Assembly: GCF_000423445.1 (NCBI RefSeq)
Contig: NZ_AUHZ01000006.1
Span: 62,001-126,000, forward strand
Origin: Acidipropionibacterium thoenii DSM 20276
Lineage (GTDB): Bacteria; Actinomycetota; Actinomycetes; Propionibacteriales; Propionibacteriaceae
Length of the DNA: 64,000 bases
Direction of reading: 5' to 3'
Part shown: in pieces, positions 1 through 64,000 of the stretch
Numbering within the stretch: position 1 is the first letter of the stretch
How the letters are laid out: the number at the start of each line of letters is the position of its first letter
The notes under the pieces: generated by a model
Seen by the model: only the letters and a program-made list of their open reading frames with translations
Databases searched by the model: none
Told to the model about the DNA's origin: nothing
Position numbers and translations under genes: made by a program

Positions 1-8675: not shown

Positions 8676-8902
8676 GCATCGACTGGATCGCGCTGGCTCA
8701 GGTCGCGATCGTCACCGTTCTCGCCTCGATCGCCATCGTGGCGGTCGTCTCCGGCGGCGCCCTGGCTCTGGACAAGGCGCGGGTGCGTCACGAGGGCGGG
8801 GATGGCGCCACCTCCCTCATCATGGTCGGCTGGGCCGCGATCGGCTTCGCCGGTCTCGTGGTGCTCTACGGCCTGTACCTCCTCATCCCCTACTTCCACT
8901 GA
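8672..8902 (+). CDS. Small two-helix membrane protein coupled to pit
   Basis: 76 aa. Helix 1 at about residues 6-32 (WIALAQVAIVTVLASIAIVAVVSGGALAL), a charged cytoplasmic loop (DKARVRHEGGDG), and helix 2 at about 48-73 (IMVGWAAIGFAGLVVLYGLYLLI). ATGA overlap with pit indicates translational coupling. From memory, small membrane proteins of this kind follow pit in other actinobacteria, so an accessory role in phosphate transport is likely, but I know of no demonstrated activity. Length, codon use and the overlap all support a real gene. Confidence 0.8.
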   Translation: MSIDWIALAQVAIVTVLASIAIVAVVSGGALALDKARVRHEGGDGATSLIMVGWAAIGFAGLVVLYGLYLLIPYFH

Positions 8903-8905
8903 GGC

Positions 8906-8940
8906 CCGACCCGACTGCCGGGTCGGCTGGTTCCCCAGCC
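8906..8940 (+). terminator. Tandem hairpins after pit operon
   Basis: CCGACCCG-N5-CGGGTCGG (8906-8926) runs directly into GGCTGG-N4-CCAGCC (8925-8940), starting 4 nt after the stop codon. There is no U-tract, as is usual for high-GC terminators. Confidence 0.55.
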
Positions 8941-9064
8941 GCCCGGCCGTTCGGTCGAACCGATGTCGACCGGGCCCACCGCCCGGTTCCTGCACCTACC
9001 GCCCCGGCCTGCTCCTCGCAGCTGCCGGGGCGCGGTGCTGTGTGGACCTCCAGGCCCCTTGGTG

Positions 9065-9140
9065 TGCGCAGATCACTCCGCAGACGGGGGTTCATGCAGC
9101 TGTGCCTGCGCCTGGGGCCGGCTGCGGAGTGATTGGCGCA
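9065..9140. repeat. Intergenic palindrome family, copy A (degenerate right arm)
   Basis: Left arm TGCGCAGATCACTCCGCAGA at 9065-9084; the right arm at 9121-9140 is its reverse complement with a few changes. The central loop is about 36 nt and GC-rich. The same arms recur at 51913-51988 and 57462-57539. This is the most decayed copy. Confidence 0.85.
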
Positions 9141-9305
9141 GGTCGGCCCCGCGCACCCTGCCCCTCGCATCCCGGCCTCGCCGCCCGGCCCTCACACTCC
9201 GGCTCACGCACCTCGCTCCTCGCCCACGCACCTGACACCCCGGCCCTCGCACCCCGCCCCTTGCAAGACCTCCCGCGGACCGGGAATAGCCAGCCACCCC
9301 CAAGG

Positions 9306-9402
9306 GTTGAGTCTGGTGTACTCAAGAATGGAACCAGAGAGTCCGGCACAAAGGTTGATACGGCTGGACTCAACCGGTAACCTTGAGCCGTAGTCGCTCA
9401 AC
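9306..9402. promoter_or_regulatory. dnaK promoter with three HAIR-like HspR sites
   Basis: Three inverted repeats fit the HAIR form CTTGAGT-N7-ACTCAAG: GTTGAGT-N7-ACTCAAG (9306-9326), GTTGATA-N7-ACTCAAC (9354-9374) and CTTGAGC-N7-GCTCAAC (9382-9402). A candidate sigma-70 promoter TTGATA (9355-9360)-N17-TAACCT (9378-9383) lies within sites 2 and 3, so HspR bound there would block RNA polymerase. HspR itself is encoded at 13432-13890 in the operon this promoter drives, giving negative feedback. Confidence 0.82.
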
Positions 9403-9506
9403 CGGGCCCCCGCAGAGCGCCAGCAATGGCAAGCCAGCACTGGACACTCCTGCAGGGCCCCGAGAGCCGAACAGAGAACTTTCACTTACTCAGGAGGAAC
9501 CTGAAC

Positions 9507-11369
<1,863 letters not shown>

Positions 11370-11382
11370 GCCCAAGTCGCAG

Positions 11383-11415
11383 CGCGGGGGCGCCGGGTCA
11401 CCCGGCGCCCCCGCG
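11383..11415 (+). terminator. Strong hairpin between dnaK and grpE
   Basis: A perfect 15-bp all-G/C stem around a TCA loop, 13 nt after the dnaK stop. It lies inside the operon, so it probably acts as a partial terminator or 3' stabiliser giving DnaK in excess over GrpE and DnaJ (inference). Confidence 0.7.
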
Positions 11416-11451
11416 GCGCACAACTACACACTTCAGGGGTGAGCAGGACAT

Positions 11452-12186
11452 ATGAGTGACAACGAGAACTTCGACGACAGGGATGACGCCGCCCAGCCCG
11501 GCCAGGGCGGTGCGGGGGACCAGGACGGTGCGGGCAGCCCGGACGCCCAGGACAGCCAGAAGGGGCAGGACGCCCAGAACAGCCAGAAGAGCCAGGACAG
11601 CCAGGGCGGGGACGCCCAGGCCGACCGCCAGGCCTTCGACGAGATCGTCGAGGGGGTTGAGCTGAACACCCCCGAGGAGGCTGCCGCCGGCACCGATCAG
11701 CCCGACCCGCCGAGCCGGGAGGAGCAGTTGGCCACCCTGCTGGCCGAGCGGACCGAGGATCTGCAGAGGCTCCAGGCCGAGTACGTCAACTACAAGCGCC
11801 GGGTCGACCGGGACCGCGATCTGGCCCGTCGGGCCGGCGTCCGCAAGGTCGTCACCGACCTGATGCCGGTGCTGGACTCCATCGAGATAGCCCGCCAGCA
11901 CGGCGAGCTGGCCGAGGGGTCCGGGTTCAAGGCGGTCGCCGACTCGTTGGAGAAGTTCGCCGCCGCCCACGACCTCACCAGCTTCGGGGAGGTCGGCGAG
12001 GAGTTCGACCCGCACATCCACGAGGCCCTCATGCAGGTGCCGCTGGCCGGTGCCACCGTGACCTCGGTCTCCCAGGTGATGCAGTCGGGGTACCGTCTGG
12101 GCGATCAGGTGCTGCGCCCTGCCCGGGTCGCGGTCTCCGATCCGGACCCGAATGCGGTGGCCGGTGGGGACTCCGGAGACCAGTGA
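11452..12186 (+). CDS. grpE: Nucleotide exchange factor GrpE
   Basis: 244 aa. Releases ADP from DnaK. A long unstructured acidic N-terminus (residues 1-75) carries Asp-Ser-Gln/Lys-Gly repeats ([20 protein letters not shown]). The coiled-coil helix at about 85-130 contains [20 protein letters not shown]. The compact C-terminal domain has [26 protein letters not shown] and [17 protein letters not shown], all GrpE hallmarks. The N-terminal extension is longer than in E. coli GrpE. It lies 82 nt after dnaK, beyond a stable hairpin, and has its own ribosome site (GAGCAGGA). Confidence 0.97.
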
Positions 12187-12278
12187 GGCGACCAGCGGCA
12201 GGTGGTCCGACACGCACCACCATTACTGGAACACGAGCCCGGGAGGGCTCACAACACCAAGAAGGAGGGAGGCGCTGA

Positions 12279-13430
12279 ATGAGCTCCATTGACTCCAGCA
12301 AGGACTACTACAAGGTCCTGGGCGTCTCCAAGGACGCCAAGCCAGAGGACATCAAGAAGGCGTTTCGCAAGCTGGCCAGGGAGAACCATCCCGACTCCCA
12401 CCCCGGCGACAAGGCCGCCGAGGCGCGGTTCAAGGATGCCTCCGAGGCCCATGACGTGCTCGGCGACCCGAAGAAGCGCAAGGAGTACGACCAGCAGCGC
12501 AGCATGTTCGGTGGCGGCGGGTTCAAGTTCCCCGGCGGGGGCGGCCAGAACGTCCACGTCGAGGATCTGTTCCGCAACGCCTCCAACGGCGACGGCCTGG
12601 GCGACATCTTCGGCAATCTCTTCGGTTCGACCGGGGGACGCCGGACCACCACCCGCTCGGCGCGTCGGGGAGCCGACATCGAGGGGGACGTGACCGTCGA
12701 CTTCACCGAGTCGATCGCCGGGGTCACCGTCCCGATGCGCACCGTCTCGGAGGCCGCCTGTCAGGCCTGCCGGGGAACCGGTGCGAAGGCCGGCTCGATG
12801 CCCAGGGTCTGCCCGACCTGTGAGGGCTCGGGGATGCACACCACCAACTCCGGCGGCGTCTTCCAGATGAGCGAGCCGTGCCCCGACTGCAAGGGACGCG
12901 GAATGATCGTCGACGATCCCTGCCCGGTCTGCGGCGGATCGGGACGGGCGAAGTCGACCAAGACCATGCAGGTGCGGATTCCCGCCGGGGTCGAGGACGG
13001 CCAGCGGATCCGGATCAAGGGCAAGGGCTCGCCCGGTGAGAACGGTGGGCCGGCCGGAGACCTCTACGTGGTGGTCCATGTCACCCCCCACAAGCTGTTC
13101 GGCCGGGAGGGCCACAACCTCACCGTGACGGTCCCGGTGACCTTCACCGAGGCGGCCCTGGGCGGCCGGATCGGCGTCCCGCTGCTGCAGGGCGGCACCG
13201 TCACCCTGAAGATCCCCGCCGGAACCCCCAACGGGCGGACCTTCCGGGTGCGCGGCAAGGGTGCACCACGCACCGACGGCACCCGCGGCGACCTGCTGGC
13301 CACCGTTGCGGTGACCGTGCCGAAGTCCCTGGACGCCGACGCCAAGGCGGCCCTCAAGGAGTTCGCCGCCCGGGCCAAGGAGCCGATGCCCCGCCCGTGG
13401 GACAACTCCAAGACCGGATCGGTGAGCTGA
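12279..13430 (+). CDS. dnaJ: Chaperone DnaJ (Hsp40, type I)
   Basis: 383 aa. J domain at residues 9-75 with the HPD motif (ARENHPDSH), a short Gly/Phe region (FGGGGFKFPGGGG), and a central zinc domain with four CxxCxGxG-type motifs: CQACRGTG, CPTCEGSG, CPDCKGRG, CPVCGGSG. The C-terminal substrate domains include AGVEDGQRIRIKGKG and RVRGKGAPR. It delivers clients to DnaK and stimulates its ATPase. A strong GAAGGAGGGAGG ribosome site precedes the ATG. It follows grpE by 92 nt and is 1 nt from hspR, matching the DnaJ1-HspR arrangement of other actinobacteria. Confidence 0.98.
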   Translation: MSSIDSSKDYYKVLGVSKDAKPEDIKKAFRKLARENHPDSHPGDKAAEARFKDASEAHDVLGDPKKRKEYDQQRSMFGGGGFKFPGGGGQNVHVEDLFRNASNGDGLGDIFGNLFGSTGGRRTTTRSARRGADIEGDVTVDFTESIAGVTVPMRTVSEAACQACRGTGAKAGSMPRVCPTCEGSGMHTTNSGGVFQMSEPCPDCKGRGMIVDDPCPVCGGSGRAKSTKTMQVRIPAGVEDGQRIRIKGKGSPGENGGPAGDLYVVVHVTPHKLFGREGHNLTVTVPVTFTEAALGGRIGVPLLQGGTVTLKIPAGTPNGRTFRVRGKGAPRTDGTRGDLLATVAVTVPKSLDADAKAALKEFAARAKEPMPRPWDNSKTGSVS

Positions 13431-13431
13431 G

Positions 13432-13890
13432 ATGGCTCGCCGAGCCAAGATCCTGGCCGAGGGCACCGAGCTGGCCGAGATCGACGAGGACGCCCCGATC
13501 TTCCCGATCTCGGTGGCCGCCGAGCTGGCCGGCATGCACCCCCAGACCCTGCGCGGTTATGACCGCCTGGGTCTGGTGGTGCCCAGCCGGGCCAAGAGCA
13601 GGGGACGCCGGTACACCGCCCGTGACATCACCCGACTGAGGCTGGTCCAGCACCTCTCCCAGGAGGAGGGGATCAACCTCAGCGGGATCCGGCGGATCCT
13701 GGAGCTGGAGACCCGGATCGACCGGCTCAATGAGCAGATCGATCAGCTCACCGACACGGTGCGCCGCATGCAGGACGCCGAGTACCACGGGAATGCGGAC
13801 CTGCCGAGGGTCTTCACCGCCGAGTCGACCGGGCTGGTGCACATGGGCCGAACCATTGTCCGCGCACAGCTCGCTCTTCCGAGCCGGTGA
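13432..13890 (+). CDS. hspR: Heat-shock repressor HspR (MerR family)
   Basis: 152 aa. MerR-type winged helix at residues about 22-90: FPISVAAELAGMHPQTLRGYDRLGLVVPSR, then RGRRYTARDITRLRLVQ, then HLSQEEGINLSGIRRILELE. A C-terminal coiled coil (IDRLNEQIDQLTDTVRRMQ) mediates dimerisation. It represses dnaK and clpB by binding HAIR repeats, with DnaK as co-repressor in Streptomyces (established). The HAIR copies at 9306-9402 and 31616-31689 are the obvious targets. Only 1 nt separates it from dnaJ, so it is co-translated. The N-terminal leader of about 20 residues and the roughly 30-residue tail are longer than in some family members. Confidence 0.95.
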   Translation: MARRAKILAEGTELAEIDEDAPIFPISVAAELAGMHPQTLRGYDRLGLVVPSRAKSRGRRYTARDITRLRLVQHLSQEEGINLSGIRRILELETRIDRLNEQIDQLTDTVRRMQDAEYHGNADLPRVFTAESTGLVHMGRTIVRAQLALPSR

Positions 13891-13902
13891 CATGCTGAGG
13901 TG

Positions 13903-14811
13903 ATGAGATCGCGTCTGGCTGCTGTCCTGATGGCCCTGCTGGTCATCAGCACGGCCGGTTGCGCCCGATTCCCCAGCGCCGCCGCGGCCCCGGGGACGTC
14001 GTCCAGTCCTGTCGCTGTGGGGACGCCTACGGTGTCGTCGACGTCGGGGGCTCCGTCGGGGGCCTCCTCATCGCAGGGCCCGGTCTCGCCGGGGACCTCC
14101 ACAGCGTCACCGACTCCCACTTCCACCCCGACCCTGGCCGGTCATGCCGGCCGATACGTCACCGTCGGGCTGGGCGACTCGGTCCCCTCGGCTGCGAACT
14201 GTTCGGGCTGCGTCTCCTACATCACCCAGGTCGGCGACCGACTGGCCGAGCGGGCCGGGGCGACCGGCGTCGTCGTCAATGACGCGGTCGCCGGGTTCAC
14301 CAGCTCCCAGGTGCTGGACCAGCTGGGCACCGCCGCGGTGCGCTCCCGGGTGGCCGACGCCGACCTGGTCGTCATCACGGTCGGCGCCAACGACCTGCCC
14401 GACGACTCGGATGGGTCCTGCGACCCGGACTCGGGGTGCGCCCGGATGGCGATCGCCGAGCTGAGGACGCGGCTCACCACGATCATCCAGCAGGTCCGCG
14501 CGCTGCAGACCGCCGCCGACGCGAAGGTGGTCGTCTCCGGATACTGGAATGTCGGCGTCGACGGTGCGGTCGGGCGCCAGAACGGGCAGCAGTACATGAC
14601 GACGTCACGGACCATGACCCGGCTGTTCAATGCGATGGTGGTCGAGGTCGCCGCCTCCCAGAAGGCGATCTACGCCGACTTCTCGACCCCCTTCATCGGG
14701 ACCGACGGAAGTGCGGACCCGACCGATCTGCTGGCCTCCGACGGGGACCATCCCAATGCCGCCGGGCACGCCCGGCCGGCCGATGCGGTGGTCTCCGCGC
14801 TGGGTCGGTGA
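13903..14811 (+). CDS. SGNH/GDSL-type hydrolase lipoprotein
   Basis: 302 aa. The signal peptide MRSRLAAVLMALLVISTAGC ends in a lipobox, so the mature protein should be lipid-anchored at Cys20. A Ser/Thr/Pro-rich spacer (residues about 25-80) is followed by an SGNH hydrolase fold: VTVGLGDSVPSAANC (block I, nucleophile Ser), the block III-like VITVGANDLPDD, and DGDHPNAAGH near the C-terminus with the Asp-x-x-His pair. These are esterases or lipases acting on lipids, polysaccharide acyl groups or xenobiotic esters; the substrate cannot be told. The start is ATG 13903 or the adjacent GTG 13900, with CTGAGG just upstream. It lies right after hspR but has no visible link to heat shock. Confidence 0.85.
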   Translation: MRSRLAAVLMALLVISTAGCARFPSAAAAPGTSSSPVAVGTPTVSSTSGAPSGASSSQGPVSPGTSTASPTPTSTPTLAGHAGRYVTVGLGDSVPSAANCSGCVSYITQVGDRLAERAGATGVVVNDAVAGFTSSQVLDQLGTAAVRSRVADADLVVITVGANDLPDDSDGSCDPDSGCARMAIAELRTRLTTIIQQVRALQTAADAKVVVSGYWNVGVDGAVGRQNGQQYMTTSRTMTRLFNAMVVEVAASQKAIYADFSTPFIGTDGSADPTDLLASDGDHPNAAGHARPADAVVSALGR

Positions 14812-14990
14812 GGTTATCTGGCTCCTTGGGGGCGTCTGACCAGGACGGTTTCCGGCTCGTTGACGGCGTCTGATAGGTGAGGTTCTCCGGATCCTGGATG
14901 AGGGTCGGAGCGGCGAGGTCGTCGGTGGTCGGGTGACCCTCCCTTGGAAGTCGTCGGGGACGCTCGGAGGAGCGTGCGGGGAGCCCGAGG

Positions 14991-15728
14991 ATGCTTAAGC
15001 TGGAGTCCGTGAATCGACACGAGTTCTTCCAGACCAGTCTCATCTCATCTCTCATGGACGGCGTCTACGAGGACGAGATGTCCATTGCCGAGCTGCTGTC
15101 CCACGGGTCCTTCGGGCTCGGCACCTTCAACGGTCTGGACGGGGAGATGGTGATCCTCGACGGACGGTGCTTCCAGCTGCGCGGGGACGGCACCACTCGG
15201 CCGGCGCTGATGAGTCAGCACACCCCCTACGCGACGGTGACGAACTTCGTCCCCTCCCACCGTCTGGAGATCAATCAGACCCTGCACCGTTCGGACCTGT
15301 CGCGGCTCATCGATGGGCTGCTGCCCAGTGCGAACTACATGTATGCGCTGCGGATCTGCGGTCACGTCGGCTGGGTGACGACGCGCACGGTGGTTCAGCA
15401 GGCCAAGCCCTACCGTCCGATGGTGGAGGCCACCGACGGCGAGGAGGTGGTGCGCGCCGAGGACCTGGACGGCGTCTTCGTCGGTTTCCGGACCCCCGTC
15501 TACCAGGGCGGGATCTCGGTGCCGGGCTGCCATGTCCACTTCATCGACGACACCCGGACCCTGGGCGGTCACGTCGTCGATTTCGAGATCAGCAACGGGT
15601 CGGTCGAGGTGTGCGTCGGCACCGATCTGCGACTTCGACTGCCGGTGACCACCGAGTTCGAGCACGCTGATCTGGCACCGGCGGATCTGGCCGCCCAGAT
15701 GGCCAAGACCGAGCACAGCACGATCTGA
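14991..15728 (+). CDS. alsD: Alpha-acetolactate decarboxylase
   Basis: 245 aa, the usual length. Converts (S)-2-acetolactate to (R)-acetoin with CO2 release, in the cytoplasm. The N-terminus contains FQTSLISSLMDGVYEDEMSI and LLSHGSFGLGTFNGLDGEM. The zinc site is visible: GCHVHFIDD (two His) and GGHVVDF (third His). No acetolactate synthase gene is adjacent, so it acts on acetolactate made elsewhere; a role in pH balance or diversion of surplus pyruvate is likely (inference). The start is ATG 14991; GTG 15009 with GGAG upstream is a reasonable alternative. The 179 nt before it show partly repeated GGCGTCTGA words but no clear promoter. Confidence 0.95.
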   Translation: MLKLESVNRHEFFQTSLISSLMDGVYEDEMSIAELLSHGSFGLGTFNGLDGEMVILDGRCFQLRGDGTTRPALMSQHTPYATVTNFVPSHRLEINQTLHRSDLSRLIDGLLPSANYMYALRICGHVGWVTTRTVVQQAKPYRPMVEATDGEEVVRAEDLDGVFVGFRTPVYQGGISVPGCHVHFIDDTRTLGGHVVDFEISNGSVEVCVGTDLRLRLPVTTEFEHADLAPADLAAQMAKTEHSTI

Positions 15729-15910
15729 CCTGATTGACGGGGTCTGCTCCGGACCAAGAAGGATCCGGTCCGGCTGCCTGTTCCCTGCTCGCAGTTTCTG
15801 GTTGTCGGCGTCTGCGTCTGTCGACGTCTGCCGGTCTTCACCGGTTCCGCCCTCTATCTGCCTGACTCTGCCCGCCCCAGTTCCGTTTCTGCCTGCCTCT
15901 GCCCGCCCGA

Positions 15911-16025
15911 ACTTCACGTTGATCCAGTTACTCGGCGTTGATCCTCTTGTAACTGGATCAACGCCGAGTAACTGGATCAACGTGAAGTGGGGGAGGTGGG
16001 GGCGCCGAGTAACTGGATCAACGTG
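15911..16025. repeat. Perfect 34-bp inverted repeat plus extra direct copy
   Basis: Arms 15911-15944 and 15955-15988 are exact reverse complements of each other around a 10-nt loop. The word GTAACTGGATCAACG occurs on the plus strand at 15949-15963, 15968-15982 and 16009-16023, and inverted at 15917-15931. A 22-nt block (15963-15984) is repeated exactly at 16004-16025. The unit is AT-richer than its surroundings. It could be an operator array, a convergent terminator or a mobile-element remnant. Confidence 0.9.
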
Positions 16026-16091
16026 GAGCCAGGGATGGGGGAGGACGTCGTCAGGGCAGGTGGGCAGACAACGGGAAGCCGTCAGACCAAG

Positions 16092-16145
16092 GGCGAGACA
16101 GCCAGACGCCGCACGGCAAGAAAGGCGAGACAGCCAGACGCCGCA
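16092..16145. repeat. 32-bp tandem duplication
   Basis: A 22-nt block starting GGCGAGACAGCC is found at 16092-16113 and again at 16124-16145, period 32 nt, with a diverged remainder (CGGCAAGAAA versus GGACAAGAAG). Confidence 0.8.
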
Positions 16146-16219
16146 GGACAAGAAGCGGAGACATCCCCAGGCCCCCAAAGGGCCGACATCACGACGGAGA
16201 AAGACGGAACGGTAACCCC

Positions 16220-17800
16220 TCAGAGCAGGGCGATGACCTGGACCATGACGATCTTGACCACGGTCCCCAGGGCGAACAGCGCACCGTAGGCCGACTCGAT
16301 CCGCTCGTCGTTGACCAGGGTGTTGGCATACCCCAGGATCGCCGGCTGACCGACGAATCCGGCGAATCCGCCGGTGGCCCGCTGGGCCGACAACTGCAGC
16401 CACCGGGCGGCGGCCAGCAGGATGACCCCGCCGAGGATCAGCGAGACGGCCGAGACGATGACCACCGCCAGACCGTGCCAGGTGAGGGCCTGGGAGATGA
16501 AGGCCTGACCGGAGGCCAGACCGACGCAGGCCAGGAAGATCATCAGGCCGATCTGGCGAAGGATGTTGTTGGTGGCGTGCGGCAGGTCCCAGCGCAGCGG
16601 CCCGGTGCGGTGCACCGCACCGAGGATCATGCCCATCACCAGCGGTCCGGCAGCCGCTCCCAGTTCGAACTTGAGGCCGCCGGGGAGGGCCACCAGGATC
16701 GCCCCGAGCACCAGGCCCATCGCCGCACCGAGACCCAGCGAGAGGGCGTCGACCTGGGAGACCCGGGCCTCCGAGTCGCCGAAGAGGTCGGCGGCGTCGG
16801 ACAGTCGGTTGGCCGGTACCACGACGAGCACCCGGTCGCCGGGCTGCAGAATGATGTCGTCATTGGCGAGCATGTCGAGGTCGCCGCGGCGCACCCGGGT
16901 CACCTTGCCGCTGGTGCGTCCGCGGACGTCGACGTCTCCCAGACGCCGCCCGACCAGCAGCGGGTTGGAGACCAGGAACCGCCGGAAGTCCACCGTGTTG
17001 CGGTCGTCGGTGAGGCGTTTGCGGGACCGGTGTCCCAGGTGCTTCACGGCCTTGTCGACGTCATTGGGGTTGCCCACCACCAGCACCTGGTCTCCGACGT
17101 GCAGGTCGTCGTCAGGGCGGGCCAGGCGCATCTCGCCGTCGCGAAGCAGGTAGGACATCCGGATCTGGTCGGCGGTGAATCCGGGAGTGTCGCGGATCGT
17201 CGTCTCGCGGTCCACCACGGTGGACACCGAGGTCAGTCCGGCCTCGGCCATCGAGGTGTTGTCCTTCTTGGCCGGCCACTTGCGGGTGGCGATCATCGAG
17301 ACCATGATCATCGCGACGACGACGCCGACCGGGTAGGAGATCGCGTAGCCGACCAGGGTGTCGCCGGCCCCCTGGGTGGCCGACTGGGCGGCGTCGATGG
17401 CCGGGGAGGTGAGGACGCCGGCGTAGAGCCCGGCGATGTGCGCCGAGGACAGTCCGAAGAGTCGTCCCAGCCCGATCGCGGCCCCGGCCATCACGACCAG
17501 TCCGACGATCGCCGCCACCATCAGCGTCCACTGCCGCTTGAGGTCGGACAGGAAGGTCGAGCCGGCCGACAGTCCGACGGTGTAGCAGAACAGCACGACG
17601 CCGAGCGCCTTGACGCTGGCCAGACCCTGTCCCAGCCGGGGATCGAGGGTGCCCACCACGAGCCCCATGAACAGGGCGCCGGCGGCGCCGAAGCGCAGCG
17701 GCCCGAACTTGATCTGGCCGAGCATGGCGCCCAGGGCCAGCACCACGAGGATGGTGACCAGCTGGTGGGCGACCAGGAAGTCCAGCACGATGGTCAACAC
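16220..17800 (-). CDS. AspT/YidE-type transporter with two TrkA-C domains
   Basis: 526 aa. The architecture of the aspartate:alanine exchanger family is clear. A first membrane half (residues 1-180) contains GALFMGLVVGTLDP and GLYAGVLTSPAIDAAQSA. A cytoplasmic insert has two RCK-C/TrkA-C-like domains (residues about 200-365; VGDQVLVVGNPNDVDK and LQPGDRVLVVVPANRL). A second membrane half repeats the fold (GLGAAMGLVLGAI, GPLVMGMILGA, ATGGFAGFVGQPAILGYAN). The GTG start at 17800 lies 3 nt after the stop of the amino-acid permease, with GAGGGAGAA upstream, so the two are coupled. Acid-stress Asp/Ala exchange is one role of this family, but many members have no known substrate. Confidence 0.88.
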   Translation of the reverse strand: MLTIVLDFLVAHQLVTILVVLALGAMLGQIKFGPLRFGAAGALFMGLVVGTLDPRLGQGLASVKALGVVLFCYTVGLSAGSTFLSDLKRQWTLMVAAIVGLVVMAGAAIGLGRLFGLSSAHIAGLYAGVLTSPAIDAAQSATQGAGDTLVGYAISYPVGVVVAMIMVSMIATRKWPAKKDNTSMAEAGLTSVSTVVDRETTIRDTPGFTADQIRMSYLLRDGEMRLARPDDDLHVGDQVLVVGNPNDVDKAVKHLGHRSRKRLTDDRNTVDFRRFLVSNPLLVGRRLGDVDVRGRTSGKVTRVRRGDLDMLANDDIILQPGDRVLVVVPANRLSDAADLFGDSEARVSQVDALSLGLGAAMGLVLGAILVALPGGLKFELGAAAGPLVMGMILGAVHRTGPLRWDLPHATNNILRQIGLMIFLACVGLASGQAFISQALTWHGLAVVIVSAVSLILGGVILLAAARWLQLSAQRATGGFAGFVGQPAILGYANTLVNDERIESAYGALFALGTVVKIVMVQVIALL

Positions 17801-17803
17801 GGA

Positions 17804-19321
17804 TCAGTTCTCCCTCGAGGCGATCTGGTCGCCGTCGGTGCGGTGGTTCGAGTGGCGTCGCCGGGCCAGCCGCGACAGCGCCCAGCCGACGATGAGGATG
17901 ATGAGCCAGACCGGGCCGACGCCGACCGCGATCTGGTAGGCGGGATTGCCCGACACCACCATCAGGATGACGATAACGGCCATGAATGCCAGCACGAGCC
18001 AGTTGGTGATGGGTGCTCCCGGCATCTTGAACCGTAGGGCGCCGATCGCGGCGTCGTCCAGTCTCCGTCGGAAGAACAGCTGGGTGATGACCACCATCCC
18101 CCAGTTGATGAAGGCGGCGATCAGTGCGATCGACATCACATATCCGAAGGCTTGGGCGGGCAGCACGGCGGTGAGCAGGACGGCCGCGGCGGTGACGATG
18201 CTGGAGACGACGACGCCGACCCAGGGTGAGCCGTTGCGGCTCACCCTCGCCAGGACCCGGGGTGCATTGCCGCGCTGGGCCAGCGAGAAGAGCATCCGGC
18301 CGTTGGAGTACAGCCCGGAGTTGTAGGCCGAGACGGCCGCGGTGAGGACGACGGCGTTGAGGATCGCGGCCGCCCCGGGGATGCCGATCTGGTCGAAGAT
18401 CTGGACGAAGGGGCTGGCCTTCCCGTCGATCCTGTCCCACGGGGTGAGGGCGACGATGACGAAGATCGCCCCGATGTAGAAGATGAGGATCCGGTAGACC
18501 ACCTGGTTGATGGCTCTGGGGATGGACCGCTGGGGGTCCTGGGCCTCGCCGGCGGTGATCCCGATGAGCTCTACCCCGCCGAAGGAGAACATCACCACGA
18601 CCAGGCCGGTCATGATCCCGTGCAGGCCGTGGGGTGCGAATCCGCCATGGGTCCACAGGTTGGAGATCCCGGTGGCCGGGGTTCCGCCGGCCCCGGCCAC
18701 CATGATCCACAGTCCGAAGCAGATCATCGCGATGATCGCGACCACCTTGATGATCGCGAACCAGAACTCGAACTCCCCGTAGGCCTTGACGTGGAGCAGG
18801 TTGATGGCGGTGATGATGACCAGCATCACGGCCGCCGAGACCCAGGTCGGCACCGACGGCAGCCAGTAGTTGATGTAGATGCCCACCACCGACAGCTCGG
18901 CCATCGAGACGGCGATGTAGTTGAACCAGTAGTTCCAGCCGGAGACGAAGCCGGCCAGGTCGCCCCAGTAGTCGTGGGCGTAGGTGGAGAAGGCTCCGGA
19001 GGTCGGGTGGTCGACGCTCATCTCGCCCAGCGCCCGCATCACCAGGTAGATGACGATGCCACCGATGAGGTAGCTGACGATCACCGCGGGGCCGGCGGCC
19101 CCGATCGAGTCGGAGGCGCCGTAGAACAGTCCGGTGCCGATCGCCCCGCCCAGCGCGATGAGTTGGATGTGACGGTTGCGCAGGTCGCGGCGCAGAGCGA
19201 TTCCGCCAGTCCGATCGGTGCTGCCATTGCTGCCGACTCCGTCGGCGGACCCGCCGGGTCCCGAACCGGTGCCGGCGGGGGTGGTGCGGTTCGGCGACTG
19301 GAGAGGGCTCACTCCGAGCAT
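17804..19321 (-). CDS. Amino-acid permease, APC superfamily (AAT type)
   Basis: 505 aa. A Pro/Gly/Ser-rich cytoplasmic leader is followed by 12 predicted membrane segments. Helix 1 carries HIQLIALGGAIGTGLFYGASDSI, the amino-acid binding signature of the AAT family. Further matches are GEMSVDHPTSGAFSTYAHDYWG, FSFGGVELIGITAGEAQDPQRSIPRAI and YNSGLYSNGRMLFSLAQRGNAPR. Such permeases import amino acids (GABA, D-Ala/D-Ser/Gly, Asn and others) with protons; the substrate is not determinable here. An in-frame GTG at 19375 would add 18 residues; ATG 19321 is preferred. It is followed immediately by the AspT-like gene, suggesting joint amino-acid exchange. Confidence 0.9.
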   Translation of the reverse strand: MLGVSPLQSPNRTTPAGTGSGPGGSADGVGSNGSTDRTGGIALRRDLRNRHIQLIALGGAIGTGLFYGASDSIGAAGPAVIVSYLIGGIVIYLVMRALGEMSVDHPTSGAFSTYAHDYWGDLAGFVSGWNYWFNYIAVSMAELSVVGIYINYWLPSVPTWVSAAVMLVIITAINLLHVKAYGEFEFWFAIIKVVAIIAMICFGLWIMVAGAGGTPATGISNLWTHGGFAPHGLHGIMTGLVVVMFSFGGVELIGITAGEAQDPQRSIPRAINQVVYRILIFYIGAIFVIVALTPWDRIDGKASPFVQIFDQIGIPGAAAILNAVVLTAAVSAYNSGLYSNGRMLFSLAQRGNAPRVLARVSRNGSPWVGVVVSSIVTAAAVLLTAVLPAQAFGYVMSIALIAAFINWGMVVITQLFFRRRLDDAAIGALRFKMPGAPITNWLVLAFMAVIVILMVVSGNPAYQIAVGVGPVWLIILIVGWALSRLARRRHSNHRTDGDQIASREN

Positions 19322-19524
19322 CCTAGAGTTCGGGTCTGACGGCGGTGGCGGCGGCCGGGGCGTGGACGCCGCCACCGAGACCTCGGGGGTGGGGTAGGGC
19401 GGCGGAGGGACCGGGGGAGGGCCACCGCTATGGCCCTGCCCTCCCGGTCCGGCCCCACCTCGCAGCCTGGTCCCTCCCGGTCCGCCTACTCCAGGTCCCG
19501 CACGGTGGGCGGTCGAGTCCCCGA

Positions 19525-21978
19525 CTACTCCCCGGCCAGGGCCACCGACGGGCTCACCCGGGCGGCGTGCCGGCCGGGAATCACCGAGGCCAGCCAGCCG
19601 GCCGCCATCGCGATCGCCGCGACCGCCGCCAGCTGCAGCCAGGGCAGGGAGACGATGACATCGGCCCCCTGGCTGCCGAGCATGGCGTAGGTTCCGGCGA
19701 TCCCGTAGCCGGTGCCCAGCACTAGCCCGACCACCACGGCCGCCACCGACTCCAGCACCGCCTCGTGGCCGAACATCGCCCGCACCTGTCGGCGGGTCAG
19801 CCCCAGCGCCCTCAGCAGGCCGATCTCACGGGTCCGCTCCAGCACCGACAGGCCCAGGGTGTTGCCCACCCCGACCAGCGCGATGACCACCGAGATCGCC
19901 AGCAGACCGATGACCAGGGCCAGCATGATCGTCACCACCCGCTGGATCTCATCCCTGCTCGAGGCGGCGCTGATGATCGACGCCCCCGGGATCGGGCTGA
20001 TCGCCCGGGTGATCGACGCGGTGGCGTCGGAGGGGCTGGTCCCGGCCGCGTAGCGCACCAGGATCTGGCTACCGGCGGCGTCGGGAAGAATCCTCTCCAT
20101 GGTGGCGGCGCTCAGGGCGATGCTGGGCGCCCGCTGGTCCGTGGGCTGGGCCACCGCGACCAGTTCCAGGGAGCGCTGTCCGTTGCGGATCGTCACCTTC
20201 TGACCGGTGGTCACGCTGGGCGCCCGGACCACCACGTGCCGGTCGTCCAGCCCGGCCAGCGCCTCGGTGTCGCGCAGTGCCGCCAGGGCTCCGGCGGAGT
20301 ATCCGGCGACGTCCACCCGCTGGGTTCTGCCGCCGGCGGTGAGGGTGGCCTGGCCGGAGCTCACCTCTCCGGCTGCGGCCACCCCGTCTGCGCCGCGCAC
20401 CGCATCCAGCAGCCGGTCGGGGAGCCGTCCGGAGTCGCTGGTCACGATGGCGTCGGTGGGGAAGTGCTCGTCCAGGGCCTTGTCGACGCTGGTCTGCGCG
20501 GTGGCGGCGCCGACCGCCGTCATGACGATGAGGGTGACGCCGACCAGCAGGGCGGAGACGGTGGAGGCCGCCCGGCCCGGGTTGCGCTGGGTGTTCTCGG
20601 TGGCCAGTTCGGCCGGGACGCCGCCCAGCCGGGCCGCGAGGCGTCCAAGAGACAGGGCCAGCCGGGGGATGACGACGATCGCCAGGATGAGCACCCCAGC
20701 AAAGCTCGCCAGTCCGCCGGCGATGCCGGCGACCAGGGCCAGGCCAGTGACCTTCGTCCCGATCGCCCCGTAGACCAGCAGGCCGGCTCCAGCGACGAAC
20801 AGCACGGCGCCGATCGCCAGTCGGACCCGTCCGACCCGCCGGGTGGGTTCGGGCGGCACCGGGGACAGGGCGGCGACCGGGGGAACCCGGGTGGCTCTGC
20901 GGGCCGGTGGCAGGGCGGCCAGCACGGTGACCAGGATGCCGACCGCCGCGGGGGCCAGCAGGGACACCGGGTCCAGGGCGATCACCGACTGCAGCGGCAG
21001 GTTCATCCGGGACCGGCCCAGGGACACCAGCAGCTGGGAGAGTCCGGTGCCCACCGCCAGACCCAGGATCGAGCCGATCACACCGGTGGCCAGGGCCTCG
21101 ATGAGCACGGAGTTGCGGACCTGCCGGCGGGTGGCGCCGACGCAGCGGGCCAGTGCCAGGGAGCGGGTCCGCTGGGCGACCAGGATGGCGAAGGTGTTGA
21201 CGATGACGATCGCGGCGACCGCCACGGCGATCGCGGCGAAGGCCCCCATGAAGCCGGTGAGCGCCCCGGAGCCGGCCAGCGACTGGCGGGTCAGCTCGGC
21301 CCGCTCGGCGTCGGCTGTGCGCACCGTGATGCCGGCGGAGTCCATCCCGGGAACCTTCTTGACAGCCTGGGCGACGGCCTGCTGGCCGCCGGTCCCGGTG
21401 ACGTAGACGGTGTCGTAGCCGGGGGTGCCGCGGGCCGCCATCAGGGTCCGGGAGTCGGTGTAGACCTGCTGGCTGTCGGTGTTCATCGAGACCCTCGGGG
21501 CGGGGGCGATGACGCCGACCACCCGCACCTGCTGCGGCTTCGCGGCGTTGTCGACGCCGAGAAGGGTCAGTGTCGATCCCTGCCTCACCCCGGCGTCGAT
21601 CATCAGGGGGTTGACGAGGGCCTCCCCGGCGCTGCGGGGGAGCCGCCCCGAGACCAGGGTGCGCTGACCCGAAGAGGGGGTGAGGTGCCCCTCGACCATC
21701 GACATGCCGCCGGAGTGGGTGGCCCTCAGCGTCGTGGAGATCGTCGGGTCGACGCCGGTCACCCCGGAGGCTCGGGAGATCGCCTGGGTGGCGGCGACCG
21801 GGAGGGTGGTGGAGGGGTCGGCGACCACGACGGCGTCCGCCCCCTCGACCGATGCGGCGGTCTGGGAGGTGATGGAGGCCTTCATGGTGGCCGACATGAT
21901 GAGGGTGGCGGCCAGGAAGGCGACCCCGAGCAGGACCGCCAGGATGGTGGGGATCAGTCTGCGGCGCTCCGGAGTCAT
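19525..21978 (-). CDS. ABC transporter permease, FtsX/MacB type
   Basis: 817 aa. An N-terminal helix (LIPTILAVLLGVAFLAATLIMSATM) precedes a large extracytoplasmic domain (residues about 40-250). A three-helix FtsX core follows (GFMGAFAAIAVAVAAIVIVNTFAILVAQRTRSLALARCVGATRRQV). A second extracytoplasmic domain and a second FtsX core then repeat the plan (ISVVIALVGVGNTLGLSVLERTREIGLLRALGLTRRQVRAMFGHEAVLESV). This is the duplicated large-permease form used for antimicrobial-peptide removal, lipoprotein handling or mechanotransmission, not classic import. The start overlaps the ATPase stop as ATGA. As last gene of the kinase-regulator-VanZ-ATPase-permease operon, a role in envelope stress or antibiotic defence is likely. 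Confidence 0.92.
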   Translation of the reverse strand: MTPERRRLIPTILAVLLGVAFLAATLIMSATMKASITSQTAASVEGADAVVVADPSTTLPVAATQAISRASGVTGVDPTISTTLRATHSGGMSMVEGHLTPSSGQRTLVSGRLPRSAGEALVNPLMIDAGVRQGSTLTLLGVDNAAKPQQVRVVGVIAPAPRVSMNTDSQQVYTDSRTLMAARGTPGYDTVYVTGTGGQQAVAQAVKKVPGMDSAGITVRTADAERAELTRQSLAGSGALTGFMGAFAAIAVAVAAIVIVNTFAILVAQRTRSLALARCVGATRRQVRNSVLIEALATGVIGSILGLAVGTGLSQLLVSLGRSRMNLPLQSVIALDPVSLLAPAAVGILVTVLAALPPARRATRVPPVAALSPVPPEPTRRVGRVRLAIGAVLFVAGAGLLVYGAIGTKVTGLALVAGIAGGLASFAGVLILAIVVIPRLALSLGRLAARLGGVPAELATENTQRNPGRAASTVSALLVGVTLIVMTAVGAATAQTSVDKALDEHFPTDAIVTSDSGRLPDRLLDAVRGADGVAAAGEVSSGQATLTAGGRTQRVDVAGYSAGALAALRDTEALAGLDDRHVVVRAPSVTTGQKVTIRNGQRSLELVAVAQPTDQRAPSIALSAATMERILPDAAGSQILVRYAAGTSPSDATASITRAISPIPGASIISAASSRDEIQRVVTIMLALVIGLLAISVVIALVGVGNTLGLSVLERTREIGLLRALGLTRRQVRAMFGHEAVLESVAAVVVGLVLGTGYGIAGTYAMLGSQGADVIVSLPWLQLAAVAAIAMAAGWLASVIPGRHAARVSPSVALAGE

Positions 21979-22916
21979 CGCGCGACCCCCACGTTCCGGG
22001 CGGCAGCGTCCTGTGCCGATGCGTCCGGTGCGTCCAGGCCTGCAGCATCCCGGCAGGCCGGACAGCCGGCGTCTCTCCAACCGTGTGTCGCTCCGCTGCC
22101 TGCGGCTCCGCTGCCGTCCGGTCTCGTGGAGCCGTCCTCGGCCAGCACCCCGGCCCGCAGTGACACCCAGTGGTCCTCACTGGTTCGCCCGTCGCGCAGG
22201 GTGACGACGCGGTCGGCGTACTCGGCGGCGTGGTGGTCGTGGGTGACCATCACGACCGTCTGTCCCAGGTCCTCGACGCAGTTGCGCAGGAAGGTGAGCA
22301 GGGAGTCGCTGGCCGCGGAGTCCAGAGCCCCGGTGGGCTCGTCGGCGACGATGACGTCGGGACGGGTGATGAGCGCCCGGGCCACCGCGACGCGCTGCTG
22401 CTGACCGCCGGACAACTCGGAGGGCCGGTGGGACAGCCTCTCGGTGATCCCCAGCATCCCGGTGACCCGGTCGAACCACTCCTGGTCGACTCGACGCCGC
22501 GACAGCTTCAGCGGCAGCAGGATGTTCCTCTCGGCGGTGAGGGTGGGCATCAGGTTGAAGGACTGGAAGACGAAGCCGATCCGGTCGCGGCGCAGCCGGG
22601 TGAGGTCGTCGTCGGACAGCGAGGTGATGTCGGTGTCGCCGATCCACACCGTGCCGCTGGTGGGGGAGTCCAGTCCGGTGAGGCAGTGCAGCAGGGTCGA
22701 CTTGCCCGATCCGGAGGCCCCCATGATGGCGGTGAGATGGCCGGCCGCCAGATCCAGACTCACCCCGTCCAGGGCGTGCACGGTGGCGGGACCGGAGCCG
22801 TAGGTCTTGGTGAGGTCGACGGCGCGGACCGCGGACCGCACGGTAGGTCGGGATCCGGACCGGGGCGGTGCGCCGTCGGGGCGAAGGGCGCGGGCGGGGG
22901 TGGCTGAGTGGGACAT
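21975..22916 (-). CDS. ABC transporter ATPase, LolD/MacB type
   Basis: 313 aa. One ATPase domain at residues about 30-255: Walker A GASGSGKST, Q-loop FVFQSFNL, signature LSGGQQQRVAVARAL, Walker B VIVADEPTGALD, H-loop VTHDHHAAEYADR. A roughly 60-residue C-terminal tail rich in Ala, Gly, Asp and Cys (DAGCPACRDAAGLDAPDASAQ) is unusual for the family and has no recognisable fold. The ATG at 22916 has CAGGAG 8 nt upstream. It pairs with the FtsX-type permease it overlaps. The gene lies 67 nt after the VanZ-like gene. Confidence 0.94.
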   Translation of the reverse strand: MSHSATPARALRPDGAPPRSGSRPTVRSAVRAVDLTKTYGSGPATVHALDGVSLDLAAGHLTAIMGASGSGKSTLLHCLTGLDSPTSGTVWIGDTDITSLSDDDLTRLRRDRIGFVFQSFNLMPTLTAERNILLPLKLSRRRVDQEWFDRVTGMLGITERLSHRPSELSGGQQQRVAVARALITRPDVIVADEPTGALDSAASDSLLTFLRNCVEDLGQTVVMVTHDHHAAEYADRVVTLRDGRTSEDHWVSLRAGVLAEDGSTRPDGSGAAGSGATHGWRDAGCPACRDAAGLDAPDASAQDAAARNVGVAR

Positions 22917-22983
22917 CGTGCGGTCTCCTGGGTCTGGGTCAACGAACACCACAGACGCTAGAAATCGGCCGCATCGTCGCGAA

Positions 22984-23493
22984 TCATCCGCCGGAATGGT
23001 TCCGCAGGTCCTTCCGCAGGAGGATGCCGGCCACCACCCAGCAGGTGACCGAGCCGATAACCGCCCCGGAGGTGTTGGCGATGACGTCGCGGATGTCGGC
23101 CACCCGGTGGGGCAGGAAGAGTCCCTGGACCGACTCGATGATCACCGTCGCGACGAATCCGACCAGGACATTGCGCCACACCGACCGGCGCCACCACCAC
23201 GCCACCGCGCCGACCGGCAGGAACATCACGATGTTGGCGCTGAACTCCAGGGCCGGCGTGCTGAAGAAGGAGGAGCCCTCGCCGGGATCGGGGTCGAAGA
23301 CGATGACGCCGATCACCAGGGTGAGGACGATGGTGCAGGTCAGCCGTGCCGCCCGGCTGGCGAACAGCGCCGCAAGAAATCGACCGAGGGCCGTGCCCTG
23401 TCGATCGGGCCCGTTCACCGGCCCGGGCTCCGCTTCGGCGTCGCGTCCCCGCCGACCCGGACCACTCATCGAACCGTTCACTGAACCGCTCAC
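22984..23493 (-). CDS. VanZ-family membrane protein
   Basis: 169 aa. After a polar leader of about 40 residues come four hydrophobic segments with the VanZ pattern: ANIVMFLPVGAVAWW, RNVLVGFVATVIIESVQGLFLPHRVADIRDVIANTSGAVIG (the E-x-x-Q and R-x-x-D-x-x-D/N-T-x-G features), and a last helix. Founding member VanZ raises teicoplanin tolerance; most family members are uncharacterised envelope proteins. The GTG start overlaps the regulator stop as GTGA (alternative ATG at 23469). Its place between a two-component system and an ABC exporter makes a glycopeptide or envelope-stress role likely (inference). Confidence 0.88.
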   Translation of the reverse strand: MSGSVNGSMSGPGRRGRDAEAEPGPVNGPDRQGTALGRFLAALFASRAARLTCTIVLTLVIGVIVFDPDPGEGSSFFSTPALEFSANIVMFLPVGAVAWWWRRSVWRNVLVGFVATVIIESVQGLFLPHRVADIRDVIANTSGAVIGSVTCWVVAGILLRKDLRNHSGG

Positions 23494-24167
23494 CGACCGG
23501 GCCTCACGAGGCCGGCGTCATAGGCGGTGATGACCATCTGGACTCGGTCCCGCAGGCCCAGCTTGGCGAGGATGTGGCCGATGTGGGTCTTGACGGTGGT
23601 CTCGGCCAGGAAGAGTTTGGCGGCGATCTCGGCATTGGTCAGGCCCGCCCCGACACAGGTGAGCACCTCGCGCTCCCGGTCCGAGAGAGCTTCGATGAGG
23701 TCGGGGTCGGTCGGCGAGGGACCGCCGCCGTCGGTGGGCAGGAACCGTTCCAGCAGACGTCGGGTGGCCGAGGGTGCCACGACGGCGTCCCCCGAGGCGA
23801 CCGACCGGATCCCGGCCAGCAACTCGGCGGGACCGGCGTCCTTCAGCAGGAATCCCGACGCCCCGGCCCGCAGCGCCGAGTGTACGTACTCGTCCAGATC
23901 GAAGGTGGTGAGGACCAGAACCCGGGCCTCGGAGCTGCCGGCGATGATCTGGCGGGTGGCCTCCAGACCGTCCATCCGCGGCATCCGGATGTCCATCAGC
24001 ACGACGTCGGGCTCCAGCTCGGTGGCCATCGCCACGGCCTGGACGCCGTCGGCCGCCTCCCCGACGACCTCCATGTCCGGCTGGGCGTCGAGGACCATCC
24101 GGAATCCCACCCGCACCATCTCCTGATCGTCGGCGAGCAGCAGTCGGATGAGCTGGTCCGGGTTCAC
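23490..24167 (-). CDS. NarL/LuxR-family response regulator
   Basis: 225 aa. Receiver at residues 5-120: LLLADDQEMVRVGFRMVLD, VVLMDIRMPRMDGLEA with phospho-Asp, LTTFDLDEYV and FLLKDAGPAEL. LuxR-type helix-turn-helix at about 160-220: LSDREREVLTCVGAGLTNAEIAAKLFLAETTVKTHIGHILAKLGLRDRVQ. GTG start at 24167 overlaps the kinase stop as GTGA. It is the cognate partner of the kinase encoded just upstream and most likely activates this same operon. Confidence 0.96.
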   Translation of the reverse strand: MNPDQLIRLLLADDQEMVRVGFRMVLDAQPDMEVVGEAADGVQAVAMATELEPDVVLMDIRMPRMDGLEATRQIIAGSSEARVLVLTTFDLDEYVHSALRAGASGFLLKDAGPAELLAGIRSVASGDAVVAPSATRRLLERFLPTDGGGPSPTDPDLIEALSDREREVLTCVGAGLTNAEIAAKLFLAETTVKTHIGHILAKLGLRDRVQMVITAYDAGLVRPGR

Positions 24168-25438
24168 GGGGTCTCTCCTGGGGTCCGGTGGGTGGGTGTG
24201 GACTCGACCGGGATGACGGCGTCCACCTGATATCCGCCGTCCAGCCGGTCCCTGGCCTCCAGCGTGCCACCCCACGCGCTGACCCGCTCGCGCATCCCCA
24301 CCAGGCCGTGCCCGGCGCCGTCGTCGGTGGCGGCCAGGGAGCCGCGGCCGTCGTCGGTGACCCGGACCTCCACCCGGTCGGGCCGGTGGATGATCTGCAC
24401 CAGGGCGCTGGCCCCGGGGCCGGCGTGCTTGAGGACATTGGTGAGGGACTCCTGGACCACCCGGTAGCAGGCCAGGTCGGCGCCGGCGGACAGGGCCGGA
24501 TGGCCGTCGGGGTCCCCGGTCACCTGCAGGGTCACCGGCAGCGCGCCGCGGGTCTCCTCGATCAGCGCGGGCAGGTCCGCCAGCCCCTGGGAGGGGGTCA
24601 GATCGGCGGGGCGACCGGAGTCGTCGCGCAGCACCCCGACCAGCCGGCGGGTCTCGGTCAGGGCCGTGCGGGCGGTCTCGGCGATGGTGTCCAGGGCGGT
24701 GGCCGAGGATCGCAGGCGCGACTCCGCGTCGCCGGCGTCGTCGTGGTGGGCCAGGTAGGACCCGCCGTCGGCCTGGACGACGATCACCGACAGGGAGTGG
24801 GCGACGATGTCGTGCATCTCCCGGGCGATCCGGGTGCGCTCCTCCTGGGTGGCGAGTTTGACCCGCTGGTCACGCTCCCGCTCCAGGTCCTCGGCGCGGC
24901 GCCGCAGCTGCTCGAGGTTCAACCGGCGCTCCCGGGCGAACCGTCCGGCGTACCAGGCCATCAGCACCGTGACGGCGCAGCCGATGGTGAGCGCGGTGAT
25001 GTTGAGGATGAGCTCCTGGCGGCCGTAGGAGCGGAACACATCGTCATTCAACGACCATCTCAAACCGGCTGCCAGACTGCCGGCCAGGGCCAGCCAGAGC
25101 CACCACCGGGCGTGACGGGCGTTGCCGTAGGCGATCACTGCGTAGATCACGATCGGCACGGTGACGTTGCCGGCATTGGGGCCGGTGGCGACGACGAGCT
25201 GGACCAGGCAGGCCACGGCCACCCCGGCCGCGGCGACGTCGGGTCGGGCCCGCCGCCAGATCAGCGGGACCACGTAGCACAGCCCCCACAGGGCACGTGC
25301 CCAGCCGTAGTGGCCACTGATGGTCCCGGCGAGGGCGAACGGGGTGAGCAGCAGGGCCAGCACGGCGTCACCGACCATCGGGTGGCGCCCGAGCCAGTTG
25401 TGGATTCCGCGAATGCTCAGGCGGCGACGAGTGCTCAC
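24164..25438 (-). CDS. Sensor histidine kinase, NarX/DesK type
   Basis: 424 aa. An N-terminal membrane unit of about five helices (residues 20-170) has almost no external loops, as in intramembrane-sensing kinases that watch cell-envelope stress. A coiled coil (RRLNLEQLRRRAEDLERERDQR) precedes the HisKA_3 dimerisation box TRIAREMHDIVAHSLSVIVVQADGG, where His is phosphorylated. The HATPase domain contains YRVVQESLTNVLKHAG and VTDDGRGSLAATDDGAGHGLVGMRERV. It is first gene of the operon, with a GTG start at 25438. The ABC transporter encoded downstream may act as its co-sensor, as in Bce-type modules, although those use a different kinase family. Confidence 0.94.
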   Translation of the reverse strand: MSTRRRLSIRGIHNWLGRHPMVGDAVLALLLTPFALAGTISGHYGWARALWGLCYVVPLIWRRARPDVAAAGVAVACLVQLVVATGPNAGNVTVPIVIYAVIAYGNARHARWWLWLALAGSLAAGLRWSLNDDVFRSYGRQELILNITALTIGCAVTVLMAWYAGRFARERRLNLEQLRRRAEDLERERDQRVKLATQEERTRIAREMHDIVAHSLSVIVVQADGGSYLAHHDDAGDAESRLRSSATALDTIAETARTALTETRRLVGVLRDDSGRPADLTPSQGLADLPALIEETRGALPVTLQVTGDPDGHPALSAGADLACYRVVQESLTNVLKHAGPGASALVQIIHRPDRVEVRVTDDGRGSLAATDDGAGHGLVGMRERVSAWGGTLEARDRLDGGYQVDAVIPVESTPTHRTPGETP

Positions 25439-25691
25439 CGTTCGAGCCTAGGCAGCCAGGGCGCCCGCGGCATCCTCCTGGGGGAGGATCCGCGCTCTCC
25501 CGAGGGAGGGTCCGACCCCTCCCGTGGCGAGGATCCGCCTTCCCCGGCAGCGGAGGACCCATGGCACCGGGGCGCTGAGACGTCGAGATGTCGAGGCGCT
25601 GGGGTACCCCGGGACCCCGCAGGTCAGCGGGTAGCGAATCCGGGGGTCCAGGGGCTGGTCAGCGACGTTTCGGCGTGGAACGCTCGGCCTC

Positions 25692-26186
25692 GTGAGTCAT
25701 CCGATCCAAGAGTCCGATCTCGCCCAGGAGCTGGCCGGGGTGTTCCGCCAGTACCCGGCGGGTGCGGCCGTGCTCACCGCCCGCGGTGCGGCCGGTCCGG
25801 TCGGCATGACGGTGTCCTCGCTGGCCTCGGTCTCGGTGCGCCCGGCGATGGTCTCGCTGTCGATGGGCCATGGTTCGATCACCCTGGCGGCCCTGGAGGA
25901 GGGCTCCCGCGTCGTCCTCCATCCGTTGGAGGCCGGCCAGGAGCAGCTGGGCAATGAGTTCGCCCACCACGGCATCTCCGAGTTGAGGACCCGCTGGATG
26001 GTCTCCTCCGAGCAGGTGCCCTGTCTGGACGTCCCCACTGCCCGGCTGCACTGCGAGGTCGTCAGGATGGTCGACGTCGGGTCGGCGACCGTGGTCGTCC
26101 TGGAGGTCGACCGGATCGAGCCGGGACGCCGTGGCCACGACGCCCTGGTGTGGCTGGGCCGGCGCTGGCGCACGATCCCTCGCTGA
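25692..26186 (+). CDS. Flavin reductase-like domain protein
   Basis: 164 aa, single domain of the FMN-binding split-barrel flavin-reductase group: FRQYPAGAAVLTARGAAGPVGMTVSSLASVSVRPAMVSLSMGHGS corresponds to the family start with the T-x-N/S-S-x-x-S-V-S-x-x-P-P pattern. The C-terminal HCEVVRMVDVGSATVVVLEVDRIE matches the HxIxxGxVxxV region, but the usual H-x-I-x-x-G is degraded. Typical members reduce FMN/FAD with NAD(P)H for a partner monooxygenase. No monooxygenase gene is nearby, so the role is open. GTG start at 25692. The gene is divergent from the kinase operon; the 253-nt gap between them shows a GGGAGGG-N6-CCCTCCC hairpin (25504-25523) and no other feature. Confidence 0.75.
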   Translation: MSHPIQESDLAQELAGVFRQYPAGAAVLTARGAAGPVGMTVSSLASVSVRPAMVSLSMGHGSITLAALEEGSRVVLHPLEAGQEQLGNEFAHHGISELRTRWMVSSEQVPCLDVPTARLHCEVVRMVDVGSATVVVLEVDRIEPGRRGHDALVWLGRRWRTIPR

Positions 26187-26387
26187 CGAGCCCTGGACAG
26201 TCCTGCGGGGCTACTGGTGGACCCGTGAGAGGTCCGATCGAGGGGTACTCGCACCGGGGGGAACGGTGTCCGGACGGTTTCTGGTGATCCTCGTCTGATC
26301 CCTCGAGGATCCGGGTACGGTGGAAACGACCCTCGACGACGAGGCAGTCGCTCCTCGCCGAGGCGAATCGTGTCGAAGGAGATCATC

Positions 26388-27293
26388 ATGACTGTCACCA
26401 TCAACACCGAACAGCTCGACCGGATGCACTCCGGTCAGGGATTCATCGCCGCCCTGGACCAGTCCGGCGGCTCCACCCCCAAGGCACTGAGGGCCTACGG
26501 GATCGGCGAGGACGCCTACGGCGACGACAAGCAGAAGATGTTCGACCTGGTCCACCAGATGAGGACGCGGGTGGTGACCAGCCCGTCCTTCACCAGCGCG
26601 CACATCCTGGCCGCGATCCTGTTCGAGATGACCATGGACCGCGAGATCGAGGGGATCCCCACCGCCGACTTCCTGTGGCAGCGCAAGGGGATCGTCCCGA
26701 TCCTCAAGATTGACAAGGGGCTGACCGACGAGGCCGATCACGTCCGCGTCATGAAGCCCATCCCCGGGCTGGAGGAGACCCTGGCTCGGGCCCGCGAGGA
26801 GAAGCACATCTTCGGGACCAAGGAGCGCTCGGTCATCCTGGACGCCGACGAGACCGGTATCCCGCGGATCGTCGACCAGCAGTTCGACCTCGGTGAGAAG
26901 GTGCGGGCCGCCGGCCTGGTGCCGATCCTGGAGCCGGAGGTCGACATCCACGCCCCGGCCAAGGAGAAGGCCGAGGACCTGCTGCACGAGCAGCTCCGCA
27001 GCCACATCGACGCCCTTCCCGACGACGCCCGGATCATGCTGAAGCTCACCATCCCGAGCCGGACCGACCTGTACGCCGACCTCATCGCCGAGCCCAAGGT
27101 GGTGCGCGTCGTCGCGCTGTCGGGCGGCTACTCGCGCACCGAGGCCAATGAGCTGCTGGCCCGCAACCACGGCCTCATCGCGAGTTTCTCCCGGGCTCTG
27201 GCCGAGGGCCTGAGTGTCGACCAGTCCCAGCAGGACTTCGACGCCACTCTGGCCTCCTCGATCGCCTCGATCTACCAGGCCTCCATCAGCTGA
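26388..27293 (+). CDS. fda: Class I fructose-bisphosphate aldolase
   Basis: 301 aa. Schiff-base aldolase of the bacterial class I type (Staphylococcus-like), splitting fructose-1,6-bisphosphate into glyceraldehyde-3-P and DHAP. Landmarks: GFIAALDQSGGSTPKALRAYG at the N-terminus, VPILKIDKGL, which resembles a class I Lys motif, LVPILEPEVDIHA, and VVALSGGYSR for phosphate binding. The ATG at 26388 has GAAGGAG 7 nt upstream; an in-frame GTG at 26370 is less likely. A class II enzyme is encoded at 57636-58661, so the organism has both chemistries. The end of the gene has been tandemly copied (27284-27342). Confidence 0.95.
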   Translation: MTVTINTEQLDRMHSGQGFIAALDQSGGSTPKALRAYGIGEDAYGDDKQKMFDLVHQMRTRVVTSPSFTSAHILAAILFEMTMDREIEGIPTADFLWQRKGIVPILKIDKGLTDEADHVRVMKPIPGLEETLARAREEKHIFGTKERSVILDADETGIPRIVDQQFDLGEKVRAAGLVPILEPEVDIHAPAKEKAEDLLHEQLRSHIDALPDDARIMLKLTIPSRTDLYADLIAEPKVVRVVALSGGYSRTEANELLARNHGLIASFSRALAEGLSVDQSQQDFDATLASSIASIYQASIS

Positions 27294-27342
27294 GCGGTCT
27301 CCATCAGTCCCGCCTTCATCAGCTGAGCGGTCTCCATCAGTC
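27284..27342. repeat. 33-bp tandem duplication across the aldolase stop codon
   Basis: A 26-nt block starting CATCAGCTGAGCGGTCTCC occurs at 27284-27309 and at 27317-27342, period 33 nt. The first copy contains the last codons and TGA of the class I aldolase; the second is non-coding. Confidence 0.9.
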
Positions 27343-27386
27343 GAGTCGTGTCAACCGGTCGAGCGGCTTCCTATAGGTTGTTGGCC

Positions 27387-28175
27387 GTGACTGTGTCAAT
27401 ACCGCCAATGGTCGCCTTCGATCTGGACGACACCCTCGCGCCCTCCAAGACGCGGCTTCCCGAACCGATGGCCGAGACTCTGGCACGGCTGCTGGAGGCC
27501 ACCCAGGTGTGCGTGATCTCCGGCGGCCAGTTCGGCCAGTTCCGCAGTCAGGTCGTCGAACCCCTCGATGAGGTGGGGTCGGCCCGGATGGACCGGCTCC
27601 ACCTCATGCCGGCCTGCGGCACCCAGTACTACCGGCTGGTCGACGGCCGGTGGGACAGGATCTACCTGGAGGCTCTCACCGACGACGAGAAGTCGCGGGC
27701 CACCGAGGCTCTCGAGGGATGCGCCCGCAGGCTCGGCCTGTGGGAGGAGCACACCTGGGGTCCGACGATGGAGGACCGGGAGTCCCAGATCACCTTCTCG
27801 GCCCTCGGCCAGGAGGCGCCGGTTCCGGCCAAGCGCGCCTGGGACCCGACCGGTGAGAAAAAGCTGCGGCTGCGCGCCGCGGTGGCCGAACTGCTGCCCG
27901 ATCTCGAGGTGCGCGCCGGCGGATCCACCTCCGTCGACATCACCCGGGTCGGACGCGACAAGTCCTTCGGAATCGGCGAACTGCTGACGAAGACCGGCCT
28001 GAACCGCGAGGACCTGCTGTTCTTCGGCGACCGGCTCGACGTCAACGGCAACGACTACCCCGTCAAGGCGATGGGGGTGCCCTGTGTCTCGGTCACCGGG
28101 TGGCAGGACACCGTCGAGAAGCTCGAGGCCCTGCTCGCCGAGGCCGCCGGGGCCGGCCTCCACCAGTCCGCCTGA
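27387..28175 (+). CDS. HAD-superfamily (IIB) sugar phosphatase / phosphomannomutase-like
   Basis: 262 aa. Motif I VAFDLDDTLAPSK (nucleophile and acid Asp), motif II VCVISGGQFGQF, a C2-type cap (residues about 85-180), and late motifs with Lys in DITRVGRDKSFGIGELL and acidic FFGDRLDVNGNDYPVKAMG. The D-x-D-x-T, R-x-x-K and G-D-x-x-x-x-x-G-N-D set matches Cof-type phosphatases and eukaryotic-type phosphomannomutases; many actinobacterial members are annotated as the latter. Position before a sugar importer suggests a sugar-phosphate substrate. Start: GTG 27387 is preferred over TTG 27381; both have weak ribosome sites. The following 139 nt have a 7-bp hairpin (28267-28290) just before the importer. 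Confidence 0.85.
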   Translation: MTVSIPPMVAFDLDDTLAPSKTRLPEPMAETLARLLEATQVCVISGGQFGQFRSQVVEPLDEVGSARMDRLHLMPACGTQYYRLVDGRWDRIYLEALTDDEKSRATEALEGCARRLGLWEEHTWGPTMEDRESQITFSALGQEAPVPAKRAWDPTGEKKLRLRAAVAELLPDLEVRAGGSTSVDITRVGRDKSFGIGELLTKTGLNREDLLFFGDRLDVNGNDYPVKAMGVPCVSVTGWQDTVEKLEALLAEAAGAGLHQSA

Positions 28176-28314
28176 GGCCCTCAGCCCGGCCTCACCAGCG
28201 GGAACACCAAGAATGAACCCGGCGACAACCCTCTCGTAACCTTCGACTCCCCCTCAGGACAACTGGCCTGCCTACCTTTCTGGAGGCAGGTCCGTTGGAC
28301 CAGGAGGAGTGAGC

Positions 28315-29232
28315 GTGACGAGTGCAGCACCAACGATCGCACGGCCGAGAGGCCACATCGGTCGGCGACGAATCCATGAGGCGCTGCTCTTCGTGGCCTT
28401 CGTCCTGCCCAATGCCGCACTCATCGCCGTGTTCACCTACCGGCCACTGGTGCTCAACATCTGGTACTCGATGCTGGACTGGACTCTCGGCTCCCCGACG
28501 GCGAAGTTCATCGGCCTGGGCAACTACCGCGAGTTCTTCAGCCGCGACGCCGGCCAGGTCCTCACCACGACACTGGTCTTCACCGTCGTCACGGTCGGCG
28601 GGTCGATGCTCATCGGCCTGGGCCTGGCCGTCGTCCTCAACCGCAGGCTGGTCGGACGCAATGTCGCCCGGGCCACCGTCTTCGCCCCCTACGTCCTGTC
28701 GGGGGTCGGCGTCGGACTGGTCTGGACATTCATCTTCGACCCGGTCGGCGGGGTGCTGGCCGCGGTGCTGCGGAAGTTCGGACAGTCCTCCCCGCAGTGG
28801 TTCCTGCAACCGCCGCTGTCCCTGACGATGATCATCATCGTCTACATCTGGAAGAACCTCGGCTACTGCGCGGTGATCTACCTGGCTGCTCTCCAGGCCA
28901 TCCCGCGCGACCTGCTGGAGGCCGCCGCCCTGGACGGCGCCACCCGCGGCCGCAGCTTCCGGGCGATCATCTGGCCGCTCATCTCGCCGACCACCTTCTT
29001 CCTGCTGATGACGACGATCCTGTCCTCACTGCAGTCCTTCGACCTGATCCGCATCATGACGCCGATGGGCCAGGGCACCACCACGCTGATGTACGCCTCC
29101 TACCTGCAGGCCTTCGGCGGTTACAACCGGGCCGGCTACTCGGCGGCGATCTCAACCCTTCTGGTCGTCATCCTCCTCATCCTCACCGTCTTCCAGATGA
29201 GGTTCCTCGAGCGGAAGGTCTACTACGCATGA
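28315..29232 (+). CDS. ABC sugar/glycerol-phosphate importer permease, MalF/UgpA type
   Basis: 305 aa, six membrane segments. N-terminal basic leader then LLFVAFVLPNAALIAVFTYRPLVLNIWYS. The EAA loop that contacts the ATPase is LLEAAALDGATRGRSFRAIIWPLISPTTFF. The GTG at 28315 has AGGAGG 7 nt upstream; the GTG at 28309 is too close to that site. Its stop overlaps the next permease as ATGA. With the second permease and binding protein it forms an importer of the carbohydrate-uptake-1 class. No ATPase gene is present, so a shared MsiK/UgpC-type ATPase elsewhere must energise it (inference). Confidence 0.93.
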   Translation: MTSAAPTIARPRGHIGRRRIHEALLFVAFVLPNAALIAVFTYRPLVLNIWYSMLDWTLGSPTAKFIGLGNYREFFSRDAGQVLTTTLVFTVVTVGGSMLIGLGLAVVLNRRLVGRNVARATVFAPYVLSGVGVGLVWTFIFDPVGGVLAAVLRKFGQSSPQWFLQPPLSLTMIIIVYIWKNLGYCAVIYLAALQAIPRDLLEAAALDGATRGRSFRAIIWPLISPTTFFLLMTTILSSLQSFDLIRIMTPMGQGTTTLMYASYLQAFGGYNRAGYSAAISTLLVVILLILTVFQMRFLERKVYYA

Positions 29233-30155
29233 GCCTCGCACTGACCCGGACACCGTCCCGGGACGCCGAGGGCACCAGGCGGGCCCACAGCAGGCACCAC
29301 TCCTCGGTCGACGAGTCGATCGTCGGCCCGGACTCCTGGTCGCGGCGCATTCTCGGCGGCTACCTGCCCCTGGTGATCGCCTGCCTGGTGATCGTCCTGC
29401 CGCTGCTGTGGATGGCGCTGAGCTCCCTCAAGACCTCCGGCGAGGTCGTCACCCAGGATCTCGTGCTGTGGCCCCACCACCCGAGCCTGACGGCCTATCT
29501 CAACGCCTCGGCGAAGGTCGACTTCCCCCAGCTGTTCCTCAACTCGGTGCTGGTCACCGCGGTCGGCGCGGTGGTCAAGCTCGTCCTGGCGATCACCAGC
29601 GCCTACGCCTTCAGCTTCCTGAGGGTCCCGGGACGCCGGTTCATCTTCATCGCGATCCTGGTCGCCCTGATGGTGCCCTCCCAGGTGAGCCTGGTCCCCA
29701 ACTACATCACCATCGCCGGGCTCGGCGGGGTCAACACCTACTGGGGAATCATCCTGCCCGGTCTGGGCACCGCCTTCGGCACCTTCCTGCTGCGCCAGAA
29801 CTTCATGTCCCTGCCGATCGACGTCCTGGAGGCCGCCGAGATGGACGGCGCCGGGCACCTGGGCCGGCTGTTCCGGATGGTCGTGCCGATGTCGACGCCG
29901 GCGATCGCCACGGTCGGTCTGGTGACCATCGTCGACGAGTGGAACAACTACATCTGGCCGCTGGTCATCACCACCGACGACTCGCGGATGACCCTGCCGG
30001 TCGGCCTCACCCTGCTCAAGAACATCGAGGGTGATCCCAGCGCCTACCCGGTGCTGATGGCCGGGGCGGTGGTCGTCATCCTGCCGGTCCTCATCGTCTT
30101 CCTCTTCCTCCAGCGATACATCGTCGCTGGTCTCACCCAGGGTGCGGTCAAGTGA
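29229..30155 (+). CDS. ABC sugar/glycerol-phosphate importer permease, MalG/UgpE type
   Basis: 308 aa. The polar leader of about 40 residues (SRDAEGTRRAHSRHHSSVDES) is long for the family. Six membrane segments follow: LPLVIACLVIVLPLLWMALSSLKTSGEV opens the domain, NSVLVTAVGAVVKLVLAITSAYAFS continues it, and the EAA loop reads VLEAAEMDGAGHLGRLFRMVVPMSTP. The carboxy-terminal LFLFLQRYIVAGLTQGAVK is typical of MalG-like proteins. Overlaps its partner by ATGA and is followed by the binding-protein gene after 32 nt. Confidence 0.94.
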   Translation: MSLALTRTPSRDAEGTRRAHSRHHSSVDESIVGPDSWSRRILGGYLPLVIACLVIVLPLLWMALSSLKTSGEVVTQDLVLWPHHPSLTAYLNASAKVDFPQLFLNSVLVTAVGAVVKLVLAITSAYAFSFLRVPGRRFIFIAILVALMVPSQVSLVPNYITIAGLGGVNTYWGIILPGLGTAFGTFLLRQNFMSLPIDVLEAAEMDGAGHLGRLFRMVVPMSTPAIATVGLVTIVDEWNNYIWPLVITTDDSRMTLPVGLTLLKNIEGDPSAYPVLMAGAVVVILPVLIVFLFLQRYIVAGLTQGAVK

Positions 30156-30187
30156 GCGCGCCCCACTTCCACAAGGAGATCCCTGTC

Positions 30188-31570
30188 ATGCTTCATGATG
30201 TGTCCAGCGCCGCCATCTCGCGACGCAGCCTGCTCGGCCTGGCCGGGCTCGGCGCGGGTGCCGCGCTGCTGTCGGCCTGCTCGGGGCCCTCGACGACCTC
30301 GGCGGCCGGTTCGGCCTCGGCCGGGGCGACCGGCGGACCCAGCTTCGACGGCGTCACCCCTGCCAAGACCATCTCCTTCTGGTCGAACCACCCCGGCAGC
30401 TCCCAGGCCATCACCCAGTCGATCATCAAGAAGTTCAAGGCCCAGTCGGGCATCACGGTGAACCTCGTCACCGCGGGCAGCACCTATAAGGACGTCGCCC
30501 AGAAGTTCCAGAGCGCCCAGGCCGGCGGCCAGCTGCCCGACCTGGTGGTGCTGTCGGACGTCTGGTGGTTCCGCTACTACATGCAGGACTCGATCATCCC
30601 GCTGGGCAATGTCATCAAGGCCGCAGGCCTCGAGCTGTCGGACTACCGCGACGGCCTGGTCGCCGACTACCAGTACAAGGGCGAGCAGTGGGCGGTGCCG
30701 TGGGCCCGCTCGACCCCGCTGTTCTACTACAACAAGAACCACTTCAAGGCCGCCGGACTGCCCGACCGGGCACCGACCAGCTGGGAGGAGTTCGCCACCT
30801 GGGCGCCCAAGCTGATGGCGGTCAAGGCCACCACGAAGGCCAAGTACGCCTACGAGATCCCGGCCCTGGCCGGATACGCCGGCTGGACCCTCCAGAACAC
30901 CCTGTGGGGGTACGGCGGCGGCTGGTCCAGGCGCAACAGCTTCGACATCACCTGCGACTCCCCGGCCACCGTCAAGGCCCTGAACTACTTCGCAGACGCC
31001 GTCAACACCTCCAGGTGGGCCGGGGTGGCCAGCACCGCCGCCATCGACGACCTGGCCGCCGGCGCCTGCTCGGCGACCATCGAGTCCACCGGATCGCTGG
31101 TCGGCGTCCAGAAGTCCATCGGGTCCCGCTTCCAGGTCGGCGTCGGCTTCCTGCCCGGCGGCCCGGTCTCCACCAAGCCGGTCTGCCCGACCGGCGGCGC
31201 CGGGGTCGGCATCCCCAAGGGGATCGACAAGGCCAACCAGCTGGCGGCCGCGAAGTTCATCGCCTTCCTCACCAACCCCGAGAACACCGTGGACTTCTCC
31301 TCGGCCACCGGGTACATGCCGGTCCGCAAGTCGGCCGACACCTCCTCGCTGCTCGAGAAGAACGCCCTCATCGGCACCGCGATCAAGCAGCTGGACGTCA
31401 CCCGCGCCCAGGACTGGGCACGGGTCTTCATGCCCGGCGCCGACCAGGAGATCGCGAAGGCGGTGGCCGGCATCCTCACCCAGAAAGCCGACACCACCGC
31501 CACCATGAAGAGCCTGCGGTCCACCCTGGAGGGGATCTACACCAGCCAGGTGAAGCCCCACCTCAACTGA
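30188..31570 (+). CDS. Solute-binding lipoprotein of ABC importer, UgpB-like
   Basis: 460 aa. The N-terminus ISRRSLLGLAGLGAGAALLSAC combines a twin-arginine motif with a lipobox, so it is probably exported folded by Tat and lipid-anchored. The mature part is a family 1 binding protein: KTISFWSNHPGSSQAIT, AGGQLPDLVVLSDVWWFRYYMQ, WAVPWARSTPLFYYNKNHFKAAGLPDRAPTSWEEFATWA. The STPLFYYNK stretch resembles UgpB (glycerol-3-phosphate), but monosaccharide or oligosaccharide binders share this layout. The ATG at 30188 has AAGGAG 9 nt upstream; a GTG overlapping the previous stop lacks one. Expressed with the two permease genes. Confidence 0.93.
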   Translation: MLHDVSSAAISRRSLLGLAGLGAGAALLSACSGPSTTSAAGSASAGATGGPSFDGVTPAKTISFWSNHPGSSQAITQSIIKKFKAQSGITVNLVTAGSTYKDVAQKFQSAQAGGQLPDLVVLSDVWWFRYYMQDSIIPLGNVIKAAGLELSDYRDGLVADYQYKGEQWAVPWARSTPLFYYNKNHFKAAGLPDRAPTSWEEFATWAPKLMAVKATTKAKYAYEIPALAGYAGWTLQNTLWGYGGGWSRRNSFDITCDSPATVKALNYFADAVNTSRWAGVASTAAIDDLAAGACSATIESTGSLVGVQKSIGSRFQVGVGFLPGGPVSTKPVCPTGGAGVGIPKGIDKANQLAAAKFIAFLTNPENTVDFSSATGYMPVRKSADTSSLLEKNALIGTAIKQLDVTRAQDWARVFMPGADQEIAKAVAGILTQKADTTATMKSLRSTLEGIYTSQVKPHLN

Positions 31571-31615
31571 CTGCGAGGGGTCCCCGACCCCCGGAATACT
31601 CCACGCCTCGGCAGG

Positions 31616-31689
31616 GTTGAGTCTGTGTCGCTCAAGTATGGCTTGACGTTCAGAATGAACGGGGCATACTTGAGTCAGTAGAACTCAAC
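31616..31689. promoter_or_regulatory. clpB promoter between two HAIR-like HspR sites
   Basis: GTTGAGT-N7-GCTCAAG (31616-31636) and CTTGAGT-N7-ACTCAAC (31669-31689) flank a promoter-like TTGACG (31643-31648) and CATACT (31665-31670), 16 nt apart. The second site overlaps the -10 and start region, so HspR would block initiation. This is the second HspR target in the window. Confidence 0.82.
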
Positions 31690-31705
31690 CCTGCGAGGCA
31701 CATAC

Positions 31706-34303
31706 ATGGATACCAATCTCACCACGATGAGTCGTGACGCGGTCTCGGCCGCCTCGCGGCACGCGTTGGCCCACGGGAATCCCTCCGTGGAGCCCTCTCA
31801 CCTGCTGCACGCCCTGTTCACCATCCCCGACAACACCGTCGGGCCGCTGGTCAAGGGTCTGAACATCGAACCCGAGGCGATCGACCGGATCGCCACCGAG
31901 GCGATGCGCAAACTGCCGTCCTCCTCGGGGGCCTCGGTCTCCCAGCCGCAGCTGTCCGGCGCGCTGGCCCGGGTCATCGCCGACGCCCAGAACCGCGCCC
32001 AGGAGATGGGCGACTCCTTCGTCGCCACCGAGCACCTGCTCATCTCGCTGACCACCGTCCCCAGCGACGTCCAGCCGGGACTGACCGAGCTCGGTCTGCG
32101 CCCCGACACGCTGACCCGCGCCTTCAATGAGGGCCGCGGCGACCGCCGGGTCACCTCCGAGGAGTCCGAGGGAGGGGAGTCGGCGCTGGCCAAGTACTCC
32201 GTGGATCTCACCGAGCGCGCCCGCGCCGGCAAGCTCGACCCCGTCATCGGCCGTGACGCCGAGATCCGACGCGTGGTCCAGGTGCTGGCCCGACGCACCA
32301 AGAACAACCCGGTGCTGATCGGCGAGCCCGGCGTCGGCAAGACCGCGGTCGTCGAGGGACTGGCCCAGCGAGTGATCGCCGGAGACGTCCCTGACTCCCT
32401 GAAGGGTCGCCGGGTGGTCTCCCTGGATCTCACCTCGATGGTCGCCGGGGCCAAGTACCGCGGCGAGTTCGAGGAGCGGCTCAAGAGCGTCCTCAACGAG
32501 ATCAAGGAGGCCGAGGGTCAGATCATCACCTTCATCGACGAGCTGCACACCGTGATCGGTGCCGGCGCGACCGGTGAGGGGTCGATGGATGCGGGCAATA
32601 TGCTCAAGCCGATGCTGGCCCGCGGCGAGTTGAGGATGATCGGTGCGACCACTCTCGACGAGTACCGCGAGCACATCGAGAAGGATCCGGCCTTCGAGCG
32701 CCGGTTCCAGCAGGTCTTCGTCGGCGAGCCCTCGGTGGAGGACACCATCGCCATTTTGCGTGGCCTGCGCGAGCGTTACGAGGCGCACCACAAGGTGCGC
32801 ATCACCGATGGCGCCCTGGTGGCCGCGGCCACCCTGTCGAACCGGTACATCACCGCCCGTCAGCTGCCTGACAAGGCCATCGACCTGATCGACGAGGCCG
32901 CCTCTCGACTGCGGATGGAGATCGACTCCTCCCCAGAGGAGATCGACACGCTGCGCCGTGAGGTCGACCGGATGAAGATGGAGATCTTCGCCGTCGAGAA
33001 GGAGGAGGATCCCGCCTCCAAGCAGAGGCTGTCGCGTCTGCAGGCCGAGATGGCCGACAAGGAGGAGCAGCTGCGCGCCCTGGAGAGCCGGTGGGAGGCC
33101 GAGAAGTCGGGGCTGAACAAGGTCGGCGAGTTGAAGAAGCAGATCGACGAGCTGCGGACCACCGCCGACAAGTTCCAGCGCGAGGGCGACTTCGGCCGCG
33201 CCTCCGAGATCCTCTACGGGGAGATCCCTGCCCTGGAGGGCCAGATGGAGGAGGCCAACAAGGCCGAGGAGGAGACGCCGCGAATGGTCTCCGAGGAGGT
33301 CTCCTCGACCGATATCGCCGAGGTCGTCTCGGCCTGGACCGGGATTCCGGTGGGCCGGATGATGCAGGGCGAGCAGGAGAAGCTCCTCCAGATGGAGGGT
33401 CGTCTCCATGAGCGTCTGATCGGTCAGGAGAAGGCCGTCAAGACCGTCTCGGACGCCGTGCGGCGCTCCCGTGCCGGCATCTCGGACCCGAACCGTCCGA
33501 CCGGGTCGTTCCTGTTCCTGGGGCCGACCGGCGTCGGCAAGACGGAGCTGGCCAAGTCGCTGGCCGAGTTCCTGTTCGACGACGAGACGTCGATGGTGCG
33601 TATCGACATGAGCGAGTACATGGAGAAGCACTCAGTCTCCCGTCTGGTCGGTGCGCCTCCGGGCTACGTCGGCTACGAGGAGGGTGGCCAGCTCACCGAG
33701 GCCGTGCGGCGTCGTCCGTACTCGGTGATTCTGCTCGACGAGGTGGAGAAGGCTCATCGTGACGTCTTCAACATCCTGCTGCAGGTGCTGGACGACGGGC
33801 GTCTGACCGATGGTCAGGGGCGCACGGTGGACTTCCGCAACACGATTCTCATCATGACCTCGAACCTGGGTTCGCAGTTCCTCTCGGATCCGAATCTGGA
33901 CGAGCCCGCCAAGCGGGAGGCCGTGATGAACGCGGTGCGGGCGCAGTTCCGCCCTGAGTTCCTCAACAGGTTGGATGACATCGTGATGTTCGACCCGCTG
34001 ACCACCTCGGACCTGAGCCGCATCGTGGACACCAACCTGCACAAGCTCAATGCCCGGATGGCCGAACGTCGGATCACCATCGAGCTGAGTCAGGCCGCCA
34101 AGGACTGGCTGGCGATGACCGGTTACGACCCGGTCTACGGCGCCCGTCCGCTGCGTCGTCTGATCCAGACGACGGTGGAGGACCAGCTGGCCCGCAAGGT
34201 GCTCTCCGGGGAGATTGCCGAGGGCAGTACGGTCCGCTTCGACGTGAGCGACTCCGACGACGGTCTGCAGATCGTCGCCCAGGAGCCCGCTGCGGCGGTG
34301 TGA
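31706..34303 (+). CDS. clpB: Disaggregase ClpB (Hsp100)
   Basis: 865 aa, full length. Hexameric AAA+ disaggregase acting with DnaK/DnaJ/GrpE. N-domain at residues 1-145 ([29 protein letters not shown]). AAA-1 has Walker A GEPGVGKT, Walker [15 protein letters not shown] and pore loop [14 protein letters not shown]. The middle coiled coil (about 400-530; [17 protein letters not shown] then [22 protein letters not shown]) docks DnaK. AAA-2 has Walker [22 protein letters not shown] pore loop, and [11 protein letters not shown]. The C-terminal [13 protein letters not shown] is normal. ATG at 31706, close behind the HAIR-controlled promoter. It belongs to the same HspR regulon as dnaK. Confidence 0.99.
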
Positions 34304-34321
34304 TCACCGGCTGTATCACCG

Positions 34322-34356
34322 GATGTGCCCGGTCCCTCGGGGGGGCCGGGCACATC
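34322..34356 (+). terminator. clpB terminator hairpin
   Basis: Perfect 11-bp stem GATGTGCCCGG / CCGGGCACATC with a 13-nt G-rich loop, 18 nt after the clpB stop. It also lies downstream of the convergent VIT-family gene and could serve both. Confidence 0.75.
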
Positions 34357-34470
34357 TGCGTCTGCGGGGGCGTGCAGGGCCGGTCGTGCCGGGTCGGTCG
34401 CTTGTCGGGGGCAGCGCGGGGACGGGGTCGGGGAGACGCGGCCACCTGTCCTGCCACCTGCCGAGCGGGC

Positions 34471-35196
34471 TCAGGCCCCGGCCACCGTGCCGAAGAGCCG
34501 CCCGACGCCGTAGGTGACGGCCATCGTGAGCAGGCCCATGCCGATATTGCGCAGCACCGCCCGGACCTTGGGGGCCCCGCCCAGGTGGGCGCTCACCAGG
34601 CCGGTGATCGCCAGTGCCAGAGCCACTGCCAGCACACAGATCAGGACTGCCTGGGACAGCGGCAGCAGGATCGCGATGAGTGGGATCGCCGCACCGACGC
34701 TGAATGACACCAGTGAGGAGACCGCCGCCAGCCAGGGGTTGGTGAGATCGTCGGGGTCGATCCCCAGCTCCGCCTCGGCATGGGCCCCCAGCGGATCGCG
34801 GGCGGTGAGGTCCCTGGCCACCAGAGCGGCGACGTCGGGGGTGACGCCGCGGTCGACGTAGATGTCGGTGAGCTCCTTGAGCTCGGTGTCGGGCATCGTG
34901 TCGAGTTCCCACTGCTCCTTGGCGAGCAGCGCCCGTTCGGTGTCTCGCTGGGTGCTCACCGAGACGTACTCGCCACCGGCCATCGAGAAGGCGCCGGCCA
35001 CCAGGGCGGCGATCCCGGCGGTGGCGATAGCGAAGGTCTGGCTGGTGGCGCCGGCCACCCCGATGACCACTCCGGCGGTCGACACGATGCCGTCATTGGC
35101 ACCGAGCACCCCGGCGCGCAGCCAGTTGAGGCGCTGATCGACAGAGCCCAGATGCTGCTCTCCTGAATGGGGGTGACGCGTGGTTGACCGTCTCAA
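34471..35196 (-). CDS. VIT1/CCC1-family membrane protein
   Basis: 241 aa. RLNWLRAGVLGANDGIVSTAGVVIGVAGA is the hallmark first helix of the vacuolar iron/manganese transporter family. It is followed by SMAGGEYVSVSTQRDTERALLAKEQWELD and a cytoplasmic helical domain with acidic residues that bind metal, then three C-terminal helices. Bacterial members are thought to move Fe2+ or Mn2+ out of the cytoplasm. The start is not certain: TTG at 35196 gives a sensible N-terminus (LRRSTTRHPHSGEQHLGS), while AGGAG at about 35160 points to a non-standard CTG. The frame is open further upstream, but over the YchJ-like gene region. Confidence 0.85.
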   Translation of the reverse strand: MRRSTTRHPHSGEQHLGSVDQRLNWLRAGVLGANDGIVSTAGVVIGVAGATSQTFAIATAGIAALVAGAFSMAGGEYVSVSTQRDTERALLAKEQWELDTMPDTELKELTDIYVDRGVTPDVAALVARDLTARDPLGAHAEAELGIDPDDLTNPWLAAVSSLVSFSVGAAIPLIAILLPLSQAVLICVLAVALALAITGLVSAHLGGAPKVRAVLRNIGMGLLTMAVTYGVGRLFGTVAGA

Positions 35197-35284
35197 GGAA
35201 GGTTCTCTCTGTCGGCTGGGTGGGGGATCGAGCCACCATGATATCTGCAGCGGCGAGCTCCGGGGCGGCGCCCGGGAGTTCCGC

Positions 35285-35671
35285 TCAATCGGCGACCAGG
35301 TCGCCGTCGAGGTAGCACCATCGTCCGGCCCGCCTGGCGAATCGCGCCACCTCGTGCAGACAGTCCTGCTGGGCCCCGTCGCGGAAGAACGCCCGGTACT
35401 CCACGACCCCGGTGGAGTCCCCGGGCTGGCCGTCCTGGGTGCGCACCACCTCCAGGCCGGTCCAGCTGAGCCCATCGTCGTCGATCAGTTCGGGGCGGGT
35501 GCGGGGATGCCAGGTGACATAGAGATGGTTCCAGCGTCCCAGCGCATGGGCGGTGTAGCGCGAGCGCATCAGTGCCTCGGCCGAGGACGCCGTGCGGGGG
35601 TCGTCCAGGACGGGCCCGCAGCACCTGCGGAGGGGCAGTCCGGAACCACAGGGACAGATCGTGGAAGCCAT
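35285..35671 (-). CDS. YchJ/UPF0225-family protein, paralogue 1
   Basis: 128 aa. An N-terminal SEC-C-like zinc knuckle (CPCGSGLPLRRCCGP) is followed by an NTF2-like domain: AEALMRSRYTAHALGRWNHLYVTWHPRTRPEL and GVVEYRAFFRDGAQQDCLHEVARFARRAGRWCYLDGDLV. The motif MRSRYTA(H/Y) is the family signature. Function is unknown in all members I know of. A close paralogue is encoded at 46459-46848, 11 kb away; about two thirds of positions match by eye. Located between a VIT-family gene and glutamate decarboxylase, 88 nt from the first. Confidence 0.88.
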   Translation of the reverse strand: MASTICPCGSGLPLRRCCGPVLDDPRTASSAEALMRSRYTAHALGRWNHLYVTWHPRTRPELIDDDGLSWTGLEVVRTQDGQPGDSTGVVEYRAFFRDGAQQDCLHEVARFARRAGRWCYLDGDLVAD

Positions 35672-35735
35672 CACGGTCCTATCGTGCCCGCTTCCCTTCG
35701 GTGATGCCTGCCGGGCGGCGTCGTCCCACCGGCGT

Positions 35736-35768
35736 CTCTCCTCTGCGGGGATCCTCCAGAGGGGAGAG
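35736..35768 (-). terminator. Possible gad terminator
   Basis: CTCTCCTCTG (35736-35745) pairs with CAGAGGGGAGAG (35757-35768) with a small bulge, just beyond the stop of the minus-strand glutamate decarboxylase gene. Confidence 0.45.
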
Positions 35769-35772
35769 GGCC

Positions 35773-37203
35773 TCAGTGGTGGAACTGGGAGCGTCGGGCG
35801 AACTCGTCGGGCAGCGGCGACTGCAGCGAATCGAGCTTGTGCACCTCGGCTGTGAGGTCGGCCAGCAGGGCTGTCGCCAGATCGTGGCTCATCCCGAACC
35901 TGACGACGATCCGCTGGAGCACGACATCCGACATGGCGTCGGCCATCGGGTAGGCGGGCACCAGCCAGCCCCTCATCCGGAGCCGTTCGGCCAGGTCGTA
36001 CAGACTCCAGTTGTCGGTGTAGCCCTCCTTGAGCACCCATGCGAAGACCGGGATGGTGTCGCCGCGGCTGATGAGCCGGAAGGGGCCGAGCTTCTCAATC
36101 GAGCCCGACAGGAAGGTGGCGACGTCGATCGAGTTCTGCTGGACCTCGTGGTAACCCTCGAAGCCCAGCCGCAGGAACTGGTAGTACTGCAGCAGCACCT
36201 GGGCACCGGGCCGTGAGAAGTTGAGCGCCAGGGTGGGCATGTCCCCGCCGAGATAGCTGACGTGGAAGATCAGGCTCTCGGGTATCACCTGGGTGTTGCG
36301 CCACACGACCCAGCCGAGGCCGGGGTACACCAGTCCGTACTTGTGCCCCGAGGTCGAGATCGAGTTGACGCGGTCCAGGCTGAAGTCCCACGCCAGGTCG
36401 GGCTGGCAGAAGGGCGCGACCATGGCACCCGAGGCTCCGTCGATGTGCATCCTGATGTCCAGGCCGGTGTCGGCCTGGATGGCGTCGAGCTTGTCGGCGA
36501 TGGCGGCCACGTCGTCATAGAGGCCGGTGAAGGTCTGGCCGAGGATGGCGACCACGCCGATGGTGTTCTCATCGACGTAGTCCTCCAGGCCGGTGCCGTC
36601 GAGCACGAGGTGGTCGGGGGTCACCGGGACGTAGCGGGGTTCGACGTCCCAGTAGTTGCAGAACTTCTCCCAGACGACCTGGACGGCCGCCGACATCACC
36701 AGATTGGGCTTGTCGCTGGGCTCTCCGTGAGCCATGCGCCGCTCCTGCCAGAGCCGCTTGAGTGCCAGCCCGCCCAGCATGCAGGCCTCCGAGGAGCCGA
36801 TCGTGGAGGTGCCGAGGGTGTCGTCGATGTCGGGCACGTGCCACAGGTCGGCGAGGATCCGCCAGCAGCGCTCCTCGATGGCGGAGGTCGCCGGGTACTC
36901 GTCCTTGTCGATCATGTTCTTGTCGGCGGACTCGAGGTACAGCTTCTTGGCGTAGTCGTCCATCCAGGTGGTGACGAAGGTCGCCAGGTTCAGCCGCGAG
37001 TTGCCGTCGAGAATCGATTCGTCGTGGACGATCTGGTAGGCGGTCTCGGGCTCGCTCATCGAGTCGGGGAGTGTGAACTTCGGCAGATCGGTCGCCTCGC
37101 CGGGTCTGACGAAGACCGGGCTGAGGCTGAGGTTCGGATCGACGTTCGTGGCGTGATGCGGCTGGGAGAGCCGTGCCTTCCGGGGATGTCGAGGGTCCGT
37201 CAT
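35773..37203 (-). CDS. gadB: Glutamate decarboxylase
   Basis: 476 aa, PLP-dependent group II decarboxylase making GABA and CO2 from glutamate while consuming a proton. Conserved blocks: FVTTWMDDYAKKLYLESADKNMIDKDEYP, GTSTIGSSEACMLGGLALKRLW, HIDGASGAMVAPF (PLP Asp), and SISTSGHKYGLVYPGLGWVVWR with the PLP-binding Lys. The C-terminus ends RRSQFHH, a His-His tail like that of E. coli GadB, where it closes the active site at neutral pH. The ATG at 37203 has GAGGAG 8 nt upstream; a GTG at 37209 is less likely. No glutamate/GABA antiporter is adjacent, though APC and AspT-like genes lie at 16-19 kb. Expected role: acid resistance. Confidence 0.96.
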   Translation of the reverse strand: MTDPRHPRKARLSQPHHATNVDPNLSLSPVFVRPGEATDLPKFTLPDSMSEPETAYQIVHDESILDGNSRLNLATFVTTWMDDYAKKLYLESADKNMIDKDEYPATSAIEERCWRILADLWHVPDIDDTLGTSTIGSSEACMLGGLALKRLWQERRMAHGEPSDKPNLVMSAAVQVVWEKFCNYWDVEPRYVPVTPDHLVLDGTGLEDYVDENTIGVVAILGQTFTGLYDDVAAIADKLDAIQADTGLDIRMHIDGASGAMVAPFCQPDLAWDFSLDRVNSISTSGHKYGLVYPGLGWVVWRNTQVIPESLIFHVSYLGGDMPTLALNFSRPGAQVLLQYYQFLRLGFEGYHEVQQNSIDVATFLSGSIEKLGPFRLISRGDTIPVFAWVLKEGYTDNWSLYDLAERLRMRGWLVPAYPMADAMSDVVLQRIVVRFGMSHDLATALLADLTAEVHKLDSLQSPLPDEFARRSQFHH

Positions 37204-37405
37204 GGTCACTCCTCGTCAGGGGCTGCGCTGTCCTGGTCACAGTAACTCCCGGTCCGGCATCCCGAGGCCGGTCTGAGGACAAGCCGGACGACTCCCCGGA
37301 CCTGACCTGCCCATCCCTCCTCAGGCGGCGGCCCTGGGTGGGCGGCGACCGTCGCCTCTCCCAAGCTTCGCGTTGCCATCTCCGGGAGCCTGTCGCCGGT
37401 GACGG

Positions 37406-40400
37406 TCACGCCGTGCGTTGGTCCTCGGCGGCAAATTCGGGGGCGAGCTCCTCCATCTGCTCGATGACCCGGGTGACGGCCTCGGGCTGCTTGTCCGGGG
37501 GGTACTTGTACTTGCGCAGGAGTCGTCTCACCGCGGCGCGCAGGGAGGCCTTGACGTCGTCGCGGACCTTCCAGTCGGTGCGGGTGTCGCGGCGCATCAC
37601 GGCGACCAGTTCGCGGGCCATCTCGGCCAGGACGCCGTCGCCCAGCAGCTGGACCGCCGAGTCGTTCTGGCTCACGGCGTCGTAGAAGGCCAACTCGTCG
37701 CGGTTCAGTGGCGGGGAGAAGCGTTTGCCCCGGTCGGCCTCGGCCTGGACCTCCCCGGCGACCGAGATCAACTCGGCGAGCACCTGGGCGGCGGTGAGCT
37801 GCTGGTTGGTGTAGCGCAGCATGAGGTCGGAGATCCGCTGGCTGAAGGCCGTCCGCCGGGCGATGTTGCTGGCAGTGGCGGCCCGCGACTCGGTGATGAG
37901 CATGTCGCGCAGCGCCTCGATGGCTAGGTGCGGGGTCGTGCTCTGGCTCAGTGCCTCGGCATCGCCAGGCTTCAGCGAGCGCAGATCGGGGCGGTCCAGG
38001 CCCACCTCGGAGTAGATATCGGTGACCCCGCCGGCCTCGGTGGCCTCGGCCACCAGCCCGCGCAGCATCCGCTGAACCTCCTCGGGGATGGGTTGCCCGT
38101 TGGCCTCGCGCTCCTTGGCGTCCCACTTGGCCATCCAGCCGCGGACCTGCTCGTAGAAGGAGATCTCGTGGCGCAGATCTGCCAGCGTCTCGGCGCCGCA
38201 GGACAGCGCCCACATCCGGCTCAGCTGTCCCGACAGCATCCTGAACCGGTCCTTGAGGCTCTCCTGACCCTCGGCCACCCGGTTGCCGGGGGTGTGGGGG
38301 GAGCGCAGATAGTCCACCGCCATCTTCACCGCGTAACGCGCGGCGCTCTGTCCGCCACCCTCGAGGACCGGTCGCCAGCCGCAGCCGGAGAGCAACCCCC
38401 GCAGCGCCTCGGTCAGTCGGCGGGTGGCAGCAACCGCCTCCGCGATGTCGCGCCCGGTCTCCTCGGCACGGGCACCACCCTGGGTGTACTCCGCCAGGGC
38501 CGCTTTGAGGTTGGCGTCCAGCGGGGCGTAGGCCACCAGCAGCCCGTCCTGCTTGCCGCGGAAGGTCCGGTTCACCCGCGCCAGGGCCTGCATCAGCTGG
38601 GCCCCCTTGAGGGGCCGGTCGAGGTACATGGTGTGCCACGGTGGGGCGTCGAATCCGGTGAGCATCATGTCCTTGACGATCACCAGTTCGAGCTCGTCGT
38701 CGATGTCCTTGAGGCGGTTCTTGATGATCTTGTTCGCCGACTCGGTGCGCACGTGGTTGCTGATCGGCGGGCGGTCGGATGCCGATCCGGAGTACACCAC
38801 CTTGATGACACCGCGGGTGTCGTCGTCGGAGTGCCATTGCGGCCGCAGCGCCACGATCTGGTCGTAGAGCCTGGCTGCGATCTCCCGCGTGCTGCACACG
38901 ATGATCCCCTTGCCATGGGGAGTCGCATCTGTCTCCCCGTCGACCGGCTGGAGGGTGGGAGTCACCAGCTTCTGGCGGTTCTCCCAGTGGGAGACGATGT
39001 CGGCGGCCAGCGCGTGGAGCCGTGCGGGGGCGCCGTAGATGGCGTTGATGACGGCGACCGCCTGCTCGATGCGCTCGCGTTCGGAGTCGTCGAGGCCGGC
39101 GGTCTGCTCGTCGGCGGCGGCGTCGATCTGCTCGGCGGTGAGGTCGCTGGACAGCCGCACCTTGACCAGCCGCGGCTCGTAGTGAACGGGCACGGTGGCA
39201 CCGTCGGCGACGGCCCGGTCGAGGTCGTAGATGTCGATGTAGTCGCCGAACACCGCGCGGGTGTTGCGGTCGGCCTCGTTGAGCGGGGTGCCGGTGAAGG
39301 CGATCAGAGTGGCATTGGGCAGCGCGTCCTTGAGGTAGCGGGCGTAGCCGTCCAGGTCGTCGTAGTGGCTGCGGTGGGCCTCGTCGACGATGACGATGAC
39401 ATTGTGCCGGTCGGTGAGCAGCGGGTGGTCGGCGCCCGACTCGCGCTCCTGGCCGGTGCGGCCGAACTTCTGCAGGGTGGTGAAGATGATCCCGCCGGAG
39501 TTCTTGGAGGACAGTTCCTGGCGCAGCTCCCAGCGGGTAGTGATCTGGAGGGGCGCCTCGGGCAGCAGGGTGGACCTGGCGAATCCCTCGTAGAGCTGCC
39601 CGTCGAGCTCGTTGCGGTCGGTGATGAGGACGATCGTCGGGTTGTGCAGCACCGGATGGGTCATCACCAGGTTGGTGTAGAACTCCATCTCCAGGGATTT
39701 CCCGGATCCCTGGGTGTGCCACACGACGCCGGCCTTCCCGTCGGAGTCGACGGCGGTCAGGGTATGGGCGAGGGCCTTGCGGACTGCGAAGTACTGGTGG
39801 GGTTTGGCGATCAGCTTGGTGGGCCTGTCCCCGTGCTCGAAGGTGACGAAGTGCTTGACGACGTCGATGAAATGTCGTTGGTCGAACAATCCGTAGGTGA
39901 GCGGCTCGAGTTCCTCGGTGGGCGGTGGGGAGAGCGGGACGCCCTGCTCGTCGACAGTCCACGGGCTGAAGTGGTTGTAGGGGGTGAAGGGTGTGCCGTA
40001 CTTGGCGCTGATCCCGTCGGAGATGACGGTGGCGACCACGGTGCGAAAAGCGGTGGGGAACTCGTCGAGGTAGGTGGCGAGCTGACTGTGGGCCTTGGAG
40101 ATGGTGGCCCGGGTGCTGCCGGCATCCTTGAGCTCGACGATCACCAGGGGAAGGCCGTTGACGTAGAGCACGACGTCGAAGCGGCGGTGGTGGCCGGACT
40201 GGCGGATGGTCACCTGTTGGATCGCGCGGAAGACATTGCGCTCGGGGTCGTCGGCCAGCAGCTGGATGGTCGGGGTCTGCTCGACGCCGTTGAGGTCGAG
40301 GTAGCTCAGCCCCCGGAAGCCGTGGACCAGGAAGGTGTGGAAGCGCTCGTTCTCGGCGATGGCATCCTGGGACGCCGGTGCGCAGATCATCGCGGCCGCC

Positions 40401-40606
40401 TCGGCCAGGTGGTTGGCCGGGACCTCGGGGTTCAGGCCTCGCAGGACTGTCAGGAAGTCGTCATGGAGGATGAGGTCTGACTCGGACTGGCGCTGCGCGG
40501 CGATCTCGGATCCCTTGCCGGGTTGCCAGCCGATCTGCCCGAGCCAGTCGAGCATGTCGGCCTCCCAGTCGCCCTCGTGCAACAGGGCCCCGCCGGTGGG
40601 TGTCAT
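37406..40606 (-). CDS. hsdR: Type I restriction enzyme, R subunit
   Basis: 1066 aa. ATP-driven DNA translocase and endonuclease. Nuclease domain at residues about 1-260 with the PD-(D/E)xK core in VVLYVNGLPLVIVELKDAG. Helicase motor: motif I VVWHTQGSGKSLEMEF, motif II VIVDEAHRSHYDDLDG, motif III FTGTPLNEAD, later KDMMLTGFDAPPWHTMYLDRPLKGAQLMQALARVNRTFRGK (motifs V-VI). The helical C-terminus binds the methylase core. The ATG at 40606 overlaps the hsdS stop as TGATG. Nothing suggests inactivation: the frame is intact and all motifs are present. Confidence 0.97.
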   Translation of the reverse strand: MTPTGGALLHEGDWEADMLDWLGQIGWQPGKGSEIAAQRQSESDLILHDDFLTVLRGLNPEVPANHLAEAAAMICAPASQDAIAENERFHTFLVHGFRGLSYLDLNGVEQTPTIQLLADDPERNVFRAIQQVTIRQSGHHRRFDVVLYVNGLPLVIVELKDAGSTRATISKAHSQLATYLDEFPTAFRTVVATVISDGISAKYGTPFTPYNHFSPWTVDEQGVPLSPPPTEELEPLTYGLFDQRHFIDVVKHFVTFEHGDRPTKLIAKPHQYFAVRKALAHTLTAVDSDGKAGVVWHTQGSGKSLEMEFYTNLVMTHPVLHNPTIVLITDRNELDGQLYEGFARSTLLPEAPLQITTRWELRQELSSKNSGGIIFTTLQKFGRTGQERESGADHPLLTDRHNVIVIVDEAHRSHYDDLDGYARYLKDALPNATLIAFTGTPLNEADRNTRAVFGDYIDIYDLDRAVADGATVPVHYEPRLVKVRLSSDLTAEQIDAAADEQTAGLDDSERERIEQAVAVINAIYGAPARLHALAADIVSHWENRQKLVTPTLQPVDGETDATPHGKGIIVCSTREIAARLYDQIVALRPQWHSDDDTRGVIKVVYSGSASDRPPISNHVRTESANKIIKNRLKDIDDELELVIVKDMMLTGFDAPPWHTMYLDRPLKGAQLMQALARVNRTFRGKQDGLLVAYAPLDANLKAALAEYTQGGARAEETGRDIAEAVAATRRLTEALRGLLSGCGWRPVLEGGGQSAARYAVKMAVDYLRSPHTPGNRVAEGQESLKDRFRMLSGQLSRMWALSCGAETLADLRHEISFYEQVRGWMAKWDAKEREANGQPIPEEVQRMLRGLVAEATEAGGVTDIYSEVGLDRPDLRSLKPGDAEALSQSTTPHLAIEALRDMLITESRAATASNIARRTAFSQRISDLMLRYTNQQLTAAQVLAELISVAGEVQAEADRGKRFSPPLNRDELAFYDAVSQNDSAVQLLGDGVLAEMARELVAVMRRDTRTDWKVRDDVKASLRAAVRRLLRKYKYPPDKQPEAVTRVIEQMEELAPEFAAEDQRTA

Positions 40607-41712
40607 CAGAGCACCTCCTCTGCTTGTTTCTCGGCATCCTTGACTCGAATGGTCCCGTCCATGAGGGCGGGGAGAAGGGTGTCACGAAGTGAGGCGAGAG
40701 TTTGGGACTCTTGACGTGCGGCCACTGCCCGGACTCCGAGAGAGGTGAGGGCATCTTGGAGATTCTCGGGAACGGATGAAGGCATCGGCATCTCCATCGC
40801 CTGTGCTGGCTTGAAGCGCTGATGGCTACCGGTGGTCCCAGATACGCGCTCCTGAAGGAACGAACTCACACGGCGGGTTGAGAGTAGTGCCCAGAGTGTG
40901 GAAGAACTGATACGCCTCGGTTCTAGAACGAGGAACTCTGTGGATGCAATTGAATTCTCCTCGGGGTGAGGAACGTTCCAGATTCGAGGGAACCGGGGAT
41001 TGAGCTTGGAGAGCAAGACCGCCGGGTGGTCGAAGTGGAACTTTCCGCTCTTGATAGTGGCGCTGAGCTCGCGGCACGGAATCGCTCCTTCGTCATATCG
41101 TGGAAGGGAGTAGTGGTTCACCAATGTAGGCATCGCATCTGGTTGAACTGAAGATCTCCGGAGGTCTGCTAGCTGCTTCAGCGACGCGTCCGCCTCGAGA
41201 TTGGTGACCAAGGCCACCATGAGGTCCTCTGTAGTGGTGACGAGCTTGCGGTTGGCGGCGATCTTGTCGTCCAGCGCCCCCAGCACCTCCGCAATGGCCT
41301 TCTGCTCGGGGAGTGAGGGGAGGTTGATGCGGATGGAATTGAGGCTAGTTTGTGACAGCTTCGGTTGAGCGGAACCACTCAGATATCCAGAAATGTCAAT
41401 CGTTGCGAAGTAGTAACCCAAAAAGGTGGTAGAGCATAATCCGGGTTTTCCTCGCACTACGTGAGAATGGTTGTTCACCCAGAACTTACCATCCGCAGGA
41501 ATTGCGATCGGGGTCGAGCGGGTTTTGAGGTTCTCCCCGTCTTCCGCGATCAGTAGGTATGGTCCATCAAATATGAAATCCTCAACGTGATCCACTATTC
41601 CAGAAGCGCCGTAATACGGATAGTGTCCTGGTCGTCGCTTGCTTGAAGAGACGGGTACTCGCATCGAGTCAAAGTTGTCGATGATGTCACCGATTCGCAC
41701 AGATGTAGTCAT
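40606..41712 (-). CDS. hsdS: Type I restriction enzyme, specificity subunit
   Basis: 368 aa, a short S subunit. Two target-recognition domains: TRD1 at residues about 1-150 (GHYPYYGASGIVDHVEDFIFDGPYLLIAEDGENL is the typical entry) and TRD2 at about 190-330. They are separated by the conserved helix SLPEQKAIAEVLGALDDKIAANRKLV, and a second such helix closes the protein (SLRDTLLPALMDGTIRVKDAE). Large parts (about 40800-41700) are visibly AT-richer than the neighbours, as expected for exchanged TRDs. The recognition site cannot be predicted. The ATG at 41712 overlaps the hsdM stop as TGATG; an adjacent GTG at 41715 is possible. Confidence 0.94.
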   Translation of the reverse strand: MTTSVRIGDIIDNFDSMRVPVSSSKRRPGHYPYYGASGIVDHVEDFIFDGPYLLIAEDGENLKTRSTPIAIPADGKFWVNNHSHVVRGKPGLCSTTFLGYYFATIDISGYLSGSAQPKLSQTSLNSIRINLPSLPEQKAIAEVLGALDDKIAANRKLVTTTEDLMVALVTNLEADASLKQLADLRRSSVQPDAMPTLVNHYSLPRYDEGAIPCRELSATIKSGKFHFDHPAVLLSKLNPRFPRIWNVPHPEENSIASTEFLVLEPRRISSSTLWALLSTRRVSSFLQERVSGTTGSHQRFKPAQAMEMPMPSSVPENLQDALTSLGVRAVAARQESQTLASLRDTLLPALMDGTIRVKDAEKQAEEVL

Positions 41713-43346
41713 CACTGCAGACGCTCCAACTGCGAGGTGACATTGGCTTGAAGTTCTGATGATTCGGTGAACTGCTGTGCTAGCTCGCTCCTGAGCCTCG
41801 CGATCTTCTCGTCGAGGGGTTCGGCATCCTCGGGGGCCTCCGCCATCCCGACATACCGCCCCGGCGTCAAGGCATAGCCGGCGGCCTTGATGTCGGCGGT
41901 GCTCACGCTCTTGCAGAATCCCGGGACATCCTCGTAGGTCATCTCGGCCGCCTTGACCTCGGCGTCCTCCTCGACGGTGACATCGGCCGTCGACACTGCC
42001 AGCTGCTCCATCCCGCGCCAGGCGTGGACGGTGTCGGCGATCCTCTGGATCTCCTCGGCCCTCAGCCCCCGCTGGGCCCGGGTGATCATGTAGCCCATCT
42101 CACGGGCGTCGATGAACAGCACCTGGCCGCGCCGATCCACCGATCCACCAGGACCCGCCCCCTTGTCGCGGGCGAAGAACCACAGGCAGGCCGGGATCCC
42201 GGTCGAGCGGAACAGCTTGTCGGGAAGCGCCACCATCGCCGCCACCATGTCGTGCTCCACGAACTGCGCCCGGATATCGCCCTCGCCATTCGACGAGGAG
42301 GTCATCGACCCATTGGCCATCACCACCCCGGCCGTCCCGCCCGGTGCCAGCTTCGACAGGATGTGCTGCATCCACGCATAGTTGGCGTTCTTGGCCGGCG
42401 GCACCCCGTAGACCCAGCGCGGATCGGACTCCCGCCGATTCCAGTCCTTGATGTTGAACGGCGGGTTGGCCATCACGAAGTCCATCTGCACATCGGAGTG
42501 GAAATCCAGCGCGAAGGTGTCCCCCCACCGGGGGCCCAGATTGCCTCCCAGACCGTGAATGGCCAGGTTCATCTTCGCCATCCGCCAGGTCGACTCATTG
42601 AGCTCCTGGCCGTAGACCGCGAGATTCGTCGGATCGGCGTCGTGGGCCTCCAAGAACTTCTCGGCCTGGACGAACATCCCGCCCGACCCGCAGCACGGGT
42701 CGTAGACCCGCCCCGTTTTCGGCTGCAGCACCTCGACGATGATGCGCACCACCGAGGCCGGGGTGTAGAACTCCCCACCGCGATGGCCCTCCGACAGGGC
42801 GAAATTGGCCAGGAAGTACTCGTAGACCTCGCCCAGCAGGTCCCTGGCCTTGGCGGCTCCCTGCCCGGAGAACTGCACCGAGTTCAGCAGGTCCATCAGC
42901 TCGGCCAGCCGACGCTGATCCACATTGTTGCCGTTGAACAGCCTCGGCAGAGTGCCCGCCAGCGACGGGTTGTCGCGCATCAGCAGATCCATCGCCTCAT
43001 TGATCCGCTGGCCGATGGTGCTCCCCTCGGTGACCTTCGCATCGGCCACCAGGGCCGCCCAGCGGGCATCGGGATCCACCCAGAAGGCGCCCGAGGCGTA
43101 CTCGTCGCGATCCTCCAGGGTCTCGGCGACGTCCTCCTCGTCCAGACCCTCGGCCCGGGCCTGCTCGGCGATCTGGTCGCGCTTCTCCTGGAAGGCATCG
43201 GAGACGTACTTGAGGAAGATCAGCCCCAGCACGACGTCCTTGTACTGGGCGGCGCTCATCGAGCCGCGCAGCTTGTCGGCCGCCTTCCACAAGGTGTCCT
43301 TGAGCTCCTTGCGGGTCGACGGGGTCGTCACGGATCGCTCTGCCAT
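41712..43346 (-). CDS. hsdM: Type I restriction-modification system, adenine methylase subunit
   Basis: 544 aa. Helical N-domain (KELKDTLWKAADKLRGSMSAAQYKDVVLGLIFLKYVSD) precedes the catalytic domain: GEFYTPASVVRIIVEVL, motif I VYDPCCGSGGMFVQAEKF for SAM, and motif IV DFVMANPPFNIKDWN, so N6-adenine methylation activity is expected. SNGEGDIRAQFVEHDMVAAMVALPDKLFRSTGIPACLWFFARDK follows. The C-terminal helices contain EPLDEKIARLRSELAQQF. The start at ATG 43346 shares its A with the stop of the upstream gene (TGATG); AAAGG lies 6 nt before. It should methylate together with HsdS and cleave with HsdR. Confidence 0.97.
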   Translation of the reverse strand: MAERSVTTPSTRKELKDTLWKAADKLRGSMSAAQYKDVVLGLIFLKYVSDAFQEKRDQIAEQARAEGLDEEDVAETLEDRDEYASGAFWVDPDARWAALVADAKVTEGSTIGQRINEAMDLLMRDNPSLAGTLPRLFNGNNVDQRRLAELMDLLNSVQFSGQGAAKARDLLGEVYEYFLANFALSEGHRGGEFYTPASVVRIIVEVLQPKTGRVYDPCCGSGGMFVQAEKFLEAHDADPTNLAVYGQELNESTWRMAKMNLAIHGLGGNLGPRWGDTFALDFHSDVQMDFVMANPPFNIKDWNRRESDPRWVYGVPPAKNANYAWMQHILSKLAPGGTAGVVMANGSMTSSSNGEGDIRAQFVEHDMVAAMVALPDKLFRSTGIPACLWFFARDKGAGPGGSVDRRGQVLFIDAREMGYMITRAQRGLRAEEIQRIADTVHAWRGMEQLAVSTADVTVEEDAEVKAAEMTYEDVPGFCKSVSTADIKAAGYALTPGRYVGMAEAPEDAEPLDEKIARLRSELAQQFTESSELQANVTSQLERLQ

Positions 43347-45391
43347 CACTGGCCTTTCTCATCGACAGGGGCTGGCTCGGGGTGCGTGCAGGCCGCGGCT
43401 GCGAACCTCACCGCACCCGACGTCACTGATCGGGTGGCCAGACGCCGCAGCTCGCCGATCTGCGCCAACCGAGTGCGGGTCTGATCCTCCCACGCCTGTA
43501 TCCGGGTCATGACGTCCTCCACCTCACGGCGGCTCCCCGAGACCAGCGGCACCTGCCATGACCGCCACTTGCCGATCCCGGTGCCAGGTCTCAGCTCATT
43601 GATGGTGGCCGCGATCGCTCGCGGGGAGCAGGACGCTGTCGGCGAGACCCGCAGGATCCGGGCCGGATAGGCCACCACCGAGCCTCCACCGGCGTCCACC
43701 ACGGCATGCGGGGTCCCGGTCGAGGTGAAGACGAGGTCGTCGGGCGCGGTGAGGGCCGCCCCCGGGATGGCGGTGGTCAACGCGAGCAGGTCGACGCCGG
43801 CAGGCAGGTGAGTGGCCACGGCCTCGGCGGTCCACATCTGGAGCGTCCCGGCCGGGAGTCGGGGGAGCCGGTAACCGGAGATGATGCGGACCAGCCGCTT
43901 GCGGGCCAGGTCTCCCAGGGTGGCAGACAGCGCCGACCCGTGACCGCCCCCTCCGGCGTCCGAGGCCTCGGGCCTCAGCCCCGACAGCGGATCGGGCATC
44001 GGCTCGGCGAGAAGCGCCAGCAGCTCGGCCATCCGCGCGGCGTCGTCGGCCGCTGAGACGGGCAATGGGTCGGCGGGGGAGACGTCCAGGGCCACCAGGG
44101 ACTGCGACAACGCGATGACCTTGGCGGCCTCGGCCCGGTGCAGGATCGAGAAGGCGCGCTGCCGTTCGGACCTGGCGACCGCGACCACGTCATCCAGCAG
44201 CTGCTGACTGGTCGCCGCATCCAGGCTGCGCCCCGACAGATCCCCGGCCCACAGGTGACGGGAGTCGCCCTCCGCCAGCAGCCACAGGGCCAGGTGCTCC
44301 CCGCCGCCTCCTCGCAGCAGCCCTGCCGGCAGGCGTACCGCGGCTCGCACCAGACCGCGGCGCAGGAAGGCGTCGCGTTGACCCACCAGGGCGTCCGGCA
44401 GTTCGTCGATGAGGATCGAGGCCGGGCCGAGGACCAGGGCGGTGGTGCCGGGGCCCATCTGGAGGGTGAGGTCGTCGATGAGGCCAAACGCCTCGGCGGT
44501 GGCGGGAGCGGCCTGGACAGAATCAGTGTGGGCGGAGTCGGTGTGGTCGGGATCGGACTGGGCCGGATCGGCGCGGGCGGGATCGGTGTGGTCGGGGACT
44601 CGTGCCAGGATCACCGACCCGGCGGGTAGATCCCAGTCGTCCTCCATGGCCACCGTGCCGACCTCGCAGCGATGAACCCGGTAACGGCGCAACGTTGCGC
44701 GCAGCGGCGTCCGCCGGGCAGTGGCCCGGTCGGAGGGCAGGTCACGGGCCAGCAAGATGGCCGGCGGCGTCAACGACTCGTCCGCGGCCAGCCTCAGTGC
44801 GGTGCCGGTCGCGGTGCCGGCGACGTCCACCAACTTGCTGTCCTCGCCCAACAGCGCTGCGGTGAGCTCGGCCAGGAGGTCGACCAGCGGTGCGGTGAGG
44901 CCGGAGGGGTCCGGATCGGCGGCCAGGAGCTGCTCGTAGGCCTCCGCGGGGGAGTAGGAGTTGTCGGCCACGGCGTCGGCGGTGCGGGCGAGCCGCTCGA
45001 CGTCGGCCCCCTCCACCTCGGAGAACAGCCACTCGTCGTCAGGATCGAGGGCCTCCACATCGTCGAGCAGGTCCTCGACGTCGGTCTCGGCCAGGGCGTC
45101 GGCACCCAGCACCGCCCTTGCCGCCAGCAGGGTGAGCAGGTCTCCGCGGTCTGCCGGGTCGGTGGCCGAACTCGAGGCAACGGTGAGATCCGACGTCAGC
45201 TCCGGATCGGGATTGTTGCCGCGGCCGGTCGCCGACAGGTAGGTGAGGACATCCCCGGCGCTGAACCGGCCGTCGGCCCGCGGGGTGGGGAAGGGGGCGC
45301 CCGGGACGGCGCGCTGGCGCCACATGGAGACGACCGGACGCTGAACGTGCGCCAGCCGAGCGATGTCGGCCATCGACAGTGTGGCGGCCAT
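43346..45391 (-). CDS. HTH protein with degenerate N6-methylase core and HsdS-like C-terminus
   Basis: 681 aa, first gene of the restriction-modification operon. Residues 5-52 form a MerR-like or Xre-like helix-turn-helix (LSMADIARLAHVQRPVVSMWRQR ... GRFSAGDVLTYL). Residues about 145-375 follow the HsdM layout, but the SAM motif reads LVDVAGTATG (187-196) instead of D-P-x-x-G-x-G, and the catalytic NPPF position reads ILARVPDH (261-268). A 24-residue Asp/His/Thr/Ala repeat (268-291) is inserted there. The later LIDDLTLQMGPGTTALVL and LVRAAVRLPAGLL still align with HsdM. Residues about 490-665 resemble an HsdS half: YPARILRVSP, RAIAATINEL, GKWRSWQVPLVSG, then a helix. Probably no methylase; a regulator or specificity adaptor is more likely. 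ATG 45391 has GAGGAG upstream. Confidence 0.8.
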   Translation of the reverse strand: MAATLSMADIARLAHVQRPVVSMWRQRAVPGAPFPTPRADGRFSAGDVLTYLSATGRGNNPDPELTSDLTVASSSATDPADRGDLLTLLAARAVLGADALAETDVEDLLDDVEALDPDDEWLFSEVEGADVERLARTADAVADNSYSPAEAYEQLLAADPDPSGLTAPLVDLLAELTAALLGEDSKLVDVAGTATGTALRLAADESLTPPAILLARDLPSDRATARRTPLRATLRRYRVHRCEVGTVAMEDDWDLPAGSVILARVPDHTDPARADPAQSDPDHTDSAHTDSVQAAPATAEAFGLIDDLTLQMGPGTTALVLGPASILIDELPDALVGQRDAFLRRGLVRAAVRLPAGLLRGGGGEHLALWLLAEGDSRHLWAGDLSGRSLDAATSQQLLDDVVAVARSERQRAFSILHRAEAAKVIALSQSLVALDVSPADPLPVSAADDAARMAELLALLAEPMPDPLSGLRPEASDAGGGGHGSALSATLGDLARKRLVRIISGYRLPRLPAGTLQMWTAEAVATHLPAGVDLLALTTAIPGAALTAPDDLVFTSTGTPHAVVDAGGGSVVAYPARILRVSPTASCSPRAIAATINELRPGTGIGKWRSWQVPLVSGSRREVEDVMTRIQAWEDQTRTRLAQIGELRRLATRSVTSGAVRFAAAACTHPEPAPVDEKGQ

Positions 45392-45456
45392 GGCGTCTCC
45401 TCTCAGTGGTGATGCTGGCACTCTACGCAAGCAGTTCGACAGGAATTAGCAGGTAT

Positions 45457-45476
45457 CTGATAAGTGGGGTTATCAG
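45457..45476. promoter_or_regulatory. Operator-like palindrome upstream of the R-M operon
   Basis: CTGATAA-N6-TTATCAG, a perfect 7-bp dyad with centres 13 bp apart, 66 nt before the HTH gene and 110 nt before the divergent DUF4352-like gene. A smaller palindrome GCTGATGTCAGC follows at 45488-45499. A target of the HTH protein is a natural guess. Confidence 0.5.
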
Positions 45477-45585
45477 CCCTATAAGACGCTGATGTCAGCC
45501 GGGAAGGGCACGGTGTTCCTGTCGCTGCCGGTGAGGACCGACGGCCAAACCACCGATCATCCAAAATGCACAGGAAGGACACACC

Positions 45586-46341
45586 ATGTCCCAGCAGAAC
45601 CCCGGCTTCAGCGGCCCGAACCAGCAGTCAGGTCAGCGCTTCACCGGTCAGCAGCCCGGCCAGCCGATGCCCAACGGCCCCTACCAGCAGTACCAGGGGC
45701 CCGCCTTCCAGCCGCCGCGCAAGCCGAAGAAGTCGATCTGGAAGCGCTGGTGGATGATCTGCTTCTACGTCATCGTGGGCGCGATCGTCGCCTCCCACCT
45801 GGGTGGAGGCGGGGACGACAACGCCAGCAGCGGTGCCGCCGGTGGATCGGAGTCCGCCAGCGCGGCTGCCGGCGGCGGTGCGGCGAAGGCGGCCGACAAG
45901 GCGAACGCGCAGGCCCCCTCGAAGAAGGCCGAGCCCACGAAGGAGGAGCCGAAGAAGGCCGGGATCGGCACCGCTGTGAAGTCCGGCGACCTGACCTTCA
46001 CGGTGACCGGGTTCAGGTGCGGCGTCACGGTGTCCGACCCCATGGAGCAGCTCACTCCCCAGGGCCAGTTCTGCAAGCTGTCGGTGACGATCGCCAACGG
46101 CGGCAAGGGTCAGGCGACTGTCGATGACTCGCAGATCAAGATCTCCGACGCCAAGGGCAGCGAGTACTCCACATCCACCGACACCTGGGCCGTGGACGGC
46201 AGCATCTTCCTCAAGAAGATCAACCCCGGGAACAAGATGAGCGGCGTCGCCTACTTCGACGTGCCGAAGGGAACCACTCCCACCACATCCACCTTCAAGA
46301 GCTCCCTGTTCAGCGGCACCGCGGAGGTCGCCCTCTCCTGA
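45586..46341 (+). CDS. Membrane-anchored DUF4352-type protein
   Basis: 251 aa. A Gln/Pro/Gly-rich cytoplasmic leader (residues 1-45), a basic stop (RKPKKSIWKRWW) and one membrane helix (MICFYVIVGAIVASHL), so the rest is outside the cell. A Gly/Ala/Ser linker and a Lys/Glu-rich stretch lead to an Ig-like DUF4352 domain (about 130-250): TAVKSGDLTFTVTGFRCG ... FCKLSVTIANGGKGQATVDDSQIKISDAKGSEY ... NPGNKMSGVAYFDVPKG. Two Cys (RCG and FCK) could form a disulfide. Function of this domain is unknown, often in envelope lipoproteins. Good ribosome site (AGGAAGGA). It runs divergently from the R-M operon. Confidence 0.85.
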   Translation: MSQQNPGFSGPNQQSGQRFTGQQPGQPMPNGPYQQYQGPAFQPPRKPKKSIWKRWWMICFYVIVGAIVASHLGGGGDDNASSGAAGGSESASAAAGGGAAKAADKANAQAPSKKAEPTKEEPKKAGIGTAVKSGDLTFTVTGFRCGVTVSDPMEQLTPQGQFCKLSVTIANGGKGQATVDDSQIKISDAKGSEYSTSTDTWAVDGSIFLKKINPGNKMSGVAYFDVPKGTTPTTSTFKSSLFSGTAEVALS

Positions 46342-46367
46342 TCCGGTGCACACCGCAGGGGTGCGAG

Positions 46368-46418
46368 ACGGTCGTGTCGGGCGATGACAGATTCTCTGTC
46401 ATCGCCCGACACGACCGT
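46368..46418. terminator. Perfect 24-bp hairpin between convergent genes
   Basis: Arms 46368-46391 and 46395-46418 are exact reverse complements around a TTC loop. It lies between the DUF4352-like gene (+) and the YchJ paralogue (-), which end 26 nt and 40 nt away. Best read as a bidirectional terminator without a U-tract. Confidence 0.75.
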
Positions 46419-46458
46419 CGGCGCTGTGGTCGCCCGGGTGGGCTCTGTCCGTCCCTCC

Positions 46459-46848
46459 TCAGTCCTCGACGAGCTCCCCGTCCGTGTAGAACCACCTCTT
46501 GGCCCGCCGCTCGAACCGAGCCTTCTCGTGGAGGACGTCGCGCTGCCCGTCGAGGCGGAAGGATGCGGCGTACTCGACGATCCCGTTCTTGTCGTCGGGC
46601 CCGCCCGCCTCTGTGTCCAGCACCTGAAGACCGATCCACTCCAGACCGTCGTCGTCGACCAGCTCGGGGCGAGTCCGCGGATGCCAGGTGACATAGAGGT
46701 GGTTCCACCGGCCGAGGACGTGGGCGGTGTAGCGCGACCGCATCAGCGCCTCGGCGGTCGACGCCGTGCTCGGGTCGTCGAGTACGGGCCCGCAGCAGTG
46801 CCCCAAAGGCAGGCCGGAACTGCAGGGACAGGGGTCAGAGGATCTCAT
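46459..46848 (-). CDS. YchJ/UPF0225-family protein, paralogue 2
   Basis: 129 aa. Same build as the protein at 35285-35671: zinc-knuckle CPCSSGLPLGHCCGP (the first Gly of CPCGSG replaced by Ser), AEALMRSRYTAHVLGRWNHLYVTWHPRTRPEL, and GIVEYAASFRLDGQRDVLHEKARFERRAKRWFYTDGELVED. The core from PVLDDP to RTRPEL is nearly identical in the two. ATG 46848 matches the length of the paralogue, though an ATG at 46857 has slightly more room for a ribosome site. Function unknown; two copies within 11 kb is unusual. It is the last gene before a lower-GC gap. Confidence 0.85.
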   Translation of the reverse strand: MRSSDPCPCSSGLPLGHCCGPVLDDPSTASTAEALMRSRYTAHVLGRWNHLYVTWHPRTRPELVDDDGLEWIGLQVLDTEAGGPDDKNGIVEYAASFRLDGQRDVLHEKARFERRAKRWFYTDGELVED

Positions 46849-47628
46849 GGCCTCCATCCTGCCCGGTGGGTGCCAGACCGGGCGCCCTCCACCAAGGACT
46901 GCTGCTGTGCCCATGCCGTGCAAGCCAGGCCATCGGCTCCGTCCGCAGTGATCTGGCCGGGCGGGTCGACACCGTGCCGATGAGTGAATTCGTCGTGTTC
47001 GACGACATGTGGCGCAACGGAAGATGAGAAATATCGGTATCGCTCGTCGCACCCCGCCGATTGACACCGTCGGGGCGTGTGATAACGGAGCCCCTCTCGT
47101 GGGAGTGACATATATCATGCATCGCTATTCAGAACGTCTGCGCCAAGACCTCAAGACATGATTTTGGCGGCGTGCTACAACATGTTCTGCAAGAACCGTC
47201 GCGATGATCCCTCCATGTGCATGGGAGGGTCAGTCGATGACGCTGACGAAGCCTCTGCCACGGCGTACGACAATCGTGAAGGAGGATGCTCCTCTCGCAG
47301 TGGAGGAATCGTATAACCCCGTGCCACGACGGTATTGGAAGATGCTAACGGCACGGAGCCACGGGTCGGGTCACGGGATTCCCGGGGGTGTCCTGACATC
47401 GTTGTCTGATCATGTGATCTCGCCCTAGAGACGGTGTGTCGAGGGGGCCTCCAGAGGCGTCGCGCTGGTGCGCCGGGCTTGCCTGCCTCAGTTTTCGCTG
47501 CTAGCGTCGACCAAGTTGTTCTTCCAGCAGGAGGGGCTATCAATTGCGGCATTTTCTCGTTGGGAGCTGATTATTCGGCGAGTCGTTCCAGGTGTCGTGG
47601 CGACAATTACACGGAAGGTCACACTCGA
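46849..47628. other. Lower-GC gap upstream of proVWX
   Basis: 780 nt, clearly poorer in GC than the flanks (for example GTGACATATATCATGCATC at about 47105 and AATTACACGG near 47606). It holds the proV leader and a possible short ORF at 47237-47428. A weak promoter candidate for proV is TTGCCT (47479-47484)-N17-TAGCGT (47502-47507). No RNA gene or riboswitch recognised. Confidence 0.5.
47237..47428 (+). pseudogene. Short ORF, possible gene remnant
   Basis: 63 codons starting ATG 47237 with GGAGGG 8 nt upstream; it begins MTLTKPLPRRTTIVKEDAPL and continues EESYNPVPRRYWKMLTARSHG. It resembles the cytoplasmic N-terminus of a membrane transporter, but no membrane part follows and I cannot name a family. 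Third-position GC is well below that of neighbouring genes. It could be a truncated transporter, a small unknown protein or chance. Confidence 0.25.
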
Positions 47629-48996
47629 GTGGAAATCGTACGTGCATCACATGTCTACAAGGTGTTCGGAAGACGTGAGAAAGAGGTCGTCCGGCGGCTC
47701 AAGGAGGGGGAGTCCAGAGAGGCGCTGAAGACCCTGGGCACCGCCGCGGTGATCGACGCCAGCTTCTCGGTGCAGAAGGGCGAGACGTTCGTCGTGATGG
47801 GTCTGTCGGGATCGGGGAAGTCCACCCTCATCAGGATGATCAACGGACTGTGGACTCCCTCGGCCGGCAGCATCTCCATCGGCGACTCGGTGGTCTCCCA
47901 GATGAGCCCGGTCCGGTTGCGTCAGCTGCGCCGCGACCATGTCTCGATGGTCTTCCAGAGCTTCGCGCTGCTGCCCCACCTCACCGTGCGCGAGAACGCG
48001 GCCTACGGCCTGCGGCTCCAGGGCAGGATTCCGAGATCGGAACAGCTGGAGCGGGCCGACGAGTGGTTGCACACGGTCGGCCTCAAGGGCTGGGGGGAGA
48101 AGTACCCCCATCAGCTGTCCGGCGGCATGCAGCAGAGGGTCGGACTGGCCCGCGCACTCGCCGCGGAGACAGACATCCTTCTCATGGACGAGGCCTTCTC
48201 GGCGCTGGATCCACTGATTCGCCGGGAGATGCAGGACCAGCTGATGGAGCTCCAGGCCCGCATCCAGAAGACCATCATCTTCATCACCCACGATCTCAAC
48301 GAGGCGATGTACCTCGGCGACCACATCGCGGTGATGCGGTACGGCCAGATCGCCCAGATCGGCACCTCCGAGGAGATCCTCACCGAGCCCGCCGACGACT
48401 ACGTCGCCGACTTCATCCAGGACGTCGACCGCACCCGGGTGCTCACCGCCTCCGCAGTGATGAGAGAGACCGAGGCCGTCATCTCCCAGAACGCCCGGCC
48501 CCGGTACGCCCTGGCAGTGATGGAGCAGCTCGGCGTCTCGGGAATGTTCGCCGTCGACGAGAACCGCAGGCTGCTCGGATCGATCCGCGACGAGCGGGTC
48601 GTCGCCGCCGCCCGCGCCGGGGATGCCACCGTCGCCCACATCATCGACAACTCGGACATCCTCACCGTCAAGCCCGATGCCCCGCTGGCGAAACTCTTCG
48701 CGCCCAGCGCCAACGTCCGCCTGCCGCTGGCCGTGGTGGACGACGAGCTGCACCTGCTCGGGATCGTGCCCCGCGTCGCGCTCCTGGACTCCATGTCGCG
48801 CATGGACCAGGACGCCGAGGAGTCCGGCGTCGCCACATCGCTGGAGGACACCGGGGAGCTTCCGATCATCACCGATGATCACGAACCGGTCGGCCTGGAA
48901 CCGGCCGACCAGAAGGCCCTGGCGCACCAGCCCGGCACCACCCACACCACCGACACCCGTCCGGGGACCACGGGACAGCAGGAGGTCAGAGCCTGA
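47629..48996 (+). CDS. proV: Glycine betaine/proline ABC importer ATPase
   Basis: 455 aa. The N-terminus ASHVYKVFGRREKEVVRRLKEGESREALKTLG is the ProV-specific extension. ATPase domain: Walker A GLSGSGKST, FQSFALLPHLTV, signature LSGGMQQRVGLARAL, Walker B ILLMDEAFSALDPLIRREMQ, H-loop ITHDLNEAM. A pair of CBS domains follows (residues about 285-400), where ProV/OpuA proteins sense ionic strength. A roughly 55-residue acidic, Thr/Pro-rich tail (EDTGELPIITDDHEPVGLE) is extra. GTG 47629 has GGAAGG 10 nt upstream. The stop overlaps proW as TGATG. Operon proVWX imports compatible solutes under osmotic stress. Confidence 0.95.
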   Translation: MEIVRASHVYKVFGRREKEVVRRLKEGESREALKTLGTAAVIDASFSVQKGETFVVMGLSGSGKSTLIRMINGLWTPSAGSISIGDSVVSQMSPVRLRQLRRDHVSMVFQSFALLPHLTVRENAAYGLRLQGRIPRSEQLERADEWLHTVGLKGWGEKYPHQLSGGMQQRVGLARALAAETDILLMDEAFSALDPLIRREMQDQLMELQARIQKTIIFITHDLNEAMYLGDHIAVMRYGQIAQIGTSEEILTEPADDYVADFIQDVDRTRVLTASAVMRETEAVISQNARPRYALAVMEQLGVSGMFAVDENRRLLGSIRDERVVAAARAGDATVAHIIDNSDILTVKPDAPLAKLFAPSANVRLPLAVVDDELHLLGIVPRVALLDSMSRMDQDAEESGVATSLEDTGELPIITDDHEPVGLEPADQKALAHQPGTTHTTDTRPGTTGQQEVRA

Positions 48997-49862
48997 TGGA
49001 ATTCGATGTTCTCAATCCGCGCATTCCGCTCGGCAGCTGGATCGAGCAGTTCTTCGACTGGTTCCAGCACTGGTTCGGCTGGCTCATCGATGCCACCAAC
49101 TGGGTGATCGGAGGCCTCTACAGCGGCTTGCAAACCGCCCTGTCGACGCCCCTCTACCTGGTGATGATGGTCCTCCTCGCCGCCCTGGCATGGCTGTGCG
49201 CGAGCTGGCGGGTCGCCGTGTTCACCCTCGTGGGGTTCTACGTCGTCCGCGCGATGGACCAGTGGAACCACACCATGCAGACCCTCGCGCTGGTGCTGGT
49301 CGCCGTCGTGCTGGCGCTGCTCATCGCGATTCCGGTCGGCATTCTGGCGGCCAGGAGCAAGAGGTTCTCGGCGATCGTCAAACCGGTGTTGGACTTCATG
49401 CAGACGATGCCCTCACTGGCCTACCTGGTGCCGGTCATCGTGCTGTTCAGCGTCGGACCGGTCCCCGGAGCCATCGCGACCATCATCTTCGCGCTGCCGC
49501 CCGGGGTCCGATTCACCGAACTGGGCATCCGGCAGGTCGACCGCGAGACGGTCGAGGCGGCCGCCGCATTCGGCGCCAGCCCGCTCCACATCCTCACCCG
49601 CGTCCAGATCCCGCTGGCGATGCCGACCATCATGGCCGGCGTCAATCAGGTCATCATGCTCGCCCTGTCGATGGTGGTGCTCTCGGGAATGGTCGGGGCC
49701 GGCGGCCTCGGCGGAGATGTGGTCGCCGCACTCTCCCAGGTCGACATCGGCCTCGGCATGGAGGCGGGAGTGGCCGTCGTCGTGGTCGCGGTCTTCCTGG
49801 ACAGGATCACCGGCGGACTGGCCAATCGCACCCCGCTGGCCCGCGCCCAGAGGGCCAACTGA
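48996..49862 (+). CDS. proW: Glycine betaine/proline ABC importer permease
   Basis: 288 aa. The amphipathic N-terminus (WIEQFFDWFQHWFGWLIDATNWVIG) resembles ProW/OpuAB. About seven membrane segments include LLAALAWLCASWRVAVFTLVGFYVV and LVLVAVVLALLIAIPVGILAARSKRFS. The coupling loop reads VDRETVEAAAAFGASPLHILTRVQIPLAMPTIMAGVNQ, and SGMVGAGGLGGDVVAALSQVDIGLGMEAG closes the domain. It shares one base of start/stop with proV. The following 44 nt contain only the proX ribosome site. Confidence 0.96.
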   Translation: MEFDVLNPRIPLGSWIEQFFDWFQHWFGWLIDATNWVIGGLYSGLQTALSTPLYLVMMVLLAALAWLCASWRVAVFTLVGFYVVRAMDQWNHTMQTLALVLVAVVLALLIAIPVGILAARSKRFSAIVKPVLDFMQTMPSLAYLVPVIVLFSVGPVPGAIATIIFALPPGVRFTELGIRQVDRETVEAAAAFGASPLHILTRVQIPLAMPTIMAGVNQVIMLALSMVVLSGMVGAGGLGGDVVAALSQVDIGLGMEAGVAVVVVAVFLDRITGGLANRTPLARAQRAN

Positions 49863-49906
49863 GGCCCATCCCCATTCACCATCCGACATGACACAGGAGA
49901 AGACAC

Positions 49907-50926
49907 ATGGTGAGGAAGAACCTTGTGGCCCTCACGGCCTTCATCAGCGCCGCCGCACTGGCGCTGTCGGGCTGCGGAGCCTCCAACAGCGGTACCGGCT
50001 CGGCGCACCCGGGTGGCAGTGACGCACCATCCTCCACCGTCGACAAGAAATGGGCCGACTGCACCCCCGGCGCAGGCGCCAAGGACGTCACCGGCATGAA
50101 GAAGGACGACGATCGGACGATCACCATCGCCGCCTTCAACGGCTGGGACGAGTCCTTCGCAACGGCTCACATGCTCAAGTACGGGCTCGAGAAGGACGGC
50201 TACTCCGTCTCCGTCAAGAGTTTCGACGCCGGACCGGCCTACACCGGAATGGCTGCCGGCGACGTCGACCTCATCACCGACACCTGGCTCCCGCTCACCC
50301 ACGCCGACTACATCAAGAAGTACGGCTCCAAGCTGGAGAGCCTCGGCTGCTGGTACGACAACGCGCGGCTCACCATCGCCGTGAACAAGGACTCCCCCGC
50401 CACATCCATCGAGGACCTGAAGTCGATGGGCAAGGAGTACGACAACACCCTCTACGGCATCGAGGCGGGGGCCGGGGAGACGAAGGTGGTCAAGGACACC
50501 ATGATTCCCGCCTACGGTCTGCAGAGCACGACGTTCAAGGTCTCCTCGACGCCTGCGATGCTGGCCCAGCTCAAGAAGGCGACCTCCTCCGGGCAGAACA
50601 TCGCCGTCACCCTGTGGCGTCCGCACTGGGCCTACTCGGCCTTCCCGGTCCGCGACCTCAAGGACCCGAAGGGGGCGATGGGAGGGGCCGAGAACATCTA
50701 CACCTTCGCGCGCTCCGGCTTCGGCTCCGACAGCCCCAAGGCCGCCCAGCTGGCACGCAACCTGGCCTTCAGCGATGAGGATCTGGCCAGCCTCGAGAAT
50801 GTGATGTTCTCCGACACCGAGTACGCCGGCAAGGACAATGACAAGGCGGTCGCGCAATGGGCCGAGGATCACCCGGAGTGGATCAAGAAGTGGGAGCAGG
50901 GCACGCTGTCCGCAGGTCAGGGCTGA
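49907..50926 (+). CDS. proX: Glycine betaine-binding lipoprotein
   Basis: 339 aa. Signal peptide MVRKNLVALTAFISAAALALSGC with a lipobox. After a Ser/Gly linker comes an OpuAC-type domain: RTITIAAFNGWDESFATAHMLKYGLEKDGYSV, GDVDLITDTWLPLTHADYIKKYG, and AVTLWRPHWAYSAFPVRDL. Trp and Tyr in these stretches would form the aromatic cage around the quaternary amine. Preferred ligand (glycine betaine, proline betaine, choline or carnitine) is not determinable. Strong ribosome site CAGGAGAAG. After the stop two small GC hairpins (50937-50951, 50950-50965) may terminate the operon. Confidence 0.95.
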   Translation: MVRKNLVALTAFISAAALALSGCGASNSGTGSAHPGGSDAPSSTVDKKWADCTPGAGAKDVTGMKKDDDRTITIAAFNGWDESFATAHMLKYGLEKDGYSVSVKSFDAGPAYTGMAAGDVDLITDTWLPLTHADYIKKYGSKLESLGCWYDNARLTIAVNKDSPATSIEDLKSMGKEYDNTLYGIEAGAGETKVVKDTMIPAYGLQSTTFKVSSTPAMLAQLKKATSSGQNIAVTLWRPHWAYSAFPVRDLKDPKGAMGGAENIYTFARSGFGSDSPKAAQLARNLAFSDEDLASLENVMFSDTEYAGKDNDKAVAQWAEDHPEWIKKWEQGTLSAGQG

Positions 50927-51025
50927 GCCCGTCCCCGGCGGGCCGCCCGCCACCGCGGCCGGTGGCTATCATGTCCGGGGAATCAGGCCGGGGCAGGACT
51001 GGCCCGGAAGTGCGGGGAGGAAGCC

Positions 51026-51889
51026 ATGGCCGACTCGGTTCGATCCGCAGCGCCGGGTCGCCGGTCCGACGTCGGTGAGTCCGGGGGCGACCGGCTGGTC
51101 CCCGACCCCGACCACCAGGGCGCCTGGATCGTCCGGATCGGAGGGGCCGACCAGTCCTGGCTCGACCCCTCCGACCCCACCCGTCTCGAGTTCGACTACA
51201 TGGAGCGGATCGCCGACCACCTCGACCTGCACCGGCCCGCCGGGGAGCGGATGAGGGTGATCCACATCGGTGGGGCCGGGATGAACCTGGCCCGCTACGT
51301 CACCGCCACCCGGCCCACCTCCCCCCAGATCGTGCTGGAACCTGATGCCGCCCTCACCGAGGAGGTGCGCCGCAAGGCGCCGCTGGGGGCGCACTCGGGG
51401 ATCAAGGTCCGCGCGGTTGATGGCCGTACCGGGATCGCGGCGATGCGGGAGGACTTCGCCGATGTCATCATCCTGGACGCCCTCGCCGGTGCCCGGGTCC
51501 CGGCCGAGCTGGTGACCACCGAGTTCTTCGCCGAGGTCTCCCGGGTGCTGGTGGCCGACGGGCTGCTGGTGGCCAATGTCACCGACTCCGCACCACTGAC
51601 CTGGACCCGCCGGGTGGTCGCCGGGCTGCGGGCGACCTTTGCGGAGGTGGTGATGGAGGCGGAGTCGGCGACCCTGAAAGGACGCCGCTACGGCAACATC
51701 ATCCTGGCCGCCAGCAGTGCGCCGCTGCCGGTCACCGATCTGGTGCGGCGGTGCGCAGGAGCCGCCTTCCCCTTCCGGGTGGTCCGCGGCGGCAACCTCA
51801 CCAAGTTGCTCACCGGCTGTGTCCCCTTCACCGACGCCGACGCGGTGGCCTCTCCCGGCCCGCCGACAGGTGGGACCTACTTCTCCTGA
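51026..51889 (+). CDS. Spermidine synthase-like methyltransferase-fold protein
   Basis: 287 aa. Rossmann fold: MRVIHIGGAGMNLARYVTATRP (nucleotide-binding loop), QIVLEPDAALTEEVRRKAPLG, VRAVDGRTGIAAMREDFADVIILDALAGARVPAELVTTEFFAEVSRVLVADGLLVANVTD. The DGR and D-A-x-A-G-A-R-V-P stretches mark the stand-alone actinobacterial group annotated as spermidine synthase or fused-MFS spermidine synthase C-domain. The usual catalytic Asp pair of true SpeE is only partly matched, so polyamine synthesis should not be assumed. Strong ribosome site GGGGAGGAAG. Single gene after proX; a palindromic repeat follows 23 nt downstream. Confidence 0.8.
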   Translation: MADSVRSAAPGRRSDVGESGGDRLVPDPDHQGAWIVRIGGADQSWLDPSDPTRLEFDYMERIADHLDLHRPAGERMRVIHIGGAGMNLARYVTATRPTSPQIVLEPDAALTEEVRRKAPLGAHSGIKVRAVDGRTGIAAMREDFADVIILDALAGARVPAELVTTEFFAEVSRVLVADGLLVANVTDSAPLTWTRRVVAGLRATFAEVVMEAESATLKGRRYGNIILAASSAPLPVTDLVRRCAGAAFPFRVVRGGNLTKLLTGCVPFTDADAVASPGPPTGGTYFS

Positions 51890-51912
51890 TGATCGTTCCG
51901 AAGCCGATCGGG

Positions 51913-51988
51913 TGCGCAGATCACTCCGCAGACCGGGGTCCCTGCAGCTGTGTGTGCAGACACCCCCGTCTGCGGAGTGATCTGCGCA
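51913..51988. repeat. Intergenic palindrome family, copy B
   Basis: Perfect 21-bp arms (51913-51933 and 51968-51988), extendable with few mismatches to over 30 bp. Loop about 34 nt. Begins 23 nt after a stop codon. Same arms as copies A and C. Confidence 0.92.
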
Positions 51989-52061
51989 GGATGAGACCGA
52001 CGGTCATCGACAACAGGTGACTGCTCGTGGCAGTCGGTTGCCCCGTGGAATGATGGGCGCC

Positions 52062-52724
52062 ATGAGTTCCCACTACCCGACACCGCAGGGTCAGTGGGGA
52101 CATCCGGGCCAGCAGCCCACCGGTGGTCGGTCCGGGCAGCAGCCCCCACCGCCACAGCCGTTCACCCAGCAACCAGGCCAGCAGGGCCGTCCGCAGCAGC
52201 CCCGCTGGCCCCAGCAGCCTCCTCCGCAGCGCCCTGCGCAGGAGTGGCGTCGTCACGCCGATCAGTTCCCTCGCCCCACCCCGCCGGGAATGCTCACCGC
52301 CGCGCGGATCCTGGTCTTCGTGCCCAGCGTGGTCTGGCTGTTCAGCATCGCCATGATCTGGATGACGGCCAACACCGCCACCGACTCGCTGCTGGCCGCC
52401 ACCATGCAGACCTTCGCCCTCAGCCTGGCGGCCGGCGACTGGGTGCCGATGGTGCTGCTGCCGATCTCTGGATGCCTGCTGACGATCACCATGAAGCTCG
52501 GCCACCAGGTCGACCGGTGGCTGTTCTCCGCGCTGGGCGGGGTCTGGTTGTTGTGGTTCTGGAGTCAGGTCCACTTCCCGCTGACCCCCAGCTGGTTCAC
52601 CGCAGTCCTGGTGATCCTGGCCACCGCCTCCATCTGGAGCCCCTCGATGAACCGCTGGGTCGCCGCAGTCCAGATGTGGGAGATGGACCGGGCCGGACTC
52701 ACTCCTGAGAGCAACGGCCAGTGA
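52062..52724 (+). CDS. Pro/Gln-rich four-helix membrane protein
   Basis: 220 aa, unknown. The first 75 residues are Gln-, Pro- and Gly-rich (HPGQQPTGGRSGQQPPPPQ), likely disordered and cytoplasmic. Four membrane helices follow: ARILVFVPSVVWLFSIAMIWM, AAGDWVPMVLLPISGCLLTI, WLFSALGGVWLLWFWSQV, and SWFTAVLVILATASIW. The N-terminus is like that of actinobacterial membrane proteins with PQ-rich leaders. Stop overlaps the start of the sortase-like gene as GTGA, so the two products are probably made together and may form a complex. Start ATG 52062; ATG 52050 is possible. Confidence 0.75.
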   Translation: MSSHYPTPQGQWGHPGQQPTGGRSGQQPPPPQPFTQQPGQQGRPQQPRWPQQPPPQRPAQEWRRHADQFPRPTPPGMLTAARILVFVPSVVWLFSIAMIWMTANTATDSLLAATMQTFALSLAAGDWVPMVLLPISGCLLTITMKLGHQVDRWLFSALGGVWLLWFWSQVHFPLTPSWFTAVLVILATASIWSPSMNRWVAAVQMWEMDRAGLTPESNGQ

Positions 52725-53461
52725 TCAGGCCTCGCCGCTCATCGAGCAAGTCCTCGGCTGCCACCACCTCCAGACGCCGGCTGCGTCCCTTCGGGTGGAC
52801 CGTGGTCGGGCTGCTGGCCGCCCTGCTGGCAGCTGCGATCTGGGTGGGCTGGACCTGGTGGGGCAGCACCCTGTTGGCCGGCGACAAGGGGCGGGTTGCG
52901 GCCTCGGCGGCCCAGGCCTCCTGGTCGGCCTCCCCGGCCCCGGCCTCCGCGGCGGCATCGGCCGCCACGCCGGGCGTGGCGTCCTCCCAGTCCTCGGGCC
53001 CAGCTGAGGGCCAACTCGTCGCCGTCATGCGGATCCCTCGCCTCGGTGATGACTGGAAGTGGCCGGTCTACGCCTCCACCGCCGAGGCCGACACCGCCCT
53101 GAACCACGGCCTGGCCTGGTACCGCGGAACCGCCCTGCCGGGTCAGATCGGCAACTTCGCGGTGGCCGGGCGCTCGGCCACCGGGGCCAACGCCTTCCGG
53201 TACGCCGAGAGGCTGCGCGCCGGCGACGAGGTCATCGTGGAGACGGCATCCGCCATCTACACCTACCGGATCGACGTCCCCTTCTCCGGGCTGAGCGTCG
53301 ACTCCAGCGCCGACTGGGTCCTGGACCCGGTGCCCGGCCATCCCGACGCCGACGCCCAGCAGCCGCTGCTCACCCTGACCACCAACCAGGACGTCGTTCC
53401 CACCGACTCCCGCTCGGTGGCCGTCGGCCATCTGGTGCAGACCCGCAACCGGATCTCCTGA
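52721..53461 (+). CDS. Sortase-fold protein lacking catalytic His and Cys
   Basis: 246 aa. Membrane anchor at residues 25-48 (WTVVGLLAALLAAAIWVGWTWW), Ala/Ser linker, then a class E/D-like sortase domain: VAVMRIPRLGDDWKWPVYAS, ALNHGLAWYRGTALPGQIGNFAVAGRSATGANAFRYAERLRAGDEVIVETASAIYTYRI. The position expected to read A-G-H-R reads A-G-R-S (Arg151), and TLTTC reads TLTTN (Asn222). Arg231 in DSRSVAVG may correspond to the catalytic Arg. With two of three catalytic residues gone, transpeptidation is not expected; a structural or binding role is more likely. The frame is intact and GTGA-coupled to the membrane protein upstream. The GTG start is at 52721. Confidence 0.85.
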   Translation: MIRPRRSSSKSSAATTSRRRLRPFGWTVVGLLAALLAAAIWVGWTWWGSTLLAGDKGRVAASAAQASWSASPAPASAAASAATPGVASSQSSGPAEGQLVAVMRIPRLGDDWKWPVYASTAEADTALNHGLAWYRGTALPGQIGNFAVAGRSATGANAFRYAERLRAGDEVIVETASAIYTYRIDVPFSGLSVDSSADWVLDPVPGHPDADAQQPLLTLTTNQDVVPTDSRSVAVGHLVQTRNRIS

Positions 53462-53594
53462 ATCCTCGCCCGGCCATGGACTTGACCGCATCCGGATAGG
53501 CTGGCAGGACACGCTCCCCTCAGTGGCAACGTCGATGGGGGCAACCCGCGAAGAATCAGAGCACCACCAGAGAAGCCACTCGAAAGGCAGTCAG

Positions 53595-54353
53595 ATGCTC
53601 GTCCTCCTCATCATCCTGGTCATCGTCATCGGCGGTGCACTCGGGCTGTTCATCGCTCCGTACAACTCCTTGGTCAGACTGCGCAACGTCATCCAGGAGT
53701 CCTGGCGTCAGGTCGATGTCGAGCTGAACCGCCGCTACGAGCTCATCCCGAATCTCGTCGAGACGGTGCGCGCCGGGGCCGCGCACGAGCGCAACACCCT
53801 GGAGGAGGTCACCCGACTTCGCAACCAGGCGGTCCAGATGGCATCGGGATCCCACTCGGACGGCCCCGACCCGCAACGCGACCAGATCGAGTCCCAGCTG
53901 ACCGGCGCGGTCCGCAACCTGATGGTCCAGGTCGAGGCCTATCCACAGCTGCGCAGCAACGAGAACTTCCTGGAGCTGCAGCGCGAACTGGCGGCCACCG
54001 AGGACCGGATCGCCAACGGCCGGCGCTACTACAACGCCAACGTCCGGGCCTACAACACCAAGATCGAGAGCTTCCCCTCGAACCTGGCGGCGAATATGTT
54101 CCACTTCGAGAAGGCCGGCTACTTCCAGGTCGACGACGCCGCCGTGAGATCCGCGCCTACTGTCAACTTCGGGGAGATCAGCCAGCGCCCGCCGCAGAGC
54201 GAGCCCGGTACCCCCGGCCAGCTCGAACAGGGCGGCCAGACGCCGGCTCCGGGCTATCAGATCCAGCAGCCAGGCGGCTCACAGCAGCCTCAGTACCAGC
54301 AGCCGGGAGCCGCTCCCGAGGACCCCCAGGAGCCTTTTCGCCCTCAGCAGTGA
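53595..54353 (+). CDS. lemA: LemA-family membrane protein
   Basis: 252 aa. The N-terminal helix LVLLIILVIVIGGALGLFIAPYNSLVRLRN anchors a LemA four-helix domain: ESWRQVDVELNRRYELIPNLVETVRAGAAHERNTLEEVTRLRNQA and VQVEAYPQLRSNENFLELQRELAATEDRIANGRRYYNANVRAYNTKIESFPSNLAANMFHFEKAGYFQVD, both family signatures. The C-terminal 65 residues are Gln/Pro-rich and disordered. LemA function is unclear. ATG 53595 has GAAAGG upstream; the frame is open further upstream without a good start. Confidence 0.92.
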   Translation: MLVLLIILVIVIGGALGLFIAPYNSLVRLRNVIQESWRQVDVELNRRYELIPNLVETVRAGAAHERNTLEEVTRLRNQAVQMASGSHSDGPDPQRDQIESQLTGAVRNLMVQVEAYPQLRSNENFLELQRELAATEDRIANGRRYYNANVRAYNTKIESFPSNLAANMFHFEKAGYFQVDDAAVRSAPTVNFGEISQRPPQSEPGTPGQLEQGGQTPAPGYQIQQPGGSQQPQYQQPGAAPEDPQEPFRPQQ

Positions 54354-54494
54354 TCTGGTCAGGCAATGTGGACAGTGATAACGTCACCCTCATCGTTTCG
54401 AGTTCAAGAACCCCGGGTGAACAACTGATGAGTGCCTGAGCACCACGGCTCCACCCGGGGAGACCATCCGGTACCCGGAAGATGGAGAAGCTTG

Positions 54495-54935
54495 ATGGCT
54501 GGCGGCACTGTGGTGGGCTACGTTCCCGGCGGGTTCGACATGCTGCACGTCGGACATCTCAACATCCTGCGTGCCGCCCGGCAGCGCTGCGACGTCCTGG
54601 TGGCCGGGGTGGCGACCGACGAGTCGTTGACCCAGATGAAGCATCGCAACCCAGTGATCCCGTTCGCCGAGAGGCTCGAACTGGTCGCCAGCCTGAAGTT
54701 CGTCGACGAGGCGGTGGCCGATGTCGACCAGGACAAGAGAATCGCCTGGCACCGGCGTCGCTTCGACATCCTGTTCAAGGGCAGCGACTGGCAGAACACC
54801 CCCAAGGGGGACCGGCTGGAACGGGAGCTGGCCGAGATCGGTGCGAGGGTGATGTACCTGCCCTACACCGCCTCGACCTCCTCGACCATGCTGCGCGGAT
54901 ACATCTCCGGCGGGAATGCGCAGGTCGCCAGCTGA
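54495..54935 (+). CDS. Cytidylyltransferase-like protein (TagD/GCT type)
   Basis: 146 aa. VGYVPGGFDMLHVGHLNILRAAR carries the HxGH nucleotidyl-transfer motif. CDVLVAGVATDESLTQMKHRNPVIPFAERLELVASLKFVDEAV and FDILFKGSDWQNTPKGDRLERELAEIGARVMYLPYTASTSSTMLRGYI follow the glycerol-3-phosphate/ethanolamine-phosphate cytidylyltransferase order. The final R-T-x-G-I-S-T-T of TagD is replaced by TASTSSTML, as in many actinobacterial members. It would couple CTP to a polyol or amino-alcohol phosphate for cell-wall polymer or lipid head groups. ATG 54495 has GGAGAAG upstream. 141 nt after lemA with no distinct promoter seen. Confidence 0.85.
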   Translation: MAGGTVVGYVPGGFDMLHVGHLNILRAARQRCDVLVAGVATDESLTQMKHRNPVIPFAERLELVASLKFVDEAVADVDQDKRIAWHRRRFDILFKGSDWQNTPKGDRLERELAEIGARVMYLPYTASTSSTMLRGYISGGNAQVAS

Positions 54936-55022
54936 GCCGGGAGAACCGGAGGGTGGCTGTGAGCGCCTCGGGGAGGCTGCACCGGCCGGCCGGCTGCTCC
55001 TCGGCCGACGGTGGCCGGTCCC

Positions 55023-55727
55023 TCAGTGGACGGTGCCCGGGGCGGCTCGACGGGCCTTCAGCCACTCCACCACCATCGGGATCACCGAGATCGCCACGAT
55101 GAGCACCACGACGATCTCGAAGTTGTCGCGGATGAGGGGCACCGTGCCCAGGAAGTGACCGGCCTGGACGGCGATCAGCACCCAGGCGACGCCGCCGATC
55201 GCGGTGTAGGAGATGAACTTTCGGGGGTCCATCCTCCCGATCCCGGCGACCATCGTCACGAAGGTGCGCACGATCGGCACGAAGCGGGCCAGCACCAGGG
55301 CCACCGGGCCGTGCTTGACGAAGAACTCCTCGGTCTTGGCGACGTGCTTGGGGGAGAAGATCTGCCCGGCCAGACCCTCCCGGTCGCGGAACAGCGCCGG
55401 TCCGATCCGGCGTCCGATCCAGTATCCGACGACATTGCCGGCCACCGCGGCGACCATCAGCGTCAGATTGACCACCAGCAGGGTCTCGACCCTGCCGCCG
55501 TAGCTGATGAGCGGCGCCGAGCCGGAACTGAGGCCCACCGCCGTGAACATCCCGATCGCGAACAGCAGCGAGTCACCCGGCATGAAGAAGATCGCCAGAC
55601 CGCACTCGGCGAAGACGATGAAGGCCACCAGCCACAGTGCCGAGGCGCCGGCTGCCTCCACGATGTGCTGGGGGTCCAGGAAGGAGGGCAGAAGTAGCGG
55701 GGTGAACCAGGTGGCGACGCTCAGCAT
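55023..55727 (-). CDS. DedA-family membrane protein
   Basis: 234 aa. The DedA core is clear: AECGLAIFFMPGDSLLFAIGMF (with the family E and PGD), VVGYWIGRRIGPALFRDR, KTEEFFVKHGPVALVLARFVPIVRTFVTMVAGIGRMDPRKFISYTAIGGVAW. F-x-x-R-F-x-P-x-x-R is the essential Arg motif. Members flip undecaprenyl phosphate or phosphatidylethanolamine across the membrane. The start is uncertain: ATG 55727 or GTG 55736, which has AGGA about 10 nt upstream. Divergent from the RNA methyltransferase gene with only 36 nt between, so their promoters must overlap coding sequence. Confidence 0.9.
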   Translation of the reverse strand: MLSVATWFTPLLLPSFLDPQHIVEAAGASALWLVAFIVFAECGLAIFFMPGDSLLFAIGMFTAVGLSSGSAPLISYGGRVETLLVVNLTLMVAAVAGNVVGYWIGRRIGPALFRDREGLAGQIFSPKHVAKTEEFFVKHGPVALVLARFVPIVRTFVTMVAGIGRMDPRKFISYTAIGGVAWVLIAVQAGHFLGTVPLIRDNFEIVVVLIVAISVIPMVVEWLKARRAAPGTVH

Positions 55728-55763
55728 GAGGGACACAATACGTGGCGGTCCTACGGTTGAGCT

Positions 55764-56525
55764 GTGGACGACATCACGGGGCAGACGCCGCAGATCGATC
55801 CGTCGGTGAGCACACCGCCGCCGGCGCTGTCCGGGGATGATGGCCATTCAGCGGACGCCGGGGCCGGATCCGGTGGCGTCGCCACGGACTCCGGCGGGCC
55901 CGCAGCGGGCCCGCACGGCGCCCCGCAGGTGGGCGTGGGCCCGATGCCCAGACCCTGGCCCACGGACCCGCGGTACGACCCCGAGCTGCTGGAACACGGC
56001 GACCGGCGCAATGTCATCGACCGGTACCGCTACTGGAGCGTGGCGGCGATCGTCGCCGAGCTGGACCGGCATCGCTCCCGGTTGCACGTGGCGATCCAGA
56101 ACTGGGAGCACGACTTCAACATCGGCTCGATCGTGCGGACCGCCAACGCCTTCAACGTCGCCGGCGTCCACATCCTGGGAAGACACCGGTGGAACCGTCG
56201 CGGTGCGATGGTCACCGACCGTTACCTGCACGTCCACCACCATGAGAGCGTGGCCGACTTCCTGGACTGGCTCGCCGATCACGGCGTCACCCCGATCGGT
56301 GTCGACAACCTGCCCGGATCGGTGCCCCTGGAGGAGACTGAGCTGCCGCGCGACTGCTGCCTGGTGTTCGGCTCGGAGGGTGCCGGGCTGACCGAGGAGG
56401 TGGTCGCGGGATGCCAGTCCCTGGTGGCGATCACCCAGTACGGCTCGACCCGGTCGATCAACGCGGGAGCGGCATCGGCGATCGCGATGTACCACTGGGC
56501 ATTGCGCTGGGCGCGGGCCGACTGA
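55764..56525 (+). CDS. SpoU/TrmH-family RNA 2'-O-methyltransferase
   Basis: 253 aa. A disordered Gly/Pro/Ala-rich N-terminus of about 75 residues precedes a SPOUT domain with the three TrmH motifs: NIGSIVRTANAFNVAGVHILG (motif 1), DCCLVFGSEGAGLTEEVV (motif 2, knot SAM site) and QYGSTRSINAGAASAIAMYHW (motif 3). It methylates a ribose 2'-OH in tRNA or rRNA; target base unknown. GTG start at 55764. The long leader is not common, and the start could lie further in, but codon use is consistent from the GTG onward. Confidence 0.92.
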   Translation: MDDITGQTPQIDPSVSTPPPALSGDDGHSADAGAGSGGVATDSGGPAAGPHGAPQVGVGPMPRPWPTDPRYDPELLEHGDRRNVIDRYRYWSVAAIVAELDRHRSRLHVAIQNWEHDFNIGSIVRTANAFNVAGVHILGRHRWNRRGAMVTDRYLHVHHHESVADFLDWLADHGVTPIGVDNLPGSVPLEETELPRDCCLVFGSEGAGLTEEVVAGCQSLVAITQYGSTRSINAGAASAIAMYHWALRWARAD

Positions 56526-56616
56526 GCCGACCTGGCGCCGGGAGGTGCGGGCCAGGAACCGGCTGAGAGATACGTGTCGGGGACCGTCGACTGCGCCGGC
56601 CGCTAGGCTCGGGCCC

Positions 56617-57336
56617 ATGACCGACTTCGGCGGGGCGGCCCTGGAGGTCGCCTACAACCCCGTTCCCGCAGCGGGACGGGTGGCCCGCCACCAGGCGACC
56701 CGGGTGAGACTGGCCCTCCAGGCCCTGGTCATCGTGGCCGTCGTCGCGCTCATCTGGGCGATCGCGCGGTCCTCCTTCGACCTGGGCACCCTGATGGGGA
56801 TGCTGATCGGTTGGGCAGTGGTCTTCGTGGTGATGTTCACCATCCAAAATCTGCGTCTGCGGGCCGCCCGCAAGGATCTGCTCACCATCAACGAGGGGAC
56901 CGTCCTGCGCCTGGACCCCAGCGGGATCGCGATGCGTCGGGAGCAGCGGGTGGCCGGACCCGGGGGATCCGGCCGGCCGGGCAGAGCAGGGGGGTCAGCG
57001 GGCTCCGCCGGAGCGGGGGCCGCCGGGGCGCAGGCCTCCGACCAGCAGGCCGGGTCCTCCGGTGAGCCAGGGGACAGCAGCCTCGAAAGGATCCCGGCCC
57101 ATCCCGCAGATCCCGCCCTGGACCTGGTCCGATGGTCCGAGGTCGCCGAGTTCTCCGTCCTCGGCAGCTCCTTGGGGGCCGGCCCGGTGGTCCGGCTGGT
57201 CGATTCCGAGGGCCATCGCTGGGAGGTCCCGGTCTCCTGGCTGGACGCCCTACCCGGCACCATCGACTCCGCGGCCCGGGCCTGGTCGGGGGGCCGCACC
57301 GGGTTGGACGTCACAGGCCTGGACCGGCCGTTCTGA
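56617..57336 (+). CDS. Two-helix membrane protein, unknown
   Basis: 239 aa. Residues about 25-75 give two membrane helices (LALQALVIVAVVALIWAIA and LMGMLIGWAVVFVVMFTI). A cytoplasmic domain resembling a bacterial PH-like fold (TINEGTVLRLDPSGIAMRREQ ... VRWSEVAEFSVLGSSLGAGPVVRLVDSEGHRWEVPVSWL) is interrupted at residues about 110-150 by an insert of Gly, Ala and Ser (GSGRPGRAGGSAGSAGAGAAG). The PH-like reading is my inference from the W-x-E-V pattern. Nothing around it indicates function. ATG at 56617. Its stop codon lies within a 14-bp tandem repeat. Confidence 0.7.
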   Translation: MTDFGGAALEVAYNPVPAAGRVARHQATRVRLALQALVIVAVVALIWAIARSSFDLGTLMGMLIGWAVVFVVMFTIQNLRLRAARKDLLTINEGTVLRLDPSGIAMRREQRVAGPGGSGRPGRAGGSAGSAGAGAAGAQASDQQAGSSGEPGDSSLERIPAHPADPALDLVRWSEVAEFSVLGSSLGAGPVVRLVDSEGHRWEVPVSWLDALPGTIDSAARAWSGGRTGLDVTGLDRPF

Positions 57337-57361
57337 GCGGTCCGGCCTGAGCGGTCCGGCC
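57334..57361. repeat. 14-bp tandem duplication including the stop codon
   Basis: TGAGCGGTCCGGCC at 57334-57347 is repeated exactly at 57348-57361, and a third degenerate copy follows (TGATCGGCCCG). The first TGA is the stop of the preceding gene. Confidence 0.9.
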
Positions 57362-57461
57362 TGATCGGCCCGTTCTGGGCGTTCCGGCCGCGCCGAGGCC
57401 GGGGCGGAGGACCATCTCACTGCCCTCCCTGGCCCCGCGTCCGTCCGTGTACCCCCGGCCA

Positions 57462-57539
57462 CTGCGCAGATCACTCCGCAGACGAGGGTTGGTGCATTCC
57501 CAGAGGCGGAGAACCGCGTCTGCGGAGTGATCTGCGCAG
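57462..57539. repeat. Intergenic palindrome family, copy C
   Basis: Perfect 23-bp arms 57462-57484 and 57517-57539 with a 32-nt loop. Lies between the unknown membrane-protein gene and the class II aldolase gene. Best preserved of the three copies. Confidence 0.93.
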
Positions 57540-57635
57540 CCGATCGGCGGCCCGGACCCGGCCCCGCTCCCCGTTCGCGGTCGGAATGCGAGAGAATGGT
57601 CCAGTAACCGCGAAAAATGAGCAGAAAGGCACACA

Positions 57636-60414
<2,779 letters not shown>

Positions 60415-60429
60415 GGATGATTGCCAATC

Positions 60430-62004
60430 ATGGCTGAGAAGAAGCGTGTGAAGCTCGCCGAGACGATGGAAGATCGTCTGGCGCAGCTTGCCGATCAACG
60501 GCACAAGATAGAGCTCGGTGGAGGTGAGAAGCGCCTCGCCAAGCAGCATGACAAGGGCAAGCAGACCGCCCGTGAGCGAATCGACAATCTGGTCGATCCG
60601 TACTCCTTCGACGAGGTGGGCGCCTTCCGCGAGCACCGCACCACCCTGTTCGGGATGGACACCGCCGAGATCCCCGCCGATGGCGTGGTGACCGGTCGTG
60701 CGACCATCGCCGGACGTCCGGTCCATGTCGCCTCCCAGGACTTCACGGTGATGGGAGGTTCGGCCGGCGAGACGCAGTCCACCAAGGTCGTGGAGACCAT
60801 GGAGCAGGCGCTGCTGACCGGTACACCGTTCCTGTTCTTCTACGATTCGGGCGGCGCCCGGATCCAGGAGGGCATCGACTCCCTGTCGGGCTACGGCAAG
60901 ATGTTCTTCGCCAACGTCAAGCTGTCCGGCGTGGTGCCGCAGATCGCCATCATCGCGGGCCCGTGCGCCGGCGGTGCGTCCTACTCCCCGGCTCTGACCG
61001 ACTTCATCATCATGACGAAGAAGGCCCAGATGTTCATCACCGGCCCCTCGGTCATCAAGTCGGTGACCGGCGAGGACGTCACCGGTGAGCAGCTCGGTGG
61101 TGCCGAGGCGCACATGTCGACCTCCGGCAATATCCACTTCGTGGCCGAGGATGACGACGCCGCGGTGCTCATCGCGAAGAAGCTGCTGAGCTTCCTTCCG
61201 CAGAACAACACCGAGGACGCCGCGATCACCGCCCCGAACAACGACATCTCGCCGTGCCCGGAGCTTCGCGACATCGTCCCGATCGACGGCAAGAAGGGCT
61301 ATGACATCCGCGATGTCATCGCCAAGATCGTCGACTGGGGCGACTACCTGGAGGTCAAGGCGGGCTGGGCGACCAATATCGTCACCGCCTTCGCCAGGAT
61401 CGACGGCCGTTCGGTCGGCATCGTGGCGAACCAGCCCAAGGTGATGTCCGGCTGCCTGGACATCAACGCCTCCGACAAGGCCGCCGAGTTCATCGGATTC
61501 TGCGATGCCTTCAACATCCCGCTGGTGCAGTTGGTGGACGTCCCCGGCTTCCTACCCGGCGTCCAGCAGGAGTACGGCGGCATCATCCGCCATGGCGCGA
61601 AGATGCTGTACGCCTACTCCGAGGCCACCGTCCCGAAGGTCACCGTGGTGATCCGCAAGGCCTACGGCGGCTCCTACCTGGCCATGTGCAACCGTGACCT
61701 GGGTGCCGACGCCGTGTTCGCATGGCCGACCGCCGAGATCGCCGTGATGGGTGCCGAGGGTGCGGCCAATGTGATCTTCCGCCGGGAGATCAAGGCCTCC
61801 GAGGACCCGGCTGCCACTCGTGCCGAGAAGATCGAGGAGTACCAGACGGCGTTCAACACGCCGTACGTGGCTGCCGCCCGCGGTCAGGTCGACGACGTCA
61901 TCGATCCCGCTGACACGCGCCGCAAGATCACTGCCGCACTGGAGACCTACGCCACCAAGCGTCAGTCCCGTCCGGCCAAGAAGCACGGCAATATGCCGTG
62001 CTGA
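60430..62004 (+). CDS. Methylmalonyl-CoA carboxytransferase 12S subunit
   Basis: 524 aa. Moves the carboxyl group from methylmalonyl-CoA to biotin, releasing propionyl-CoA. Two crotonase-fold halves: KQTARERIDNLVDPYSFDEVGAFREHRTT, VASQDFTVMGGSAGETQSTKVVETMEQALLTGTPFLFFYDSGGARIQEGIDSLSGYG, AGPCAGGASYSPALTDFIIM; then DVPGFLPGVQQEYGGIIRHGAKMLYAYSEATVPKVTVVIRKAYGGSYLAMCNRDLGADAVFAWPTAEIAVMGAEGAANVIF. The sequence is close to the P. freudenreichii enzyme through long stretches. ATG 60430 is preferred to an in-frame TTG at 60421. Only 15 nt separate it from the 5S gene. Confidence 0.98.
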   Translation: MAEKKRVKLAETMEDRLAQLADQRHKIELGGGEKRLAKQHDKGKQTARERIDNLVDPYSFDEVGAFREHRTTLFGMDTAEIPADGVVTGRATIAGRPVHVASQDFTVMGGSAGETQSTKVVETMEQALLTGTPFLFFYDSGGARIQEGIDSLSGYGKMFFANVKLSGVVPQIAIIAGPCAGGASYSPALTDFIIMTKKAQMFITGPSVIKSVTGEDVTGEQLGGAEAHMSTSGNIHFVAEDDDAAVLIAKKLLSFLPQNNTEDAAITAPNNDISPCPELRDIVPIDGKKGYDIRDVIAKIVDWGDYLEVKAGWATNIVTAFARIDGRSVGIVANQPKVMSGCLDINASDKAAEFIGFCDAFNIPLVQLVDVPGFLPGVQQEYGGIIRHGAKMLYAYSEATVPKVTVVIRKAYGGSYLAMCNRDLGADAVFAWPTAEIAVMGAEGAANVIFRREIKASEDPAATRAEKIEEYQTAFNTPYVAAARGQVDDVIDPADTRRKITAALETYATKRQSRPAKKHGNMPC

Positions 62005-62016
62005 TCGGAGGAACTG

Positions 62017-62262
62017 ATGAGTGACAACGAGAAGGATCGCGTCCTCGAGACGCTGACCAAGCGACTGGGTGCTCTGGAGGCCGACGTGAGTCGCCTCAAG
62101 GCAGCCAGCGCCGATATCCCGGAGGACGTCGTGACCGTGATCAGCGCGGCCGTGGCGGCCTACCTGGGCAACGACGGAAAGGTCCAGGCCATCCGTTTCG
62201 CCCCGAGTGAGAACTGGACCCGGCAGGGTCGCAGGACGCTCCAGAACCATTCCATTCGTTGA
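62017..62262 (+). CDS. Small protein of the transcarboxylase operon
   Basis: 81 aa, between the 12S and 1.3S genes. N-terminal coiled coil ([29 protein letters not shown]), then [44 protein letters not shown]. The pattern of a helix, a short strand and W-x-x-x-G-R at the end is one I associate with small accessory chains of biotin-dependent carboxylases and decarboxylases, but I cannot name a family with confidence. Spacing (12 nt from 12S, 16 nt to 1.3S) and good ribosome sites (GGAGGAACTG) show it is translated with the complex. It may help assembly or dock the biotin carrier. Confidence 0.8.
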
Positions 62263-62278
62263 CCCGGAGAGACTGACA

Positions 62279-62644
62279 ATGAAGCTCAAGGTGACCGTCA
62301 ACGGCGTCGCGTACGACGTTGACGTTGATGTTGACAAGTCCAACAATTCGCCCATCCCGCCGATTCTTTTCGGTGGCGGGTCCGGCCCGGCGCTGGCTCC
62401 GGCCAGCGGCGGTGGTGCCGGTAAGGCCGGTGCCGGCGAGGTGCCGGCTCCGCTGGCCGGTACCGTCGCCAAGATCCTGGTGAAGGCGGGCGACGCCGTG
62501 AAGTCCGGCGACGTGCTGCTGACCCTGGAGGCCATGAAGATGGAGACCGAGATCACCGCTCCTTCCGACGGGAAGGTCACCGGGATCCTGGTCGCGGTCG
62601 GCGACGCCGTCCAGGGCGGCCAGGGCCTGGTGGCTCTGGGCTGA
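62279..62644 (+). CDS. Methylmalonyl-CoA carboxytransferase 1.3S biotin carrier
   Basis: 121 aa, against 123 in P. freudenreichii. [20 protein letters not shown] starts the segment that binds the 12S and 5S cores. A flexible Gly/Ala/Pro linker (residues about 32-52) leads to the biotinyl domain [38 protein letters not shown], with Lys87 in A-M-K-M as the biotin site, and [11 protein letters not shown] at the end. It shuttles CO2 between the 12S and 5S active sites. Biotin must be attached by BirA encoded elsewhere. Followed by a strong terminator. Confidence 0.98.
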
Positions 62645-62723
62645 CCCCGGCTCCAGCTGGGACGGAGCTTCCGGCCGGTTCCTGCGAGCCGGACCGGGGC
62701 CGTGCCCCAGCCACGCGGATTCA

Positions 62724-62760
62724 ACGACGCCGCGCTCCTCACCGAGGAGCGCGGCGTCGT
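62724..62760 (+). terminator. Transcarboxylase operon terminator
   Basis: Perfect 17-bp stem (62724-62740 with 62744-62760) and ACC loop, 80 nt after the 1.3S stop. Also downstream of the convergent SDR gene. Confidence 0.85.
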
Positions 62761-62798
62761 GGTCTGTCCGGCAGCTGCGTTGCCGGCTACTGGGCCTG

Positions 62799-63536
62799 CT
62801 ACTGGGCCTGGCGGAAGACCTTGAACTGGGAGGCCTGGGCCCTGGGGCGCACGATCATCCGGTCGATGTTGACATGGTGGGGCAGCCCGGCGATCCAGCG
62901 GATGCACTCGGCGATGTCCTCGGCCACCAGGGGTTCGGCGACCCCCTCGTAGACCTTGTCGGCCTTGGCCTGATCGCCGTGGAAGCGGGTCAGCGAGAAC
63001 TCGTCGGTGTGCACCATCCCCGGACTCACCTCGCAGATCCGCACGTCCCGATCGAACAGCTCCAGCCTCAGTGCGCCGGCGACCATCCGCTCCCCGGCCT
63101 TGGCGGCGTTGTAGCCTGCGCCGCCCTCGTAGGGGCCCTCCGCGGCGGTGGAGGTGATGAAGACGATGGTGCCGTTGGCGGCCTCCAGGGCCGGCAGCAG
63201 GGCCTTGGTGACCCTCGTGGTGCCCAGCACATTGGTCTGGTACATCATCTGCCAGGCGTCGAAGTCGGCCTCCTCGACGGGCTCCTGGCCGACCGCACCG
63301 CCGGCATTGTTGACCAGCAGGTCCAGCTTCGGGCCGACCTCCTCGACCAGGGATGCCACCGACTCGGGGGAGGTGACGTCGCAGACCACCGCGCGTCCGC
63401 CGATCTCCAGGGCCAGCGCCTCGATGCGGTCGCGGCGCCGGGCCGCGCAGATCACCGACCAGCCGTCGGCGGCCAGGGCGCGAGCGGTGGCCGCGCCGAT
63501 TCCCGAACTTGCTCCTGTCACCAGTGCAGTACTCAT
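62799..63536 (-). CDS. Short-chain dehydrogenase/reductase
   Basis: 245 aa, classical SDR. ALVTGASSGIGAATARALA is the NADP-binding TGxxxGIG loop, with CAARRRDRIEALA giving NADP preference. Next come LDLLVNNAGGAVGQEPVEEADFD, then IVFITSTAAEGPYEGGAGYNAAKAGERM with Ser-Tyr-x-x-x-Lys. EVSPGMVHTDEFSLTRFHGD resembles the YdfG/serine dehydrogenase subgroup (3-hydroxy acid dehydrogenases). Substrate not determined. ATG 63536 with GAGGAC upstream; the frame runs back into the terminator of ptsI, which is not part of the gene. Confidence 0.9.
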   Translation of the reverse strand: MSTALVTGASSGIGAATARALAADGWSVICAARRRDRIEALALEIGGRAVVCDVTSPESVASLVEEVGPKLDLLVNNAGGAVGQEPVEEADFDAWQMMYQTNVLGTTRVTKALLPALEAANGTIVFITSTAAEGPYEGGAGYNAAKAGERMVAGALRLELFDRDVRICEVSPGMVHTDEFSLTRFHGDQAKADKVYEGVAEPLVAEDIAECIRWIAGLPHHVNIDRMIVRPRAQASQFKVFRQAQ

Positions 63537-63563
63537 GTCCTCATTCTTGCGCGCTGCACACAG

Positions 63564-63605
63564 CACCGCCCCGGCGTCCCCCGAATTGGGGACGCCGGGG
63601 CGGTG
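63564..63605 (-). terminator. ptsI terminator
   Basis: Perfect 18-bp stem (63564-63581 with 63588-63605) and a 6-nt loop, 38 nt beyond the ptsI stop. Confidence 0.85.
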
Positions 63606-63643
63606 CAACGGCTGATCTCAGGAGCCGGCCCGCAGTGCCGGGC

Positions 63644-64000
63644 TCAGGACACCAGCACCTCCATGCGCGGATCGGCCAGCTTGAGAGCCGCCGCCTTGGC
63701 CGCGGAGGGGCTCGGTGCGGCCAGTGCGGCCTGGGCGATCACCTCGCACTGTGCCTGGCTGTGCAGCGCCAACGAGGCCTTGACGGCCTTGATCTTGCCA
63801 GCGGCCATCGACAGCGAGCGGATCCCGACGCCGACCAGCACCAGGGCCAGCAGCGGATCGCCGGCGGCCTCGCCGCAGACGCCGATCAACCGGTTGCCGG
63901 CACCGTCACAGGTGGCCTTGACCAGCTGGATGACGGCCGGCTGCCAGGGGGTCAGCAGCTCGGAGAGCTCCCCCTGGAGGCGGTCGGCAGCCATCGCGTA
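63644..64000 (-). CDS. ptsI: PTS phosphoenolpyruvate-protein phosphotransferase (enzyme I), C-terminal part
   Basis: About 118 residues, N-terminus beyond the window edge. YAMAADRLQGELSELLTPWQPAVIQLV matches the Q-Y-x-M-A-x-D-R-x-N block, and RLIGVCGEAAGDPLLALVLVGVGIRSLSMAAGKIKAVKASL matches the V-C-G-E-x-A-x-D PEP-binding loop with its catalytic Cys. Enzyme I passes phosphate from PEP to HPr for sugar uptake. The conserved N/G of R-x-N-x-x-V is changed to LQGEL here. Gene runs leftward into a strong terminator. Confidence 0.92.
   Translation of the reverse strand, partial: YAMAADRLQGELSELLTPWQPAVIQLVKATCDGAGNRLIGVCGEAAGDPLLALVLVGVGIRSLSMAAGKIKAVKASLALHSQAQCEVIAQAALAAPSPSAAKAAALKLADPRMEVLVS

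Follow-up and report, generated by a model that had tools for sequence, protein, structure and literature searches.

The locus and its class E sortase homologue

Within the window, by which we mean the whole stretch of 64,000 nucleotides from Acidipropionibacterium thoenii DSM 20276 (genome size, 2.94 Mb), an open frame of the class E sortase family overlaps the end of a membrane-protein gene and lies upstream of a LemA-family gene. We refer to its 246-amino-acid product as the pseudo-sortase. The features at this locus are listed below, with residues paired, where possible, with their counterparts in SrtE1 of Streptomyces coelicolor.

52017..52724, forward strand: upstream frame with a Pro/Gln-rich N terminus and three to four membrane helices, no Pfam match, start codon provisional
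52721..53461, forward strand: pseudo-sortase, class E sortase family, 246 amino acids, GTG start, open frame
52787..52930, forward strand: predicted long N-terminal helix (residues 23 to 70) with the membrane anchor, from the AlphaFold2 model and a hydrophobic stretch in the sequence
53120..53122, forward strand: Tyr134, kept, aligned via 5go5 with SrtE1 Tyr229, the tyrosine of the beta3/beta4 loop proposed to recognize class E substrates
53171..53173, forward strand: Arg151, replacing the catalytic His, which is His251 in SrtE1 (5go5 alignment), Arg in 6 of 6 close genomes
53384..53386, forward strand: Asn222, replacing the catalytic Cys, which is Cys320 in SrtE1 (5go5 alignment)
53396..53398, forward strand: Val226, four residues past the Cys position, where 72 of 73 intact relatives carry Phe
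53411..53413, forward strand: Arg231, the catalytic Arg (SrtE1 Arg329), kept, according to alignment and counts
53523..54353, forward strand: downstream LemA-family gene, a frequent neighbor of the sortase locus

The Pfam sortase domain (PF04203) matches the protein with 64.6 bits against a cut-off of 26.6, and among the sortase classes listed the class E model NF033747 scores highest (141 bits versus 41.6 and 36 for two class D models), although this score lies below the curated class E cut-off of 160 bits. With the same model, the three intact relatives tested reached 202 to 208 bits and seven degenerate ones 112 to 165 bits, two of them above the cut-off. An AlphaFold2 model built from 60 sequences (mean pLDDT, 88) consists of a long N-terminal helix and a sortase beta-barrel, and this predicted fold matches Streptomyces SrtE 5go5 with a Z score of 21.6 (rmsd of 2.3 over 144 residues) and 5uus with a Z score of 22.3. 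The first-pass annotation, made from the sequence alone, had proposed a homologue of class D/E sortases without the catalytic His and Cys; such a homologue is real, and class E fits it best.

The alignment with 5go5 places the motifs where that annotation had put them: in AVAGRSATG, R151 stands under the H of AGH, and in LTLTTNQ, N222 stands under the C of TTC, with both catalytic residues replaced. A catalytic pair displaced to other positions, which had been named as a possible objection, was rejected, because the pseudo-sortase contains no Cys at all among its 246 residues. Alternatively, a different chemistry might operate at the same place, for instance with a Ser nucleophile, and Ser is the commonest replacement of the Cys (23 of the 76 degenerate sequences introduced below). 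However, the five genomes of the genus have N, N, S, S, and G at position 222, and A. timonense has S, so no other nucleophile has become fixed there; in other degenerate sequences, Ala, Glu, His, and Arg are found as well. The His base is also gone, position 151 being Arg throughout the five genomes of the genus and in A. timonense, and we consider a substitute chemistry very improbable.

The GTG start of the pseudo-sortase gene and the TGA stop of the upstream frame overlap as GTGA (52721 to 52724). A member of the same upstream membrane gene family lies 5' of the pseudo-sortase in all six close genomes (own genome included; one found via tblastn only), bearing out the coupling to a membrane-protein gene that the sequence had first suggested. 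That this membrane protein might be a partner of the dead form only was rejected, as in other genera, genes remotely homologous to its own lie 5' of sortases with an intact triad (hhalign probability, 98.6). Our home-made gene caller, which misses genes (in A. jensenii, for example, the one upstream of the sortase), did not detect this fast-evolving gene next to most of the other degenerate copies.

A common neighborhood surrounds many of the sortase genes, degenerate and intact alike, and is composed of a methyltransferase-like gene (our own label, as it has no Pfam match), the sortase, often a phosphoribosyltransferase, LemA, DedA, a SpoU methylase, and a class II aldolase, although the full set is not found at every locus; LemA is present in 46 of the 81 neighborhood stretches. 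Since this neighborhood is shared with intact relatives, the catalytic site was lost in place. As a separate observation, the frames of the DedA-like gene (55026 to 55847, reverse strand) and the SpoU methylase (55764 to 56522, forward strand) overlap in the window by 84 bases when taken from their listed starts, and their true starts probably lie further in.

Repeated loss of the catalytic triad in the family

Both His and Cys are absent in all five genomes of the genus (own genome included) and in A. timonense, and the frame is open in all six. Among the best 80 of 527 confirmed loci, A. jensenii and A. timonense are the nearest named relatives. Close homologues with both residues, which would have pointed to decay in a single strain, do not occur in the clade of 37 sequences to which the gene of the window belongs. 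The pseudo-sortase is not a product of strain decay; the loss is common to the whole genus and A. timonense. That a sequencing, reading, or assembly error removed the two residues was rejected as well, since both are missing from the assemblies of six species, and we give this explanation practically no weight.

To survey the family, the pseudo-sortase was used as the query, which matched 166 of 198 genomes. We read 150 listed places (30 plus 120) and dropped one without a usable frame (L220), leaving 149 sequences from 137 genomes, which are the best scoring among the matches listed for a query that is itself degenerate. Among these matches, the full His-Cys-Arg triad is present in 73 sequences and broken in 76; 66 genomes hold degenerate copies only, 61 hold intact copies only, and 10 hold both. 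Degenerate examples come from A. jensenii, A. timonense, Tessaracoccus rhinocerotis, T. massiliensis, T. bendigoensis (which has an intact copy beside the degenerate one), T. oleiagri, and Arachnia propionica. Degenerate genes account for 24 of the named loci, which are the best 80 among 527 confirmed ones. They comprise 19 of the 34 loci from Propionibacteriaceae, 3 of 13 from Nocardioidaceae, 1 of 12 from Kribbellaceae, and 1 of the 2 unranked loci; the remaining 19 loci include no degenerate gene. In genus-level group g8 (G059 to G067), eight of the nine genomes have no match to the pseudo-sortase, and only that of A. timonense (G067) keeps it.

The triad is lost several times independently in the class E sortases of Propionibacteriaceae. 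On a quick-type tree computed without the catalytic columns (139 columns, with 57 of 156 inner branches open), the label intact or degenerate requires at least eight changes, of which the starred branches force four, and a single clade of all 76 degenerate sequences is rejected (p-AU = 2.1e-5). The gene of the window sits in the clade of 37 (SH-aLRT, 95), which has no intact member and spans nine genus-level groups (g1, g2, g6, g8, g20, g25, g27, g28, and g29). In seven g28 genomes, an intact SrtE occurs in addition to a sequence of this clade.

A different pattern emerged where the His, and not the Cys, had disappeared. Nine of the 149 sequences (L009, L018, L019, L028, L114, L117, L124, L127, and L133) carry a Cys one residue past the His position, in the motifs AG[RNQY]C, TGYC, or TAHC combined with TTC or ITC, and all nine keep the catalytic Cys. 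This neighboring Cys is found in eight of the nine sequences that have lost His and kept Cys, in 1 of the 73 intact sequences, and in none of the 67 that have lost Cys. All nine belong to one genus-level group (g3), so few independent events lie behind the pattern, which a disulfide bridging the dead site might explain.

Selection, peptide groove, and possible functions

The frequency of the broken triad raises the question of whether the gene is still maintained. For disjoint close pairs with a dS of 0.05 to 0.7 and a dN below 0.15, a filter that excludes most pairs of the window's own genus, the median dN/dS was 0.20 in nine degenerate pairs (range, 0.12 to 0.39) and 0.18 in 13 intact pairs (p = 0.84). 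Without a dS cap, degenerate and intact pairs were again alike, with p = 1.00 at a dN below 0.15, 0.25 in 21 degenerate versus 0.20 in 26 intact pairs at a dN up to 0.25 (p = 0.65), and 0.27 in 28 versus 0.26 in 33 pairs at a dN up to 0.36 (p = 0.60). Within the window's own group (six genomes, 15 pairs), dN/dS ranged from 0.25 to 0.62, with a median of 0.43, which is below 1 and exceeds the median of the other pairs in all five dN bins that hold own-group pairs. This elevation may reflect a real relaxation, or else a dS depressed by the high third-position G+C, which is 0.90 to 0.97 in the own group (family median, 0.91). Purifying selection acts on the gene, though perhaps less strongly in its own genus than in its relatives. 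The first-pass view that the intact frame speaks against simple decay is therefore well founded for the family as a whole, where degenerate and intact genes have the same dN/dS, and less firm for the window's genus.

These data bear on the idea that the gene is decaying slowly and being lost after a class F sortase assumed the housekeeping work. The own genome does contain such a candidate, its only other PF04203 match, which has the His, Cys, and Arg motifs (judged by eye) and answers the earlier call for a genome search for a sortase with catalytic motifs:

L002 1486-2226 (genome place G000:C1:460061-460501, another contig), reverse strand: divergent class F sortase with a PF04203 match; its class F score of 66 bits is far below the class F cut-off of 166

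In addition, Cutibacterium acnes is said in one review to possess a single sortase, of class F (PMC7913060), and another review gives 19 predicted substrates for the one C. acnes sortase studied (PMC8200545). Elsewhere, SrtE alone was reportedly required for sporangium formation and a quadruple class F deletion made no change (PMC13251363). Across the family, 45 genomes with only degenerate copies and 37 with an intact copy have class F, and 16 and 30, respectively, do not (Fisher p = 0.04; 128 of the 137 genomes, with 9 of doubtful class F score left out and kinship ignored). When kinship was controlled for, the starred branches yielded four pairs, too few to reach 0.05, and the link was not confirmed; we therefore set aside a class F takeover as the driver, on a weak association and a comparison of low power. 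Slow decay would fit the raised dN/dS of the own group and the eight g8 genomes without a match. However, the frames are open in all six close genomes, the family-wide dN/dS equals that of the intact relatives, the clade of 37 covers nine genus-level groups, and the high third-position G+C may account for part of the own-group signal. With the class F link unconfirmed, we regard slow decay as improbable.

If the protein is maintained without its catalytic residues, which parts of it are retained? Among the 76 degenerate sequences, Arg231 is still present in 70 (so that the catalytic Arg is also gone in 6), Tyr134 in 71, and Val or Ile at position 233 in 75, versus 13 for His, 9 for Cys, and 8 for Phe226. 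Tyr134 was placed via 5go5, the phmmer alignment with 5cuw being off by one at this residue. In SrtE1 of S. coelicolor, Arg329 and Tyr229, the counterparts of Arg231 and Tyr134, may hydrogen-bond the bound peptide, and recognition of the class E signal LAXTG has been proposed for Tyr229 (PMC5148588). Another peptide contact, Ala149 (SrtE1 Ala249), is kept in 61 of the 76 degenerate sequences and in 24 of the 37 in the window's clade. Taken with the SrtE1 contacts, the loss of His and Cys alongside the retention of Arg231 and Tyr134 means that the chemistry is gone and most of the named peptide contacts are retained. This lends indirect support to one part of the earlier proposal, that the protein could bind sorting signals without cleaving them. 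The other part, modulation of an active sortase, might involve the class F enzyme of the own genome, but the family-wide link between class F and degenerate class E is weak. Conservation is also relaxed at several further positions: in the clade of 37, Phe146 is kept in 18, Pro203 in 17, Glu174 in 14, and Phe235 in 14 sequences (all below 50%). Separately, the Phe found at 226 in intact relatives mostly disappears along with the catalytic Cys four residues before it, and this Phe may be an active-site residue in this branch of class E.

The search for LPxTG/LAxTG substrates, also proposed at the outset, came back empty in the own genome, with no convincing signal protein among 101 sites read back and the profile matches. 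PF00746 had no match over its cut-off in five genomes. TIGR01167 had seven matches over its cut-off in these genomes, three of them in the own genome and without a sorting motif at the C terminus, and it also had matches over the cut-off in 9 of 14 control genomes. Among the stretches fetched for profile matches, the sole likely signal was an LPGTG in A. jensenii (L240, genome G002). An L[PA]xTG-type DNA pattern, which for most third positions allows only G or C and so misses other codons, hit 99 sites in the own genome versus 55 for the reversed pattern; of the 101 sites read back, 32 had a stop within 60 codons, and none was a convincing C-terminal signal. One candidate, L299, with an LADTG, a hydrophobic stretch, and RR, was rejected, as we read it as the last helix of a transporter.

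Repeated loss of the triad in a gene that is still maintained suggests another role, one independent of cleavage. Our best explanation, which we hold tentatively and at somewhat less than an even chance, is that a membrane-anchored pseudo-sortase grips a peptide in the class E groove without cleaving it. The fold, the anchor, and most of the peptide groove would have been kept while the His base and the Cys nucleophile were lost. The protein would most likely sit in the membrane facing the wall, where Tyr134 and Arg231 might bind a C-terminal sorting signal or a similar peptide, and the bound protein could then be held, delivered, or shielded, possibly together with the membrane protein encoded by the overlapping gene.

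The main rival to this reading is a repurposed scaffold, in which the fold and anchor serve for protein-protein contacts within an envelope complex (with LemA or the overlapping gene's membrane protein) and nothing occupies the groove. Such a role would be consistent with the selection on frame and fold while several conserved positions relax, with the constant presence of the upstream membrane gene family in the six close genomes and of its remote homologues beside intact sortases, and with the frequency of LemA in the neighborhood stretches. However, a mere scaffold would have no need for Arg231 and Tyr134, kept in 70 and 71 of 76 sequences, unless these residues are structural, and the membrane gene went undetected beside most other degenerate copies, with the reservation already made about our gene caller and a fast-evolving gene. 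We judge the scaffold to be the less likely of the two, if a serious contender.

It is tempting to extend the peptide-gripping explanation to the family, although we consider this extension rather unlikely to hold as a whole: Propionibacteriaceae would have repeatedly turned a class E sortase into a non-cleaving receptor of sorting signals that holds or hands over surface proteins, and one Tessaracoccus/Arachnia form, maybe disulfide-locked through the old catalytic Cys and the new one, could represent a first step. Sortases matter as drug targets and as tools for protein engineering, and any gene that encodes the domain is easily miscounted as an active enzyme. Going by the established mechanism, roughly half of the class E sequences read in the family (76 of 149, among the matches listed) should not function as enzymes. 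If binding without cleavage is true, the capture of substrates at the membrane before cleavage would become open to study in dairy and soil bacteria, and the repeated loss would offer a natural series for the question of how an enzyme becomes a binding protein.

Comparison with known sortases

Our literature search found no description of a natural family of catalytically dead sortases among the titles and abstract openings covered, most subscription journals lying outside it. Among characterized proteins, SrtE1 of S. coelicolor (5cuw) and SrtE of S. avermitilis (5go5 and 5go6) have the same fold as the pseudo-sortase (Z scores of 19.8 to 21.6) and share with it the triad Arg, the substrate tyrosine, and the LTLTT strand; unlike them, the pseudo-sortase has its catalytic His and Cys replaced. 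Its neighborhood also differs from that of the outgroup loci, which are marked by clusters c11, c22, c32, and c35, presumably pknB, pbpA, and the like. The own genome's divergent class F enzyme shares the sortase domain, but with the His, Cys, and Arg motifs in place.

Closer comparisons come from the family and its neighbors. Intact SrtE proteins of other Propionibacteriaceae and of Kribbella (L037, L040, and L045) are encoded at a related locus with LemA and are 33 to 40% identical to the pseudo-sortase; their triad is whole, and it is they that score 202 to 208 bits with the class E model, versus 141 for the pseudo-sortase. In contrast, the degenerate SrtE proteins of Tessaracoccus and Arachnia (L039, L054, L061, and L091) have likewise lost catalytic residues in a related gene, yet they fall outside the window's clade of 37, and some degenerate SrtE proteins of these genera keep the Cys and carry the extra Cys next to the lost His.
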